This document shows, piece by piece, positions 1 through 64,000 of a stretch of 64,000 bases of DNA. The notes below the pieces were generated by a model. It saw only the letters and a list, made by a program, of their open reading frames with translations. It did not search any database and had not been told where the DNA came from. The stretch lies in NCBI RefSeq assembly GCF_000377645.1, contig NZ_KB898472.1:1-64000 (forward strand), written 5' to 3'. The DNA comes from Thiomonas sp. FB-6 (GTDB lineage Bacteria; Pseudomonadota; Gammaproteobacteria; Burkholderiales; Burkholderiaceae_C). Both the position numbers and the translations under genes were made by a program. The stretch's first letter is position 1, and every line of letters begins with the position of its first letter.

Positions 1-1110
1 TCAGTCGAACACCGGGGTTTCGACGCCCAGCACCTTGTGCAGCTTGGGGCTGGTGGTGGTGTACTGCAGGTGGATTTTTTTCTCGGGGAACACGTAGGGG
101 GCGGCGCCGAAGGCGGCCAGCGCGGCTTCGTGGAAGCCCGAGAGGATGAGCTTTTTCTTGCCGGGGTAGGTGTTGATGTCGCCGACGGCGAAGATGCCGG
201 GCACGCTGGTCTGGAACTTCTCGGTGTCGACCACGATCTGCTTGCGCTCCAGGGCCAGGCCCCAGTCGGCGATGGGGCCCAGCTTGGGGCTCAGGCCGAA
301 GAACACCAGCAGCATGTCCAGCGGCAGGCGGCGGGTGATGCCGTCGTTGCCGGTGACCTTGATTTCGCTGAGTTTGCCGTCGCGCTCGTCGAAGCCGCTG
401 ACCTGGCCGACCAGGAGCTGCATTTCGTGCTGCTCGCACAGCGCGCGCATGCGCGCCACCGAGCTGGGCGCGGCGCGGAAGCCGTCGCGGCGGTGCAGCA
501 GCACCACGCTTTCGGCGCGCTGGGCTTGGTCGGTGGTGGCGAAGTGCAGCGCCCAGTCCAGCGCGGAGTCGCCGCCGCCGACCACCACCAGGTTCCTGCC
601 GGCGAAGGGGGCCGGGTCCTTGACGCGGTAGAACAGCTGCGAGCCCTCGAAGCGCTCGAGGCCCTCGACCTTGAGCAGGCGCGGCTGGAAGGAGCCCACG
701 CCGGCGGCGATGAACACGGTCTTGGTGACGAAGCGGGTGGCCTTGCTGGTGGCCACGAAAAAGCGCCCGTCGTCGAGCCTGCGCAGTTCGGTGACGTCCT
801 GCCCCAGGTGGAAGGTGGGGTGGAAGGGCTCGATCTGCTTGAGCAGGTTGTCGGTGAGTTCCTGGCCGGTGCACACCGGCACGGCGGGGATGTCGTAGAT
901 GGGCTTGTCGGGGTACAGCTCCACGCACTGGCCGCCCAGGTGGGGCAGGCTGTCGATGACGTGGGCCTTGATCTCCAGCAGCCCGAGCTCGAACACCTGG
1001 AACAGCCCGACCGGGCCGGCGCCCACGATCACGGCGTCGGTTTCAATGGGCTGGCCGGAGGCGGGAGAATCGGCGGCCTGGGTGATTGCCGGGGCGATGT
1101 GCATTTCCAT
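1..1110 (-). CDS. Ferredoxin/flavodoxin--NADP+ reductase, thioredoxin-reductase-like type
   Basis: A 369-residue cytosolic flavoprotein expected to shuttle electrons between NADPH and ferredoxin. An FAD Rossmann motif ([10 protein letters not shown]) lies near residue 30, an NADPH-binding motif ([10 protein letters not shown]) is in the middle, and the late FAD motif [12 protein letters not shown] is near the C-terminus. This is the layout of the TrxR-like YumC family. The CxxC disulfide of true thioredoxin reductases is not visible, which favours a ferredoxin reductase. The frame stays open upstream to position 1416, but that part overlaps fdxA antisense-like sequence, so the ATG at 1110 is chosen. 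It lies 41 bases after fdxA on the same strand, so the two are probably one operon and redox partners. The stop codon is the first three bases of the window, so the gene is complete. Confidence 0.9.
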
Positions 1111-1151
1111 GGGATTCGGGATGGGGCCTGGCGTGATGCCGTCTCGGCGCT

Positions 1152-1475
1152 TCAGCGCTCGAGCAGCGGACGCTTGTCGTTCTTGCCGTTCCACTCCTCC
1201 GCATCGGGGAGGGCGGGCTTGCGCTTGGTGATGCTGGGCCACTTGCGCGACAGCTCGGCGTTCAGGGGAATGAAGTCCTGCTGGTCGCCGGGCACGTCTT
1301 CCTCCGCGAAGATCGCATTGGCGGGACATTCGGGCACGCACACGGCGCAATCGATGCATTCGTCGGGGTCGATCACCAGGAAGTTCGGCCCTTCCCGGAA
1401 GCAGTCCACCGGGCACACATCCACGCAGTCGGTGAACTTGCAGCGGATGCAGTTTTCTGTCACGACGAATGTCAT
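1152..1475 (-). CDS. fdxA: Ferredoxin FdxA, 3Fe-4S/4Fe-4S type
   Basis: A 107-residue small iron-sulfur protein. The N-terminal half carries the two-cluster cysteine pattern of seven-iron ferredoxins: [17 protein letters not shown] near residues 9-25 and [12 protein letters not shown] near residues 40-51. The C-terminal half (about residues 60-107) is the acidic then basic extension typical of the FdxA family (WP.IT..K). It is a soluble cytosolic electron carrier and is followed directly by a ferredoxin reductase gene, its likely partner. The minus-strand leader has an AT-rich stretch (around 1510-1520) and a purine-rich GAAGAG directly before the ATG. Confidence 0.96.
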
Positions 1476-1715
1476 CTCTTCGACCTTGACTTGGATATGG
1501 GGAAACTCCTTATTTTAACCCTGGGGTCCCGTCGGTTGATTTGCCGAGTGTCAATCCCTCGCGGGGGCGCGCCGGCCCTCGGGCGCGCGGGAACCCGGCG
1601 CGGTTCCTAATCCCATACAGAGTTTCCGGGTATATCGGGAGATTCCGGGGAGGCTTCGGGTGCCTTGCCCGTTGTACAGTCGGCGGGGCGACCAACAGCG
1701 ATGGGAGACAACACG

Positions 1716-3350
1716 ATGATGGGCCTGATGCAGCAGCATTCGCTGCTGATCTCCGGATTGATCGAATTCGCCGCGCGCTTCCACGGCGACACCGAGATCG
1801 TCTCGCGGCGCGTGGAGGGCGACCGCCACCGCAGCAACTGGGCGCAGGTGCGGCGGCGCGCCATGCGTCTGGCGCACGGGCTGGACGCCTGGGGGGTGGA
1901 GCGCGGCGAGCGCGTGGCCACGCTGGCCTGGAACGGCTACCGGCATCTGGAGCTGTACTACGGCGTGTCCGGCAGCGGACGAGTGCTGCACACGGTGAAC
2001 CCCCGCCTGCACCCGGACCAGATCGCGTGGATCGTCAACCATGCGCAGGACCGCGTGCTGGCCTTCGACATGAGTTTCGCGCCCATCATCCAGGCGGTGG
2101 CGCCGCAATGCCCGGGAGTGCGCCGCTGGGTCGCGCTGTGCGATGCCGAGGCGCTGCCGGCCGAGCTGGAGCGCGCGGTTCCGGGGCTGCTGAGCTACGA
2201 GGCCTGGCTGGCCGAGCAATCCGACGCTCCCTACGCGTGGCCGGCGCTCGACGAGTCCGAGGCCTCGTCCATGTGCTACACCAGCGGCACCACGGGCAAC
2301 CCCAAGGCGGTGCTGTACAGCCACCGCTCCACGGTGCTGCACGCCATGGCGGCGGCCCTGCCGGACGTCACCGGCCTGTCGGCCCGCGATGCGGTGCTGC
2401 CGGTGGTGCCCATGTTCCACGTCAACGCCTGGGGCGTGCCCTACACGGCAGCGATGGTCGGCGCCAAGGTGGTGTTTCCCGGGCCCGCGCTGGACGGCGC
2501 CTCGCTGTTCGAGCTGATGGACCAGGAGGACGTGAGCTACTCCGCCGGCGTGCCCACCGTGTGGCTGGGCCTGCTGGCCCGGATGCAGCAGGAAGGCCGG
2601 CGCCCGCGGTCGCTGGCCCGCGTGCTCATCGGCGGCTCGGCGGCGCCCATGGCGATGATCCAGGCCTTCCAGGACACCTGGGGCGTCGAGGTGCGCCACG
2701 CCTGGGGCATGACCGAGATGAGCCCGCTGGGCACCGCCTGCGCCTTCAAGACCAAGCACGCGTCGCTGGACGCGCAGCAGCGCCTGCAGTTGCAGACCTC
2801 GCAGGGCCGCCCGCTGTACGGCGTGGACATGCGCATCGTCGACGCCGCCGGGGCCGAGGTGGCCTGGGACGGACGCTCCATCGGCGAGCTGCAGGTGCGC
2901 GGGCCCTGGGTGCTGGCGGACTACTACCAGTCGGGCCAGCCCAGCCCGCTGCGCGACGGCTGGTTTCCCACGGGGGACGTGGTGTCCATCGACCCCGACG
3001 GCTACATGCGCATCGTCGACCGCAGCAAGGACGTGATCAAGTCGGGCGGCGAGTGGATCAGCTCCATCGACATCGAGAACGTGGCCATGTCGCATCCGGC
3101 GGTGGCGATGGCCGCCTGCGTGGCGGTGCCCCACCCGAAATGGGATGAACGCCCCTTGCTGGTGGTGGTGAGAAAGCCCGGCGCCGAGGTGGAGGCGCGC
3201 GAGCTCCTGGCCTTCTACGAGGGCAAGGTCGCCAAGTGGTGGATCCCCGACGACGTGCAGTTCGTCGAGGCCATCCCGCTGGGCGCCACCGGCAAGATCC
3301 TGAAGACCCGCCTGCGCGAGCAGCTGCTGGAGTTGCGCACCCAGGCCTGA
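1716..3350 (+). CDS. Medium/long-chain fatty acyl-CoA synthetase (AlkK-like)
   Basis: A 544-residue AMP-forming acyl-CoA ligase, predicted cytosolic, activating a fatty or related carboxylic acid with ATP and CoA. The P-loop-like adenylation motif (YTSGTTGNPK) lies near residue 190. The motifs GWFPTGDV and DRSKDVIKSGGEWIS and the catalytic C-terminal lysine region (GATGKILK) follow in the order normal for the ANL superfamily. Length and sequence resemble AlkK-type medium-chain synthetases. The ATG at 1716 is preferred because GGGAG sits 8 bases upstream; an in-frame ATG at 1701 is possible. The following vgrG-like gene is on the same strand, but the 99-base gap contains a hairpin, so co-transcription is uncertain. 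The substrate cannot be read from the sequence. Confidence 0.88.
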   Translation: MMGLMQQHSLLISGLIEFAARFHGDTEIVSRRVEGDRHRSNWAQVRRRAMRLAHGLDAWGVERGERVATLAWNGYRHLELYYGVSGSGRVLHTVNPRLHPDQIAWIVNHAQDRVLAFDMSFAPIIQAVAPQCPGVRRWVALCDAEALPAELERAVPGLLSYEAWLAEQSDAPYAWPALDESEASSMCYTSGTTGNPKAVLYSHRSTVLHAMAAALPDVTGLSARDAVLPVVPMFHVNAWGVPYTAAMVGAKVVFPGPALDGASLFELMDQEDVSYSAGVPTVWLGLLARMQQEGRRPRSLARVLIGGSAAPMAMIQAFQDTWGVEVRHAWGMTEMSPLGTACAFKTKHASLDAQQRLQLQTSQGRPLYGVDMRIVDAAGAEVAWDGRSIGELQVRGPWVLADYYQSGQPSPLRDGWFPTGDVVSIDPDGYMRIVDRSKDVIKSGGEWISSIDIENVAMSHPAVAMAACVAVPHPKWDERPLLVVVRKPGAEVEARELLAFYEGKVAKWWIPDDVQFVEAIPLGATGKILKTRLREQLLELRTQA

Positions 3351-3401
3351 TGGGTGCCCCCAGGGCCGGGCTGCGGATTTCCCCGAAGGTCCGCGGCCGC
3401 G

Positions 3402-3458
3402 GCGGGGCATTGCGAGCGTGAGCTGCGGGACTCGCCGCGGCTTCGCACAATGCCCCGC
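3402..3458 (+). promoter_or_regulatory. Inverted repeat covering the vgrG-like start codon
   Basis: An 11-base perfect inverted repeat: arm 3402-3412 pairs with 3448-3458, and the helix can be extended by three pairs across a two-base bulge. The loop is about 35 bases. The right arm contains the first candidate ATG (3450) and ends immediately before the second (3459). It could either act as a terminator for the acyl-CoA synthetase (no T-run follows) or mask the translation start of the spike gene. Confidence 0.45.
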
Positions 3459-5897
3459 ATGAACCAGACAGGCAGGCCGAGCGGGGCGCTTGCCGGCGAT
3501 GCGGAGCCGCCGCCCGGCGGCCCCGGCCGGGCCCTGCAATTGCGCGGCGAGGTGTTGACCGGGCTGGGCGGAGAGCGCGCCTGGAGCGTGCTGGCCCTGC
3601 GTGGCGAGGAGGCGCTGGATGCGCTGTTCGACCACCAACTGCTGCTGCGCCGCGAGCCGGGCGGCACGCCCTGCGCGCCGCGCGAGCTGCTCGGCCACGC
3701 GCTGGACCTGCGTATCGAACTCGGCTTGCCGGGGTTCGGGCCCGCGCCGGCGCCGCGCTGGATCCACGGCCTGGTGTCCCAGGCCGCCTGCCTGCACGAG
3801 GGCCCGCGCGGCACCCTGTACGCGCTGCGCCTGCGCCCGCTGCTCGCGCGCTCCCGCTTGCAGGGGCAGTGCCGCGCGTGGCGCGGGCGCAGCGTGCCCG
3901 AGGTGCTGCGTGAACTGGTGCAGCCGCTGGGCCTGGCGGTGGTTGAACGCCTGCGCGGGCCCCATGCGCCGCAGGAGTACCTGGTGCAGTTCAACCAAAG
4001 CGACTGGGAATTCTTCCAGCGGCTGAGCCGGCAATGGGGCATCCGCTTCTGGTTCGAGCACCGCCGCGGCGCGCACCAACTGGTGCTCGCCGATTACGAC
4101 AGCGCGGCGCTGGAGCAGCCGGCGCCAGCCTGGCGGGAGCTGGGCGTGGGCCGCGTGGGCGAGCGCGCCGACCACGAAGCGCTGCAGGAGCTGCGCCTGC
4201 ACCGCGGGCTGGACGGGCGGATCGAGAGCGCCTGGGGCTGGGGCCCGCTGCGCGGCGTGGCCGCCTGCCATCGCCTGCAGCTGCACGACCCGCGCGTGGA
4301 GCCCGCGCAGCGCGAGTTCCTGGTGCTGCGCAGCCGCCTGTACCTGCGCGAACAGCAGGCCCAAGCGTGGCCGTGGTCCGCCGGCGGGCCGGCCGACGCC
4401 GAGAGGGCCTGCGCCGGCGCGGCGCTGGACGCCGACGGTTTCGGCGACGCCGGGCGGCCCTGGGATTTCTCGGCCCCGCGCGGGCGCGTGGTGGATGGCT
4501 GGGAACTGCACGACGAGCTCTGGCTGCGGCCGGTCCGCGGCGCGCTGCAGCCAGGCGCGTGGAGCCCGCCGCCGCGTGTGCGCGGCTTGCAGTCGGCGCG
4601 GGTGGCGCAGGCGGGCCGGCCCGCGCCGGCGCCGCAGGGCGCCGAGGGGGAGGTCCACACCGAGCCCCTGGGGAGGGTGCGCGCGCGCCTCGCGTGGGAC
4701 TGGGCGGGGACGCCCGCGGGGGATTCCGCCGGGCCACGGGCGGGGACGCCCGCGGGGGACGCAGCCGGGGAGCGGGCCGGGACGTCCGCCGGGGACCGCA
4801 ACGGCGACCCCGGCCCGGCCACCACGCCGTGGATCCGCGTGGCCACGCCCTGGGCCGGCCGCGAACTGGGGCGGGTGCACATCCCGCGCGTCGGCCAGGA
4901 GGTGCTGCTGGGCTACCTGGACGGCGAACTGGAGCGCCCGCTGGTGCTGGGCGCGATGTACCACGCAGGGCAGCGACCATGCTGGACATTGCCGCGCAAC
5001 CGCGCCCTCGGCGGGCTGCGCAGCCGCGAGCTTGCGCCGCCCGGCGCCGAGGGCGAGGGGCCGTTCCCGCGCGGCAGCCAGCTGGTGCTGGACGACACCG
5101 CGGGTCTGCTGCACGCGCAGTTGCTGTGCGAGCACACCCATGCCGGGCTCGCGCTGGGCTGCGTTGCGCGGGTCGAAGGCGAGGGCGGCCGAGGGGAACT
5201 GCGGGGCGTGGGAGCGGAGCTGCGTACCGACGCCGACGGTTTGCTGCACAGCGTGCAGGGCATGCTGCTGGGCAGCCACGGACGCCTGCCCGACGAAAGC
5301 CCCGCCGCCGACGCGAGCGAGGCCCTGCGCGGCTTGCATGAGGCCGCGCTGTGGCGGGCCGATGCACTGGCGGCGGCACGCAGCGCCGGCCTGGATGTGC
5401 CGGCGGATGCGGCGACGGATGCGCCGACGGATGCGCCGAAGAGTGCTCCGACGGACGCGCAGGGATTTCCGCAGGCGGGGCCCGAGCTGCTGCTGGACGG
5501 CGCGGACGGCCTCACGCTGGCCGCGTCGCGCCATGCGCAGTTCGGCGCCGGCGCGGGATTCGATCTCCAGGCGGGCGAGCGCCTGGGCCTGCACGCCGGC
5601 GCGGACCTGCTCGCGGTGGCGGCGCAGGGCCTGCGCGTGCATGTGCACCGCGCCGGACTTCGCCTGCTCGCGGCCAGCGGCGAACTGCACGTGCATGCCT
5701 GCGACGGGGCGCTGCTCGCCCTCGCGCGCGACCAGCTGTGCCTGCGCAGCGCGGCGGACCTGCGTGTGCGCGCCGAGCTCGGCATCGTGCTGGGAGGCGG
5801 CCCCAGCTTCGTGCGCCTGGACGCGGCCGGTATCGACTACGGCAGCCCGGGGCCGCTGCTGCAGCGCGGCGCGGCGCCCAGCCTGCGGCAGCTGTGA
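3450..5897 (+). CDS. Solitary VgrG-like type VI secretion spike protein with an inserted repeat
   Basis: About 815 residues. The N-terminal half resembles the VgrG gp27-like base (QSDWEFFQRLSRQWGIRFWF near residue 180). The gp5-type OB-fold core is recognisable near residues 459-500 (TPWIRVATPWAGRELG, IPRVGQEVLLGYLDGE, RPLVLGAMYH). The C-terminus resembles the VgrG DUF2345 end (LRVRAELGIVLGGGPSFVRLD). VgrG forms the tip of the contractile type VI needle and carries effectors. Two features are odd. Three 12-residue repeats (residues 419-454) replace the usual loop inside the OB-fold, and a five-unit (A/T)DAP run (about residues 652-671) precedes the DUF2345-like end. No tss/hcp, PAAR, adaptor or effector gene is nearby. 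It may act with a type VI system elsewhere or be a relic. The start is either ATG 3450 or 3459. Confidence 0.8.
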   Translation: MPRMNQTGRPSGALAGDAEPPPGGPGRALQLRGEVLTGLGGERAWSVLALRGEEALDALFDHQLLLRREPGGTPCAPRELLGHALDLRIELGLPGFGPAPAPRWIHGLVSQAACLHEGPRGTLYALRLRPLLARSRLQGQCRAWRGRSVPEVLRELVQPLGLAVVERLRGPHAPQEYLVQFNQSDWEFFQRLSRQWGIRFWFEHRRGAHQLVLADYDSAALEQPAPAWRELGVGRVGERADHEALQELRLHRGLDGRIESAWGWGPLRGVAACHRLQLHDPRVEPAQREFLVLRSRLYLREQQAQAWPWSAGGPADAERACAGAALDADGFGDAGRPWDFSAPRGRVVDGWELHDELWLRPVRGALQPGAWSPPPRVRGLQSARVAQAGRPAPAPQGAEGEVHTEPLGRVRARLAWDWAGTPAGDSAGPRAGTPAGDAAGERAGTSAGDRNGDPGPATTPWIRVATPWAGRELGRVHIPRVGQEVLLGYLDGELERPLVLGAMYHAGQRPCWTLPRNRALGGLRSRELAPPGAEGEGPFPRGSQLVLDDTAGLLHAQLLCEHTHAGLALGCVARVEGEGGRGELRGVGAELRTDADGLLHSVQGMLLGSHGRLPDESPAADASEALRGLHEAALWRADALAAARSAGLDVPADAATDAPTDAPKSAPTDAQGFPQAGPELLLDGADGLTLAASRHAQFGAGAGFDLQAGERLGLHAGADLLAVAAQGLRVHVHRAGLRLLAASGELHVHACDGALLALARDQLCLRSAADLRVRAELGIVLGGGPSFVRLDAAGIDYGSPGPLLQRGAAPSLRQL
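4704..4811 (+). repeat. 36-base tandem repeat, three units, in the vgrG-like gene
   Basis: Three in-frame 36-base units encode AGTPAGDSAGPR, AGTPAGDAAGER and AGTSAGDRNGDP. Copies one and two share an exact 22-base core (4702-4723 and 4738-4759); copy three differs from it at three positions. The array sits within the OB-fold coding region, where VgrG proteins normally have a short charged loop. Confidence 0.9.
5403..5462 (+). repeat. 12-base tandem repeat, five units, in the vgrG-like gene
   Basis: Five in-frame units encode ADAA, TDAP, TDAP, KSAP and TDAQ. They form a proline/alanine linker between the region after the OB-fold and the DUF2345-like C-terminal part. Confidence 0.8.
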
Positions 5898-5990
5898 GCG
5901 GCGAGCCTCGGGCGCTTGCGATGCATTCGCTGCGCCCGATCCGGCCGATGAGGCCGGCGCGCCACGGCTCGGCGTCAAGGCTGGGCAGGA

Positions 5991-6038
5991 CGAAAGGGCA
6001 GCTCGACCAAAGGGCACTTGAACGAAAGGGCATCGAAG
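5991..6038. repeat. Three 16-base iterated motifs upstream of the APC permease
   Basis: The ten-base core C(G/C)AAAGGGCA occurs at 5991-6000, 6007-6016 and 6023-6032, at an exact 16-base period, with diverged six-base spacers. The array is non-coding, lies between the vgrG-like stop (5897) and the permease start (6126), and has the look of a repeated protein-binding site. No known regulator is recognised. Confidence 0.6.
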
Positions 6039-6125
6039 CTTGGGGCCGTTGCACGGGCGCCCCGCACGATGGCCGGCGATTGCGTCCAATTCGAGACTCG
6101 TGCCTCGACCCGAACGGATTCCATC

Positions 6126-7730
6126 ATGTCGATCCCCTCGCCCCAAGCGGCGCAGCCGCAGCGCTCCACGCGCATCAGCACCTGGCAGCTGGCGCTGCTG
6201 TCCACCGGCAGCATGATCGGCTCCGGCTGGCTGTTCTCTCCCTTCTACGGCCTGCAGACGGCGGGCGGCGCGGTCCTGCTGGCCTGGGTGCTGGCGGCGG
6301 CGCTGAGCCTGGTGGTCAGCCTGTCCTTCGCGCGCATGTGCACCGCCTTCCCCGTGGTGGGCGGCACCTACCGCCTGCTGGGCATCACGCACCCTCGCAG
6401 CACCGCCAACGTGTTTCTCATTCTCGGCTGGCTCAGCTACGTGGTGTTCCTGCCGCTGGAGGCGCAGTCGGTGGTGCAGTACCTGGCCTTCTGGTGGCCG
6501 GGCCTGGTGCGCCACCTGGCCCCGGGGGAGGTGCAGCTTTCCTGGAGCGGCCTGGGCGTGGGCGTGCTGCTGATCGTGGGCATCACCTGGTTCAACACCC
6601 TGCACATCACGCGCGTGGCGCAGGCGAACGCCTGGGTGAGCCTGTGGAAGGTGCTGGTGCCCGTGGTGGTGGCGCTGGCGGTGATCACGCTGCACGGCCG
6701 GCGGGAGCAGTTCGTCGCGCACTGGAGCACCGGGCCGCTGGCGCTGGAGCCGGCCATGATGGCGGTGATCGGCAGCGGCCTGGCCTTCGCCTTCGCCGGG
6801 TTCCAGAACGGGCTGATCCTGGCCAACCAGGTGCGTGAGCCGCGGCGCTCGCTGCCCTTTTCGCTGTACCTTCCGCTGGCGCTCGGGCTGCTGCTGTACA
6901 TGCTGTTGTCGGCGAGCTTCATGGCCACGACGCCCACCGGGGCCACGCAGATCGGCAACGCCGCCGCCCCGCTGCTGGGCCTGGTGTCGGTGCTGGGCCT
7001 GGGCCTGCTGATGCCCGTGCTGCTGGCCGACGCCGTGGTCGCGCCCATGGGTACGGCCAACGTGTTCGTGGCGGTCACCGGGCGCATCCTGTACGCCTGC
7101 GGCTACGAACTGCGCCCGGGCAGCCGGCTCACCCGGCTCAACCTGCACGGCAGCCCGGTGTTCGCGCTGTGGGTCAACGCGGCGGTGGGCCTGCTGTTCC
7201 TGCTGCCCTTCCCGACCTGGAAGGAACTGGTGAGTTTCCTGTCGTCGATGGTCGTGTTCACCTTCCTGGCCGGGCCGGTCAGCCTGCTGGTGTTCTGCCG
7301 GGCCAGCTCGCGCAGCACCATCGGCGTGCGCAGCACGCTGCGCGCGCGGGTGGTGGGGGTGGCGGGCTTCCTGTGCAGCACCTGGCTGGTGTACTGGGGC
7401 GGGCGCCACAACCTGGCCCTGCTGCTGCTGGCGCTGGTGCTGGCGGTGAGCCTGCACGGCTGGCTGGAAGGGCGGCTCGCCGGCCTGCTGCGCGACCTGC
7501 GGGCCAACGCCTACCTGGTGCTGTTCGTGAGCGTGCTGTGCGCCATATCCTGGGCCAGGCACCTGGAATGGCTGGGTTTCCCCTGGGACAACGTGGCCGT
7601 GGCCGTGGTCGGGGGGCTGGCCTGCGCCGCCTTCCTGCGCTCGCGCCTGGGTGACGCGCAGATCGAGGCGCAGGTGCAGCGCCTGGGCGAGGAACGGCGC
7701 AGCGACGCGATGGCGGCCGCGCAGGGGTGA
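6126..7730 (+). CDS. APC-superfamily amino acid permease
   Basis: About 534 residues with roughly twelve hydrophobic membrane segments. It opens with the helix-1 unwound motif of the APC fold (GSMIGSGWLFSP), and contains the typical glycine-rich and proline-interrupted helices. The family imports amino acids or related compounds by proton or solute coupling across the inner membrane; the substrate is not evident. The start is set at ATG 6126 so that about 23 residues precede helix 1; an in-frame ATG at 6069 is a weaker alternative. The gene is preceded by a 228-base gap holding a three-unit iterated motif (5991-6038). Downstream, the hydrolase gene starts 59 bases after its stop on the same strand with its own strong ribosome-binding site. 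Confidence 0.85.
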   Translation: MSIPSPQAAQPQRSTRISTWQLALLSTGSMIGSGWLFSPFYGLQTAGGAVLLAWVLAAALSLVVSLSFARMCTAFPVVGGTYRLLGITHPRSTANVFLILGWLSYVVFLPLEAQSVVQYLAFWWPGLVRHLAPGEVQLSWSGLGVGVLLIVGITWFNTLHITRVAQANAWVSLWKVLVPVVVALAVITLHGRREQFVAHWSTGPLALEPAMMAVIGSGLAFAFAGFQNGLILANQVREPRRSLPFSLYLPLALGLLLYMLLSASFMATTPTGATQIGNAAAPLLGLVSVLGLGLLMPVLLADAVVAPMGTANVFVAVTGRILYACGYELRPGSRLTRLNLHGSPVFALWVNAAVGLLFLLPFPTWKELVSFLSSMVVFTFLAGPVSLLVFCRASSRSTIGVRSTLRARVVGVAGFLCSTWLVYWGGRHNLALLLLALVLAVSLHGWLEGRLAGLLRDLRANAYLVLFVSVLCAISWARHLEWLGFPWDNVAVAVVGGLACAAFLRSRLGDAQIEAQVQRLGEERRSDAMAAAQG

Positions 7731-7789
7731 CACCCGGTGGAGTATTTGCCCGAGTTGAGCGATACTGCGCGCTACGGAGGGAAATGTCC

Positions 7790-8692
7790 ATGAGTCAGTC
7801 CCAGCAATCTTCGGCGGCCAGCCAGGGCCGTGCCGCGGGCCCGCAGGTGCGCAGCTGGTTCCACGCGGCCACGAACACCGTGTGCCACCTGGTGGTGGAT
7901 CCGCAGACCCGGCATTGCGCGCTGATCGACAGCGTGCTGGACTTCGACTATGCCTCGGGCCGCACCGGCACGGCCTTCGCCGACGCCATCGTCGAGTACC
8001 TGCGCGACGAAGGCCTGCAACTGGACTGGCTGCTGGAGACCCATGCCCACGCCGACCACCTGTCGGCGGCCAGCTACATCCGCGGCAAGCTGGGCGGGCG
8101 CATCGCCATCGGCGAACACATCCGCGACGTGCAGAAGGTGTTTCGCGCGCTGTTCCACGACGAGGGCATCGCGCAGGACGGCCGGCCCTTCGACCAGCTG
8201 TTCGCCGACGGCGAGACCTTCGCCATCGGCGAGCTGCAGGCGCGGGTGATGCACACGCCGGGGCATACCCCGGCCTGCGTGGTCTACGTGGTCGGGGATT
8301 GCGCCTTCGTCGGCGACACCCTGTTCATGCCCGACTACGGTACCGCGCGCTGCGACTTCCCAGGGGGCGACGCCCACGTGCTGTACCGCTCGGTGCGCCG
8401 CATTTTCGATCTGCCCCCGCAGACCCGCCTGTACATGTGCCACGACTACATGCCCGGCGGCCGCGAGCCGCGCTGGGTGTGCACGGTGCAGGAGCAGCGC
8501 GAGGGCAACGTGCAGATCCACGACGGAGTCGGCGAGCAGCAGTTCGTCGAATTCCGCAAGCGGCGCGACGCCGGGCTGGGCATGCCGGCGCTGATCATGC
8601 CGTCCATCCAGGTCAACGTGCGGGCCGGGCGCCTGCCCGAGGCGGAATCCAACGGCGTGAGCTACCTGAAGGTGCCCATCAACGCAGTTTGA
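7790..8692 (+). CDS. Metallo-beta-lactamase-fold hydrolase, persulfide-dioxygenase/Blh type
   Basis: A 300-residue soluble MBL-fold enzyme. The metal-binding signature HAHADHL lies at residues 85-91, followed by HTPGHTP, VGDTLFMPDYGTAR and a C-terminal CHDYMPGG block. These are characteristic of the ETHE1/Blh branch, whose members oxidise glutathione persulfide to sulfite with non-heme iron. There is no rhodanese domain and no adjacent BigR regulator or sulfide:quinone reductase. The start is ATG 7790, because GGAGGG (7776-7781) has an 8-base spacing to it; the upstream ATG at 7784 is only 2 bases from it. A role in sulfide or persulfide detoxification is inferred from the family. Confidence 0.85.
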   Translation: MSQSQQSSAASQGRAAGPQVRSWFHAATNTVCHLVVDPQTRHCALIDSVLDFDYASGRTGTAFADAIVEYLRDEGLQLDWLLETHAHADHLSAASYIRGKLGGRIAIGEHIRDVQKVFRALFHDEGIAQDGRPFDQLFADGETFAIGELQARVMHTPGHTPACVVYVVGDCAFVGDTLFMPDYGTARCDFPGGDAHVLYRSVRRIFDLPPQTRLYMCHDYMPGGREPRWVCTVQEQREGNVQIHDGVGEQQFVEFRKRRDAGLGMPALIMPSIQVNVRAGRLPEAESNGVSYLKVPINAV

Positions 8693-8757
8693 ACCCAGCG
8701 GTCGAAAGCGGGGGCGGCAGGTCGTAGACTTGCCGCTTTTTCGCATTCGCCGCAGCG

Positions 8758-11193
<2,436 letters not shown>

Positions 11194-11224
11194 GACGGCA
11201 CGCACGTTTGCACATCGAAAGGCA

Positions 11225-11238
11225 TTGATACAACGCAA
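11225..11238. promoter_or_regulatory. FNR box upstream of ccoI
   Basis: TTGAT-N4-CGCAA matches the FNR consensus TTGAT-N4-ATCAA fully in the left half and at 3 of 5 positions in the right. Its centre is 41 bases before the ccoI ATG. If it acts at the usual -41.5, transcription would begin at about the start codon (leaderless) or ccoI would start further downstream. A -10-like TAGCAT (11261-11266) fits this spacing. An fnr gene lies in the same cluster. Confidence 0.65.
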
Positions 11239-11272
11239 GGTGCCGCGGCCGCTCGCTGCCTAGCATGCCGGC

Positions 11273-13882
11273 ATGCGAGCGCTCGACGGCACGGCTGTGG
11301 CGGCGCGGACGGCCTGGCCGCCCGCGGGCGCGGTGCCGCCCGCGCCGGCGGGCTCCGGGCCTGCCGCGGGCGCCGCGGAATGCTTTCATTGCGGCGAGCC
11401 GCTGCCGGCGCAGCCGGCGAGCGCCCCGATCGAAGGCCGCACCCGCTGGTTCTGCTGCGGCGGCTGCGCGGCCGCCGCGCAGGTCATCGCCTCCGGCGGG
11501 CTGTGCGCCTATTACGACAAGAACAGCGGCCCGGCGCGTCCTGCGCTGGGCCAGCAGGCCATCGAGCGCCTGCGCGAGCAATGGCAGGCGCTGGCGGACC
11601 CCGAGTTCCTGCGCGCCTTCGCCACCGACCTGGGCGGCGGCGTCTGGCGCACCCTGGTGGCGGTGGAGGGCATCCATTGCGGCGCCTGCGTGTGGCTGAT
11701 CGAGCGCCACCTGCTGAGCATTCCCGGCGTGCGCACGGCGGCGGTCAACTACGCCACGCGCCGCGTGCTGCTGGAGTGGGACGACGCCCGCGTGCACCTG
11801 GGCGAACTGCTCGAAGCCCTGGCGCGCATCGGCTACCAGCCGGCGCCCAACGTGCGCCACGCCAGCGAGGCCCGGCAACGCCGGGAATCGCGCGTGGCCC
11901 TGCTGCGCACCCTGGTGGCCTGGCTGGCGATGATGCAGGTCATGATGCTGGCCTGGCCGGGCTACAGCGCCGGCGGGCTGCTCAATGGCGCCGAGACGGC
12001 GATCTTCCGCTGGGCCAGCCTGTCCATCACCTTTCCGGCGCTGCTGTTCTCCGGCTGGAGTTTCCTGGGGGGAAGCCTGCGCGACCTGCGCATGCGGCGC
12101 CTGGGCATGGACGTGCCGGTGGTGCTGGGCCTGTGGAGCGCCTTCCTGGCCAGCGCCGCCAGCGTGCTGCGGGGCAGCGGACCGGTGTACTTCGACTCGG
12201 TGACCATGTTCCTGGCGCTGGTGCTGAGCGCGCGTCTGATCGAGTCCAGCCTGCGCCGGCGCAGCGCCAACGCCGCCGATGAACTGCTGGAACAATTGCC
12301 GGCCGCGGTGCGGCGCCGCGACCCGGACGGGGTGTGGCGTACCGTGGCGGTGGTGCGCCTGCGCGCGGGCGACGTGGTGCAGGTGCCCAGCGCCTCGCTG
12401 GTGCCGGTGGACGGCGAGGTGCTCGAAGGCGCCGGCCACGCCGACGAGGCGCTGCTCACCGGGGAGAGCGAGCCGGTGGCCAAGCAGGCGGGAAGCCGGG
12501 TGCTGGCCGGCAGCATGAACCTGGATTCGCCGCTGGTGGTGCGGGCGCTGGCGGCCGGGCAGGGCACGCGCATCGCGCAGATGGTGGAACTGCTCAACGG
12601 CGCGCTGGTGCACAAGCCGCGCGCGGCGGCGCTTGCCGATCGCGCGGCGCGGCATTTCACGCTGGGGCTGCTGGCGGTGGCGGGCGCCACCGCGCTGTAC
12701 TGGTGGCAGGTCGATGCGGCGCGCGCGTTGCCCGCGGTGATCGCGGTGCTGGTGGTGAGCTGCCCTTGCGCGCTGTCGCTGGCCATTCCGGCGGCGCTGG
12801 CGGCCTCCACGGCGCGCCTGTCGCGCGCCGGCGTGCTGGTGGCGCGCGGCCATGCGCTGGACGCGCTGGCACGGGTGGATACCTGGGTATTCGACAAGAC
12901 CGGAACCCTCACGCTGGCGCAGGGGCACGCGGTGCGGGTACTGCCCGCCGAGGGTTGGGACGAGGCCCGGGTGATGGAGGTGGTCGCCGCGCTGGAGCAG
13001 GGCGTGCAGCATCCGCTGGCGCTGGCCCTCACGCGCCATGCGCAGGAACTGCGGGAGCGCGCCGCGCCGGGCGGCCCCGCGCATGCGCCCGCGCCGGCGG
13101 GCGAGCTTCGCATGTTGCCGGGCCAGGGCCTGCTGGGCCGTTGGCAGGAGCGCTGGTACGCGCTGGGCCGGGCGCCGCTGGGCGCCGGCGGCGGCCGGGA
13201 CGCGGCCGCGCCGGCGGGGGCGACGCGCCTGCAATTGCGCGAACTGGGGGAGGGTGCGCGGGCGCCGGCCTCGCCGTGGGAGGGCGGTGCGCCGGGAAGG
13301 CTGCTCGCCGACATCGAGGTCACCGAACAGTTGCGCCCCGGCGCGCGCGAGGCGCTGCGCGAACTGGGCTCGCGCGCGGCCGGCCTGCTGCTGCTCAGCG
13401 GGGACAAGCCCGAGAGCGTGCAGGCCTGGGGCGCGCAGGTGGGCATCGCCCAGGCCGAGGGCGCGTTGCTGCCGCAGGACAAGCTGCGCCGGGTGCGCGA
13501 TCTGCAGGCGCGGGGGCATCGCGTGGCGATGGTGGGCGACGGGGTCAACGACGCCCCCACGCTGGGGGCGGCGGATGTGTCGGTGAGCTTCGCCAACGCC
13601 GCGCCCATCGCGCGCGCCGGCGCCGACGTGGTGCTGGGTTTCGACGACATGCGCGCTCTGCCTCTGCTGGTGGACGTGGCGCGGCGCACGCAAGGCGTGA
13701 TGCGCCAGAACATGGGCTGGGCGCTGGCCTACAACGCCGTGTTCGTGCCGCTGGCCGCGGCCGGGCGCGTCTCGCCGCTGTGGGCTGCCGTGGGCATGAG
13801 CCTGTCCTCGCTGCTGGTGGTGCTGAATTCCGCGCGCCTGGCCTGGGCGCGCCGCACGGAGGCCGCATGGACGCATCGCTGA
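11273..13882 (+). CDS. ccoI: Heavy-metal P1B-type ATPase CcoI/FixI (copper, cbb3 assembly)
   Basis: An 869-residue inner-membrane copper pump. It starts with a cysteine pair (CFHCG, residues 37-41) and a WFCCGGC motif typical of the CcoI N-terminal zinc-finger-like domain. A heavy-metal-associated domain follows with CGAC at residues 136-139, then eight predicted membrane helices with the intramembrane CPC at residues 497-499. The phosphorylation motif DKTGT is at 541-545 and the soluble-domain HP and GDGVNDAP motifs follow. CcoI delivers copper for the heme-copper site of cbb3 oxidase. The first 35 residues are low-complexity Ala/Pro, so the true start could be downstream, consistent with the FNR-box position. 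It overlaps ccoS by 16 bases. Confidence 0.96.
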   Translation: MRALDGTAVAARTAWPPAGAVPPAPAGSGPAAGAAECFHCGEPLPAQPASAPIEGRTRWFCCGGCAAAAQVIASGGLCAYYDKNSGPARPALGQQAIERLREQWQALADPEFLRAFATDLGGGVWRTLVAVEGIHCGACVWLIERHLLSIPGVRTAAVNYATRRVLLEWDDARVHLGELLEALARIGYQPAPNVRHASEARQRRESRVALLRTLVAWLAMMQVMMLAWPGYSAGGLLNGAETAIFRWASLSITFPALLFSGWSFLGGSLRDLRMRRLGMDVPVVLGLWSAFLASAASVLRGSGPVYFDSVTMFLALVLSARLIESSLRRRSANAADELLEQLPAAVRRRDPDGVWRTVAVVRLRAGDVVQVPSASLVPVDGEVLEGAGHADEALLTGESEPVAKQAGSRVLAGSMNLDSPLVVRALAAGQGTRIAQMVELLNGALVHKPRAAALADRAARHFTLGLLAVAGATALYWWQVDAARALPAVIAVLVVSCPCALSLAIPAALAASTARLSRAGVLVARGHALDALARVDTWVFDKTGTLTLAQGHAVRVLPAEGWDEARVMEVVAALEQGVQHPLALALTRHAQELRERAAPGGPAHAPAPAGELRMLPGQGLLGRWQERWYALGRAPLGAGGGRDAAAPAGATRLQLRELGEGARAPASPWEGGAPGRLLADIEVTEQLRPGAREALRELGSRAAGLLLLSGDKPESVQAWGAQVGIAQAEGALLPQDKLRRVRDLQARGHRVAMVGDGVNDAPTLGAADVSVSFANAAPIARAGADVVLGFDDMRALPLLVDVARRTQGVMRQNMGWALAYNAVFVPLAAAGRVSPLWAAVGMSLSSLLVVLNSARLAWARRTEAAWTHR

Positions 13883-14052
13883 TGGTGCTCATCCCCGTCA
13901 GCGTGGCCATCGTCGCGCTGATCCTGTGCGTGCTGTGGTGGGCCGCGCGCAGCGGCCAGTTCGACGACCTCGAAGGCCCCGCGCACGCCATCCTGATGGA
14001 CGACGACAACCCCGTCGCGCCCGCCGAAAAAGGCCGCGAAGCCGGGCGCTGA
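13867..14052 (+). CDS. ccoS: cbb3 oxidase maturation protein CcoS
   Basis: A 61-residue protein: one N-terminal transmembrane helix ([20 protein letters not shown]) followed by the conserved short motif [18 protein letters not shown], diagnostic of CcoS/FixS. It is needed for incorporation of heme and copper cofactors into the oxidase. The start overlaps the last five codons of ccoI, with GGAGG shortly upstream, so the two are translationally coupled. A terminator follows directly. Confidence 0.96.
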
Positions 14053-14061
14053 GTTTCGCGG

Positions 14062-14085
14062 ATGCGTCGCTTTTCGACGCATTTT
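14062..14085 (+). terminator. Intrinsic terminator after ccoS
   Basis: An 8-base stem ATGCGTCG (14062-14069) and CGACGCAT (14075-14082) with a five-base loop is followed by a short T-run. It lies ten bases after the ccoS stop and nine before the next FNR box, separating ccoIS from ccoNOQPGH. Confidence 0.75.
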
Positions 14086-14093
14086 CACGCGCC

Positions 14094-14107
14094 TTGACAC
14101 ATGTCAA
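14094..14107. promoter_or_regulatory. FNR box upstream of ccoN
   Basis: A perfect inverted repeat TTGAC-N4-GTCAA, close to the consensus. Placing transcription start 41.5 bases downstream of its centre gives about 14142, with a -10-like GATACC at 14128-14133 and a 74-base leader before ccoN. It predicts oxygen-limited activation by the FNR encoded in this cluster. Confidence 0.85.
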
Positions 14108-14215
14108 TCGCCCCCTCGGGGCGCTCCGATACCTTGGCGCCATCGCGCTGGAGGGCGCGTCCGTTTCTCACAAATCTGGAAATTCGATGAACCGAATCCG
14201 CGGGGTGGAGATGCC

Positions 14216-15664
14216 ATGAGTGCGCAAGCCTTGAGTCCGCAAACCTACAACTATGCGGTGGTCCGCAAGTTCACCGTGATGACCCTGGTCTGGGCCGTGG
14301 TCGGCATGCTGGTGGGCATCGTTATCGCCGCCCAGCTGATCTGGCCGGACATGACCTACGGCCTTCCCTGGCTGAGCTGGGGGCGCATCCGCCCGGTGCA
14401 CACCAACGGCGTGATCTTCGGCTTCGGCGGAACCGCGCTGTTCGCCACCTCCTACTACGTGGTGCAGCGCACCTGCCAGGCCCGGCTGTTCGCGCCGGCG
14501 TTGGCGGAGTTCACCTTCTGGGGCTGGACCGCGGTGATCGTGCTGTGCGCCATCACCTATCCGCTGGGCTACACCAGCGGCAAGGAGTACGCGGAGCAGG
14601 AGTGGCCCATCAGCATCCTCATCGTGCTGGTCTGGGTGGCCTACGCGATCGTGTTCTTCGGCACGGTGATCAAGCGCAAGACCCGCCACATCTACGTGGC
14701 CAACTGGTTCTTCGGCGCCTACATCATCACCATCGCGCTGCTGTACATCGTCAACAACATCAAGCTGCCCGTGAGCCTGCTGTCCTTCAGCAGCTACTCG
14801 GCCTACGGCGGCGCGCAGGACGCGATGATCCAGTGGTGGTACGGGCACAACGCGGTGGGCTTCTTCCTCACCGTGTCCTTCCTGGGCATGATGTACTACT
14901 TCATTCCCAAGCAGGCCGAGCGTCCGATCTACTCCTACCGCCTGTCCATCGTGCACTTCTGGGCGCTGACCTTCGTGTACATGTGGGCCGGCCCGCACCA
15001 CCTGCTGTACACCGCGCTGCCCGACTGGGCGCAGTCGCTGGGCATGGTGTTCTCGCTGATCCTGCTGGCTCCGAGCTGGGGCGGCATGATCAACGGCATC
15101 ATGACCCTGTCGGGCGCCTGGCACAAGCTGCGCGACGACCCGATCCTGAAGTTCCTGATCACCGCGCTGTCCTTCTACGGCATGTCGACCTTCGAGGGGC
15201 CGATGCTGTCGATCAAGACCGTCAGCGGCCTGGCGCACTACACCGACTGGATCATCGGCCACGTGCACTCGGGCGCCATGGGCTGGGTGGGCATGATCAC
15301 CATGGGCAGCCTGTACTACATGATCCCGCGCCTGTGGGGCCAGACCCGCATGTGGAGCGTGCGCCTGATCGACTGGCACTTCTGGACCGCCACCATCGGC
15401 GTGGTGCTGTACATCGCCGCCATGTGGGTGGCCGGTGTCACCGAAGGCCTGATGTGGCGCGCGATGCAGCCGGACGGAACGCTGACCTACAGCTTCATCG
15501 AGTCCATCGTGGCGGTCAAGCCGCTGTACTACATCCGTCTGCTCGGCGGCGTGATCTACCTGTTCGGCATGTGCCTGATGGTCTACAACAGCTGGCGCAC
15601 GATCCGCCAGGGCCAGCCCGTGGACGCCCCGATCCCGCAGCTGGCCGGCGCCCACGCCGCCTGA
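14216..15664 (+). CDS. ccoN: cbb3-type cytochrome c oxidase subunit I (CcoN)
   Basis: A 482-residue polytopic catalytic subunit with about twelve membrane helices. Heme b and heme-copper ligand motifs are visible: RPVHTNG near residue 60, YGHNAVGF near 205, [10 protein letters not shown] near 258 and [12 protein letters not shown] near 345. It reduces oxygen to water at the binuclear centre and pumps protons. GTGGAG lies five bases before the ATG. It heads the structural operon ccoNOQP. Confidence 0.98.
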
Positions 15665-15698
15665 TGCGCGCGCAGCGACAACAAGGAGAAATGCCATC

Positions 15699-16325
15699 AT
15701 GGCAAGCCTGAAACTCAGCCACGAGGCCATCGAGAAGAACGTCGGCCTGATGATCGTGCTGGTCGCGCTGGTGGTCAGCGTGGCCGGCTTCGTGCAACTG
15801 CTGCCGATGTTCTTCGACAAGGCCACGACCACGCCGCTGCCGGGCATGAAGCCCTACACCGCCCTGGAGCTGGCCGGACGCGACGTCTACGTGTCGGAGG
15901 GCTGCTACCTGTGCCACTCGCAGATGATCCGCCCGCTGCGTGCCGAGGTGGAGCGCTACGGCCACTATTCGGTGGCCGGCGAATCGGTGTGGGACCACCC
16001 CTTCCAGTGGGGCAGCAAGCGCAACGGCCCGGACCTGGCCCGCGTGGGCGGCAAGTACTCGGACGAATGGCTGCGCATCCACATGCGCGAGCCCCGCGAC
16101 GTGGTGCCCGAGAGCACCATGCCCGCCTATCCCTGGCTGGAGCACAAGCCCGCCGACGACGGCCTGATCCGCCAGCGCATGCGCACGCTGCGCGTGCTGG
16201 GCGTGCCCTACACCGACTCCCAGATCGCCGCGGCGCCGGCCGAACTGCAGGGCAAGACCCAGGAAGACGCGCTGGTGGCCTATCTGCAGAGCCTGGGCCG
16301 CGAGCTGTCCGGCTCGCATTCCTGA
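15699..16325 (+). CDS. ccoO: cbb3-type oxidase subunit II, monoheme cytochrome c (CcoO)
   Basis: A 208-residue protein with one N-terminal membrane anchor (residues about 10-32) and a periplasmic monoheme c domain; the heme motif CYLCH is at residues 69-73. CcoO passes electrons from CcoP to CcoN. A strong ribosome-binding site (AAGGAG) precedes the ATG by about ten bases; the gene begins 34 bases after ccoN. Confidence 0.98.
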
Positions 16326-16344
16326 TTCGCGGGAGATTCCAGCC

Positions 16345-16545
16345 ATGAACCTGTTGGCCCTGTTCGGAAGCATCACCACGGTGATGGCCTTCGCCGCTTT
16401 CATCGGCATCGCGTGGGTGGCCTATGCACCGCGCTTCGCGGCGCGCCACCGCAGCGACGCGCTGATCCCCTTCCTCGACTCGCAGCTCCCGCCGGACTCC
16501 GGGCACGAGCCCGAGGCGCTCGCGTCCACCTCCACCAAGGCCTGA
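16345..16545 (+). CDS. ccoQ: cbb3-type oxidase small subunit CcoQ
   Basis: A 66-residue protein with a single transmembrane helix (about residues 5-28) and a short hydrophilic tail. Position between ccoO and ccoP and the general form identify it as CcoQ/FixQ, which stabilises the complex. It begins 19 bases after ccoO. Confidence 0.93.
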   Translation: MNLLALFGSITTVMAFAAFIGIAWVAYAPRFAARHRSDALIPFLDSQLPPDSGHEPEALASTSTKA

Positions 16546-16561
16546 GCCGGCCTCCGACATC

Positions 16562-17494
16562 ATGAACCAGTTCACTTCCGCTGCCTGGGCGTACTGGATC
16601 GGCGCGGTGACCATCGTCTCGCTGATTGCCCTGTTCGTGTTCCTGCGCGCCACGGCCCGCCAGACGGTGTTCCGCGACGACAAGGGGCAGGTGATCGCCA
16701 CCACCGGCCACGTGTGGGACGGCGACCTGCAGGAGTTCAACAACCCGCTGCCGCGCTGGTGGATGGGGCTGTTCGTGCTCACGCTGGTGTTCGCCGCGCT
16801 GTACCTGGTGCTGTACCCGGGGCTGGCCTTCTGGGGCGGTGCGCTGGGCTTCACCAGCGACAAGATGTACCAGCAGGAGTCGCGCGCCTACGAACAGCGC
16901 ATCGCGCCTATCTACGCCGCCTACAACAAGCTCGACGTCGCGCAGTTGTCCAAGGACCCGGCGGCCATGGCCACCGGCCAGCGCATGTTCCTGACCTACT
17001 GCGCGCAGTGCCACGGCTCGGACGCCGGCGGCAGCAAGGGTTTCCCGAACCTGACCGTGCACGACGAGAAAAGCTTCCTCTACGGCAACCAGCCGGAGAC
17101 CCTGGTGCAGACCATCACCGAGGGCCGTCAGGGCATGATGCCGCCGATGGGCCAGGCGCTGGGCAGCAAGCAGGCGGTGACCGAAGTCGCCAACTACGTG
17201 CGCAGCCTGTCGGGGCTGAGCCATGACGCCAGGCTGGCCGGGCTGGGCAAGCCGCTGTTCGCGGCCAACTGCGCGGCCTGCCACGGCGCCGGCGGCGTGG
17301 GCAACCAGATGATCGGCGCGCCCAACCTGAGCGACCAGGACTGGCTGTACGGCTCCAGCCTGCAGACCATCGAGGAAACCATCGATGGCGGGCGCACCGG
17401 CCACATGCCCGCGCAGAAGGGCAACCTCGACGCGGACAAGATCCACGTGCTGGCCGCCTACGTCTACGGCCTGAGCCACGGCGGTCATCGATGA
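16562..17494 (+). CDS. ccoP: cbb3-type oxidase subunit III, diheme cytochrome c (CcoP)
   Basis: A 310-residue membrane-anchored diheme cytochrome c. Two hydrophobic segments lie near residues 12-35 and 62-90, separated by the motif HVWDGDLQEFNNPLPRWW. Heme motifs CAQCH and CAACH are at residues 147-151 and 237-241. CcoP accepts electrons from soluble cytochromes or the bc1 complex. Its stop overlaps the ccoG start by four bases. Confidence 0.98.
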   Translation: MNQFTSAAWAYWIGAVTIVSLIALFVFLRATARQTVFRDDKGQVIATTGHVWDGDLQEFNNPLPRWWMGLFVLTLVFAALYLVLYPGLAFWGGALGFTSDKMYQQESRAYEQRIAPIYAAYNKLDVAQLSKDPAAMATGQRMFLTYCAQCHGSDAGGSKGFPNLTVHDEKSFLYGNQPETLVQTITEGRQGMMPPMGQALGSKQAVTEVANYVRSLSGLSHDARLAGLGKPLFAANCAACHGAGGVGNQMIGAPNLSDQDWLYGSSLQTIEETIDGGRTGHMPAQKGNLDADKIHVLAAYVYGLSHGGHR

Positions 17495-18912
17495 GCACGC
17501 CGGCGCCTCCCTCTCCGGGCCAGGGCCTGCAGAGCACCGAGGAGGTGCTCTACGAGGCGCGCAAGAAGATCTACGCGCGCTCGGTGAGCGGATTTTTCGC
17601 GCGCTGGCGCGTGGCCATGGTCTGGGTCACCCAGATCATCTTCTACGGCCTGCCGTGGCTGCGCTGGGACCAGCGCCAGGCGATGCTGCTGGACCTGGTC
17701 CACCGCAAGTTCTACTTCTTCGGCCTGATCCTGTGGCCGCAGGACGTGATCTTCCTGGCGCTGCTGCTGATCATCTCGGCCTACGGGTTGTTCCTGTTCA
17801 CCGCGGTGGCCGGACGCCTGTTCTGCGGCTACGCCTGTCCGCAGACCGTATACACCCAGATCTTCATGTGGATCGAGCACTGGGTGGAGGGCGACCGCCT
17901 GGCGCGCATCCGCCTGGACTCGCAGCCCATGAGCGCGCGCAAGCTGGCGCGCAAGACCGCCAAGCACGCGTTGTGGATCGGCGTGGCGCTGTGGACGGGT
18001 TTCACCTTCGTGGGCTACTTCACCCCCATCCGCACGCTGGCGCGGGAGGTGGTGACGCTGGGCCTGGGCGGCTGGGAGACCTTCTGGATCCTGTTCTACG
18101 GCTTCGCCACCTACGGCAACGCCGGGTTCATGCGCGAGCAGGTGTGCAAGTACATGTGCCCCTACGCGCGCTTCCAGTCGGTGATGTTCGATCGTGACAC
18201 GCTGATCGTCACCTACGACCCGGAGCGCGGCGAGCCGCGCGGCAAGCGCAAGCGCGAACTGCCCGCGCGCGCGCAGGGCAAGGGCGACTGCGTGGACTGC
18301 TCCATCTGCGTGCAGGTGTGTCCCACCGGCATCGACATCCGCCAGGGCCTGCAGTACATGTGCATCGGCTGCGGCGCCTGCGCCGACGCCTGCGATCAGG
18401 TGATGGACAAGATGAACACCCCGCGCGGGCTGATCCGCTACTCCAGCGAGAACGCGCTGGAGGGGCGCTGGAGCAAGCGCCGGCAGTGGACGCACCTGCT
18501 GCGCCCGCGCATCCTCATCTACAGCGCCATCCTGGTGGCCATGGTGGGCGTGTTCGTGGGTGGGCTGGCCATGCGCCAGGTCGTCAAGCTCGACGTCATG
18601 CGCGACCGCCGCGTGCTGGCGCGCGAGATCCCAGGCGGGCTGCTGGAAAACGTGTACCAGGTGCAGGTGATGAACGCCTCGGACACGCCGCGCCACGTGC
18701 GCTTCGAGGTGCAGGGGCTCCCCGGGCTGGTGGTGGTGCGGCCCAAGGAGGGGATCGAACTGGCGGCCTCCAGCAACGTGCTGCATCCGCTGGAGCTGGC
18801 GATTCCCGCCGACGGGGCGCGCAGCGGGGTCTACCACGTGGAGATCACCGCGCGCGGCGACGGCGCCGACCCGGTGAGCGTGCACCATGACAGCACCTTC
18901 ATCGTCCCCTGA
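17491..18912 (+). CDS. ccoG: cbb3 oxidase accessory polyferredoxin CcoG
   Basis: A 473-residue inner-membrane protein. Hydrophobic helices carry cysteine motifs CGYACPQTVY and CKYMCPYARF, followed by a cytosolic 2x[4Fe-4S] ferredoxin domain (CVDCSICVQVCP and CIGCGACADACD, about residues 268-305) and a C-terminal immunoglobulin-like IG_FixG domain. The family takes part in copper reduction/delivery for cbb3 assembly. It overlaps ccoP by four bases (ATGA) and ccoH by 26 bases, so the three are tightly coupled. Confidence 0.96.
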   Translation: MSTPAPPSPGQGLQSTEEVLYEARKKIYARSVSGFFARWRVAMVWVTQIIFYGLPWLRWDQRQAMLLDLVHRKFYFFGLILWPQDVIFLALLLIISAYGLFLFTAVAGRLFCGYACPQTVYTQIFMWIEHWVEGDRLARIRLDSQPMSARKLARKTAKHALWIGVALWTGFTFVGYFTPIRTLAREVVTLGLGGWETFWILFYGFATYGNAGFMREQVCKYMCPYARFQSVMFDRDTLIVTYDPERGEPRGKRKRELPARAQGKGDCVDCSICVQVCPTGIDIRQGLQYMCIGCGACADACDQVMDKMNTPRGLIRYSSENALEGRWSKRRQWTHLLRPRILIYSAILVAMVGVFVGGLAMRQVVKLDVMRDRRVLAREIPGGLLENVYQVQVMNASDTPRHVRFEVQGLPGLVVVRPKEGIELAASSNVLHPLELAIPADGARSGVYHVEITARGDGADPVSVHHDSTFIVP

Positions 18913-19132
18913 GCGCGGCCGCGCCGCGCCGGACCCGGACCCGGGCGCGCGCGCGTGGTGGAGAGTTCCGGTGGTCTGGCTGCTGATCGGCCTGTTCGCC
19001 GCGGTCATCGCGGCCAGCGTGGCCACGGTGATGATCGCGCACCGCGCCGCCGACGACGAGATCGAGGCGCCGGCGCGGGTGGCGCCCATCGTGCCGCCCG
19101 CGGCGAGCGCGGCCCAGGGCCGGCGCAGTTGA
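18887..19132 (+). CDS. ccoH: Short FixH/CcoH-like membrane protein
   Basis: An 81-residue protein with a proline-rich cytosolic start, the motif WWRVPVVWLL and one transmembrane helix (about residues 24-49), then a short periplasmic tail. The position immediately after ccoG and the tryptophan/proline-led helix match FixH/CcoH. The larger periplasmic domain of rhizobial FixH is absent, so it is a short form. CcoH binds CcoN and helps early assembly. Confidence 0.78.
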   Translation: MTAPSSSPERGRAAPDPDPGARAWWRVPVVWLLIGLFAAVIAASVATVMIAHRAADDEIEAPARVAPIVPPAASAAQGRRS

Positions 19133-19193
19133 GCCGGCGTGAATCCACCCGCACCCCGGCGGTCCGCGCCGCCGCGCATCGAGGAGTCCGAAC

Positions 19194-19472
19194 ATGAGCC
19201 GTGGCGATGCCGATTACCTGCGGGCCCTGTGGCCCGCCTTCCTGGTCGCGCTGGCGGCCAGCGCGGTGATGTTCAGCGTGCTGGACCCGGTGCGCCACGC
19301 GCCGCCCGCGCTGGCGCACTGGCCGCCGGCGGTGCTGTATTCGCTGGGATTCTTCGGCCAGTGGCTGGCCTGCTGGGCGGCCAGCGCGCTGAACCTGTGG
19401 CTGCTGGCGCGGCGCCCGCCGGGCGCGCACGACGTGTTCGAAGACGCCGACGATGCGGAGGAAGGGCGCTGA
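19194..19472 (+). CDS. Small membrane protein of the cbb3 cluster
   Basis: A 92-residue protein of unknown function with two or three hydrophobic helices (about residues 12-32, 45-72), ending in an acidic tail (VFEDADDAEEG). It follows ccoH by 61 bases on the same strand and ends 23 bases from the convergent fnr gene. Its position suggests a role in cytochrome oxidase assembly, but no recognisable motif supports this. Confidence 0.7.
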   Translation: MSRGDADYLRALWPAFLVALAASAVMFSVLDPVRHAPPALAHWPPAVLYSLGFFGQWLACWAASALNLWLLARRPPGAHDVFEDADDAEEGR

Positions 19473-19495
19473 TCCGGGCGGCGCGCCGCGTGCCC

Positions 19496-20233
19496 TCAGG
19501 CCTCGTGGTTGAGCAGTTGGCCCAGGCCTTCGCGGTTGGTGATGCGCACCTGGCGCTGTGCCACGTGGATCAACCCGGCCTGGTGGAAGCGCGACATCAG
19601 CCGGCTGACGGTCTCCAGCTTCAGGCCCAGGTAGCTGCCGATTTCCTCGCGGCTCATGCGCAGCACGAATTCGTCGGGCGAAAGCCCGCGTGCCTTGTAG
19701 CGCTCGGACAGGTCCAGCAGGAAGCGCGCCAGGCGCTCGTCGGCCTGCATGCTGCCGAGCACGAACTGGTCCTGCTGCGCGCGCGCCAGGCGGTTGCCGA
19801 TCAGGCAGTGGATCTGGTGCTGCAGCGTGGGCAGTTCGCGCGCCGTGTTCTCCAGCACGCGCACGTCGATCTCGCAGGCCTCGCTGTCTTCCAGCGCGAC
19901 GGCCTCGGTCATGTACAGGCGCGCGGAAAATCCCTCCAGGCCCATCATTTCGCCGGGCACGTGGAAACCCACGATCTGCTGGCGCCCGTCGGGGCTGCTC
20001 ACCATCGATTTGAAGGATCCCGCGTGCACCGAATAGACCTTGTCCATCGACTGCCCGCTCTCGAACAGGCGCTCTCCCTTGGTCACGCGCACCGAGTTCT
20101 GCATGATGTCGCGCATCAGGCTCAATTCGTCCGCTGGCAGCGCAATCGGCAGGCAAAACCGACTTTGGAAGCACACATCGCAAGGATGCGGCTTGTCCAT
20201 CCGATGTACGGTGGCGGCGGGAGTCAGTTTCAT
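19496..20233 (-). CDS. fnr: Oxygen-sensing transcription regulator FNR
   Basis: A 245-residue Crp/Fnr-family regulator. The N-terminal cysteines C18, C21 and C27 plus C120 match the four ligands of the FNR [4Fe-4S] cluster (C-x2-C-x5-C and a later Cys). A cyclic-nucleotide-binding-like domain (about residues 35-150) is followed by a dimerisation helix and a helix-turn-helix with SREEIGSYLGLKLETVSRLMSRF near residues 195-218. The recognition-helix residues E, S and R are those expected for TTGAT-N4-ATCAA sites, two of which occur upstream of ccoI and ccoN. It is encoded convergently with the cbb3 operon and divergently from the next gene with a 59-base gap. Confidence 0.96.
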   Translation of the reverse strand: MKLTPAATVHRMDKPHPCDVCFQSRFCLPIALPADELSLMRDIMQNSVRVTKGERLFESGQSMDKVYSVHAGSFKSMVSSPDGRQQIVGFHVPGEMMGLEGFSARLYMTEAVALEDSEACEIDVRVLENTARELPTLQHQIHCLIGNRLARAQQDQFVLGSMQADERLARFLLDLSERYKARGLSPDEFVLRMSREEIGSYLGLKLETVSRLMSRFHQAGLIHVAQRQVRITNREGLGQLLNHEA

Positions 20234-20292
20234 GGTTTTTGCTCGAAGAGTTATGAGTTTTGTTATATCACGGAAATGGCGAGGATTTCCTG

Positions 20293-21081
20293 ATGCAGAT
20301 CAGCCTTTTTCTCACACTGTTACTGATGGGACTGACAGGGGGCTTGCACTGCGCCGCAATGTGTGGCGGATTGGTCGTGGCCGGCGAGCGCGCCATGCAG
20401 CCGGCGGCCTCCGCGGCGGGCTCCCAGGGCGGGGCCGCGGCTCCCCGCGAGCAGGTGCTGTGGCCGGCCCGGCGCCTGCTGTGGCGCTCGGCCCAGTTGC
20501 AACTGGGCCGCGTGCTCACCTACGGACTGCTGGGCGCGGTGGCCGGCGCCGTGGGCTCCGGCCTGTGGGCGGTGCAACTGCGCCCGCTGCAACTCGGTTT
20601 GTATGTTCTGGGCAACGCCATCCTGGCCGCCAGCGGCGCCTGGCTGGTGTTGGCCGCGTTGCGCGGCGGCCACGCCCTGGCGCTGCCCCATTTCGCCTGG
20701 GGCGCGGCCCTGCGCACGCGGCTGAGTGACGCCGCGGCCTGGGCGCTGCGGGGGCTGCTGCCGCTGTCGAGCCCGCCGCGGCGCCTGGGCGCGGGCCTGC
20801 TGTGGGGCCTGTTGCCTTGCGGGCTGGTGTATTCGGCGCTGTCCCTGGCGCTGCTCAGCGGCAGCGCGCTGGGAGGCGGCCTGGGCATGCTGGCCTTCGG
20901 CGCCGGCACGCTTCCGCACATGCTGCTGGCCGGCCACCTGTTGCGCCGATTCAGCCAGCGCGCCACCGCGCGCGCCGCGCGCCTGGCGGCCGGCGGCGTG
21001 CTGCTGGGTTTCGCGGCCTGGGGGCTGTGGCGCCTGCTGCAGGCCGGCGGCCCCGGCGCGCTGCACGGCTACTGCGCCTGA
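20293..21081 (+). CDS. Sulfite exporter TauE/SafE-family membrane protein (cbb3-linked)
   Basis: A 262-residue inner-membrane protein with about six helices. Two internal halves share the pattern of the UreH/TauE family: GLTGGLHCAAMCGG at residues 11-24 and LLWGLLPCGLVYSALSLAL near 175-195. The family is very often encoded beside ccoGHIS in betaproteobacteria and its members are linked to copper handling in cbb3 assembly; that function is an inference from context. The start ATG 20293 has GAGG a short distance upstream. Separated from fnr by only 59 bases, so the two divergent promoters share that region. Confidence 0.82.
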   Translation: MQISLFLTLLLMGLTGGLHCAAMCGGLVVAGERAMQPAASAAGSQGGAAAPREQVLWPARRLLWRSAQLQLGRVLTYGLLGAVAGAVGSGLWAVQLRPLQLGLYVLGNAILAASGAWLVLAALRGGHALALPHFAWGAALRTRLSDAAAWALRGLLPLSSPPRRLGAGLLWGLLPCGLVYSALSLALLSGSALGGGLGMLAFGAGTLPHMLLAGHLLRRFSQRATARAARLAAGGVLLGFAAWGLWRLLQAGGPGALHGYCA

Positions 21082-21102
21082 GCCGCTGCCCGTTGTCCGC
21101 GC

Positions 21103-21648
21103 CTACGCCACGTCGAAGGTGTGCAGCGCCCAGCCGCGGCCGGCGCGCTGTTCCTCGAAATAGCGCCGCAGGGTTTCCGCCACCGCGCGGAAGGCGATGT
21201 CCTCCCACGGCACCTCGGCGGCACCGAACAGCGCCGCCTCCAGGGTCTCCGGCCCCGGATCCCAGCGCGGCTCCAGCAGGCGCGCGCGGTACAGCAGGTA
21301 GACCTGGCTGACCGGGCGCACGTTGACCACGCTGTACAGGCCGTCGATCTCGACCCTGGCGCCGGCTTCTTCCTCGGTTTCCCGCAGCGCCCCCTGCTCG
21401 GTGGTCTCGTCGAGCTCCATGAAGCCGGCGGGCAGGGTCCACAGGCCGTGGCGCGGCTCGATGGCGCGGCGGCACAGCAGAACCTTGTCCTGCCACACCG
21501 GCAGCGTGCCCACGATGTTGCGGGGGTTCTCGTACTGGATGTGGGAGCAGGCGGTGCAGACCGCCCGCGGGTGGGTGTCGCCGTCGGGCACGCGGTGCTC
21601 GACCGGCGCGCCGCAGAGGTTGCAATGGTGGATCGAGGCGCGGTGCAT
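21103..21648 (-). CDS. NUDIX hydrolase with N-terminal zinc ribbon
   Basis: A 181-residue protein. An N-terminal zinc ribbon (CNLCG ... CTACSH) precedes a Nudix domain whose box GFMELDETTEQGALRETEEEAGA fits G-x5-E-x7-REUxEExG. The zinc ribbon is similar to that of NADH pyrophosphatases, so the substrate may be NADH, an ADP-ribose derivative or similar, not determined. The ATG at 21648 is used since the CNLCG zinc ribbon begins right after it. Convergent with the TauE-like gene (21-base gap). Confidence 0.88.
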   Translation of the reverse strand: MHRASIHHCNLCGAPVEHRVPDGDTHPRAVCTACSHIQYENPRNIVGTLPVWQDKVLLCRRAIEPRHGLWTLPAGFMELDETTEQGALRETEEEAGARVEIDGLYSVVNVRPVSQVYLLYRARLLEPRWDPGPETLEAALFGAAEVPWEDIAFRAVAETLRRYFEEQRAGRGWALHTFDVA

Positions 21649-21772
21649 GCCTGCTATTTTGACAGGCCGCGGCGCTTTTGCGCCCGGCGCGCGCCGGCGC
21701 CGCCCCGTATCATCCCGCCTTCGATCCGGCGGCCCTGGCATCGGCCGGGCCGCGCGGAGCGCCCCATCGTCC

Positions 21773-22870
21773 ATGCCGACCATCTCCATTCCCGCCCTGG
21801 GCCTGCAATTGCAGGCCGACCCCGACGAAAACCTGCTCAAGGTGCTGCGGCGCCATCGCGTGCCCATCGGCTGGTCCTGCAAGCGCGGCGAATGCGGCAG
21901 TTGCAAGTGCGTGCTGGAGCGCGGGGAGGTGGACTTGCGAGGCTACCAGCCCGGGGCCTTGCCGGCGGCGCAGCGCGAGCAGGGCATCATCCTGGCCTGC
22001 AGCAGCCGCATCCTGGGCGATGTACAAATAGGCCTCGTGGACACCGACGACTATATCGAACACCCGATCCGCAGGCTGGGCTGCCGCGTGCTGTGGCTGC
22101 GCGAGCTGGCGCCGGAGGTGTTCGCGCTGCGCCTGGGCATCGTCGGCGCCTGGGAGCCGGAGCCTGGCGGCGAAGCCGACGCCGGCGGGCCGTTCCTGTT
22201 CTCGGCCGGTCAGTATGCGCACCTGAAGGCGCGCGACGCCCACGGCGCGTGGATCGGGCGCGACTTCTCCATGGCCGGCACGCCGGTCGAGGCCGAGTAC
22301 GACGGGGAACTGGAATTCCACATCCGGCGCACGCCCGGCGGCTCCTTCAGCGGGCTGCTCGGCGGCGCGATCGTCGCTGGCACCGAATTGCGCCTGGAAG
22401 GCCCGATGGGGCGGGCCTATTTCCGCCCCCGCCACCAGGGGCCGCTGTACGCGGTGGCCGCGGGTACCGGCCTGGGGCCCATGCTGTCCGTGGTGCAGAC
22501 CGCGCTGGACAACGGCAAGACCGATCCGGTGGTGCTGTACGCGGGCTTCCGCAACCCCTCCGAGGTCTACGGGGTCGAGTTGATGCGGCAACTGGCGCAG
22601 CGCCATGGCAACTTCCGCGCCCACGTGGTGGTCGAGTTCGACGCGCCGGGCGGCTTGCGCGGGGGGCGCGTGGGCGACGCGTTGTTCGCCGACGTGCGGG
22701 ATTTCGCCGAGGCGAAGGTCTACCTGGCCGGCTCGCCCGCGATGGTCGAAGCGGTGAGCGCGGAACTGCTGGCGCGCGGCGTGCCGGCGCGCGACCTGCA
22801 CGCCGATGCCTTCTACGCGCCCGCGCCGGAGGCCCTGGCGCCGGCGCAGCAGGACGCCGCGGGGGCTTGA
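21773..22870 (+). CDS. 2Fe-2S/FAD/NAD(P)-dependent oxidoreductase (CDP-6-deoxyglucoseen-reductase-like)
   Basis: A 365-residue three-domain reductase. The N-terminal plant-type [2Fe-2S] domain (about 1-90) has C-x4-C-x2-C plus a late cysteine (CKRGECGSC ... LAC). An FAD-binding FNR-like domain has GRDFSMAGTP, and an NAD(P)-binding domain has AAGTGLGPML and YLAGSPAMV. Such proteins, often annotated as CDP-6-deoxy-delta-3,4-glucoseen reductase or phenol-hydroxylase-like reductase, pass electrons from NAD(P)H to a partner. It has no adjacent oxygenase or sugar enzyme; the partner is unknown. ATG 21773 opens directly at the conserved N-terminus, and the gene is divergent from the Nudix gene (124-base gap). 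Confidence 0.85.
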   Translation: MPTISIPALGLQLQADPDENLLKVLRRHRVPIGWSCKRGECGSCKCVLERGEVDLRGYQPGALPAAQREQGIILACSSRILGDVQIGLVDTDDYIEHPIRRLGCRVLWLRELAPEVFALRLGIVGAWEPEPGGEADAGGPFLFSAGQYAHLKARDAHGAWIGRDFSMAGTPVEAEYDGELEFHIRRTPGGSFSGLLGGAIVAGTELRLEGPMGRAYFRPRHQGPLYAVAAGTGLGPMLSVVQTALDNGKTDPVVLYAGFRNPSEVYGVELMRQLAQRHGNFRAHVVVEFDAPGGLRGGRVGDALFADVRDFAEAKVYLAGSPAMVEAVSAELLARGVPARDLHADAFYAPAPEALAPAQQDAAGA

Positions 22871-23285
22871 GGGCCCTTCGAGGCCGGCCGGGAAACCAGG
22901 GCGGCCCCGCGTTGCCTGGAACTGGCGCGGCAGCCGGCCGCGGGCGGGCCGTTGTTCGCCGGTGACGAAGCGCCGGGGCGCAAGGGGAATTTTCGGGACG
23001 CCGCCCGGGCGTGGTTTACAATGCGCTTTCATCGTCGTGCCGGAACAGCACGCTCGGCAGCCGTGAAGCGGCCCGGGCGCCCCGGTTCGATGCCCGGCAT
23101 GGCCGCCGGCGGGAGTGTTGCAGAGCCTGTTCCCGAAGCGGCCCGCTGCCGGCACGTGCTTCCGACGCGTGCGCGCCTGCGCCGCGGGGCCTGGTGTCTG
23201 GAAGCACGGCGCATTTCGAATGCATGTCGAACACCGGCTCGGGAGGGCCGGCCGTGGCGCATCCTGCGCGCGAATCCTTTCACGA
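22871..23285. other. 415-base non-coding region upstream of scpB
   Basis: No convincing coding frame is visible. The first part is GC-rich. A TTTACAAT at 23015-23022 supplies a plausible -10 element (TACAAT) but lacks a good -35 at normal spacing, so scpB may have a leader of roughly 255 bases. Short inverted repeats exist; a sequence resembling a tRNA T-loop at about 23085 does not fit a tRNA. Confidence 0.5.
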
Positions 23286-24011
23286 ATGAACACTGCATGG
23301 GCCAAGCGGGTCCTCGAGACCGCGCTGTTGTGTGCGACCCAACCGCTGAGCCTCGCCGCGCTGCGTAGTCTGTTCGACGACGAGCTCGAGGCGGAGATCC
23401 TGCGCGCGCTACTGGCGGAGCTGCAGGAAGACTGGCGCGAGCGCGGGGTGGAACTGCGCGGCGTGGTGGGCGGCTGGCGTTTCCAGAGCCGCGAGGACAT
23501 GCAGCCCTTTCTGCAGCGCCTGAATCCGGAAAAGCCTCCGCGCTATTCCCGTGCGGTGCAGGAAACGCTGGCCATCATCGCGCACCGCCAGCCGGTGACC
23601 CGCGGTGATATCGAGGACATCCGCGGGGTCAGCGTGAACGCGCAGATCCTGCGCCAGCTCGAGGATCGCGGCTGGGTCGAGGCCATCGGCCACCGCGAGG
23701 GGCCGGGACGCCCGGTGCTGTTCGCGACCACGCGCCAGTTCCTCGACGACCTGGGCCTGCGCGAACTGGCCGAGCTCGAGGAACCGGCTGGCGACGCCGT
23801 GGACCCCAAGCAGATCGAACTGCTGGTCGGCGGCGGCCTGCCCGAAGCCGAAGCCCCCGGCGCTGTGTCCGCGCCGGAACCCGAGGTACGCGAGCCGGCT
23901 TTGCAGGCGCCCGACGCGGCCGAAGCCCCGATTTCTGCACCCGACGAACAGGCCGAACAGGCCCCGTCCGGCGCGGCCGAGGAAGCGCCCCCTTCGGCGC
24001 TCCTGGGCTGA
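23286..24011 (+). CDS. scpB: Segregation and condensation protein ScpB
   Basis: A 241-residue protein. Two winged-helix domains occupy about residues 1-165 with characteristic blocks [30 protein letters not shown] and [18 protein letters not shown]. The last about 75 residues are a low-complexity Glu/Ala/Pro tail. ScpB is a kleisin-binding subunit of the SMC condensin complex in chromosome segregation. No scpA gene precedes it here; upstream is a 415-base gap and an unrelated reductase. It is followed by rluB after 22 bases, an arrangement common in this group. Confidence 0.95.
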
Positions 24012-24033
24012 ATCCCCCAAGAAGACTCCTTCC

Positions 24034-25794
24034 ATGTCCGATCAAGATCACGAGCACACCCCTTCCGAGCCCTCCGCGGCGCAGCCCGCCACCGCACCTG
24101 GGGAAGCTTCCGGAGCTCCCTCCGCGGAGACCGGCTCGCAACCGCGCCGGGATGGCGCGCGCCGCCGCCGCCGCCGCAACGGCAAGGGCGCGCGCGAGGG
24201 CGCCGGCCAGGACGCCGCGGAAAACCAGGGTGAATTCGCCGATGCCGAGGCCCCTGAAGGCGGCGCGGGCGAAGGCAGCGGTGACGCCGCGGGCGAACGC
24301 GCCGCGCCGGGCCAGCGCTCCCAGCGCCGCGGCCCGCGCGATCGCGGCCAGGGCAATCCGGCCGCGCAAGGCGCCAGCCGCCCCAGCATCCCGCCGGTGC
24401 GCATCGAGGAAGTCGTGTCGGGGGATTTCGACCGCGCCGTGGAACTCGCGGACACCGCCGAGCCGGGGGTGCGGCGCGTGCTGGCCCCGTCGCCGGAGGC
24501 GCCCAAGCTGCACAAGGTGCTGGCGCAGGGCGGCATCGGCTCGCGCCGCGAGATGGAGGAACTGATCCAGGACGGGCGAGTCTCGGTCAATGGCGAGCCC
24601 GCGCACCTGGGGCAGCGCATCCAGCCGGGCGACCAGATCCGGGTCAACGGCAAGCCGCTGAAAATCCGCATCGCGCCGCCGCCGGCTCGCATGCTCATCT
24701 ACCACAAGCCGGTTGGCGAGGTGGTCACCTTCAAGGACCCGGACGGACGCCCGACCGTGTTCCGCAACCTGCCGCGGGTGCACAACGCCAAGTGGACGGC
24801 CGTGGGGCGCCTGGACATCAACACCGAGGGTCTGCTGCTGCTGACCACCTCGGGCGAGTTGGCCAACAAGCTGATGCACCCCAGCCAGGGCGTCGAGCGC
24901 GAGTACGCGGTGCGCGTGCTCGGCCAGCTCGACGACGCGATGCGCGCGAGCCTGCTGCAAGGCGTGGAGCTGAGCGACGGCCCGGCGCGCTTCCTGAGCC
25001 TGGAAGAGGCCGGCGGCGAGGGCGCGAACCGCTGGTGGCGCGCGGTCATCGCCGAGGGCCGCAACCGCGAGGTGCGGCGCCTGTTCGAGGCGGTGGGGCT
25101 GACGGTCAGCCGCCTGATCCGCGTGCGCTACGGCTCCATCGCGCTGCCGGCCGGCCTGCGTCGGGGCGATTTCGCGGAACTCGATCGCGACGATGTGAAG
25201 GCACTGATGGCGCGCGCCGGCCTGGGCGCCGGCCAGACGGCGCGGCGCAAGGGTGGCCGCTCGGCGCCCGCCGCCACGCCGGGTGGGCCGCAGCAGGGTG
25301 CCAGGCGCAAGCAGGGTGGCCCCCGCCCGGACCGCGGTGAGCGCGGAGACCGTGTGGAACGCGGAGAACGTGCGGAACGCGGAGACCGTGTGGAACGCGG
25401 AGAACGTGCGGAACGCGGAGAACGCGGGGAACGCGAGCCCGGTCCGAACAGCTATGCGATGAGCGCGGTGGACGCCCTGTTCGGCCGCGCCAGCCGCGAG
25501 GCCCGCCAGGCCAGCCTGCGCAATGCGGCGCTCGAGGAAGGCTCCGAGTTGCCCGAGCGCGAGCCGGGCCCCAATAGTTACGCGATGAGCGCGGTCGACG
25601 CGCTGTTCGGCAAATCCGCCGGCGGCCCGGCGCGCTCGCGCGGCCCCCGCAACGCCGAGCGCGCCCGCAAGGGTCCGCGCAAGGGCGGGGCGGGTGGGCG
25701 CCAGCCCGACCCGACGCGCTCCGCGCTGGGCGTGGGATCCCCTCAATCCCCGTTCCCGAAGGCGGGGGCCAAACGCAGGAATCATTCCCGCTGA
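24034..25794 (+). CDS. rluB: 23S rRNA pseudouridine(2605) synthase RluB with long disordered tails
   Basis: A 586-residue enzyme, about twice the usual length. The catalytic core lies between about residues 140 and 395: an S4 domain ([20 protein letters not shown]), then the RsuA-type synthase with [26 protein letters not shown], where the catalytic aspartate lies, and YAVRVLG. The N-terminal 125 residues are charged and low complexity. The C-terminal part is Arg/Gly/Glu rich. It contains a perfect 36-base tandem duplication (25345-25416) and two copies of the peptide [19 protein letters not shown] (residues 466-484 and 508-526). The protein modifies 23S rRNA in the large-subunit peptidyl-transferase region. 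Confidence 0.95.
25345..25416 (+). repeat. Perfect 36-base tandem duplication in the rluB tail
   Basis: Two identical 36-base copies (25345-25380 and 25381-25416), followed by a partial third, encode [12 protein letters not shown]-type repeats in the C-terminal disordered tail. Identity at every base indicates a recent or actively changing duplication. Confidence 0.92.
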
Positions 25795-25883
25795 GCCTAG
25801 GCCTGGCGTGCAGGACTCGCAGTGCCTTCGCGCAGGGCCTTACAATTTCCGATTAACGTTTTGATTATCTGGAGAGAAAACAC

Positions 25884-26303
25884 ATGGAGCGTACGCTCTC
25901 GATCATCAAGCCCGATGCGGTGGCGAAGAATTGCATCGGCAAGATCATTGACCGTTTCGAGTCCGCCGGCCTGAAGGTTGTGGCGGCCCGCATGATGCAC
26001 CTGTCGCGCGCCGAGGCCGAAGGCTTCTACGCGGTGCACAAGGAGCGTCCCTTCTTCAAGGATCTGGTGGACTTCATGGTCTCCGGCCCCGTGCTGGTGC
26101 AGGTGCTGGAAGGTCCGGACGCGATCGCGCGCAACCGCGAGCTGATGGGCGCCACCGACCCGAAGAAGGCGGCTGCCGGCACCATCCGCGCGGATTTCGC
26201 CGACAGCATCGACGCCAACGCCGTGCACGGTTCCGACAGCGCGGAGAACGCCGCCATCGAGATCGCGTTCTTCTTCCCGTCGAACTGGATCTTCTCGCGC
26301 TGA
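25884..26303 (+). CDS. ndk: Nucleoside diphosphate kinase
   Basis: A 139-residue hexameric/tetrameric kinase of near-standard length that balances nucleoside triphosphates using ATP. The start [13 protein letters not shown], the [11 protein letters not shown] block and the active-site histidine motif NAVHGSDS (His about residue 117) are all present. GGAGAG (25871-25876) lies seven bases before the ATG. An AT-richer upstream region with TACAAT at 25841-25846 may be a -10 element. Confidence 0.98.
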
Positions 26304-26326
26304 GATCCCCGCCTGCCCGTCCCGCG

Positions 26327-27469
26327 ATGAACCGAGCCGTCAACCTGCTGCAGTTCGACAAGGCCGGCCTGGTGGAGTGGCTCGGCCTCGCGGGGCACAA
26401 GGCGTTCCGCGCGCGCCAGCTGATGCACTGGGTGCACCAGCGCGGCGTGGCCGATTTCGAGGCCATGACCGACCTCGCGCGCCCGCTGCGCGCGTGGCTG
26501 GAGCAGGGCGCCTGCGTGCAGGCCCTGCCGGTGCTCAGCGAGCAGCGCTCGCGCGACGGCACGGTCAAGTGGCTGTTCGACGTCGGCGCCGGCAACGCGG
26601 TGGAGTCGGTGTTCATTCCCGAGGTCTCGCGCAACACCCTGTGCGTGTCCTCGCAGGCCGGTTGCGCGATGGCCTGCAGCTTCTGCTCCACCGGGGCGCA
26701 GGGCTTCGCGCGCAACCTGGAGAGCTCCGAGATCCTGGCCCAGTTGTGGTGGGCCGAGTTCACCATGCGCCGCGAACTTGGGCTGCCCAAGGGCGAGCGC
26801 GCGATCTCCAACGTGGTGATGATGGGCATGGGCGAGCCGCTGCAGAACTACGGCGCGCTGATTCCCGCGTTGCGGGTGATGCTCGACGACGATGCCTACG
26901 GCTTGTCGCGGCGCCGCGTCACCGTGTCCACCTCCGGCGTGGTGCCCATGATCGACCGCCTGGCGGCCGATTGCCCCGTCGCGCTGGCGGTGTCGCTGCA
27001 TGCCCCCAACGACGCCTTGCGCGACCAGTTGGTGCCGCTGAACCGCAAGTACCCGCTGGCCGAGTTGCTGGCGGCGTGCGAGCGCTACCTGGCGCACGCG
27101 CCGCGTGACTTCATCACCTTCGAGTACTGCATGCTCGACGGCGTGAACGACGGGCCCGAGCAGGCGCGCCAGCTCATCGAGCTGATGCGCGGGCGCTTCC
27201 CGTGGAAGTGCAACCTGATTCCGTTCAATCCCTTTCCCGGCTCGGGCCTGCGGCGCTCGCCGCCGCAGCGCGTGGCGGCGTTCGCCTCCATGCTGATCGA
27301 AGCCGGGATCGTGGCCACGGTGCGCAAGACCCGTGGCGACGACATCGATGCCGCCTGCGGGCAACTCGCCGGGGAGGTGCTGGATCGCACCACCCGGCGC
27401 GCTGGCCGCGTGGTGGCGATCGCGGCGTCGGACGCCGCGCCCGCAGCGAACCAGGAACGATCGGCATGA
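26327..27469 (+). CDS. rlmN: 23S rRNA/tRNA adenine-2-methyltransferase RlmN
   Basis: A 380-residue radical SAM enzyme that methylates C2 of adenosine in 23S rRNA (A2503) and some tRNAs. The radical-SAM motif CAMACSFC lies near residue 113, and the catalytic C-terminal cysteine motif [11 protein letters not shown] lies near residue 345. It starts 23 bases after ndk and its stop overlaps the pilW start (ATGA), so ndk-rlmN-pilW are probably co-transcribed. Confidence 0.97.
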
Positions 27470-28329
27470 CTGCAACCCTGACTCGATTCCGCGCCGCAAG
27501 GCTGCGCGGGGCCCGCGCGGCCACCGCGTGGACGCTCGGCCTCGCGCTGGCCGTGCTGGGCGGTTGCGCCGCGCCGGGCGGCGGCGCGAGCGGCAGCGGC
27601 AACTACGCGGGCACCGCGCCGGGCACGCAGCCCACGCAGGCCGACAAGAGCGCGCGCATCCGCCTGGAACTGGCCGAGGGCTACTACCAGCGCGGCCAGC
27701 CCGACGTGGCGCTGGGCGAGGTCACGCAGGCCCTGCAGGAAGACCCGGGCTACGTGCCGGCCTACACCATGCAGGCGCTGATTCACATGAGCCTGGGACA
27801 GAACGACCAGGCCGAGTCCAGCTTCCGCAAGGCCTTGTCGCTGGCCCCCAGCAACCCCGACACGCTGCACAACTACGGCTGGTTCCTGTGCTCGGTCAAG
27901 CGCTATCCGGAATCGTTCGAGATGTTCCGCAAGGCGCTGGCCGTGCCCGGCTACCGCAACGCCCAGCGCACCGACCTGGCCTACGGGGTGTGCCAGTACC
28001 GCGCCGGAGACCTCCCGGGGGCCGAGAAGACCCTGCGCCAGGGCTTCGCGCTGGACCCTTCCAACCCGGCGCTGTCCACCAACCTGGCGATGGTGCAGTA
28101 CCTGCGCCATGAGTATCCCAAGGCGATGTTCTACATCCGCCGCGTCAACTCCGGCAACGCCGCCACCGCGCAGACCCTGTGGCTGGGCGTGCTGATCGCG
28201 CGCAAGGCGGGCGACGCCGTCAGCTCCAACCAGTGGTCGCAGCAGCTGGTGCAGAAGTACCCCGATTCGGCCGAGGCCATCGCGGCCCAGCAGGGGCACT
28301 ACGACGATTCCGCGTTGCTTCCGCACTGA
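27466..28329 (+). CDS. pilW: Type IV pilus biogenesis/stability lipoprotein PilW (PilF)
   Basis: A 287-residue TPR lipoprotein. The N-terminus has a signal peptide with lipobox LGGC around residue 29, so the mature protein is probably tethered to the outer membrane. At least three TPR motifs follow (residues about 62-190), including [13 protein letters not shown], the pattern of the PilF/PilW family that helps the secretin PilQ assemble. AGGAA lies eight bases before the ATG. Its position between rlmN and the rodZ-like gene is the usual one in proteobacteria. Confidence 0.9.
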
Positions 28330-28334
28330 GCGCC

Positions 28335-29426
28335 GTGTCGAATCCGCCGTTTCGAAATACGCAGCCCTCCGACGCCGGCGGCGGCGAGCCCGAACTCGCC
28401 GCGCGCCGCCAGGCGGGAGCGCTGTTGCGCGCGGCGCGCGAGGCCGCCGGACGCAGCCTGAACGAACTGGCCACGCAACTGAAGGTCTCGCCCGACAAGA
28501 TCTCCGCGCTGGAAACGGGCGAGTGGGAGCGACTGCACGATGCGGCGCACGCGCGCGGGCTGCTGCGCGCCGCGGCGAAAGCCGTACGCGCCGATGCCGA
28601 CGAAGTGCTGCGCCCGCTGCCCCCGGTGTTCGTGCGCGGCACGCCGATCCTGCCGGCGGCCGGTGTGACCATGGGGCCGGCGCGGCCCGCGGAACCCGTG
28701 GGTACGCATGGATCCGGCCGTCGTCTGGTCTGGCTGGGGCTGCTGGTCGTGGTGGTGGCGTTGGGCCTGATGGTTCTGCCCCGCGCGGAGCGCCTCGGCT
28801 ACGTGGCGCAGCAATTGCGCGCCTTGCTGACCCACCGCGCGGCCGGCCCGGGTCCGGGCGTCACGATCGTTCCGGGCTCGCCGCCGGCCGGCCCCGCCTC
28901 GGCGGCCGCGTCCGCGCCGGACCTTGCCCCCCCGGCTTCTCCGGCAGGCTCGTCGGCCGTGTCGTCGGTGTTGCCGTCCGCATCGTCTGCCGTGGCCCTG
29001 GCTCCGGCGGCCGCGGCCGAATCGGGCCGGGCCGAGGGCGCCCCGGGCGCGGTGCCGGGAGCCCGCCCGCCGGGCGGGGGCGCGTCGGCGGCATCGGCAC
29101 GCACGCCTGCGGCGTCCGCGCCGGCCCCGGCGGGTGGCGCCAGTGCCTCCGCCGCGGCTGCCGGGCCGCCCGGCCCCTTGCTCAACCTTGGCGCCAGCGC
29201 GCAAAGCTGGGTACGCGTACGCTCCCAGTCGGGACGGGTGCTTTACACGGGACTGCTCGCGCCGGGAGCCTCGCAGGACGTGGCCACGCGCCAGGGCGAC
29301 TTCCCCCTGCACCTGACCGTGGGCAACGCCGCGCAGACCCGCGTCAGCCTCGGCGGCAAGCCGGTGGCGATGCAGGCTGGCGGCGGCAACGTGGCGCGCC
29401 TCGTTTTGCAGGGCACGACACCCTGA
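28335..29426 (+). CDS. RodZ-like helix-turn-helix membrane protein
   Basis: A 363-residue protein. A helix-turn-helix HTH_25 domain (about residues 25-90: [31 protein letters not shown]) is followed by a single transmembrane helix near 130-150, a very long Ala/Pro/Ser low-complexity segment (about 170-280) and a C-terminal DUF4115 domain ([18 protein letters not shown]). This is the RodZ architecture, which anchors MreB to the inner membrane. The start is GTG at 28335, six bases after the pilW stop; no ATG or clear Shine-Dalgarno precedes the HTH. Confidence 0.82.
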
Positions 29427-29436
29427 AGGTCCGGGA

Positions 29437-30729
29437 ATGAACGACATGCTGGGCGTCGCCGCGGGCGACGCGGACATCGACGACGCCGAGCCGCGTCGCC
29501 ACCTGACGCGCCAGGCCGTGGTGGCCTGGGGCTCGCGCAGCGTCACCGTGGGCGGCGACGCCCCGGTGCGCGTGCAGTCGATGACCAATACCGACACCAC
29601 CGACGTGGTCGGCACGGCCATCCAGGTCAAGGAACTGGCGCAGGCCGGCTCCGAACTGGTGCGCCTGACCGTCAACACCGACGAAGCCGCGGCCGCCGTG
29701 CCGCGCATCCGCGAGCAGCTCGACCGCATGGGAGTCGACGTGCCGCTGGTGGGCGACTTCCACTACAACGGCCACCTGCTGCTCACGCGCCATCCCGAGT
29801 GCGCGCAGGCACTGTCCAAATACCGCATCAACCCCGGCAACGTCGGCAAGGGCGACAAGAAGGACCGCCAGTTCGCGCAGATGATCGAGGTGGCCGCGCG
29901 CTGGAACCGCCCGGTCCGCATCGGCGTGAACTGGGGCAGCCTGGACCAGGAACTGCTGGCCTCGCTGATGGACGCGAACGCCGCGCTGGCGCGCCCGCGC
30001 GATGCGCGCCAGGTGATGTACGAAGCCCTGATCCGCTCGGCGCTGGAGTCGGCGCGGCGGGCCGAGGAACTCGGCCTGCCGGGGCACCAGATCCTGCTGT
30101 CGTGCAAGGTCTCGGCAGTGCGCGACCTGGTGGCCGTGTACCGCGAACTGGCGCGGCGCTGCGACTACGCGCTGCACCTGGGCCTGACCGAGGCGGGCAT
30201 GGGCACGCGCGGCACCGTGGCCTCCGCGGCGGCGCTGTCCATCCTGCTGCAGGAGGGGATCGGCGACACCATCCGTGTGTCGCTGACGCCGCAGCCGGGC
30301 GAGGCGCGCACGCAGGAAGTCGTGGTCGCGCTGGAAATCCTGCAGGCGCTGGGGCTGCGCACCTTCACCCCCAGCGTCACCGCCTGCCCGGGCTGCGGGC
30401 GCACCACCAGCAGCGTGTTCCAGGAACTGGCGCGCGACATCGACGCCCACCTGCGCGAGCGCATGCCCAGCTGGCGCCGCGAGTTCCCGGGCGTGGAGGG
30501 CCTGCGCGTGGCCGTGATGGGCTGCATCGTCAACGGTCCCGGCGAAAGCCGGCACGCCGACATCGGCATCAGCCTTCCCGGCACCGGCGAGCAGCCGGCC
30601 GCGCCGGTGTACGTCGACGGCGAGAAGCGCCACACGCTGCGCGGCGAGGACATCGCGGCGCAGTTCATCGCGCTGGTCGACGACTACATCCGCCGGCGCT
30701 GGGGCGTGCGCGCCGAGGCGCAGCTCTGA
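29437..30729 (+). CDS. ispG: 4-hydroxy-3-methylbut-2-enyl diphosphate synthase (flavodoxin) IspG
   Basis: A 430-residue iron-sulfur enzyme of the non-mevalonate (MEP) isoprenoid pathway, converting MEcPP to HMBPP. Conserved blocks are [23 protein letters not shown] and RINPGNVG, and the [4Fe-4S] cysteines ACPGCGRT and [11 protein letters not shown] near the C-terminus. It begins 10 bases after the rodZ-like gene. Confidence 0.98.
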
Positions 30730-30788
30730 AGCCCCGAGCCGGCGGGGCCCCGGGCGGCCGCCAGGCCGGCCGCGGCCGCGCGGCCTTC

Positions 30789-30820
30789 CCGATCCGCATT
30801 CCGATCCGTATCCCGATTCC
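30789..30820 (+). repeat. 12-base tandem repeat in the hisS leader
   Basis: Units CCGATCCGCATT (30789-30800) and CCGATCCGTATC (30801-30812), and a partial third unit. They lie upstream of hisS in its open frame, where they would encode [11 protein letters not shown]; the normal hisS start is after them. Confidence 0.55.
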
Positions 30821-30824
30821 CCAC

Positions 30825-32102
30825 ATGAATCCCAAGCTCAGCGCCGTCAAGGGCATGAACGACATCCTGCCGCCGGAATCGGCGCGCTGGGAATGGTTCG
30901 AATCCCAGGTGCGCGAACTCATGCGCGCCTACGGCTACCGCAACGTCCGCACTCCCATCGTCGAGCCCACCGCGCTGTTCGTGCGCGGCATCGGCGAGGT
31001 CACCGACATCGTCGAGAAGGAGATGTACAGCTTCACCGACTCGCTCAACGGCGAGGCGCTGACCCTGCGCCCGGAGAACACCGCCTCCCTCGTGCGGGCG
31101 ACGATCGAGCACAACCTGCTGTACGACGGCGGCAAGCGCCTGTGGTACACGGGCCCGATGTTCCGCCACGAGCGCCCGCAGCGCGGGCGCTACCGCCAGT
31201 TTCACCAGGTGGGCGCGGAGGCGCTGGGTTTCGCTGGTCCCGACGTGGATGCCGAGCTGATCCTCATGGTGCGGCGCCTGTGGACCATGCTCGGCCTGCA
31301 CGGGCTGCGCCTGGAGATCAACTGCCTGGGCCAGGCGCCCGAACGCGCCAGCCACCGCGCCAAGCTCATCGCCTATTTCGAGGCCCACGCGGCGCAACTC
31401 GACGAGGACGCGCGCCGGCGCCTGCACAGCAATCCGCTGCGCATCCTGGATACCAAGAACCCGGCGATGCAGGAACTGGTGCAGGACGCGCCGCGCCTGC
31501 TGGACGAACTCGGCGAGGAGTCGCGCGCGCATTTCGAGGGCCTGCAGGCGCTGCTGCGCGCGGCGGGACAGGATTTCGTGGTCAATCCGCGCCTGGTGCG
31601 CGGGCTGGATTACTACAACCTGAGCGTGTTCGAGTGGGTCAGCGACCAGCTGGGCGCGCAGGGCACGGTGTGCGCCGGCGGGCGCTACGACGGCCTGATC
31701 GAGCAGATCGGCGGCAAGCCGGCTCCGGCCTGCGGCTGGGCGCTGGGCATCGAGCGCGTGCTCGACCTGCTGGCGCAGGCCGAGCGCCAGCCCGAGGCCC
31801 CGGCGCCCGACGCCTACGTGGTGCTGGCCTACACGCCGGCCCTGCCGCGCGCGCTGCAGGTGGCCGAGGAACTGCGCGCGGCCGGCCTGGCGGTGCTGAT
31901 GCATGCCGGAGGCGGCAGCCTGAAGTCGCAGATGAAAAAGGCCGACGCCAGCGGGGCGCGCCACGCCCTGATCTTCGGCGAGGCCGAGTGGCTGGCCGGC
32001 GAGGTGAGCGTGAAGTCCCTGCGCGCCGGCGGTGAACAGCAGCAGCGCAGCGTGGCCTTGCAGCCTGCGTCGCTGCTGATCGATGGCCTGACCGGGGCCT
32101 GA
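30825..32102 (+). CDS. hisS: Histidyl-tRNA synthetase
   Basis: A 425-residue class II aminoacyl-tRNA synthetase. The conserved start [13 protein letters not shown], motif 2 ([20 protein letters not shown]), the histidine A motif GLDYYN, and motif 3 ([10 protein letters not shown]) are all visible, followed by the C-terminal anticodon-binding domain. Start ATG 30825 matches the family N-terminus. A short repeat and GC-rich inverted repeats lie in the 95-base gap after ispG. Confidence 0.97.
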
Positions 32103-32151
32103 GCCGCGAAGCGGCAACTAGAATGCCCGATCGCCAACCCGTGCCGAGCCC

Positions 32152-32787
32152 ATGAGCTACAACCTCGAAGAACAGGATCAGATCGACCAGCTGCGTGCCT
32201 TCTGGCAGCAGTGGGGTACCGCCATCTCGGCCCTGCTGCTGGTCGCGGCGCTGGCCTGGGCCGGCTGGAGCGGCTGGCACTGGTGGACCCACCGGCGCGC
32301 GGCGCAGGCCTCGAGCCTGTACTCCCAGCTCAGCCAGCGCATCGCCGCCAGCGACCTGAACGATGCCGCGCCGATCTTCGGCAAGCTGCGCCAGGACTAT
32401 GGCTCCACCGTGTACGCGCAGATGGGCGCGCTGACGCTGGCTCGTGCCTACGACAACGCCGGCCAGGCGGCGCAGGCGCTACCGGTGCTGGGCTGGGCGG
32501 CGGCGCACGGCCCGGTAGCGGCGCAGCGCGCCGCGGCCATGCTGAACCTGGCTGCGCTGCAGATCGACGCGCACCAGTACGAGGCCGCGCTGGCCACGCT
32601 GAAGACCCCTCCGGCGCCGGCCTTCGAGGCGCTGTTCCTGACCCGGCGCGGCGACGTCTACGCCGCGCAGGGCCAGCGCGAGCAGGCGCGCAAGGCCTAC
32701 GAGCAGGCACTGTCCCGGCTGGCGCCCGACGCGGCGCTGCGCCAGCTGCTGCAAATCAAGATCGAGAGTGTCGGGGGAGCCGAATGA
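32152..32787 (+). CDS. YfgM-like tetratricopeptide membrane protein
   Basis: A 211-residue protein with a single N-terminal transmembrane helix (about residues 24-44) and a periplasmic TPR domain. Position between hisS and bamB and the start YNLEEQDQIDQLRAFW identify it as YfgM, the SecYEG-associated chaperone-like subunit that passes clients to periplasmic chaperones. It overlaps bamB by four bases (ATGA). Confidence 0.88.
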   Translation: MSYNLEEQDQIDQLRAFWQQWGTAISALLLVAALAWAGWSGWHWWTHRRAAQASSLYSQLSQRIAASDLNDAAPIFGKLRQDYGSTVYAQMGALTLARAYDNAGQAAQALPVLGWAAAHGPVAAQRAAAMLNLAALQIDAHQYEAALATLKTPPAPAFEALFLTRRGDVYAAQGQREQARKAYEQALSRLAPDAALRQLLQIKIESVGGAE

Positions 32788-33938
32788 AGCGCGGACTGTG
32801 GATGGCGCGTCTTGCGCGCGTGGTGGGTGCCGGCGTGGCGCTGGGCCTGCTCGGCCTGTTGGGGGCCTGTTCGTCGGCGCCCAAGCAGCCGGACCCGACC
32901 CCGCTGGGGCCGGTGCCCCCGATCCTGCGGGTGGACACCGTCTGGCATGACAGCGTCGGCCCGGTACCGTCGACCTTCCACGCCGCGGTGGCGGGCGCCC
33001 GCGTGGTGGTGGCCTCGTCCAACGGCGACGTGCTCTGCCTGAGCACCTCCGACGGGCGCGAACTGTGGCACAGCCACGTCGACGGCGGCATCAGCGCCGG
33101 CGTGGGCAGCGACGGCAACTTCAGCGCCGTGGTGAACGCCGTCAACCAGGTCGTCTCGCTGGGCCCGCAGGGCCAGGTGCTCTGGCGCTACCAGTTGCCC
33201 AGCAGCGTGATCACGCCGCCGGCCGTGTTCGGCGGCATCATCGTCGTGCAGGGCGCCGACCAGCATCTGTGGGCCTTCGACGCGGCCACCGGCGCCAAGC
33301 GCTGGGACGACGAGTTCAGCGCCCCCGCGCTGTTGCTGCAGCGGGGCTCGGGCATGGCGCTGGCCGACGGTGACGTGGTGCTGGGCGACGCGCGCGGCCG
33401 GCTGCACGCCGTGCGCCTGGCCGACGGCACCGCGCTGTGGGACGTGCAGATCGGGCGCCCGCGCGGCGTCACCGAGGTGGAGCGCCTGGTCAGCATCACC
33501 GGGACCCCCGCGCTGGCGCAGGGCGTGGCCTGCTCGCGGGCCTACCAGTCCGACCTGGGCTGCGTGGACATGACCAGCGGGCGCCTGCTGTGGTCGGCGC
33601 GCGCGGACGGCTACAGCTCGGTGAGCCAGAACGGCCAGGAACTCGCGGCCGCGCAGGCCGACGGGGTGGTGCAGGCCTACGCGGTGGCCGACGGCAAGCA
33701 GCTGTGGCACAACGACCAGCTCAAGTACCGCAAGCTCGGCGCCCCGCTGCTGGCGGGCCACACCGTCGCGGTGGGCGACCTGCAGGGCTACGTGTCCTTC
33801 CTCGACGCCAAGGACGGCCAGATCATCGGCCGTGCGTCGACCGACGGATCTCCCATCGACTCGCCGATGAGCCTGGCCGGCAACACGCTGGTCGTGGTGA
33901 CCAGCAAGGGCGGCATCTACGGGTTCCTGCCGCGCTGA
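32784..33938 (+). CDS. bamB: Outer-membrane assembly lipoprotein BamB
   Basis: A 384-residue lipoprotein with signal peptide and lipobox LGAC around residue 29, then PQQ-type beta-propeller blades (for example DGRELWHSHVDGG, TGAKRWDDEF, DGQIIGR). BamB is part of the BAM complex that folds outer-membrane beta-barrels. GGGGGAG lies just before the ATG, which overlaps the yfgM stop. The gene precedes der, a common order. Confidence 0.95.
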   Translation: MKRGLWMARLARVVGAGVALGLLGLLGACSSAPKQPDPTPLGPVPPILRVDTVWHDSVGPVPSTFHAAVAGARVVVASSNGDVLCLSTSDGRELWHSHVDGGISAGVGSDGNFSAVVNAVNQVVSLGPQGQVLWRYQLPSSVITPPAVFGGIIVVQGADQHLWAFDAATGAKRWDDEFSAPALLLQRGSGMALADGDVVLGDARGRLHAVRLADGTALWDVQIGRPRGVTEVERLVSITGTPALAQGVACSRAYQSDLGCVDMTSGRLLWSARADGYSSVSQNGQELAAAQADGVVQAYAVADGKQLWHNDQLKYRKLGAPLLAGHTVAVGDLQGYVSFLDAKDGQIIGRASTDGSPIDSPMSLAGNTLVVVTSKGGIYGFLPR

Positions 33939-33973
33939 GGCGCGGTCCGAACCCGATCGCCGGATAGGAAACG

Positions 33974-35431
33974 ATGGTTCCCGTGCTCGCCCTGGTCGGC
34001 CGCCCCAACGTGGGCAAGTCGACCCTGTTCAACCGTATCACCCGTTCGCGCGACGCCATCGTCGCCGACATTCCGGGCCTGACCCGCGACCGCCACTACG
34101 GCCGCGCGAAATGGCGCGACCAGACGCTGCTGGTGGTCGACACCGGCGGTTTCGAGCCGGTGGTCGACACCGGCATCGTCGCCGAAATGGCGCGCCAGAC
34201 CCGCCAGGCCATCGCCGAGGCCGACGTGGTGGTGTTCCTGGTGGACGCCCGCACGGGGCTGGCGCCGCAGGACCAGCACATCGCCGTGTACCTGCGCAAG
34301 ACCGGCAAGCCGGTGCTGCTGACCGTCAACAAGTCGGAAGGCTTGAGCCCCGCGGCCATGGCCGAGTTCCATGAACTCGGGCTGGGCCAGCCGCTGCCGG
34401 TCAGCGCCGCGCACGGCCAGGGCGTGGCCCCGCTGCTGGATGCGGCCTGCGCGCTGTGCCTGCGCGAAGCCGAGCCCGAGCAAGCCGAGCTCCAGGGACC
34501 CGAGGAGTCCGGGGCCGCGGAACAGGCCGCGGCCGAATCCGGCGCCGCGGCGCCCGAGGACGGCGGCGAGGCCGCCGCGGGCCAGGCACTCCCGGCACGC
34601 GCTGCGCCGCTGCTGGCGCCGCGCACCATCAAGCTGGCCATCATCGGGCGCCCCAACGTGGGCAAGTCCACGCTGATCAACGCGCTGGTCGGCGAGGAGC
34701 GGGTCATCGCCTTCGACCAGCCCGGCACCACGCGGGATGCCATCGAGGTGCCTTTCGAGCGCGACGGCGTCTCCTACACCCTGATCGACACCGCGGGGCT
34801 GCGCCGGCGCGGCAAGGTGTTCGAGACCATCGAGAAGTTCTCCGTGGTCAAGACCCTGCAGGCCATCGAATCCTGCAACGTGGTGGTGCTGCTGCTCGAC
34901 GCCAGCGAGCCGGTGTCGGACCAGGACGCCCACATCGCCGGTTTCGCGGTGGAGGCGGGCAGGGCGCTGGTGGTGGCGGCCAACAAGTGGGACATGACAG
35001 ACGCCTACCAGCGCCAGCGCTTCGCGGCCAGCGTGGTCGAGCGCCTGCCTTTCCTGGGCTTCGCGCACCGACACGAGATCTCGGCGATTTCGCGCAAGGG
35101 CCTGCGCCCGCTGCTGCGCTCGGTGGTGGAGGCGCACCGCGCGGCCTTCGCCAAGCTGTCCACGCCGCGCCTGACCCGCGAGTTGCAGGAGGCGGTGGCC
35201 TTCCAGCAGCCGCCGCGCGCCGGCACCGTGCGCCCGAAGCTGCGCTACGCCCACCAGGGCGGCCAGAATCCGCCGGTGATCGTGATCCACGGCAATTCCC
35301 TGGACAAGGTGCCGAACAGCTACACGCGCTACCTGGAGTCGCGCTTCGCGCGCGTCTTCAAGCTCGGCGGCACGCCGCTGCGCATCGAGTACCGCACTTC
35401 GCGCAACCCCTTCCAGAACTCCCGGGACTGA
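33974..35431 (+). CDS. der: Ribosome-associated GTPase Der (EngA)
   Basis: A 485-residue GTPase with two consecutive G domains (GRPNVGKS near residues 9 and 226) and a C-terminal KH-like domain. It acts in 50S subunit maturation. Between the domains is an unusually long acidic, alanine-rich linker (about residues 167-216), in contrast to the short linker of E. coli Der. The GTPase motifs (switch regions, NKxD) are intact in both domains. Confidence 0.97.
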
Positions 35432-35433
35432 GG

Positions 35434-35500
35434 CCTTCCGGGCGGATTCCGGCGCATGACCTCAGGGGCAGGCGGGACGTGTCGGGCAGCGCCCGGAAGG
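35434..35500 (+). promoter_or_regulatory. Long-range inverted repeat between der and hfq
   Basis: An 11-base perfect inverted repeat, 35434-35444 (CCTTCCGGGCG) and 35490-35500 (CGCCCGGAAGG), with a 45-base loop, starting directly after the der stop. It lies upstream of a likely hfq promoter region, and might terminate der or fold the hfq leader. No T-run follows. Confidence 0.45.
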
Positions 35501-35567
35501 GGCAGGCCTTTGTGCTATGTTCGTCGGGGTGGAAGTATTTTCCATAAAAACACAACCGGAGTTTTCC

Positions 35568-35816
35568 ATGAGCAATAAAGGGCAGTTGTTACAAGACCCC
35601 TTCCTGAACCTGCTGCGCAAGGAGCATGTCCAGGTTTCGATCTACCTGGTCAACGGCATCAAGCTTCAAGGTCACATCGAGTCCTTCGATCAATACGTGG
35701 TCCTGCTGCGCAACACCGTCACGCAGATGGTGTACAAGCACGCCATTTCCACCGTCGTTCCGTCCCGTCCCGTGAGCTTCCAAGTCGGTGCAAGCGAGTC
35801 CGAAGCTGCAGCCTGA
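35568..35816 (+). CDS. hfq: RNA chaperone Hfq
   Basis: An 82-residue Sm-like RNA chaperone. The family core [43 protein letters not shown] and the Sm2 motif [10 protein letters not shown] are complete. Hfq pairs small regulatory RNAs with mRNAs. ATG 35568 gives the standard N-terminus. Its upstream region is AT-rich relative to neighbours (CCATAAAAACACAACCGGAG). A long hairpin follows its stop, before hflX. Confidence 0.98.
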
Positions 35817-35832
35817 ACCAGCGTCCCCGGGG

Positions 35833-35879
35833 CCGGGCTGGGCCGGGCCCCCTTCCCGAGGGGGCCCGGCCCAGCCCGG
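35833..35879 (+). terminator. Very strong hfq-hflX hairpin
   Basis: A perfect 20-base stem (35833-35852 pairing with 35860-35879, all GC except one pair) and a seven-base loop. It begins 16 bases after the hfq stop and has no T-run. It may terminate part of hfq transcription or protect the hfq mRNA 3' end, while hflX is expressed at a lower level. Confidence 0.75.
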
Positions 35880-35913
35880 GTTGCCCGCGGCCTCCCCGGG
35901 CCTGCCAGCAGCG

Positions 35914-37068
35914 GTGCTGGTGGGTGCCGACGTGGGGCAGCCCCATCCCGATCCGCAGTTGCTGGAGTTGCACGAACTCGCCGTGTCGGCCGGATTGCGG
36001 CCGGCGGGCAGCAGCTTCAGCCGCAGGCGCCACATCGACCCCGCGCTGTACCTGGGATCGGGCAAGGTGGTGCAGATCAAGGATCAGGTGCTCGAGGCGC
36101 AGGCCGGCTGCGTGCTGTTCGACGCGGCGCTGTCGCCGGTGCAGCAGCGCAACCTGGAGCGCGAATTCGGCGTTCCGGTGTGGGACCGCACCGCGCTGAT
36201 CCTGGAGATCTTCGCCCGCCGCGCGCGCAGCGGCGAAGGCAAGCTGCAGGTGGAACTGGCGCGCCTGCGCCACGCCGCCACGCGCCTGGTGCGCGGCTGG
36301 ACCCACCTGGAGCGCCAGCAGGGCGGCATCGGCCTGCGCGGCGGCCCGGGCGAGAAGCAGATCGAACTCGACCGCCGCATGCTCGAGGACAAGATCAAGC
36401 AATTGCAGCTGCGCCTGCGCAAGCTGCAGCGCCAGCGCTCCACCCAGCGCCGTTCGCGGCGCCGCGGCTCGCAGTTGCAGGTATCCATCGTCGGCTACAC
36501 CAACGCCGGCAAGAGCACTCTGTTCAACGCGCTGACCCATGCCCGCGCCTATGCGGCCGACCAGTTGTTCGCCACCCTCGACACCACCACGCGCAGGCTG
36601 TGGCTGGGCGAAGGCCTGACGGCCGTGCTCTCCGACACCGTGGGATTCATCCGTGAACTTCCCCACAGCCTGGTGGAGGCCTTCAAGGCGACCCTGGACG
36701 AGGCCGCCGAGGCGGACCTGCTGCTGCACGTGGTGGACGCATCCAACCCGCAGGCCGAGCAGCAGATCGAGCAGGTGCAGCAGGTGCTGCGCGAGATCGG
36801 CGCCGAGCAGGTTCCCCAGATCCTGATCTACAACAAGATCGACATGCTCGACGGGCCGGTGCCGCCCACGCGCAGGCGGGCCGCGGGGCAGCTCCGTGCT
36901 AGCATCGACAGCTTCGATGTGAGCGCGCTGAGCGGGCTCGGGCTCGACGCGTTGCGCGAGCGCCTGGCCGAACTGGCGCGCAAGCAGCTGCTTCATGCCG
37001 AGGCCGCCGACGCATGTTCCGGGGCCGAGGCGCCGGCGCCGCAGGCCGACATCGTGCATCCCGTCTGA
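35914..37068 (+). CDS. hflX: Ribosome-rescue GTPase HflX
   Basis: About 384 residues. The N-terminal HflX-specific domain (SSFSRRRHIDPALYLGSGK, GVPVWDRTALILEIFARRA, EGKLQVELARLRH) precedes a G domain with GYTNAGKST near residue 195, DTVGFIRELPHSLVEAFKATL and NKID. HflX splits stalled ribosomes under heat or other stress. The frame is open from an ATG at 35788, but that region encodes the hfq end and the long hairpin; the family start is near VLVGADVG, so GTG 35914 is proposed (TTG 35881 possible). It belongs to the hfq-hflX-hflK-hflC unit. Confidence 0.88.
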   Translation: MLVGADVGQPHPDPQLLELHELAVSAGLRPAGSSFSRRRHIDPALYLGSGKVVQIKDQVLEAQAGCVLFDAALSPVQQRNLEREFGVPVWDRTALILEIFARRARSGEGKLQVELARLRHAATRLVRGWTHLERQQGGIGLRGGPGEKQIELDRRMLEDKIKQLQLRLRKLQRQRSTQRRSRRRGSQLQVSIVGYTNAGKSTLFNALTHARAYAADQLFATLDTTTRRLWLGEGLTAVLSDTVGFIRELPHSLVEAFKATLDEAAEADLLLHVVDASNPQAEQQIEQVQQVLREIGAEQVPQILIYNKIDMLDGPVPPTRRRAAGQLRASIDSFDVSALSGLGLDALRERLAELARKQLLHAEAADACSGAEAPAPQADIVHPV

Positions 37069-37085
37069 CCTCCCTTTCGTTCCCG

Positions 37086-38516
37086 ATGCGATTCGTTCCG
37101 ATCCGTACTCCGCAGCGCGGCCCGCTGCGTCCGCGCCCGCTGCACGCCGGCGAAGGCGACCCGGATTGGGGCCGCGGCGGCCGTGGCGGATCCGGTTCGG
37201 GCGACGGCCGCGGCGGCGTGCCCCCGGAAGGGGAGCGGCGCAACCCGCGCGGCCAGGGGTCCGGGGGCCCGCCCGACCTCGACGAACTCTGGCGCGATTT
37301 CAACCGCAAGCTCAACGGCCTGTTCGGCCGGCGCCGCGCCGGCGGCGGCGGCGGAGGGGGCCTGCGCCCGCCGCGCCGTCCCGGCGGCTTTCCGGCCTCT
37401 CCGCGCACCCTGGGCCGCGTGCTCGCCGCGCTGGTGGTGGTGTTCGCGCTGGGCTGGCTGGCCTCGGGCTTTTTCGTCGTGCAGCAGGGCCAGGTGGCGG
37501 TGATCAGCCGCCTGGGCAGGGTCTCGTCGGTGGACCAGGCCGGGCTCAACTGGCATGTTCCGGCGCCCTTCGGCAACGCCGTCGTGGTGGATGCCGATGC
37601 GCTGCATACCCAGCCGGTGGGCGATTCCTCGGTGGGCACGCTCAGCGGCGCGCCCCGTTCGTCCATGCTGACCTCCGACGGCGACATCGTCGACCTGCGC
37701 CTGAGCGTGCAATGGCGGGTGGGTAACGCGGTGGATTTCGTGTTCGGCGACCGCGACCCTGAAGCCGCGGTATCGCAGGCGGCGCGCGAAGCCATCCGCG
37801 GGGTGATCGGCGGCACCAGCCTGCGCCAGGTGATGCACGGCGACCGCTCCGCCATCGCCCGCGACGCGCAGGCGCGGGTGCAGAAACTGCTCGACCGCTG
37901 GCACAGCGGCGTGCGCGTGACCGACCTGAGCATCCAGCGCGTGTCCGTGCCGGAGCCGGTGCGGCCGGCCTATGACGATGCGGCCAAGGCCGAGCAGGAC
38001 GTGCAGCGCCTGCGTGCGCAGGCGCAGGCCTACGCCCAGGAGGTGCTGCCGCGTGCGCAGGGCACGGCGGCCGCGCTGGTGCAGCAGGCCGAAGGCTACA
38101 AGTCCAGCGTGGTGGCGCAGGCCCAGGGCGATGCATCGCGCTTCGACCTGGTCTATGACGAATACCGCCGGGCTCCCCAAGTGGTGCGGGAGTCCCTGTA
38201 CCTGCAGACCATGCAGCAGATCCTCACCAGCGTGACCAAGGTGCTGGTGAGTTCGCACGGCTCCAACAACCTGTTGTACCTGCCGCTGGACAAGCTGCTG
38301 CGCGAGGCGCCGGTGCCGGGAGCCTCGGCCCCGGCCGCCGCGGCCCTGGCGGACCAGCGTGGCGCGGCACCGCTGCCCGGCCTGCCGGCCTCGCTGCCGC
38401 AACTGCCGGCCTCGCCCGCGCAGGCAGCCTCCTCCGCGCAGCCGGCATCGCCCGCCTCGCAGGCCTCTCCCGCGCGCGGCGGCCGCGACTCGCTGCGCGA
38501 GCGCGAGTCGCGCTGA
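37086..38516 (+). CDS. hflK: FtsH protease activity modulator HflK
   Basis: A 476-residue membrane protein. A glycine/arginine-rich cytosolic N-terminal tail with the motif PPDLDELWRDFNRKL near residue 65 is followed by one transmembrane helix (about residues 110-135) and an SPFH/band-7 domain in the periplasm. The C-terminal about 70 residues are Ala/Ser/Pro-rich. HflK and HflC form a complex that restricts the FtsH protease. It starts 17 bases after hflX. Confidence 0.93.
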   Translation: MRFVPIRTPQRGPLRPRPLHAGEGDPDWGRGGRGGSGSGDGRGGVPPEGERRNPRGQGSGGPPDLDELWRDFNRKLNGLFGRRRAGGGGGGGLRPPRRPGGFPASPRTLGRVLAALVVVFALGWLASGFFVVQQGQVAVISRLGRVSSVDQAGLNWHVPAPFGNAVVVDADALHTQPVGDSSVGTLSGAPRSSMLTSDGDIVDLRLSVQWRVGNAVDFVFGDRDPEAAVSQAAREAIRGVIGGTSLRQVMHGDRSAIARDAQARVQKLLDRWHSGVRVTDLSIQRVSVPEPVRPAYDDAAKAEQDVQRLRAQAQAYAQEVLPRAQGTAAALVQQAEGYKSSVVAQAQGDASRFDLVYDEYRRAPQVVRESLYLQTMQQILTSVTKVLVSSHGSNNLLYLPLDKLLREAPVPGASAPAAAALADQRGAAPLPGLPASLPQLPASPAQAASSAQPASPASQASPARGGRDSLRERESR

Positions 38517-38550
38517 AGCTCCCGCGCCCCCTGAAATCAGGCTACCGCCG

Positions 38551-39450
38551 ATGAACCGTCTTGCCCTTGCCGTCCTCGCCGCCGTGCTCGTGCTCGCGGC
38601 CGCCAGTTCGAGCGTATTCGTCGTCAACCGCGGCCAGTTCGGCGCGGTCTACGCGATGGGACGCGTCGACCGCGTTCAAAGCCAGCCCGGCCTGTATTTC
38701 AAGTGGCCCGCGCCGATCGAGAACGTGGTGCTGCTGGACGGCCGCCTGCGCACGCTGCGCAGCGTGCAACCCGACGCCTTCGCCACGCGCGGCAAGGACG
38801 ACCTGGTGACCGGCTGGTTCGTCAAATGGCGTGTGCGGGACCCGCAGGCCTACCTGCGTGCCTTCGGCGCCGGCGAATCGGCGGCGGACGACCGCATCGG
38901 CGCCGCGCTGCGCTCGCAGCTGGGCTCCGACCTGGCCGCGCTGGACCTGAAGGGCGTGCTGGCGGCGCAGGACGGCGAACTCGAATCCAGGCTGAGCGCC
39001 CAGCTCGCCAAGACCCTGGGCGCAAGCGGCATCGAGGTGACCGACGCCGGGCTCACCGAACTGGACTACACGGCCGACGTGACCGACTCCGTCTACCGGC
39101 GCATGGCCGCGGCGCGCAAGCTGGAGGCCGACCAGACGCGCGCGCAAGGCCAGGCCGAGGCCGACAAGATCCGCGCCGAGGCCGACCGCCAGCGCGAGGT
39201 GCTGCTGGCGCAGGCCTACCGCAAGGCGCAGACCCTCAAGGGCGAAGGCGACGCGCAGGCCGCGCGCATCTACGCGGCCTCCTTCGGCAAGGATCCGGAG
39301 TTCGCCGCCTTCTACCGCAGCCTGGAGGCCTACCGGGCGAGCTTCAACAGCCGCAGCGACGTGCTTGTGCTCGACCCGTCGAGCGACTTCTTCCGCTACA
39401 TGCGCAGCCCTGGCGGGCGGCCGGCGGACAGCGGCGTGCGCAAGCGCTGA
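38551..39450 (+). CDS. hflC: FtsH protease activity modulator HflC
   Basis: A 299-residue protein with an N-terminal signal anchor (LAVLAAVLVLAAASSSVFVV) and SPFH/band-7 domain (RVQSQPGLYFKWP..NVVLLDGRLRTL; LEADQTRAQGQAEADKIRAEAD). Partner of HflK. It begins 34 bases after hflK and precedes hisZ; the DUF2065 gene often found between hflC and hisZ is absent. Confidence 0.95.
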   Translation: MNRLALAVLAAVLVLAAASSSVFVVNRGQFGAVYAMGRVDRVQSQPGLYFKWPAPIENVVLLDGRLRTLRSVQPDAFATRGKDDLVTGWFVKWRVRDPQAYLRAFGAGESAADDRIGAALRSQLGSDLAALDLKGVLAAQDGELESRLSAQLAKTLGASGIEVTDAGLTELDYTADVTDSVYRRMAAARKLEADQTRAQGQAEADKIRAEADRQREVLLAQAYRKAQTLKGEGDAQAARIYAASFGKDPEFAAFYRSLEAYRASFNSRSDVLVLDPSSDFFRYMRSPGGRPADSGVRKR

Positions 39451-39544
39451 AACGCCACGGGCTTGCGCCCGTGCCCCCCGCCGGCCCCAAGCCCTAGAAT
39501 GCGGGCTGGCCATTTTTCGAACATCCGGTCTTCCCTTGCCCTGC

Positions 39545-40717
39545 ATGACTGCCTGGCTGCTCCCCGAGCGCTTCTCCGATGTGCTGCCGCGCGAGGCCGC
39601 GGCCATCGAGCAGCTGCGTCGCACGCTGCTCGACCATGCCACCAGCCACGGCTACGAGCTGGTGATCCCTCCGCTGCTCGAATACGTCGAGTCCCTGCTC
39701 TCGGGCACCGGGCAGGACCTGGAGCAGCAGACCTTCAAGCTGGTCGACCAGGTCTCCGGCCACATGCTGGGCCTGCGCGCCGACATGACGCCGCAGGCCG
39801 CGCGCATCGACGCGCACCTGCTCAACCGCCAGGGGCTGGTGCGCCTGTGCTACTGCGACAGCATCGTGCACACCCATGCGCAGGGCGTGTACGCGACGCG
39901 CCAGCCGCTGCAGTTCGGCGTCGAGCTCTACGGCCACGCCGGGCTCGAGGCGGACCTGGAGGTGCAGCACCTGGCCCTGCACAGCCTGCGCCTGGCCGGC
40001 TACGACAAGCTGGCGCTGGGGCTGTCCGACGCGCGCCTGGTGCGCGGCGTGCTGGGCGGCCTGGTGGCCGGCCCGCTGCGCCTGTCGGCGATGCTCGAGG
40101 CGCTGTCGCGCAAGGACGTGCCGCGCCTGCGCGAGCTCACCGCCGCGCTGCCGCAGGCGCAGCGCGAGCCGATCCTGGCGCTGACCGAACTGTTCGGCGA
40201 CGCCGGCGTGCTGCAGGAGGCGCGCCGCGTACTGCCCGCCCGCGAGCCCGTGCTGCGGGCGCTGGACGACCTGGAACGCCTGGCCCGGCTGCACGAGCAG
40301 GCGGGTTGCGACGTGCAGGTGGACCTGGCCGACCTGCGCGGCTACCACTACCACAGCGGCGTGATCTTCGGCCTGTACGCGCCGGACCGCCCGGACGCGC
40401 TGGCGCGCGGCGGGCGCTACGACGAGGTCGGAGCCACCTTCGGGCGCTCACGCCCGGCCACCGGCTTTTCCATGGATCTGCGCGAGCTGGTGCGCGGCAT
40501 GCGCGCCCCGGCGCCGCGCGCCGCCGTGCGCGCGCAGTGGTCGGAGGAACCCGGCTACGTGCAGGCCGTGCGTGCCCTGCGCGAAGCCGGAGACGTGGTC
40601 ATCGAGCTGCCGGCGGGTGCCGAGTTCGAGGGCGAGAGTTTTCGCCTGGACCGCGAACTCGTTCGCGCCGAAGGCGGCTGGGCGGTGCGCGCATGCGCGC
40701 CGTCGGCAGCGGCCTGA
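39545..40717 (+). CDS. hisZ: ATP phosphoribosyltransferase regulatory subunit HisZ
   Basis: A 390-residue HisS-like protein that lacks tRNA-charging function and forms the regulatory subunit of short-form HisG, the first enzyme of histidine synthesis. Class II synthetase-like segments (LPERFSDVLPREAAAIEQLRR, FKLVDQVSGHMLGLRADMTPQ, GGRYDEVGATFGRSRPATGFSMDL) are visible, without the HisS anticodon-binding domain. Presence implies a short HisG elsewhere. Position between hflC and purA is as in other Burkholderiales. Confidence 0.95.
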   Translation: MTAWLLPERFSDVLPREAAAIEQLRRTLLDHATSHGYELVIPPLLEYVESLLSGTGQDLEQQTFKLVDQVSGHMLGLRADMTPQAARIDAHLLNRQGLVRLCYCDSIVHTHAQGVYATRQPLQFGVELYGHAGLEADLEVQHLALHSLRLAGYDKLALGLSDARLVRGVLGGLVAGPLRLSAMLEALSRKDVPRLRELTAALPQAQREPILALTELFGDAGVLQEARRVLPAREPVLRALDDLERLARLHEQAGCDVQVDLADLRGYHYHSGVIFGLYAPDRPDALARGGRYDEVGATFGRSRPATGFSMDLRELVRGMRAPAPRAAVRAQWSEEPGYVQAVRALREAGDVVIELPAGAEFEGESFRLDRELVRAEGGWAVRACAPSAAA

Positions 40718-42100
<1,383 letters not shown>

Positions 42101-42159
42101 ACCGCCAGCGATCCCCACCATTGTTCCGCGCCGTGCCCCGGCGCAAGAGGCAAGAGGCC

Positions 42160-42684
42160 ATGCTCAGCGAAGACGGCAAGAACATGTACGTGTCGTGGGA
42201 CGAATACCACGCCCTGATCGAAAAGCTCGCGCTGAAGATCCACAAATCGGGCTGGGAATTCGACCAGATCCTCTGCCTGGCGCGCGGCGGCACGCGCCCG
42301 GGCGACGTGCTGTCGCGCGTGTTCGACCGTCCGCTGGCGATCATGTCCACGAGTTCCTACGCCTCGGGCGCGAATGCCGAGCGTTCGCGCGTGGAGATCG
42401 CGCACTACATCACCATGCCCCGCGGCGAGCTCAGCGGGCGCGTGCTGCTGGTCGATGACCTGGCCGATTCCGGCGAGACGCTGCGCGCCGTGGCCGACCG
42501 CCTGCGCGCCGGACCGTTGAACATCACCGAGCTGCGCACCGCGGTGATCTGGGTGAAGGGCATTTCCACCGTGCTGCCCGACTATTACGTGGAAATGCTG
42601 CCCTCCAGCCCGTGGATCCACCAGCCCTTCGAGGAATACGACACGCTGCGCCCGGCCAAGCTGGCCGAGCGCTGGAAGTTCTAG
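42160..42684 (+). CDS. Type I phosphoribosyltransferase (purine-salvage-like)
   Basis: A 174-residue type I phosphoribosyltransferase. The PRPP-binding loop VLLVDDLADSGETL is near residues 102-115 and a ARGGTRPGDVLSR loop is near 42-54. The likely substrate is a purine base (hypoxanthine/guanine/xanthine), consistent with purA 59 bases upstream, but base specificity cannot be read. The start is ATG 42160, with AGAGG about 4 bases upstream; ATG 42184 is an alternative. Convergent with the potassium-channel gene 25 bases away. Confidence 0.88.
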   Translation: MLSEDGKNMYVSWDEYHALIEKLALKIHKSGWEFDQILCLARGGTRPGDVLSRVFDRPLAIMSTSSYASGANAERSRVEIAHYITMPRGELSGRVLLVDDLADSGETLRAVADRLRAGPLNITELRTAVIWVKGISTVLPDYYVEMLPSSPWIHQPFEEYDTLRPAKLAERWKF

Positions 42685-42709
42685 GCCCGGCCCGCTCGGC
42701 GCGGCCCGC

Positions 42710-43576
42710 TCAACGCGGCCCGCGGCGGGGCTTGGCGCGCGCGGTCCTGCGCACGCGCGGCGATGCCGCCGCCTCGGGCGGCGCGGGGATGCCGGCCGCG
42801 GATTGCAGCGAGGCGATCTGCCCGCGCAGTTCCCCCAGATCGGCGCGCAGGGCCTTCATGTCGCGGTAGATCTCGTGCTGCAGGCGCCGTTCGCCTTCGC
42901 CGATCAGGAAGGCCGCCACCGAGGCCGTCACCAGCGAGAACACCGCGTAGCCGACCACCACCACCAGCACCGCCAGCAGGCGCGACGAGGTCGCGGTGGG
43001 CACGATGTCGCCGTAGCCGATGGTGGCCGCGGTGGTGAAGGCCAGCCAGAGCCCGTCGTCGAAGGTGTGCGCGGTGGGCTCGAGCCAGTAGAAGCCCAGC
43101 CCCGCCAGCAGCACCGCGCCGGTGCCCAGCGCGAAGGCATAGGCCACGGCGTTGGCCGCCACCATGCGCCGCAGCCCGCTGAGCATGCGGGCGAACACCA
43201 GGCCCACGAAGGCGGCGCGCGCCAGGCGCACCAGCGGGATCCATTCGCTGTCCAGGCCCATCAGCGCAAGGCCCGAAGCGAGCACGATGAACAGGTTCAG
43301 CCAGTTGTACAGCAGGTAGCGCAGGCGCTGGCGGCCGAGCATCAGCATGGCCGCGGTCTCCAGCGCGAAGGCGCCGAAGATCAGCGCGTCCATCACCACG
43401 CCCAGCCCGCGCAGCGGATGCCCGGGCTGCAATTCCTCGAGGTAGAAGGAGGGAACGGCCAGCAGCGCGATGCCGATCATCAGGGGGTGCAGGCGCTTTT
43501 CCAGCGCGTACACGCGCGCCGGTTCGCCCGGCGGCGCGCCGTTGAGCCCCATCCAGAACACCAGGTCCAGCGCCAT
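42710..43576 (-). CDS. Voltage-gated-like potassium ion channel
   Basis: A 288-residue protein with six predicted helices: an S1-S4-like region with arginines (RLARAAFVGLVFARMLSGLRR) and a pore region carrying the potassium selectivity filter TIGYGD near residue 180. A short C-terminal coiled segment and an Arg/Ala tail follow. It has no RCK or cyclic nucleotide domain. The ATG at 43576 is chosen because the family starts near here (MALDLVFWMGLNG). It lies downstream of the CbiX-YbiB gene on the same strand, 110 bases away. Confidence 0.85.
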   Translation of the reverse strand: MALDLVFWMGLNGAPPGEPARVYALEKRLHPLMIGIALLAVPSFYLEELQPGHPLRGLGVVMDALIFGAFALETAAMLMLGRQRLRYLLYNWLNLFIVLASGLALMGLDSEWIPLVRLARAAFVGLVFARMLSGLRRMVAANAVAYAFALGTGAVLLAGLGFYWLEPTAHTFDDGLWLAFTTAATIGYGDIVPTATSSRLLAVLVVVVGYAVFSLVTASVAAFLIGEGERRLQHEIYRDMKALRADLGELRGQIASLQSAAGIPAPPEAAASPRVRRTARAKPRRGPR

Positions 43577-43686
43577 CGCCGCTTCTTCCCGTCCGCTTCC
43601 TTCTGTCCGCCTACTGCGCCCTGGCGGGATTGTGCCCCGGCGCGGGTGGAGTGCGGCAGCGCGAAACGCGCGTGGCGTGCCCGAGA

Positions 43687-45057
43687 TCAAGCGGAGGCGA
43701 TTTCTCCGGGGCTCCCGGCACGGCCCAGCTGCGCGAACAGCGTCTCGATGCGCTGCAACTGGGCCTGCAGGGCCTGCGGCGGCGGCTCACGCCCCTCGAG
43801 TACGTCGCGCGTCCACGCCAGCGTGTCGGCGGGGCTTTGCGCCGCGGCCCGCGCGCGCAGCGCCACGGCCTCGTCGCCGGGGGGCGCCTCGTCGGCCTCG
43901 CTGTGCACGCATCCCTGGGCGTCCACCCGCAGCCACTGCGAGGGGCGCTCCGGATGGGCCGGCACCTCGCCCTCGCAGCCGCGCGAGATCAGCGCCGGCT
44001 GGCGCAGCGCGCCCAGCACGTGGGTCATGCGCGGCGCGTAATCCGCGTGGGTGTAGCTGGCCAGCAGCAGGCTGGGTCCGCGCAGCGGTGCCAGCAGCTT
44101 GGCCACCGCGTGGGCGCTGTTGCGCACGCCCAGCTCCTCGCGCCAGCGCAGCACCCGGCGCAGCTCGGGGCTGAGCTGCTCCAGGTCCAGGTACACGGCG
44201 TCGCCGCGCTCCAGCGCCTGCGCGGCCTGCTCGCGCCCGTCGGCCACCGGCAGGCTCAGCGCGCTCCACAGCGGCAGCGTGTGCGCGCGCCCGTCCGGCT
44301 GCTGCGCGCCCAGCACCAGCACCGGCACGCCGCGGCGCCTCAGCAGCTCGGCCAGCAGCGGCACCTGGTTGGGCAGGCGCCGCGTGCCGTTGAGGCTGCT
44401 CAGGCACACCGCCGCGCGCGAGGTCGGCAGCGCGGGCACGGCGTCCAGCACCGCGCGGGTGAAGCCTTCCAGTTCCTCGGCGCTTTCCGATTTCATGCGC
44501 AAGGCCACCAGCGCGGCGCCCGCCTGGGCGTCGCCGAGCTGGCCTTGCAGCAGCCACTCCATCAGCGTGCGCGCCTGGCCGGACTCGAGGTCGCGGCTGC
44601 CGCGCGGGCCGCGGCTCAGCGCATGCAGCCACGGGAGCACCTGCGTGCGCGCGGGTGGCGTGGAAGGGGCGGGCAGGGTGTCGAGGCCCTGCAGCGCATG
44701 CCGGGCCAGGGCCTGGATCACCAGCTCGCTGTCGCCGGCGGCCGGAAGCAGCTCCACGCGCATGCCGGGATGGAGCTCGTGCACACGCCGCAGTTCCTGG
44801 GTGACGTCGCGCTCCAGGTGGGCGCCGGTGCCCAGGAACAAGGGCACCAGGCACAGCTGCTCGCAGCCTTCGCGCGCGGCGCCCTCCAGCGCCTGGCCCA
44901 GCGAGGGTTCCATGGCTTCCAGGAAACACAGGGCCACGTCGGCGTCCGGGCGCATCGTGCGCAACGCGGCAAGCACCGACTGGAAGGGTTCGGCCCATTG
45001 CGGGCGCCGGGATCCGTGGGCGAGCAGAAGCAGGCGGGCAGGGCGGGAAGCTTGCAT
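43687..45057 (-). CDS. Fusion of CbiX-type sirohydrochlorin chelatase domain and YbiB/TrpD2-like domain
   Basis: A 456-residue protein. Residues about 5-122 are a CbiX/SirB-type chelatase domain (LLAHGSRRPQWAEPFQSVL with catalytic His, and PLFLGTGAHLERDV with the second His). Residues about 135-450 match the TrpD2/YbiB family: QARTLMEWLLQGQLGDAQAGAALVALRMK, SLNGTRRLPN in place of the TrpD GTGGD motif, LGVRNSAHAVAKLL, and ALRQPALISRGCEGEVP. YbiB is related to anthranilate phosphoribosyltransferase but binds nucleic acid and lacks that activity. Elsewhere the two are separate genes. The frame continues without a stop across the join. What the fusion does is unknown. It is read against the GT2 gene, divergent with a 168-base gap. 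Confidence 0.85.
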   Translation of the reverse strand: MQASRPARLLLLAHGSRRPQWAEPFQSVLAALRTMRPDADVALCFLEAMEPSLGQALEGAAREGCEQLCLVPLFLGTGAHLERDVTQELRRVHELHPGMRVELLPAAGDSELVIQALARHALQGLDTLPAPSTPPARTQVLPWLHALSRGPRGSRDLESGQARTLMEWLLQGQLGDAQAGAALVALRMKSESAEELEGFTRAVLDAVPALPTSRAAVCLSSLNGTRRLPNQVPLLAELLRRRGVPVLVLGAQQPDGRAHTLPLWSALSLPVADGREQAAQALERGDAVYLDLEQLSPELRRVLRWREELGVRNSAHAVAKLLAPLRGPSLLLASYTHADYAPRMTHVLGALRQPALISRGCEGEVPAHPERPSQWLRVDAQGCVHSEADEAPPGDEAVALRARAAAQSPADTLAWTRDVLEGREPPPQALQAQLQRIETLFAQLGRAGSPGEIASA

Positions 45058-45154
45058 GGGGGATGACGCGTCGAGGGTTCCACCCGCCATTGTGCGCGGC
45101 AACATCACACTGCGGCAGGTCAATGCCGGCGGATCCATGTGAGGCAGAATGTCG

Positions 45155-45171
45155 AAACGTAGCAAAACGTA
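45155..45171. promoter_or_regulatory. Two direct AAACGTA repeats upstream of the glycosyltransferase
   Basis: AAACGTA occurs at 45155-45161 and 45165-45171, ten bases apart (one helical turn), inside the 168-base divergent gap between the CbiX fusion and the glycosyltransferase. This is the form of a direct-repeat regulator site. The regulator is unknown. Confidence 0.4.
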
Positions 45172-45225
45172 ACTATCGATTCGGGAACACGGCCGGGGGG
45201 CATGCGTGAAACCAAGGAGTCCATC

Positions 45226-46548
45226 ATGCGTTTGTCTTCCGCGGCCGGGCGCGAGCCGGCCGACCTGCTGCTGGCCGGAGCGCTGCTGCTGGCAGTAGGC
45301 CTGCTGTTCTATCTCGGGCTGGCGCGCCATGCCCTTGAACCGCTGCTGCTCGCGCTGCATCGCGAAGGCTGGCGGCGCATCGTGCTGGAGCCGGCGCTGG
45401 TGCTCGGCTACCTGGGGCTGGGCCTGAGCGCGCTGCGCGTGGCGCTGTGGGCCGCGTACCGGCCGGTGGCGTGCGCCTCGCACGCCGAGGCTCCGATGCT
45501 CACCGTGGTCATTCCCGCCTACAACGAAGGGGCGATGGTGGCGCGTTCCATCGATTCGGTGGCGGGCGCGGACTATCCGCCCGGGCGCCTGCAGGTGCTG
45601 GCGGTGGACGACGGCAGCCGCGACGACACCTGGGAGCACATGCAGCGCGCCGCCGCGCGCCACCCGGGCATCGTGCGCACCCTGCGATTCGCGGCCAACC
45701 GCGGCAAGCGTGCCGCGCTGGCCGCTGGCTTCCGCGAGGCGCGCGGGGAGGTGTTGGTGACCATCGACTCGGACAGCGTGATCGAGCCCGGCACGCTGCT
45801 GGCCATGGTCGCGCCCTTCCGCGATGCGCGCGTGGGCGCGGTGGCCGGGCGCGTGGCGGTGCTCAACCGCTTCCAGGGCCTGATTCCGCGCATGCTGCAC
45901 GTGCGCTACGCGCTGAGTTTCGATTTCCTGCGCGCCGCCCAATCCACGCTGGGCAACGTGGTGTGCTGCCCGGGCGCGCTGTCGGCCTACCGCGCCAGCG
46001 CGGTGCGCCGCGCGCTGCCGGCCTGGCTCGACCAGCGCTTTCTCGGCCAGCCTTGCACCATCGGCGAGGATCGGGCGATGACCAACCACATGTTCGAACT
46101 GGGCTACGACGTGCGCTACCAGAGCAATGCGGTGGTGCACACGATGGCTCCCACCAGCTACCGCGGCCTGTGCAGGATGTTCCTGCGCTGGAGCCGCAGC
46201 CAGTTGCGCGAGGACTGGCGCCTGCTGGGCCTGCTCGGCTCGCGCCCGCTGCCGGCACGCCTGGTGGCGGGCCTGGAACTGCTCGCCACCGACCTGGGCT
46301 ACGTGTTCGGGCTGGGGGCGCTGGCGCTGGCCGCGCACGCCGCCGTCGGCGAGCCGAGGGTGCTGGGCTACATGGCCGCGGCGGTGGCGCTGGGCGCGGC
46401 CCCCGGCGCGCTGTACTTCCTGCGCATGGAGCGCTCCATGGAATGGCTGTACGGCCTGGCCTACGGCTACTTCTCGGCGCTCGCGCTGTTCTGGATCATG
46501 CCCTACGCGGCCGTCACGGTGCGTGCCAGGGGCTGGCTGACGCGTTGA
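45226..46548 (+). CDS. Processive family-2 glycosyltransferase (NodC/hyaluronan-synthase-like)
   Basis: A 440-residue membrane glycosyltransferase. Two N-terminal helices precede a GT2 domain with VVIPAYNEG near residue 90, the DSDS (DxD-type) motif near 185, GED near 277 and FLRWSRSQLRED, which matches the QxxRW-type product motif in NodC and hyaluronan synthases. Three or more helices close the protein. This pattern is typical of enzymes making beta-linked polysaccharide chains. No other polysaccharide genes surround it, so the product is unknown. ATG 45226 has AAGGAG six bases upstream. The last 35 bases overlap the convergent IclR gene. Confidence 0.83.
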   Translation: MRLSSAAGREPADLLLAGALLLAVGLLFYLGLARHALEPLLLALHREGWRRIVLEPALVLGYLGLGLSALRVALWAAYRPVACASHAEAPMLTVVIPAYNEGAMVARSIDSVAGADYPPGRLQVLAVDDGSRDDTWEHMQRAAARHPGIVRTLRFAANRGKRAALAAGFREARGEVLVTIDSDSVIEPGTLLAMVAPFRDARVGAVAGRVAVLNRFQGLIPRMLHVRYALSFDFLRAAQSTLGNVVCCPGALSAYRASAVRRALPAWLDQRFLGQPCTIGEDRAMTNHMFELGYDVRYQSNAVVHTMAPTSYRGLCRMFLRWSRSQLREDWRLLGLLGSRPLPARLVAGLELLATDLGYVFGLGALALAAHAAVGEPRVLGYMAAAVALGAAPGALYFLRMERSMEWLYGLAYGYFSALALFWIMPYAAVTVRARGWLTR

Positions 46549-47323
46549 GGGCGGCGCCCAGGCGCCGCGACAGCAGCTGGGCATAGGAGCGCAGGGTCTG
46601 CGCCAGCGGGCCGCCGGGGTCGGAGTCGAAGGCCGGCGTGGGGCCGATGAGGGTCAGCGCCAGCACCATGTGGCCGCGCTGGTCGAACACGGGCGCCGAC
46701 ATCGCGCTGATGCCGGGCAGCAGGCCGTCCACGCTCAGGCTCACGCCCTCGGCGCGTACGCGCGCCAGCTCGGCCTCGAACTCCGGATCCGGCGCGCTCT
46801 GGCCGGGCACCTCGCGCAGGCGCTCGCGAGCGTGGAAGGCGGCGAAGGCCTTGCCAGTGGCCGTGTTGCGCAGGCTGGTCACGGTGCCCGGGCGCATGCG
46901 CACGTGCACCGCGCTGGGCGCTTCCTCGATGCGCACGATGGTCGGCCCGTGGTTGCCCCACAGCGCGATGGCGGCGCTCTGCGCGGTGGCCTGCGCGAGT
47001 TCCACCAGCACGGGCTCGGCCAGGCGCACGGGGTCGTATTGCTGCAAGCTGATCAGGCCCAGCTCCATGGCCAGCGGCCCCAGGCCGTAGCGGCCGGTGG
47101 AGTCCTGGTCGATGAGTCCGAGCTTGCCGAAGCTGACCAGGTAAGGGTGCGCCTTGCCCGGGGCCATGTCGGCGGCCTGCGCCAGTTCCTTCAGGGACAG
47201 CGCGCGTCCATGGTCGGCGAGGGCGCGCAACAGGCGCCCGCCCACCTCGATGCTCTGGATGCCTCGCGAGCCGCGCGCGGGGGCGTCCTCGTCGGAATCG
47301 GGTTTATACCTATGCTGATTCAT
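46514..47323 (-). CDS. IclR-family transcription regulator
   Basis: A 269-residue regulator: an N-terminal winged helix-turn-helix (residues about 22-85; LSLKELAQAADMAPGKAHPYLVSF) and a C-terminal effector-binding IclR domain (residues about 100-255). It faces the monooxygenase gene across a 116-base gap, which contains an AT-rich segment and two GATTCATT direct repeats (47317-47324 and 47351-47358) that may be operator or promoter elements. It probably controls the monooxygenase-DUF2783-Liv block, inferred from position. Confidence 0.92.
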   Translation of the reverse strand: MNQHRYKPDSDEDAPARGSRGIQSIEVGGRLLRALADHGRALSLKELAQAADMAPGKAHPYLVSFGKLGLIDQDSTGRYGLGPLAMELGLISLQQYDPVRLAEPVLVELAQATAQSAAIALWGNHGPTIVRIEEAPSAVHVRMRPGTVTSLRNTATGKAFAAFHARERLREVPGQSAPDPEFEAELARVRAEGVSLSVDGLLPGISAMSAPVFDQRGHMVLALTLIGPTPAFDSDPGGPLAQTLRSYAQLLSRRLGAALNASASPWHAP

Positions 47324-47358
47324 TAGGGATTGACTAAGCTGCGTTCAACAGATTCATT
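47317..47358. promoter_or_regulatory. Divergent promoter region with two GATTCATT repeats
   Basis: The gap between the iclR-like gene and the monooxygenase is AT-richer than its surroundings. Two GATTCATT copies lie at 47317-47324 (overlapping the IclR start codon) and 47351-47358, spaced 34 bases apart. A candidate operator for the IclR protein; no experimental or consensus support. Confidence 0.35.
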
Positions 47359-47439
47359 TCAAAACATTCTTCGGGTTTTGTCCATCGGCGCCGCCCCTCA
47401 GCGATGGCACGATGGCTCCGAAATCAGCGCGGCGCATCC

Positions 47440-49107
47440 ATGGCACTCGGTTACGTGCATCCCCATTTCGCGGCCCGCGTCCCTCCCCGCCGGGAGCCGG
47501 GCGCGCGCCATCCCCTGGTCATCGTCGGTGCCGGCCCCATCGGGCTGGCCGCCGCCATCGACTGCGCGCAGCAGGGCCTGGACGTGGTCCTGCTGGACGA
47601 CGACGACAGCGTCAGCGTGGGTTCGCGCGGCCTGTGCTACGCCAAGCGCAGCCTGGAAGTCCTCGAGCGCCTGGGCGCCGGCGAGGCGGTGCTCCACAAG
47701 GGCGTGACCTGGAACACCGGGCGCGTGTTCCACCGCGAGCGCGAGGTCTACAGTTTCGAACTGCTGCCCGAGCCGGGGCACGAGATGCCCGGCATGGTCA
47801 ACCTGCAGCAGTACTACCTGGAACAGTACCTGGTGGAGCGCGCGCAGCAGCTTCCCGGCATTTCGCTGTGCTGGAAGAACCGCGTCGAGGGCATCGAGCA
47901 GGACGCCGAGGGTGTGCGCCTGCGCGTGGCCGGGCCGCAGGGCGAGTACACCTTGCTGGCCGACTGGGTGATCGCCGCCGACGGCGCGCGCAGCCCCTTG
48001 CGCAAGATGCTGGGGCTGGACGCCGAGGGCAAGGTGTTCAACGATCGTTTCCTGATCGCCGACGTGTCCATGCACGCCAGCTTCCCGGCGGAGCGCTGGT
48101 TCTGGTTCGACCCGCCCTTCCACCCGGGCCAGTCCGTGCTGCTGCACCGACAGGCCGACGAGGTCTGGCGCATCGACTTCCAGCTCGGCGCCGCCGCCGA
48201 CCCCGAGCTCGAACGCCAGCCCGAGCGGGTGATCCCGCGCATCCGCGCGATGCTCGACCACCAGGGCTACCACGACGTGGACTTCGACCTCGAATGGGTC
48301 AGCGTGTACACCTTCCAGTGCCGGCGCATGCGCAGTTTGCGCAACGCGCGGGTGCTGTTCGCCGGCGACGCCGCGCACCAGGTCTCGCCCTTCGGCGCAC
48401 GCGGCGCCAACTCGGGGCTGCAGGACGTGGACAACCTGGCCTGGAAGCTGGCGCTGGTCCTGCGCGGCCTGGCGCCCGAGTCCCTGCTGGACAGCTACGA
48501 CGCCGAGCGCTCGGCCGCGGCCGACGACAACATCGGCAACTCCACGCGCTCCACCGATTTCATCACCCCCAAGACCGAGGCGGCACGCCGCTACCGCGAG
48601 GCCACGCTGCAATTGGCGGTGCACCACCCCTTCGCGCGCGCGCTGGTGAACTCCGGGCGCCTGTCCACCCCCACCCATCTGTGGGATTCGGCGTTGAACA
48701 CGCCCGATGCCGACCGCTTCGACTGCATGCTGCGCCCCGGCTCGCCGCTGGCGGATGCCCCGGTGGAACGCGAGGGGCGCGCCGACTGGCTGCTGCGCCA
48801 CACCGGCGGCGGCTTCACGCTGCTGCTGTTCACCGACCGCGCCGAGAGCCTGCGGGAGACGGTGCAGGCGCTGCGCGAACTGGGCGAGGGGCCGCTGGCG
48901 CCGCGCCTGGTGGTGCTGGCCGAGCAGCCGGGGCAGCTGGAGGGCGTGCAGGTGCTGCACGACGCGCAGCACCTGGCCGCCGAACGCTGCGACGCGCGCG
49001 AGGGCACGGCCTACCTGATCCGCCCCGACCAGCATGTGGCGGCGCGTTGGCGCCGCGTGGACGCGCCCCTGGTGCGTGCCGCGCTGGCGCGCGCGACCGG
49101 GCATTGA
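47440..49107 (+). CDS. FAD-dependent aromatic-ring monooxygenase (MhpA/PheA-like)
   Basis: A 555-residue class A flavoprotein monooxygenase. The FAD motif VIVGAGPIGLAAA lies at residues about 28-40, the middle DGARSPLRKML motif near 180 and the second FAD motif FAGDAAHQVSPFGARGANSGLQD near 306-328. A C-terminal thioredoxin-like domain of about 150 residues is present. This arrangement is found in enzymes that hydroxylate hydroxylated aromatic acids. ATG 47440 (MALGYVHPHF) is taken because the family starts here; ATG 47404 is possible. Followed by DUF2783 and an ABC importer, suggesting one catabolic unit. Confidence 0.87.
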   Translation: MALGYVHPHFAARVPPRREPGARHPLVIVGAGPIGLAAAIDCAQQGLDVVLLDDDDSVSVGSRGLCYAKRSLEVLERLGAGEAVLHKGVTWNTGRVFHREREVYSFELLPEPGHEMPGMVNLQQYYLEQYLVERAQQLPGISLCWKNRVEGIEQDAEGVRLRVAGPQGEYTLLADWVIAADGARSPLRKMLGLDAEGKVFNDRFLIADVSMHASFPAERWFWFDPPFHPGQSVLLHRQADEVWRIDFQLGAAADPELERQPERVIPRIRAMLDHQGYHDVDFDLEWVSVYTFQCRRMRSLRNARVLFAGDAAHQVSPFGARGANSGLQDVDNLAWKLALVLRGLAPESLLDSYDAERSAAADDNIGNSTRSTDFITPKTEAARRYREATLQLAVHHPFARALVNSGRLSTPTHLWDSALNTPDADRFDCMLRPGSPLADAPVEREGRADWLLRHTGGGFTLLLFTDRAESLRETVQALRELGEGPLAPRLVVLAEQPGQLEGVQVLHDAQHLAAERCDAREGTAYLIRPDQHVAARWRRVDAPLVRAALARATGH

Positions 49108-49179
49108 GCCGGTGGGAATCGGCCCCGCCCCCGCGTAGCGTTGCACCCAGCTATTCTTCGATTCGTTTGGTATTCACCC

Positions 49180-49404
49180 ATGGAACTCGTGCTCCAAGCC
49201 CATTTCCACGATCCGGCCTCGCCCAGCCCCTACGAGCACGTGGCGGCCGATGCCTTCTACGCCGAACTGCTGGCGGCGCACGAAGGCCTGGACGCCGCCG
49301 CGTCGGCGATGCTCGATGCGCGCATGGTGCTGCTGCTGGCCAACCACGTGGGCGACCTGGGCGTGCTGCGCCAGGCCCTGCTCCTGGCGCGCGAGCCTTC
49401 GTGA
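49180..49404 (+). CDS. DUF2783 protein
   Basis: A 74-residue protein matching DUF2783: DAFYAELLAAHEGLDAAASAMLDARMVLLLANHVGDLGVLRQAL. The function of the family is unknown; it is usually encoded beside flavin monooxygenases as here (72 bases after it). It may help that enzyme or its assembly. Confidence 0.85.
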   Translation: MELVLQAHFHDPASPSPYEHVAADAFYAELLAAHEGLDAAASAMLDARMVLLLANHVGDLGVLRQALLLAREPS

Positions 49405-49508
49405 AGCCACCCCCATCGTTTGCAGCGCGGCGGCCGCGAGGCCCGCGCGAACCCAGTCGTCCCGCATGCGCGCGCGCAGCGGGGCTTTCACCCCGGAGGA
49501 GACCTTTC

Positions 49509-50660
49509 ATGAAAACCGTCCATCTCGTGCTCGCCGCCGCCGTCGGTCTGGCCTGCGCAACCAGCGCCCAAGCCGACGTCAAGATCGGCGTGGTGCTGTC
49601 CCAGACCGGCCCGGCCGCATCGCTGGGCATTCCCGAAAAGAAGACCGTCGAGCTGTTCCCCAAGCAGATCGACGGCCAGAAGATCGAGTACATCTTCAAG
49701 GATGACGCCTCCGATCCGACCACCGCGGTGAAGGCGACCAAGGAACTCATCGACAGCGACAAGGTCGACCTCGTGATCGGCTCGTCGATCACGCCGAATT
49801 CGATGGCCATGCTCGACGTCATCGGTGCCGGCAAGACCCCGAACATCTCGCTGGCCGCGGGCCGCCCCATCGTGTTCCCGGTCACCGGCAACCGCGTGTG
49901 GGCCTTCAACACCCCGCAGACCACGGGTCTGATGGCGCGCGCCGTGGTGAAGAACCTGGTGGCCGAAAAGGTGAAGAGCGTGGCCTTCATCGGTTTCGAC
50001 GACGCCTACGGCGAGGACTGGTGGAACAATTTCTCCAAGGACGCGAAGGCCGCGGGCATCCAGGTCGTGGCCAGCGAGCGCTTCAACCGCACCGCGACCT
50101 CGGTGACCGGGCAGATCCTGCACATCCTGTCGGCCAAGCCGCAGGCGGTGCTGATCGCCGCCTCCGGAACCCCGGCCGCGCTGCCCGAGCGTGAGCTCAA
50201 GAAGGTCGGCTACAAGGGCCAGATCTACCAGACCCACGGCGTGGCCAACCCCGACTTCCTGCGCGTGTGCGGCGCCGACTGCAACGGCACCATCGTGCCG
50301 GTGTCGCCGGGCGTGGTGGCCGAGCAACTGCCCGCGGACAGCCCCATCAAGGCCTCGGCGATGAAATTCGCCACCGCCTACGAGGGCGCCTACGGCAAGA
50401 ACTCGCTGTCGCAGTTCAGCGCCAACGCCTGGGATGCCATCACGCTGCTGGAGCACGCGCTGCCGGTGGCGCTCAAGCACGCCAAGCCCGAGGACACGGT
50501 GGCCTTCCGCGCCGCGCTGCGCAACGCCCTGGAGGGCCTGAAGGACATTCCCGGCGCCGACGGCATCTACTCCATGAGCCCGACCGACCACAACGGCCTG
50601 GACGACCGCGCCGTGGCGCTCACGCGCATCGAGAACGGCACCTGGAAGCTGATGAAGTAA
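49509..50660 (+). CDS. Periplasmic substrate-binding protein of branched-chain/aromatic-acid-type ABC importer
   Basis: A 383-residue type I solute-binding protein with a cleavable signal peptide (residues 1-22, ending ATSAQA) and a Leu/Ile/Val-binding-like fold (VKIGVVLSQTGPAASLG, DDASDPTTAVKATKELI). Its ligand may be a branched-chain amino acid or aromatic/carboxylic acid; genes next to it favour the latter. GGAGGAGA lies just upstream of the ATG. A nine-base-stem hairpin follows five bases after its stop, before the first permease gene. Confidence 0.93.
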   Translation: MKTVHLVLAAAVGLACATSAQADVKIGVVLSQTGPAASLGIPEKKTVELFPKQIDGQKIEYIFKDDASDPTTAVKATKELIDSDKVDLVIGSSITPNSMAMLDVIGAGKTPNISLAAGRPIVFPVTGNRVWAFNTPQTTGLMARAVVKNLVAEKVKSVAFIGFDDAYGEDWWNNFSKDAKAAGIQVVASERFNRTATSVTGQILHILSAKPQAVLIAASGTPAALPERELKKVGYKGQIYQTHGVANPDFLRVCGADCNGTIVPVSPGVVAEQLPADSPIKASAMKFATAYEGAYGKNSLSQFSANAWDAITLLEHALPVALKHAKPEDTVAFRAALRNALEGLKDIPGADGIYSMSPTDHNGLDDRAVALTRIENGTWKLMK

Positions 50661-50664
50661 GGGC

Positions 50665-50686
50665 CTTCGGGCCGCCAGGCCCGAAG
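50665..50686 (+). promoter_or_regulatory. Intercistronic hairpin after the binding-protein gene
   Basis: CTTCGGGCC (50665-50673) and GGCCCGAAG (50678-50686) form a perfect nine-base stem with a four-base loop, starting five bases after the stop codon. Such hairpins in transport operons commonly stabilise the upstream mRNA and give more binding protein than permease. Confidence 0.65.
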
Positions 50687-50732
50687 CTCCAAGCCCGGAC
50701 GCCACGCCTGAACCGCCACGCCTGATCGCACC

Positions 50733-51776
50733 ATGGACCTCGGCATTGCCCTCTACCTCGGCCAGAGCGGACTGACGCTCGGCGCCGTCTACGCGCTGCT
50801 GGCGCTGGCCCTGGTGCTGGTGTTCGCGGTGACGCGGGTGATCTTCATCCCGCAAGGCGAGATCATGACCTTCGGCGCGTTGTCGCTGGTGGCCATCCAC
50901 GCCGGGCGGGTGCCGCAGGCGGTGTGGCTGCTGCCGGTGCTGGGCGTGCTGTCCAGCGTGCTGGATGCGCGGCGCGCGGGGCAGGGCGGGGCGGCGGCGC
51001 TGGCGCGCATGCTGGGCGCCAACCTGGGCCCGGCCGCGCTGGCGCTGGCGGCTTGCTACGCGCTGCCGCTGGGCAAGCTGGACTATGCGCTGCAGATCGT
51101 CGTGGCGCTGCTGGTGACGGTGCCTCTGGGCCCGCTGCTGTACCGGCTGGTGTACCAGCCGGTGGCGCAGGCCTCGGTGCTGACCCTGCTGCTGCTGTCG
51201 GTGGCGCTGCACCTGGCGATGAGCAGCCTGGGGCTGTACTTCTTCGGCCCCGAGGGCTCGCGCCTGCCGGCCTTCACCGACGGCAGCTTCCAGCTGGCGG
51301 GCATGCCGGTGGACCAGCAGACCCTGTGGATCATCGCGCTGTCGGCGGTGCTGGTGGTGGCGCTGTTCGCCTTCTTCAACTACACGCTGTGGGGCAAGGC
51401 CCTGCGCGCCACGGCGGTCAGCCGCACGGGCGCGCAGCTCATGGGCATCTCGCCGGCCTTCGCCGGGCGCACGGCCTTCGCGCTGGCGGCGCTGATCGGG
51501 GCGTTGTCGGGGATTTTCATCGCCTCGACGACCATCATCTATTACGACTCGGGCTTCGTCATCGGGCTGAAGGGCTTCGTGGCGGCGATCATCGGCGGGC
51601 TGTCGAGCTACCCGCTGGCGGCGCTGGGGTCGATTTTCGTGGGGCTGGTGGAGTCCTTCTCCTCCTTCTGGGCCAGCGCCTACAAGGACGTGATCGTGTT
51701 CTCGCTGATCCTGCCCGTGCTGCTGTGGCGTTCGCTGGCGCAGGGCTCCGGGGTGCATCAGGAGGACGAGGAATGA
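50733..51776 (+). CDS. Branched-chain-type ABC transporter permease LivH-like
   Basis: A 347-residue inner-membrane permease with about eight to nine helices (start GQSGLTLGAVYALLALALVLVFAVTRV; conserved AGRTAFALAALIGALSGIF and IIGGLSSYPLAALGSIFVG). The first permease of a Liv-type importer. It overlaps the next gene by four bases (ATGA). Confidence 0.92.
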   Translation: MDLGIALYLGQSGLTLGAVYALLALALVLVFAVTRVIFIPQGEIMTFGALSLVAIHAGRVPQAVWLLPVLGVLSSVLDARRAGQGGAAALARMLGANLGPAALALAACYALPLGKLDYALQIVVALLVTVPLGPLLYRLVYQPVAQASVLTLLLLSVALHLAMSSLGLYFFGPEGSRLPAFTDGSFQLAGMPVDQQTLWIIALSAVLVVALFAFFNYTLWGKALRATAVSRTGAQLMGISPAFAGRTAFALAALIGALSGIFIASTTIIYYDSGFVIGLKGFVAAIIGGLSSYPLAALGSIFVGLVESFSSFWASAYKDVIVFSLILPVLLWRSLAQGSGVHQEDEE

Positions 51777-53572
51777 AGCCCAGGCACTGGATGACGGCCG
51801 GCTTCGTGCTGTTGCTGGCGATCGCGCCGTGGACGGTGGGCAGCTACGGACGCACGCTGCTGGACTACATCGGGCTGGCCACCATCGTGGTGCTGGGCCT
51901 GGTGCTGCTGACGGGGGTGGGCGGGCTGACCAGTTTCGGGCAGGCGGCCTTCGTGGGCATGGGGGCCTATACCAGCGCCTACCTGTGCACGGTGCAGGGC
52001 TGGAACCCGTGGTGGGGGCTGGTGGCGGCGCTGCTGCTGGTGACGGTGGCGGCGCTGGTGCTGGGCTGGCTGACCTTGCGCATGAGCGGGCATTTCCTGC
52101 CGCTGTCCACGCTGGCCTGGGGCCTGAGCATCTACCTGGTGTTCGGCAACGTGCAGGCCATCGGCGGGCAGACGGGCATGAGCGGCATCACGCCGCTGAG
52201 CGTGCTGGGGTGGAAGCTGAGCACGGCGCTGCAGTACCACTACCTGATCTGGGGCGTGGTGCTGCTGATCGTGTGGACCGTGCACAACATGCTGGATTCG
52301 CGCGAGGGGCGGGCCATGCGCGCGCTCAAGGGGGGCACGCTGATGGCCGAGGCGATGGGGGTGAACACCACGCGCTTCAAGACCATCCTGTTCGTGCTGG
52401 CGGCGCAGTACGCCTGCGTGTCGGGCTGGCTGTACGCGCACATGCAGGGTTTCGTGAACCCCACGCCCTTCTCGCTGGGCCAGGGCATCGAGTACCTGTT
52501 CATGGGGGTGGTGGGGGGCATCGGTGACCTGTGGGGCGCCGTGCTGGGCTCGTCGCTGTACTCGCTGGTGCGCCAGTGGCTGCAGGACCTGCTGCCGCAC
52601 CTGCTGGGGCGCAGCGGCAACTTCGAGGACCTGGTGTTCGGGGTGCTGATGATCCTGATCCTGCAGCGCGCACCCGAGGGCCTGTGGGCCAGGGTGCGCG
52701 CGCTGGGAGCGCGCTGGAACACGGCGGCCTCGCTGCCGCCGCGCCCGAGCGCGCCGGTGCTGGCCGAGCGGGCGCGTCCGGCCGCGGGCGAGGTGGTGCT
52801 GCAGGTGCGCGAGCTGAGCAAACGCTTCGGCGGGCTCATCGCCAACCACGCCATCAGCTTCGAGGTGCGCGCCGGCGAGGTGCTGGCGCTGATCGGGCCC
52901 AACGGGGCGGGCAAGAGCACGCTGTTCAACTGCATCTCCGCGGTGGACCGCGCCAGCTCGGGCGAGGTGCGTTTCCGCGAGCGCGCGGTGCACCGGCTGG
53001 ATGCGCGCGCGGTGGCGGCGCTGGGCATGAGCCGCACCTTCCAGCACGTGCGCCTGCTGCCGCGCATGAGCGTGCTGGACAACGTGGCGCTGGGCGCGCA
53101 CCTGCGCGGGCACCACAGTTTCGTGGCCTCGGCCTGGCGCCTGGACCGCGCGCAGGAGGCCTCGATCCAGGCCACCGCGTGGCAGCAGCTGGAGCGCTGC
53201 GGGCTGGCCGAGCACGCGCACGCGCCGGCCGGCAGCCTGCCGCTGGGCCTGCAGCGGGTGGTGGAGATCGCGCGCGCGCTGGCGACCGACCCCTGCCTGC
53301 TGCTGCTGGACGAGCCGGCGGCGGGCCTGCGCTACCTGGAGAAGCGCAACCTGGCGCAATTGCTGGAGCAGTTGCGCGCGCAGGGCCTGGCCATCCTGCT
53401 GGTCGAGCACGACCTGGACTTCGTCATGGGCCTGGCCGACCGCGTGGTGGCGATGGACTTCGGGGAGAAGATCGCCGAGGGGCTGCCGCGCGAGGTGCAG
53501 AAGCACCCGGCGGTGATCGAGGCGTACCTGGGCGGGCTCGACGAGCCGGCCGTGCAAGGAGAGGCAGCATGA
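51773..53572 (+). CDS. Fused ABC permease-ATPase, LivM-LivG
   Basis: A single 599-residue protein. Residues about 1-315 form a LivM permease (LTGVGGLTSFGQAAFVGMGAYTSAYL; GVVGGIGDLWGAVLGSSLY). Residues about 340-590 form a LivG ATPase with Walker A GPNGAGKST, the signature LPLGLQRVVEIARAL, Walker B LLLLDEPAAGL and the LVEHDLDFVMGLADRVVAMDFG block. These two are usually separate genes in Liv operons; here the frame is continuous through a short linker (LPPRPSAPVLAERARPAAG). The stop overlaps livF by four bases. Confidence 0.92.
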   Translation: MKPRHWMTAGFVLLLAIAPWTVGSYGRTLLDYIGLATIVVLGLVLLTGVGGLTSFGQAAFVGMGAYTSAYLCTVQGWNPWWGLVAALLLVTVAALVLGWLTLRMSGHFLPLSTLAWGLSIYLVFGNVQAIGGQTGMSGITPLSVLGWKLSTALQYHYLIWGVVLLIVWTVHNMLDSREGRAMRALKGGTLMAEAMGVNTTRFKTILFVLAAQYACVSGWLYAHMQGFVNPTPFSLGQGIEYLFMGVVGGIGDLWGAVLGSSLYSLVRQWLQDLLPHLLGRSGNFEDLVFGVLMILILQRAPEGLWARVRALGARWNTAASLPPRPSAPVLAERARPAAGEVVLQVRELSKRFGGLIANHAISFEVRAGEVLALIGPNGAGKSTLFNCISAVDRASSGEVRFRERAVHRLDARAVAALGMSRTFQHVRLLPRMSVLDNVALGAHLRGHHSFVASAWRLDRAQEASIQATAWQQLERCGLAEHAHAPAGSLPLGLQRVVEIARALATDPCLLLLDEPAAGLRYLEKRNLAQLLEQLRAQGLAILLVEHDLDFVMGLADRVVAMDFGEKIAEGLPREVQKHPAVIEAYLGGLDEPAVQGEAA

Positions 53573-54321
53573 ACGGCGGGGCCGCGGGGGACGCGAAGCA
53601 GCAGGCGCTGCTGAGCGTGCGGGGCCTGAGCGTGAGCTACGGCAAGGTGCAGGCGGTGCGCGGCGTGGACCTGGAGGTGCCGCGCGGCAGCATCGTCACG
53701 GTCATCGGCCCCAACGGCGCGGGCAAGACCACGCTGCTGGGCGCGGTGATGGGGCTGCTGCGCGCCGGCGGACAGGTGCTGTTCGAGGGGCGCGACCTGG
53801 CGCGCGCCGACGCCCAGCAGCGCGTGGAGGCGGGCATCGGGCTGGTGACCGAGAAGCGCGACCTGTTCGGCTCCATGAGCGTGCATGACAATTTGCTGCT
53901 GGGCTCGTTCCGGCGGCGCGATGGACGGGCGGCGCGCCAGCGTGAGCTCGAGCGGGTGTACGAGCTGTTCCCGCGCCTGAAGGAGCGCCGCGCGCAGGCG
54001 GCGCAGACCCTGTCGGGCGGGGAGCGGCAGATGCTGGCGCTGGGGCGCGCGCTGATGGGCGCGCCGCGCCTGCTCATGCTCGACGAGCCCAGCCTGGGGC
54101 TGGCGCCGCGCATCGTGCGCGAGGTGCTGCACGCGGTGGCGCAGCTGCGCGACGCCGGCATGAGCGTGCTGCTGATCGAGCAGAACGCGCGCGCGGCGCT
54201 GCAGGTGGCCGACTTCGGCTACGTGCTGGAGCTGGGCGAGGTGTCCATGCACGGTCCGGCGCAGCAGCTGCTGCACGACCCCAAGGTCGAAGCGACGTAC
54301 CTCGGCATGCTCAAGGAATAG
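53569..54321 (+). CDS. ABC transporter ATPase LivF-like
   Basis: A 250-residue ATPase with Walker A GPNGAGKTT near residue 47, the signature LSGGERQMLALGRAL, Walker B LLMLDEPSLGLAP and LIEQNARAALQVADFGYVLELG. It is the second ATPase of the importer and overlaps the fused LivMG by four bases. The operon ends here; a GC-rich gap of 128 bases precedes the next gene. Confidence 0.94.
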   Translation: MNGGAAGDAKQQALLSVRGLSVSYGKVQAVRGVDLEVPRGSIVTVIGPNGAGKTTLLGAVMGLLRAGGQVLFEGRDLARADAQQRVEAGIGLVTEKRDLFGSMSVHDNLLLGSFRRRDGRAARQRELERVYELFPRLKERRAQAAQTLSGGERQMLALGRALMGAPRLLMLDEPSLGLAPRIVREVLHAVAQLRDAGMSVLLIEQNARAALQVADFGYVLELGEVSMHGPAQQLLHDPKVEATYLGMLKE

Positions 54322-54449
54322 CGGCGGGGCCGGGCCGGGCCGGCCGGCGGCCGCGCCGGGCACGCTCGCATCGCGCCGCGTGGATGTATGCTGGCGAGGG
54401 CCGTGCTGCGGCGCGGCCTCGCCTTCGAGGAATTCGCCTGGACTCCGCC

Positions 54450-55856
54450 ATGAACGACCGTATCCCGTCCGCCGCGCTGCGCCGCGAGGCCCCCGCCGAA
54501 CTGCTGGGCGCGCTGGCCGCGCGCTTCGGCGACGCCTTCAGCACCGCGCGCGCCGTGTGCGAACAGCACGGGCGCGACGAATCGCCCTTCGACGCCGCGC
54601 CGCCGTCGGGCGTGGTGTTCTGCGCCTCGACCGAGGACGTGGCCGACGCCGTGCGCCTGTGCGCCGCGCACGCGGTGCCGGTGATCGCCTTCGGTGCCGG
54701 CTCCTCGCTGGAAGGGCAATTGCTGGCCGTGCAGGGCGGCATCACGCTGGACCTGACGCGCATGAACGGCGTGCTCGAGGTCGCCGCCGAGGACATGCTG
54801 GCGACGGTGCAGGCCGGCGTGACGCGCCTGCAGCTCAACGAGGAACTGCGCCACAGCGGCCTGTTCTTCCCGATCGACCCGGGGGCGGACGCCACGCTGG
54901 GCGGCATGACCGCCACGCGCGCCAGCGGCACCAACGCCGTGCGCTACGGCACCATGCGCGACAACGTGCTGGCGCTCACCGTGGTGCTGGCCGACGGACG
55001 CGTGGTGCGCACCGGCACGCGCGCGCGCAAGAGCAGCGCGGGATACGACCTCACCCGGCTGTTCATCGGCAGCGAGGGCACGCTGGGCATCGTCACCGAG
55101 GTCACGCTGCGCCTGCATCCGCAGCCGCAGGCGGTGGCCGCGGCGGTGTGTTCCTTTCCGGGCGTGGCCAACGCGGTGGATTGCACCATCGAACTGATCC
55201 AGGCCGCGGTGCCGATCGCGCGCTGCGAGCTCATGGACGCGCATGCGGTGCGCGCGGTCAACGCCCACGACCACCTGGGCCTGCCCGAGCAGCCGCTGCT
55301 GCTGATGGAATTCCACGGCAGCCCCGACGGCGTGCGCGAACAGGCGCAGACCGCGCAGGAGATCGCCGCGGGTCACCAAGGCTCGGACTTCGCCTGGGCC
55401 GACACCCCGGAGGAGCGCACGCGGCTGTGGAAGGCCCGGCACCATGCCTACCTGTCCGCGCTGCAGACGCGCCCGGGCTGCCGCTGCGTGACCACCGACA
55501 CCTGCGTGCCCATCTCGCGCCTGGCCGAGAGCATCAACGACACCGTGGCCGAGGCCGACGCCGCCGGGCTGCCGTACTTCGTGGTCGGCCACGTGGGCGA
55601 TGGCAACTTCCACGTCGGCTACCTGATCGACCCCGAGCGCCCCGAGGAGCGCGACCTGGCCGAAAGCCTCAACGCCAGCCTGGTGCGCCGCGCGCTGCGC
55701 CTGGGCGGCACCTGCACCGGCGAGCACGGCGTGGGCCTGCACAAGCAGGAATTCCTGCGCGAGGAGGCCGGCGAACTGGCCATCGACCTGATGCGCGCGG
55801 TCAAGCAGGCGCTGGACCCGGCGGGCATCCTCAATCCGGGCAAGATCTTCCGCTGA
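54450..55856 (+). CDS. FAD-linked oxidase, D-lactate dehydrogenase (cytochrome)/glycolate oxidase GlcD type
   Basis: A 468-residue flavoprotein of the PCMH/FAD_binding_4 family (about residues 45-220, with PGADATLGGMTATRASG and FIGSEGTLGIVTEVTL) with the FAD-oxidase C-terminal domain ending in GEHGVGLHK and LDPAGILNPGKIF. It oxidises an alpha-hydroxy acid; the family includes D-lactate and glycolate dehydrogenases and 2-hydroxyglutarate forms, not separable here. No glcE or glcF follows, so it is not a glycolate oxidase operon; a D-lactate dehydrogenase is the better match. The ATG 54450 starts the conserved protein; open frame extends further. Confidence 0.87.
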   Translation: MNDRIPSAALRREAPAELLGALAARFGDAFSTARAVCEQHGRDESPFDAAPPSGVVFCASTEDVADAVRLCAAHAVPVIAFGAGSSLEGQLLAVQGGITLDLTRMNGVLEVAAEDMLATVQAGVTRLQLNEELRHSGLFFPIDPGADATLGGMTATRASGTNAVRYGTMRDNVLALTVVLADGRVVRTGTRARKSSAGYDLTRLFIGSEGTLGIVTEVTLRLHPQPQAVAAAVCSFPGVANAVDCTIELIQAAVPIARCELMDAHAVRAVNAHDHLGLPEQPLLLMEFHGSPDGVREQAQTAQEIAAGHQGSDFAWADTPEERTRLWKARHHAYLSALQTRPGCRCVTTDTCVPISRLAESINDTVAEADAAGLPYFVVGHVGDGNFHVGYLIDPERPEERDLAESLNASLVRRALRLGGTCTGEHGVGLHKQEFLREEAGELAIDLMRAVKQALDPAGILNPGKIFR

Positions 55857-55901
55857 GGCGCGGCGCGCGGGGCGTCTTCCCGGCACGTGCGGAGTCGATC
55901 C

Positions 55902-56612
55902 ATGTGCGGCCGCTACGTCCTGAAAAGCGCCCCGCGGCGCATCCTGGAGCAGTTCGGCATCGCCGACGGGCGCGGCGAGACCTCGCGCAGCGAGGAGTGG
56001 CGCCCGCGCTTCAACCTCGCACCGGGACAGTTCGCGCCGGTGCTGCGCTCGGATCCGGCTGGGCCCTGCCTGGACATGCTGCGCTGGGGCCTGGTGCCCG
56101 CGTGGGCGCATGACGAGAGCTTCGCACAGCGCACGGTCAACGCGCGGGGCGAGACGGCCAGCCGCCTGCCGGCCTTTCGTGCGGCCTTCAAGGCGCGGCG
56201 CTGCATCGTGCCGGCCGACGGCTTCTACGAATGGCAGTACGTGCAGGGCAGCCCGCACAAGCAGCCCTGGTACATCAGCCGCCGCGACGGCGAACTGCTG
56301 GCCTTCGCCGGCCTGTGGGAGCACTGGCAGCCCCGAGGCCGCCCGGAGGCGCTGCGCACCTTCACCATCATCACCACCGAGGCCAGCGCCTGGATGCAGC
56401 CGGTGCACGCCCGCATGCCCGCCATCCTCGACGCCGCCGGCGTGCAGGCCTGGCTGGACGGCGCCACCCCGCCCGAGACCCTGCAGGGCCTGCTCGCGCC
56501 GGCCCCCGAGGACGCGCTGCAGCGCCACCCCGTCGGCCGCGCGGTGGGCAACCCGCGCAACGATTCGCCGGAGTTGCCGGAAGCGGTGGAGCCGGACGTC
56601 TCCGCGTCCTGA
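55902..56612 (+). CDS. SOS-response-associated peptidase SRAP (YedK family)
   Basis: A 236-residue protein of the SRAP family, which crosslinks through its N-terminal cysteine to abasic sites in single-stranded DNA and protects them. The diagnostic start MCGRY with Cys2, the NARGET motif, IVPADGFYEW and the PVHARMP active-site histidine region are all present. It starts 45 bases after the FAD oxidase, on the same strand. ATG 55902 is fixed by the catalytic Cys2. Confidence 0.95.
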   Translation: MCGRYVLKSAPRRILEQFGIADGRGETSRSEEWRPRFNLAPGQFAPVLRSDPAGPCLDMLRWGLVPAWAHDESFAQRTVNARGETASRLPAFRAAFKARRCIVPADGFYEWQYVQGSPHKQPWYISRRDGELLAFAGLWEHWQPRGRPEALRTFTIITTEASAWMQPVHARMPAILDAAGVQAWLDGATPPETLQGLLAPAPEDALQRHPVGRAVGNPRNDSPELPEAVEPDVSAS

Positions 56613-56715
56613 TCGGGCCCGTATCGCCCGCGAAGTCTTGGCGGGCCTGCGTCACCGGGGGCTGTGGCGCCATGCATGCCCGCAGGCGGCCTGCGGCGCT
56701 ATGCCGCCACGCGGA

Positions 56716-57195
56716 TCATCGGACTCGTGCCGCGTGCCGCAGCTGCAGCAGCGTCGTGATTTCCACGAGGAGAATCAGGGGCACCAGATACGCGGGGATG
56801 AGCAACAGCGGCAAGGCGGCCATCGGGCGCGTGGAGACCTCGCCGACGGCGCCGGTGGCCAGAGCGGCGTTGAGCCCGCCGAGTCCCACCGCGACCACCA
56901 GGTCGAGGATTCCGAACAGGTTCCAGGCCCTGAATCCGGGGCTGGCGGCGAAGCCGGGCCGGCGCAGCAGCGTGCCAAGGACCCAGGGCGTGGTGAAGCC
57001 GACGATCATGTCGCCCACTCCGGCCGGCCAGGCGAACATGGCGGGCAGGATGCCGTAGGCCCACAGGGCCAGGAATCCGAAGCCCACGACCCGCCAACCC
57101 TGCACCGCGACGAGCAGGCGCAGGTCCGCGGCAAGCGCGTAGGCACGAAAGGCCGGTGCGCGCCACGCGGCCGCGAAGGCCAGCAGCGGCAGCAC
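56716..57195 (-). CDS. Conserved membrane protein of unknown function
   Basis: A 159-residue hydrophobic protein with about four to five membrane helices (LAAGGWRVVGFGFLALWAYGILPAMF-type segments). I do not recognise a family function. Start is a GTG at 57195, since an in-frame stop lies only about 18 bases upstream. The start codon is only 8 bases from the HxlR start on the opposite strand, so either the real start is further in or the gene has lost its 5' end and promoter to the neighbour. It is a candidate for a truncated gene. Confidence 0.6.
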   Translation of the reverse strand: MLPLLAFAAAWRAPAFRAYALAADLRLLVAVQGWRVVGFGFLALWAYGILPAMFAWPAGVGDMIVGFTTPWVLGTLLRRPGFAASPGFRAWNLFGILDLVVAVGLGGLNAALATGAVGEVSTRPMAALPLLLIPAYLVPLILLVEITTLLQLRHAARVR

Positions 57196-57203
57196 GACGC
57201 CCC

Positions 57204-57569
57204 ATGGAATTCAAGCGATCACCTTGCCCCGTTGCCAACACGCTGGAACTCGTCGGCGACAAGTGGACCTTGCTGGTCATCCGCGACCTGCTGCGCGGCA
57301 AGCGCACCTATGGCGAACTGCTCGATTCGCCGGAGCGCATCCCCACCAACATCCTGGCCGAGCGCCTGAAGCGCCTGGAGCGCGCCGGGCTGATCACGAG
57401 CGCCGCCTACCAGGAAAGGCCCGTGCGCTACGCCTACACGCTCACTCCCGGTGGCGAGTCGCTGCGCGCAGTGCTGAAGGCCTTCGCGCGCTGGGGCGAG
57501 GAGCACATTCCGGGCACACGCAGCCTGGCCGCGCCGGCGCGGCAAACAAAAAGCCCCGCAACTCGATGA
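57204..57569 (+). CDS. HxlR-family transcription regulator
   Basis: A 121-residue winged-helix regulator. The conserved opening CPVANTLELVGDKWTLLVIRDLL with the single redox-type cysteine (residue 8), and TNILAERLKRLERAGLI, are characteristic of HxlR. It is divergent from the membrane protein with an 8-base gap and lacks an obvious Shine-Dalgarno. Its last codons and stop overlap the tRNA-Leu terminator on the opposite strand, an economical arrangement. Confidence 0.92.
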   Translation: MEFKRSPCPVANTLELVGDKWTLLVIRDLLRGKRTYGELLDSPERIPTNILAERLKRLERAGLITSAAYQERPVRYAYTLTPGGESLRAVLKAFARWGEEHIPGTRSLAAPARQTKSPATR

Positions 57570-57580
57570 ATTGCGGGGCT
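57544..57580 (-). terminator. Intrinsic terminator of tRNA-Leu
   Basis: A 10-base perfect stem (57552-57561 and 57571-57580) with a nine-base loop, followed on the minus strand by TTTTTGTTTG. It lies 36 bases after the tRNA. The loop holds the stop codon of the hxlR-type gene on the plus strand. Confidence 0.88.
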
Positions 57581-57616
57581 TCGGGGGTTTGCGCGCTGAA
57601 CTGCGAAACCTCGGAT

Positions 57617-57701
<85 letters not shown>

Positions 57702-57711
57702 AAGAAGCGAA

Positions 57712-57739
57712 ACTATAGCAGTTTTCGCGCGCGTGTCCA
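57712..57739 (-). promoter_or_regulatory. sigma70-type promoter of tRNA-Leu
   Basis: On the minus strand TGGACA (57734-57739) and TATAGT (57712-57717) are separated by 16 bases, and the tRNA 5' end follows 10 bases later. Strong match to the sigma70 consensus. Confidence 0.78.
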
Positions 57740-57809
57740 GTATGCTGCGAACAACACGCGTTGGCGCGGGTCCATCCCGGGGCCGCCGGCGCGACGCTAG
57801 GGGAAGGCA

Positions 57810-60152
57810 TTGATCGTAGAAGGCATCGTGCAGGGGCATCGGGACGGCTACGGACTGGTGATGTCCGAGCAGGAGCCGTTGGAGGTGGTGCTGCCGGCGC
57901 AGCAGATGCGGGCCGTGATGCACCTGGATCGCGTGCGCGTGCGCGTGGTGCGCCAGGACCGGCGCGGACGCCCGGAAGGCCAGGTGCTGGAGATCGTCGA
58001 GCGCAGCAAGCGCCCGGTGATCGGCCGGCTGTTGCAGGAAAGCGGCGTGTGGCTGCTGGCGCCGGAGGACAAGCGCCACGTGCAGGACATCCTGATCGCC
58101 CCCGGCGGCCTGGGCGGGGCCAAGGCCGGGCAGGTGGTCAGCGTGGAGATCACCGGCCCGGTGACCCTGCACGCGCAGCCCATGGGGCGCGTGACGGAGG
58201 TGCTGGGCGCGCTGCACGACCCGGGCATGGAAATCGAGATCGCGGTGCGCAAGTACGGCGTCCCGCACAGCTTCAGCGAAGCGGCGGAAAAGGCCTCGGC
58301 GGCCTTGCCCTCGCAGGTGCGCGCGGCCGACCACGCCGGGCGCGTCGACCTCACCGACGTACCGCTGGTGACCATCGACGGCGAGGACGCGCGCGACTTC
58401 GACGACGCCGTGTACTGCGAGCCGGCCAAGGTCGGGCGCCGCCAGGGCTTCCGCCTGGTTGTGGCGATCGCCGATGTGTCGCATTACGTGCGCCCCGGCG
58501 AGCCGCTGGACCTGGACGCGCTGGACCGCGCGACCTCGGTGTACTTCCCGCGCCGGGTGATCCCGATGCTGCCGGAGAAGCTGTCCAACGGCCTGTGCTC
58601 GCTGAACCCCAACGTGGAGCGCCTGTGCGTGGTCTGCGACATGCTCATCGACGCGGAAGGGGAACTGCGCGCCTACCAGTTCTACCCCGCGGTGATGCGC
58701 TCGCACGCGCGTCTGACCTACACGGAGGTGGCCGAGATCCTGGAGAACACCAAGGGCCCGCAGGCGCAGGCGCGCGCGGGCCTGGTGCCCCACCTGCTGA
58801 ACCTGTACGACGTGTTCAGCGCGCTGCTCAAGTCCCGCCGCCAGCGCGGTGCGGTGGACCTGGAGGTTCCCGAGACCCACATCATCTGCGACGCCAACGG
58901 GCGCATCGAGCAGATCGCGCTGCGTCAACGCAACGAAGCGCACCGCGTGATCGAGGAATGCATGCTGGCGGCCAACGTCTGCGCCGCCGACTTCCTGCAG
59001 CGCAACAAGCATCCCGGCCTGTACCGGGTGCACGAAGGCCCGACCCCCGAGCGCCTGGCGCTGCTGCGCAGCTTCCTGCAGGCGCTGGGCCTGGGCGGCC
59101 ACGTGGGCGACGAGCCCACGCCGGCCGACTACCAGCGCCTGTCGGATGCGGCCCGCGAACGTCCCGACGCGCAGCAGATCAACACCCTGATGCTGCGCTC
59201 GATGCAGCAGGCCATCTACTCGCCGCACAACAGCGGTCACTTCGGGCTGGCCTACGAGGCCTATGCCCACTTCACCAGTCCGATCCGGCGCTACCCCGAC
59301 CTGCTGACCCATCGTGCGATCAAGGCCCTGCTGCAAGGCGGGCGCTATCGGCTGCAGACCCCCGAGGGCATGCAGGCGCCGCCGCCGCTGCGCGGCCGTC
59401 GCGCCGCGTCGCAGCAGGCCAAGCCGGCGGCGCCGGCGCCCCGGGGAGCCAAGGTTTCCGCCGATGTCGCGCAATGGGAACTGGTCGGCCTGCATTGCTC
59501 GGCCAACGAGCGCCGCGCCGACGAGGCCACGCGCGACGTCGAGAGCTGGCTCAAGTGCTGGTACATGCGCGACAAGCTGGGGGAGGAGTTCATCGGCTCC
59601 ATCACCGCGGTCACCAGTTTCGGCATCTTCGTGCAACTGAGCGCCCTGTTCGTGGAGGGGCTGATCCACATCTCCGAACTCGGCGCGGAATACTTCCGCT
59701 TCGACGAAGCGCGCAACGAACTGCGCGGGGAGCGCACAGGCAAGCGCTACGCGCTGGGCGACCGCGTGCTGGTGCAGGTCAGCCGCGTCGACCTGGACGG
59801 CCGCCGCATCGACTTCCGCATGGTCTCCGACCCCCTGCGCCCGGCAGCAGCCCCCGGCACGCGCAAGCGGGGACGCAAGGCCCAGGCCGCGGCGGCGGCG
59901 GAGGACAGCGACCACAGCGTGTTCACGCTGCCGCCGGCGCAGGCCCCGGCGGCGGAGCCCGCGGCGCCCGCCGCGCGCAAGAACCGCAAGGCTGGCAAGG
60001 GCGCCGGGGACAAGGCCGCGGCGCAGACGCCTGCGGACAAGCCGGCGGACAAGGCACCCAAGGCGGCCAAGAGCCCCACGCGCAACGCGCGTTCCACGCG
60101 CGCGCGCACGCCGCGACAGCCGGCAACGCGCTCGCGCCGCGGCGGCAAATAG
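57810..60152 (+). CDS. rnr: Ribonuclease R lacking the N-terminal helix-turn-helix domain
   Basis: A 780-residue 3'-5' exoribonuclease. It begins directly with the first cold-shock domain (GIVQGHRDGYGLV). The RNB catalytic domain follows, with the metal-binding cluster DGEDARDFDD at residues 190-199, and an S1 domain (about 580-680; GSITAVTSFGIFVQLS). The final about 95 residues are a Lys/Ala-rich tail. E. coli and related RNase R proteins carry about 75 extra N-terminal residues (winged HTH_12), which are missing here. The start is TTG 57810, with AGGGGAAGG just upstream; an in-frame TAG lies at 57798, ruling out an extension. tRNA-Leu on the other strand lies 108 bases upstream. Confidence 0.92.
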   Translation: MIVEGIVQGHRDGYGLVMSEQEPLEVVLPAQQMRAVMHLDRVRVRVVRQDRRGRPEGQVLEIVERSKRPVIGRLLQESGVWLLAPEDKRHVQDILIAPGGLGGAKAGQVVSVEITGPVTLHAQPMGRVTEVLGALHDPGMEIEIAVRKYGVPHSFSEAAEKASAALPSQVRAADHAGRVDLTDVPLVTIDGEDARDFDDAVYCEPAKVGRRQGFRLVVAIADVSHYVRPGEPLDLDALDRATSVYFPRRVIPMLPEKLSNGLCSLNPNVERLCVVCDMLIDAEGELRAYQFYPAVMRSHARLTYTEVAEILENTKGPQAQARAGLVPHLLNLYDVFSALLKSRRQRGAVDLEVPETHIICDANGRIEQIALRQRNEAHRVIEECMLAANVCAADFLQRNKHPGLYRVHEGPTPERLALLRSFLQALGLGGHVGDEPTPADYQRLSDAARERPDAQQINTLMLRSMQQAIYSPHNSGHFGLAYEAYAHFTSPIRRYPDLLTHRAIKALLQGGRYRLQTPEGMQAPPPLRGRRAASQQAKPAAPAPRGAKVSADVAQWELVGLHCSANERRADEATRDVESWLKCWYMRDKLGEEFIGSITAVTSFGIFVQLSALFVEGLIHISELGAEYFRFDEARNELRGERTGKRYALGDRVLVQVSRVDLDGRRIDFRMVSDPLRPAAAPGTRKRGRKAQAAAAAEDSDHSVFTLPPAQAPAAEPAAPAARKNRKAGKGAGDKAAAQTPADKPADKAPKAAKSPTRNARSTRARTPRQPATRSRRGGK

Positions 60153-60174
60153 CCGCCCGCGGCTCCGCGCACCC

Positions 60175-60216
60175 CCGGCGGGGGGGGGGGCCGCGCCGGC
60201 ACGGCCCCCCCGCCGG
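60175..60216. terminator. GC-rich stem-loop between rnr and nnr with an 11-G run
   Basis: CCGGC, eleven Gs (60180-60190) and CC face GG, seven Cs and GCCGG (60203-60216) with a ten-base loop, between two convergent genes. It probably ends both, though there is no T-run. The 11-G run is error-prone in sequencing. Confidence 0.6.
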
Positions 60217-60219
60217 TGT

Positions 60220-61824
60220 TCAGCGCGGGCAGGCGGCGCGCCAGGCGCGCAGCATCCACACGGGCAGGGTGTTCGCGCGCAGCGCAGGCCCCGCGTGGCC
60301 GGCCTGCGCCTCGTGCAATGCCAGGTCGGCGCCGGCGCCGTGCAGCCAGACCGCGGCCCGCGCGGCTTGGGGCGAGGCCTCGCTGCGTGCCAGGCAGGCG
60401 GCCAGCGCGCCGGCCAGCACGTCGCCGGTGCCGGCGCTGGCCAGCAGGCCGTTGCCGCTGGGGTTGATCCAGGGTGTCTCGCCGGCGGGCAGCACCACGC
60501 TGCCGGCGCCCTTGAGCACGATCGAGGCCTGGGTCTGCCCGGCCAGGCGCCGGGCGGCGCCGAGGCGGTCGGACTGCACCTCGGCCGCGCTGCCGCCCAG
60601 CAGACGCGCGGCTTCCGAGGGGTGCGGCGTGAGCCAGGTGGCCTGCGCCGCCGCGCCGCGGGCGCGCAGCGCCTGCCAGGTTTCGCCGTCCCGGGGCTGC
60701 GCCGCCAGCAGGTTGAGCCCGTCGGCGTCGATCACCAGCGGCTGCTCCAGCTCCAGCAATTCGCGCAGGCAGCGCAGCGCCTCCTCGGAGCTGCCCGCGC
60801 CGGGGCCGAAGACCACGCAGCCGGGGCCGCGCGCCGCGCGCGCCTGCGCCAGCAGTTCGGCCGGCGGGCGCAGCATGAGTTCGGGGAATTCGGGGTCCAG
60901 GCCCGGCGCGCGGGGATCCAGCGAGGCGGCGAACACGCGGCCGCCGCCCAGTTGCAAGGCGGCGCGCGCGGCCAGCCACAGCGCTCCGCTCATGCCCGGG
61001 GCGCCGCCGAACAGGCGCAGGTCGCCGCGCTCGCCCTTGTGCGCGGCCTGCTCCAGGGGAGCCAGTGCGCTCAGCGCCGTGTCGGTCCCGCCCAGCCAGG
61101 CGACGGGTAGGGCGCCGGCATGCGCCGGATCGGATTGCAGCGGGTCGATCCACAGCTCTCCGCACAGGCCGCTGTGCGGCCCGGTGGCGTGTCCGGCCTG
61201 CAGCCCGAGCATGGCCAGCGTGGCCGTCGCGCGCACGCAGGCTCCGGGCGCGCTGCCCAGCGCGCCACGCAGGCCGGATGGCAGGTCCAGCGCCATTACC
61301 GGCCGCCCGGCGTCCTGCGCGTCCAGCATGCGGATGGCTTGCTCGATCTCCCCGCGCGGGGCTTCGCGCAGGCCCAGGCCGAGCAGGGCGTCGACCACGA
61401 CCTCGCTGTCGCGCAGCAAGGCCTCGGGGTCGGCGGCGGCCCATGGCTGCAGCGGCAGCCCGGCGGCCCGGGCGCGTTCCAGCGCCCAGCGCCAGTCGGC
61501 CGGGCGGCGGGGCTCCTGCCAGCGCTCGGGGCCGCCGCAGCCGACCAGCAGCAGCTGCACGCGCGGGGCATGAGGCTGACGCGCCAGCCAGGCGGCGGCG
61601 CTGAGTCCGTCGCCGCCGTTGTTGCCGGGCCCGCACAACAGCAGCACGCTGCGGGCATGGGGCCAGCGGGCCCGCAGCAGGCGGGCGGCGGAGGCGCCCG
61701 CGCGGTCCATCAGCGTGTGCGGGGGAAGCTGCGCGGCCGCCTGGGTCTCGGCCGCGCGCAGCGCGGCCTCGTCCCACAGGGGCAGCGCGCTGCGCAGGGC
61801 GGCGGAGTCGAGGCGCGAAGGCAT
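60220..61824 (-). CDS. nnr: Bifunctional NAD(P)H-hydrate epimerase/dehydratase (Nnr)
   Basis: A 534-residue two-domain repair enzyme that epimerises and then dehydrates damaged NAD(P)HX. The N-terminal YjeF_N epimerase domain (residues about 10-220) has LMDRAGASAARLL, CGPGNNGGDGL and LDLPSGL. The C-terminal carbohydrate-kinase-fold dehydratase (about 250-530) has FGPGAGSS, VIDADGLNLLA, LTPHPSEAARL and NPSGNGLLASAGTGDVLAG. ATG 61824 is placed just before the conserved N-terminus. It converges on rnr and is divergent from aceA. Confidence 0.95.
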   Translation of the reverse strand: MPSRLDSAALRSALPLWDEAALRAAETQAAAQLPPHTLMDRAGASAARLLRARWPHARSVLLLCGPGNNGGDGLSAAAWLARQPHAPRVQLLLVGCGGPERWQEPRRPADWRWALERARAAGLPLQPWAAADPEALLRDSEVVVDALLGLGLREAPRGEIEQAIRMLDAQDAGRPVMALDLPSGLRGALGSAPGACVRATATLAMLGLQAGHATGPHSGLCGELWIDPLQSDPAHAGALPVAWLGGTDTALSALAPLEQAAHKGERGDLRLFGGAPGMSGALWLAARAALQLGGGRVFAASLDPRAPGLDPEFPELMLRPPAELLAQARAARGPGCVVFGPGAGSSEEALRCLRELLELEQPLVIDADGLNLLAAQPRDGETWQALRARGAAAQATWLTPHPSEAARLLGGSAAEVQSDRLGAARRLAGQTQASIVLKGAGSVVLPAGETPWINPSGNGLLASAGTGDVLAGALAACLARSEASPQAARAAVWLHGAGADLALHEAQAGHAGPALRANTLPVWMLRAWRAACPR

Positions 61825-61990
61825 GGGGCGGGTGATGCGGGGGCGGGGGTTTTCAGATCGCGCGGCTATCGTTTCATCATGCGCAATGTTGATGGTGCGC
61901 AGCAATGTGAAAATCTTCAGGAAGCAAAAAACGATGCCACGATGCAGAATGGATCAGGCAATCTGTTGTTTTATAAGGGTAAAAAAATTA

Positions 61991-62004
61991 GTCTTGTATA
62001 AGAT
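61991..62004. promoter_or_regulatory. Palindromic operator-like site upstream of aceA
   Basis: TCTTGTATAAGA (61992-62003) within GTCTTGTATAAGAT forms an imperfect inverted repeat in the most AT-rich stretch of the window (about 61960-62010), 74 bases before the aceA start. It overlaps a possible -10 (TATAAC, 62004-62009), so a repressor bound here would block transcription. Such TCTTATA..TATAAGA palindromes are seen upstream of central-carbon genes in related bacteria; the regulator is not identified here. Confidence 0.5.
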
Positions 62005-62014
62005 ATAACGCCAT

Positions 62015-62027
62015 GCTGCGTCGCAGC
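62015..62027. promoter_or_regulatory. CTGC-N3-GCAG inverted repeat upstream of aceA
   Basis: GCTGC-GTC-GCAGC (62015-62027) is a perfect five-base inverted repeat with a three-base centre. It matches the form CTGC-N3-GCAG reported for PhaR (polyhydroxyalkanoate regulator) binding, and lies 51 bases before aceA. Function not shown. Confidence 0.35.
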
Positions 62028-62077
62028 TTTGCAGTACGCTGGGTACCAGTCTCAACACCTCCAACGGAGATCCTCTC

Positions 62078-63385
<1,308 letters not shown>

Positions 63386-63461
63386 ACCACCTCCAGGAAA
63401 AGCACACGGCGAAGACCGAGGAGACGGCCCCGCGTGAGCGGGGCAGCGCATGAACGGGCAG

Positions 63462-63495
63462 GGGCCCGGTCCGCGGAAGCGGGCCGGGCCCTTTT
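63462..63495 (+). terminator. Intrinsic terminator of aceA
   Basis: A 13-base stem (63462-63474 and 63479-63491, one T-G pair) with a four-base loop is followed by four Ts. It sits 77 bases after the aceA stop and 26 before the convergent smpB stop. Confidence 0.9.
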
Positions 63496-63520
63496 CCCTG
63501 GGCGCCCGGCGCGTGGCCTC

Positions 63521-63967
63521 TTAGCTGGGGCGGCGCATCAGGCGCGCCTTCTCGCGGTCCCAGTCGCGCTTGGCCTCGGTGTCGCGCTTGTCGTGCATCT
63601 TCTTGCCGCGCCCCAGCGCGAAATCGAGCTTGACGCGCCCCTGCTTCTCGTGCAGGTTCAGGGGCACCAGGGTGTAGCCGCGCTGCTCGACCTTGCCGAT
63701 CAGGCGCCGGATCTCGGCCTTGTGCATCAGCAGCTTGCGCGTGCGGCTGGCGTCGGGGTGCACGTGGGTGGAGGCGCTCTGCAGCGCCGTCACGTTCATG
63801 CCCACGAGGTAGAGCTCGCCGTCGCGGATCAGCACGTAGCCGTCCAGCAGCTGTGCGCGCCCGGCGCGGATGGCCTTGACCTCCCAGCCTTCGAGCACGA
63901 GCCCGGCCTCGAAGCGCTCCTCGAGGAAGTAGTTGAAGGAGGCCTTGCGGTTTTCGGCGATGAGCAT
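63521..63967 (-). CDS. smpB: SsrA-binding protein SmpB (trans-translation)
   Basis: A 148-residue protein that brings tmRNA to stalled ribosomes. Conserved blocks [48 protein letters not shown] and the basic C-terminal tail [18 protein letters not shown] are complete. Only 33 bases of its upstream region are in the window. The tmRNA gene is not visible here. Confidence 0.98.
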
Positions 63968-64000
63968 GGACGGGCAGATGGGGGCGCGGCGCCGCGCTTC

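Follow-up and report, generated by a model that had tools for sequence, protein, structure and literature searches.

The locus described here raises the question of what role a tetrapyrrole chelatase might play when it is made as one protein with a domain whose relatives bind nucleic acid. The window, a stretch of 64,000 nucleotides from a 4.2-Mb genome of the genus Thiomonas in 79 contigs, contains a gene in which a CbiX-type chelatase domain is continued by a domain of the widespread YbiB/TrpD2 family (Table 1). An earlier note, made from the sequence of the window, had proposed that a protein of this kind would be a new type of sensor or chaperone.

Domain structure of the fusion protein

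The reading frame extends on the minus strand from an ATG at position 45057 to a stop codon at 43687-43689; upstream of this ATG the frame is open for at least 100 more codons, and the exact start codon is uncertain. Both halves score above the cut-offs of their models, the first against PF01903 (83.8 bits, E 1.3e-23, cut-off 22) and the second against NF006005 (246.6 bits, E 3.7e-73, cut-off 185), which bears out the earlier description of a fusion in one frame. It had also been stated that neither a stop nor a start lies at the junction. There is indeed no in-frame stop codon between the halves, but an in-frame GTG (codon 140) and ATG (codon 166) do exist; neither is preceded, by eye, by a stretch resembling a ribosome site, and a separate YbiB protein is therefore not expected from the fusion gene. 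The fusion protein matched no PADLOC family, and a defence function was rejected.

Table 1. Features of the fusion gene and its surroundings (positions in the window)
Feature	Position	Strand	Remarks
cbiX-ybiB fusion gene, 456 aa	43687..45057	-	one ORF; PF01903 and NF006005 matches
CbiX/SirB-type class II chelatase domain, residues 14-118	44704..45018	-	PF01903; H14 and H80
Linker, residues 119-143	44629..44703	-	pLDDT <50 at 130-132; differs among fused genomes
YbiB/TrpD2 domain, residues 144-442	43732..44628	-	NF006005; R226 and R257
Ion-channel protein, downstream neighbour	42713..43576	-	PF07885, 2.7e-13; retained in fused and split genomes
GT2 glycosyltransferase, divergent	45202..46548	+	PF00535, PF13641
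IclR-family regulator gene	46514..47323		near cbiX in 7/7 related loci

In the N-terminal half, H14 and H80, which we take to be the catalytic histidines of a class II chelatase, align with the conserved histidines of SirB and CfbA in an alignment that also included the CbiX protein 3lyh, as the earlier note had anticipated; we take SirB and CfbA to be the names of the aligned sirohydrochlorin ferrochelatase and cobaltochelatase structure chains. SirB, 3lyh and CfbA are also the nearest solved structures for this part of the protein. With the short forms of SirB/CbiX (CfbA, 3lyh) it shares the PF01903 domain, both conserved histidines and a single domain of about 120 amino acids, and differs from them by its second, unrelated C-terminal domain. 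For the CbiX of Paracoccus, two histidines are reported to be essential, and the protein is reported to have complemented an E. coli cysG mutant carrying cobA (PMC4063343).

The predicted model of the whole protein has a mean pLDDT of 86, with high values in the TrpD2 half, lower ones in the CbiX half (about 63-85 per block over residues 1-130), and values below 50 at the linker and at the C-terminal end. Since the best 50 Foldseek matches are all YbiB or TrpD, it is from sequence that a fold was assigned to the CbiX half. Two known multidomain enzymes invite comparison. CysG, the trifunctional siroheme synthase, is likewise a siroheme enzyme with several activities reported on one chain (PMC4063343), but its N-terminal domain, TIGR01470, is unmatched in this Thiomonas genome. 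The CbiX-precorrin-8X methylmutase fusion NF004449 also combines a CbiX-type domain with a partner; the match is weak (30.6 bits, cut-off 298), the partner is other than YbiB, and the pathway, going by the name, is that of cobalamin.

In the C-terminal half, the sequence SLNGTRRLPN, which the earlier note had singled out as replacing GTGGD, is present at residues 221-230, where E. coli YbiB has SYNGARKQAN. GTGGD is presumably the PRPP motif of TrpD, replaced in the TrpD2/YbiB half. SLNGTRRLPN is, however, the normal TrpD2 signature of the NGxR type, and not a peculiarity of the fusion protein; it has no special meaning here. The TrpD model (anthranilate phosphoribosyltransferase, TIGR01245) reaches only 47.6 bits against a cut-off of 199, and a separate trpD-like gene is present on contig C16 next to trpG- and trpC-like genes (names by eye). 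The nearest structures for this part are the YbiB proteins of E. coli (4muo, 8bfr) and Salmonella (7y3p), and Foldseek aligned the model with 4muo at a TM score of 0.85 by target length. With E. coli YbiB the half shares 32% identity, the fold and the conserved arginines; it differs from both YbiB proteins by the attached chelatase.

These arginines, R226 and R257, correspond in the alignment to R92 and R123 of E. coli YbiB, which are invariant in all 28 aligned YbiB sequences, nas-linked and dinG-linked alike, the alignment containing no PRK09071-type sequence. E. coli YbiB is reported to bind single- and double-stranded DNA, seemingly independently of sequence, as well as the acidic tail of ObgE, R92 and R123 being needed (PMC10123104). 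Among the 34 basic residues of the E. coli protein, 18 are non-basic in the fusion, as counted over the domain as a whole with the groove not singled out. The net charge is -2 in the YbiB half and -3 in E. coli YbiB; both domains are near neutral, and overall charge thus decides nothing.

Distribution and origin of the fusion

A survey of 28 Thiomonas genomes revealed a CbiX match in all of them and a YbiB match in 15, leaving 13 with no YbiB match at E<=1e-10; some of these absences may be gaps, since seven of the 28 genomes are, as the analysis tool counts it, less than 90% complete or more than 5% contaminated. The fused gene is present in four genomes, namely that of the window (G000) and three metagenome bins (G019, G027, G002), so that the same architecture, for which a second genome had been sought, was found in three more. 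In three other genomes (G009, G007, G004) cbiX and ybiB are adjacent at the same place and separated by a stop, and in eight (G011, G014, G024, G001, G013, G005, G026, G017) ybiB lies apart from cbiX.

No further fusion was found among the matches listed from 399 genomes of the family (382 match, with the best ones listed; six of the 399 are Thiomonas), nor did the order, with matches in 97 of 399 genomes, add one; a distant fusion with weak pieces could escape such a search. Of the family and order matches that start before query residue 110, and might therefore be fused, ten were retrieved, and none of these ten has a CbiX match. Among the 80 best ybiB loci, CbiX and YbiB share a frame only at L092, L093 and L095, and no frame with both was found at 40 loci from a PRK09071 search; nowhere in 72,556 plasmid records was 80% or more of the query covered. 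Four fused genomes, with none listed elsewhere in the family or order, indicate that the fusion is neither a frameshift nor widespread. It is a genuine, lineage-limited new architecture built from two known families.

That the join is an artefact of assembly or sequencing is scarcely credible. The three other fused genomes being metagenome bins could be held in its favour, but the four genomes have four different in-frame linker sequences of three lengths, and both halves are under purifying selection, with dN/dS below 0.4 in all four fused pairs compared (CbiX half 0.21-0.27, YbiB half 0.08-0.36). The earlier note had considered that relatives might carry two genes with a stop between them, the single frame being a sequencing frameshift. 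Such two-gene relatives do exist, in three of the 28 genomes, but the frameshift is excluded because the linkers of the fused genomes differ in length and sequence.

In the split genomes, cbiX and ybiB are separated by a stop codon, about 40 nt and an ATG. A 9-bp repeat, RGGCCTSGA, brackets the junction piece in one of them, G007, with copies 117 nt apart; as 117 is a multiple of three, a single deletion there would yield an in-frame join resembling that of G002. The repeat distance is 116 nt in G009, and in G004 the second copy is altered. In the tree built from 7.1 kb of flanking-gene DNA the three split genomes branch among the fused ones, and a fused clade is rejected (AU p 0.00017), also when cbiX and ybiB are added (p 0.00024). 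Such a clade is compatible with the protein tree (p 0.072), and in a purA tree the split genomes also fall within the fused ones, with weak support. The order of split before fused is thus unsupported by the DNA tree, and the genes would have fused either once, with a separation afterwards, or more than once at the same repeat.

Siroheme pathway

The genome of the window encodes CobA twice, once in a nitrate-assimilation cluster, where it was confirmed by domain search, and once beside genes of cys type (named by eye). NirB is present above its cut-off, and a second frame of the siroheme-reductase type, with two NIR_SIR matches, also lies beside the cys-type genes. A search of the genome with the fusion protein as query (E<=1) found no CbiX match other than the fusion itself, the remaining match being the trpD-like gene of contig C16. 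With this as the only CbiX match, with CobA, NirB and a siroheme reductase present and CysG-N/Met8 unmatched, the CbiX half is probably the siroheme ferrochelatase of the cell. Cobalt chelation is less likely, since G000 has two CobA-type matches only, whereas G003 has a separate cobalamin-type cluster (by eye) with a CbiX-like gene of its own.

CobA and CbiX are common in the 28 Thiomonas and 60 family genomes, but no enzyme that would convert precorrin-2 to sirohydrochlorin was recognised in any of them. CobA was found in 26 of the 28 Thiomonas. The CysG-N/Met8/SirC model TIGR01470 had no match in any of the 28 and none above the cut-off in the 60 (three weak ones), while the positive control matched 9 of 14 named genomes. 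Thirteen of the 28 Thiomonas retain CbiX and a siroheme reductase with no YbiB match; YbiB is therefore not required for siroheme as such.

Gene neighbourhoods of ybiB

Every one of the 15 Thiomonas ybiB genes either adjoins or is fused to cbiX (7) or lies in a cobA cluster (8). In the latter group this is mostly a visible nitrate-assimilation cluster, with the order nirB-nirD-nasA-ybiB-cobA in both G011 and G014 (cobA and cbiX of G011 were confirmed by domain search), and in G001 and G017 the contig ends leave only cobA visible next to ybiB. The name nasA stands for NasA-like, the G000 protein scoring below the NasA/NasC cut-offs. In the nas cluster of G000, where domain searches confirmed NirB, CobA, MFS, ANTAR (NasT-like), Rieske and NMT1_2 (NasS-like), the interval from narK to the NasS-like gene lacks the ybiB that G005 and G013 have there.

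Across Thiomonas, ybiB and nas genes, with status assigned by hand, occur together in 13 genomes, ybiB only in two, nas only in one and neither in 12 (Fisher p 7e-5, kinship ignored). When independent pairs were taken on the purA tree, which covers 26 of the 28 genomes, four of six agreed and none opposed (sign test p 0.125), a sample too small to decide. The nas contigs of G026 and G009 match that of G005 at 99.7% and 94.6-97.5% identity, although the purA tree does not place these genomes close together; they may thus have been transferred recently or stem from contamination of bins, and without these two genomes the association would weaken.

Outside the genus, 71 loci were analysed, being the 80 ybiB loci most like the query minus nine from Thiomonas, with gene models built for the analysis; chosen in this way, they are mostly from Burkholderiales. 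cobA is present in 61 of them, in 59 on the same strand and at most 500 nt from the ybiB domain, and nirB or a nasA-like gene in 40. At least one of cobA, cbiX, nirB and nasA-like was found in 65 of the 71, and in 43 of the 46 that extend over more than 5 kb to both sides. By our estimate, if a genome of 4-5 Mb carries two copies of cobA, a random gene lies within 500 nt of one of them in well under one case in a hundred. The ybiB gene of E. coli, in contrast, adjoins dinG, as has been reported (PMC10123104), and dinG was seen at none of the 71 loci.

Of 72 genomes sampled across other genera and families, 34 have both YbiB and a NirB match above the cut-off, seven have such a NirB match without YbiB, 12 have YbiB without it, and 19 lack both (Fisher p 1.7e-4, uncorrected for kinship), the presence of YbiB having been copied by hand from the matches listed, to about E 3e-8, some of which cover part of the domain. 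The two genes lie within 7 kb of each other in 18 of the 34, including G059, where the nearby NirB match is partial and below the cut-off; they are far apart on the same contig in five and on different contigs in 11. G097 has ybiB, cobA and cbiX inside about 2.2 kb.

A different setting was found in genus g438 of the Burkholderiales family f20, where all three matching genomes have the order cbiX-ybiB-TauE-NIR/SIR-DUF934-cysH-cysD-CysN-like (loci L274, L275 and L276 of G1085, G1002 and G1058; domain searches were made on L276, and the other two loci and CysN were assigned by eye). Here cbiX and ybiB, with a stop and a short gap between them, are the first genes of a cluster of the assimilatory sulfate-reduction type. 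No nitrate reductase was seen in these 12-kb stretches, so that what they share with the other clusters is siroheme rather than nitrate.

Other lineages were sampled at the 40 loci from the PRK09071 search, chosen by hand to span families out of 142 matching genomes. Genes of the cobA/cysG type are present at ten of them, nirB or nasA-like genes at seven, a dsrN-like gene after trpD2 at three and dinG at two; 18 have none of the marker genes. In L213 and L222 (G695, G683) trpD2 lies between dsrP-like and dsrN-like genes and is preceded by dsrP-/dsrO-like ones, the dsr names coming from inspection by eye and gene order, with NrfD and CobB/CobQ amidotransferase domains confirmed in both loci. 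In nine loci (L203-L211) of family f47, which is presumably Pseudomonas-like, trpD2 follows TusE/DsrC- and DsrH-like genes (DsrH confirmed in one), and a gene of CysG length is found nearby on the opposite strand. The TusE/DsrH-like company would also fit an RNA-related role. What the contexts of ybiB have in common is siroheme, and where ybiB is unfused its neighbours suggest a frequent role of YbiB-type proteins in siroheme metabolism.

Proposed function and alternatives

Siroheme and sirohydrochlorin carry eight carboxylates. In the proposed pathway, CobA would make precorrin-2, sirohydrochlorin would form from it, and the CbiX half, being of the short, single-domain type, would insert iron. 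The TrpD2 half would most likely use its conserved basic groove to hold an octacarboxylate, the product or the substrate, and to pass this ligand on to siroheme enzymes, namely NirB and sulfite reductase; elsewhere TrpD2/YbiB would normally serve siroheme metabolism as a separate gene product. We infer that a basic groove that binds DNA and an acidic peptide, in proteins linked to siroheme, is as expected of an octacarboxylate carrier. We give about an even chance to the reading that the gene encodes the one sirohydrochlorin ferrochelatase that can be recognised in this Thiomonas, fused to a TrpD2/YbiB domain that serves siroheme as a carrier of product or substrate. Counting against siroheme are the 13 of 28 Thiomonas genomes without YbiB, the 18 of 40 loci without markers, the dinG gene beside ybiB of the E. 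coli type, the DNA and ObgE binding reported for E. coli YbiB (PMC10123104), and the 12 of 72 genomes with YbiB and without NirB, together with the seven showing the reverse. It is doubtful whether the wider claim holds that TrpD2/YbiB proteins are siroheme or sirohydrochlorin carriers whose groove evolved for this ligand, the binding of DNA and ObgE being a by-product of their polyanionic nature or a use acquired later and the Thiomonas fusion a chelatase with its own delivery domain.

The join might also be a neutral one between neighbours that shared co-transcription alone, the TrpD2 half keeping a nucleic-acid or ObgE task and riding on the chelatase. This is possible, though on the unlikely side. 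It agrees with the restriction of the fusion to four of 28 genomes, with the two separate genes at the same spot in three relatives, with the repeat of the split genome that would permit an in-frame join by one deletion, and with the binding of DNA and ObgE reported for E. coli YbiB (PMC10123104). Chance hitch-hiking, however, does not explain why ybiB is found beside cbiX, cobA, nirB, a siroheme reductase with cysHD, and dsrN, and the junction offers no likely internal start. The sensor of the earlier note would take the form of a siroheme- or metal-responsive regulator, whose chelatase half would be the sensor of tetrapyrrole or metal and whose TrpD2 half would bind to nucleic acid. R226 and R257 conserve the two arginines that E. 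coli YbiB is reported to need for binding DNA and the acidic tail of ObgE (PMC10123104), and an IclR-family gene lies nearby, as it also does near unfused cbiX. Even so, we regard a regulator as improbable: the reported DNA binding seems independent of sequence, more than half of the basic residues of the E. coli protein (18 of 34) are non-basic in the fusion, the net charges do not discriminate, and the nas cluster already encodes NasT-like ANTAR and NasS-like NMT1_2 proteins. The idea of a new type of sensor found no direct support; a chaperone role is possible. The context points to the supply of siroheme to nitrite and sulfite reductases and not to nucleic acids.

A further alternative, that TrpD2 supplies the missing precorrin-2 dehydrogenase step, would account for the lack of CysG-N/Met8/SirC over the cut-off in the 28 Thiomonas and 60 family genomes, where CobA (26 of 28 Thiomonas) and CbiX (28 of 28) are kept. 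It is nevertheless very improbable. The best 50 fold matches are YbiB/TrpD only, folds in which, to our knowledge, there is no dinucleotide-binding fold; the f47 loci carry trpD2 near a gene of CysG length; 13 of 28 Thiomonas without a TrpD2 match still have CbiX and a siroheme reductase; and Paracoccus CbiX is reported to have complemented the E. coli cysG mutant when cobA was supplied (PMC4063343).

Taken alone, the fusion is a modest finding; with the gene neighbourhoods it becomes a good lead to the function of TrpD2. The fusion and four kinds of siroheme cluster (nas, cys, dsr and cob) together form an independent lead to siroheme handling as the role of YbiB/TrpD2. If the carrier reading is true, YbiB/TrpD2 would be a delivery factor for siroheme, and we know of no factor for this delivery step. 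Our search found no publication linking YbiB or TrpD2 with siroheme or sirohaem; the original description of TrpD2 (J Biol Chem 2015) lay outside that search and may contain a remark on it. The 2023 paper on ObgE states that further studies are needed to reveal the cellular role of YbiB (PMC10123104). The AGeNNT paper reports a DNA helicase as a neighbour of the YbiB cluster, and a search of its main text for siroheme, nitrate and nitrite was negative (PMC5445326).

Other neighbours of the fusion gene

The divergent glycosyltransferase had been regarded as a NodC-like partner, a candidate that was rejected: it is a GT2 protein with 164.7 bits against the NodC model TIGR04242, below the cut-off of 550, and is absent in four of seven related loci (G002, G009, G007, G004). 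It lies between cbiX and iclR in G000, G019, G027, G013, G005 and G023, and is not part of the system. The IclR-family gene was found near cbiX in 10 of the 11 loci compared, fused or unfused.
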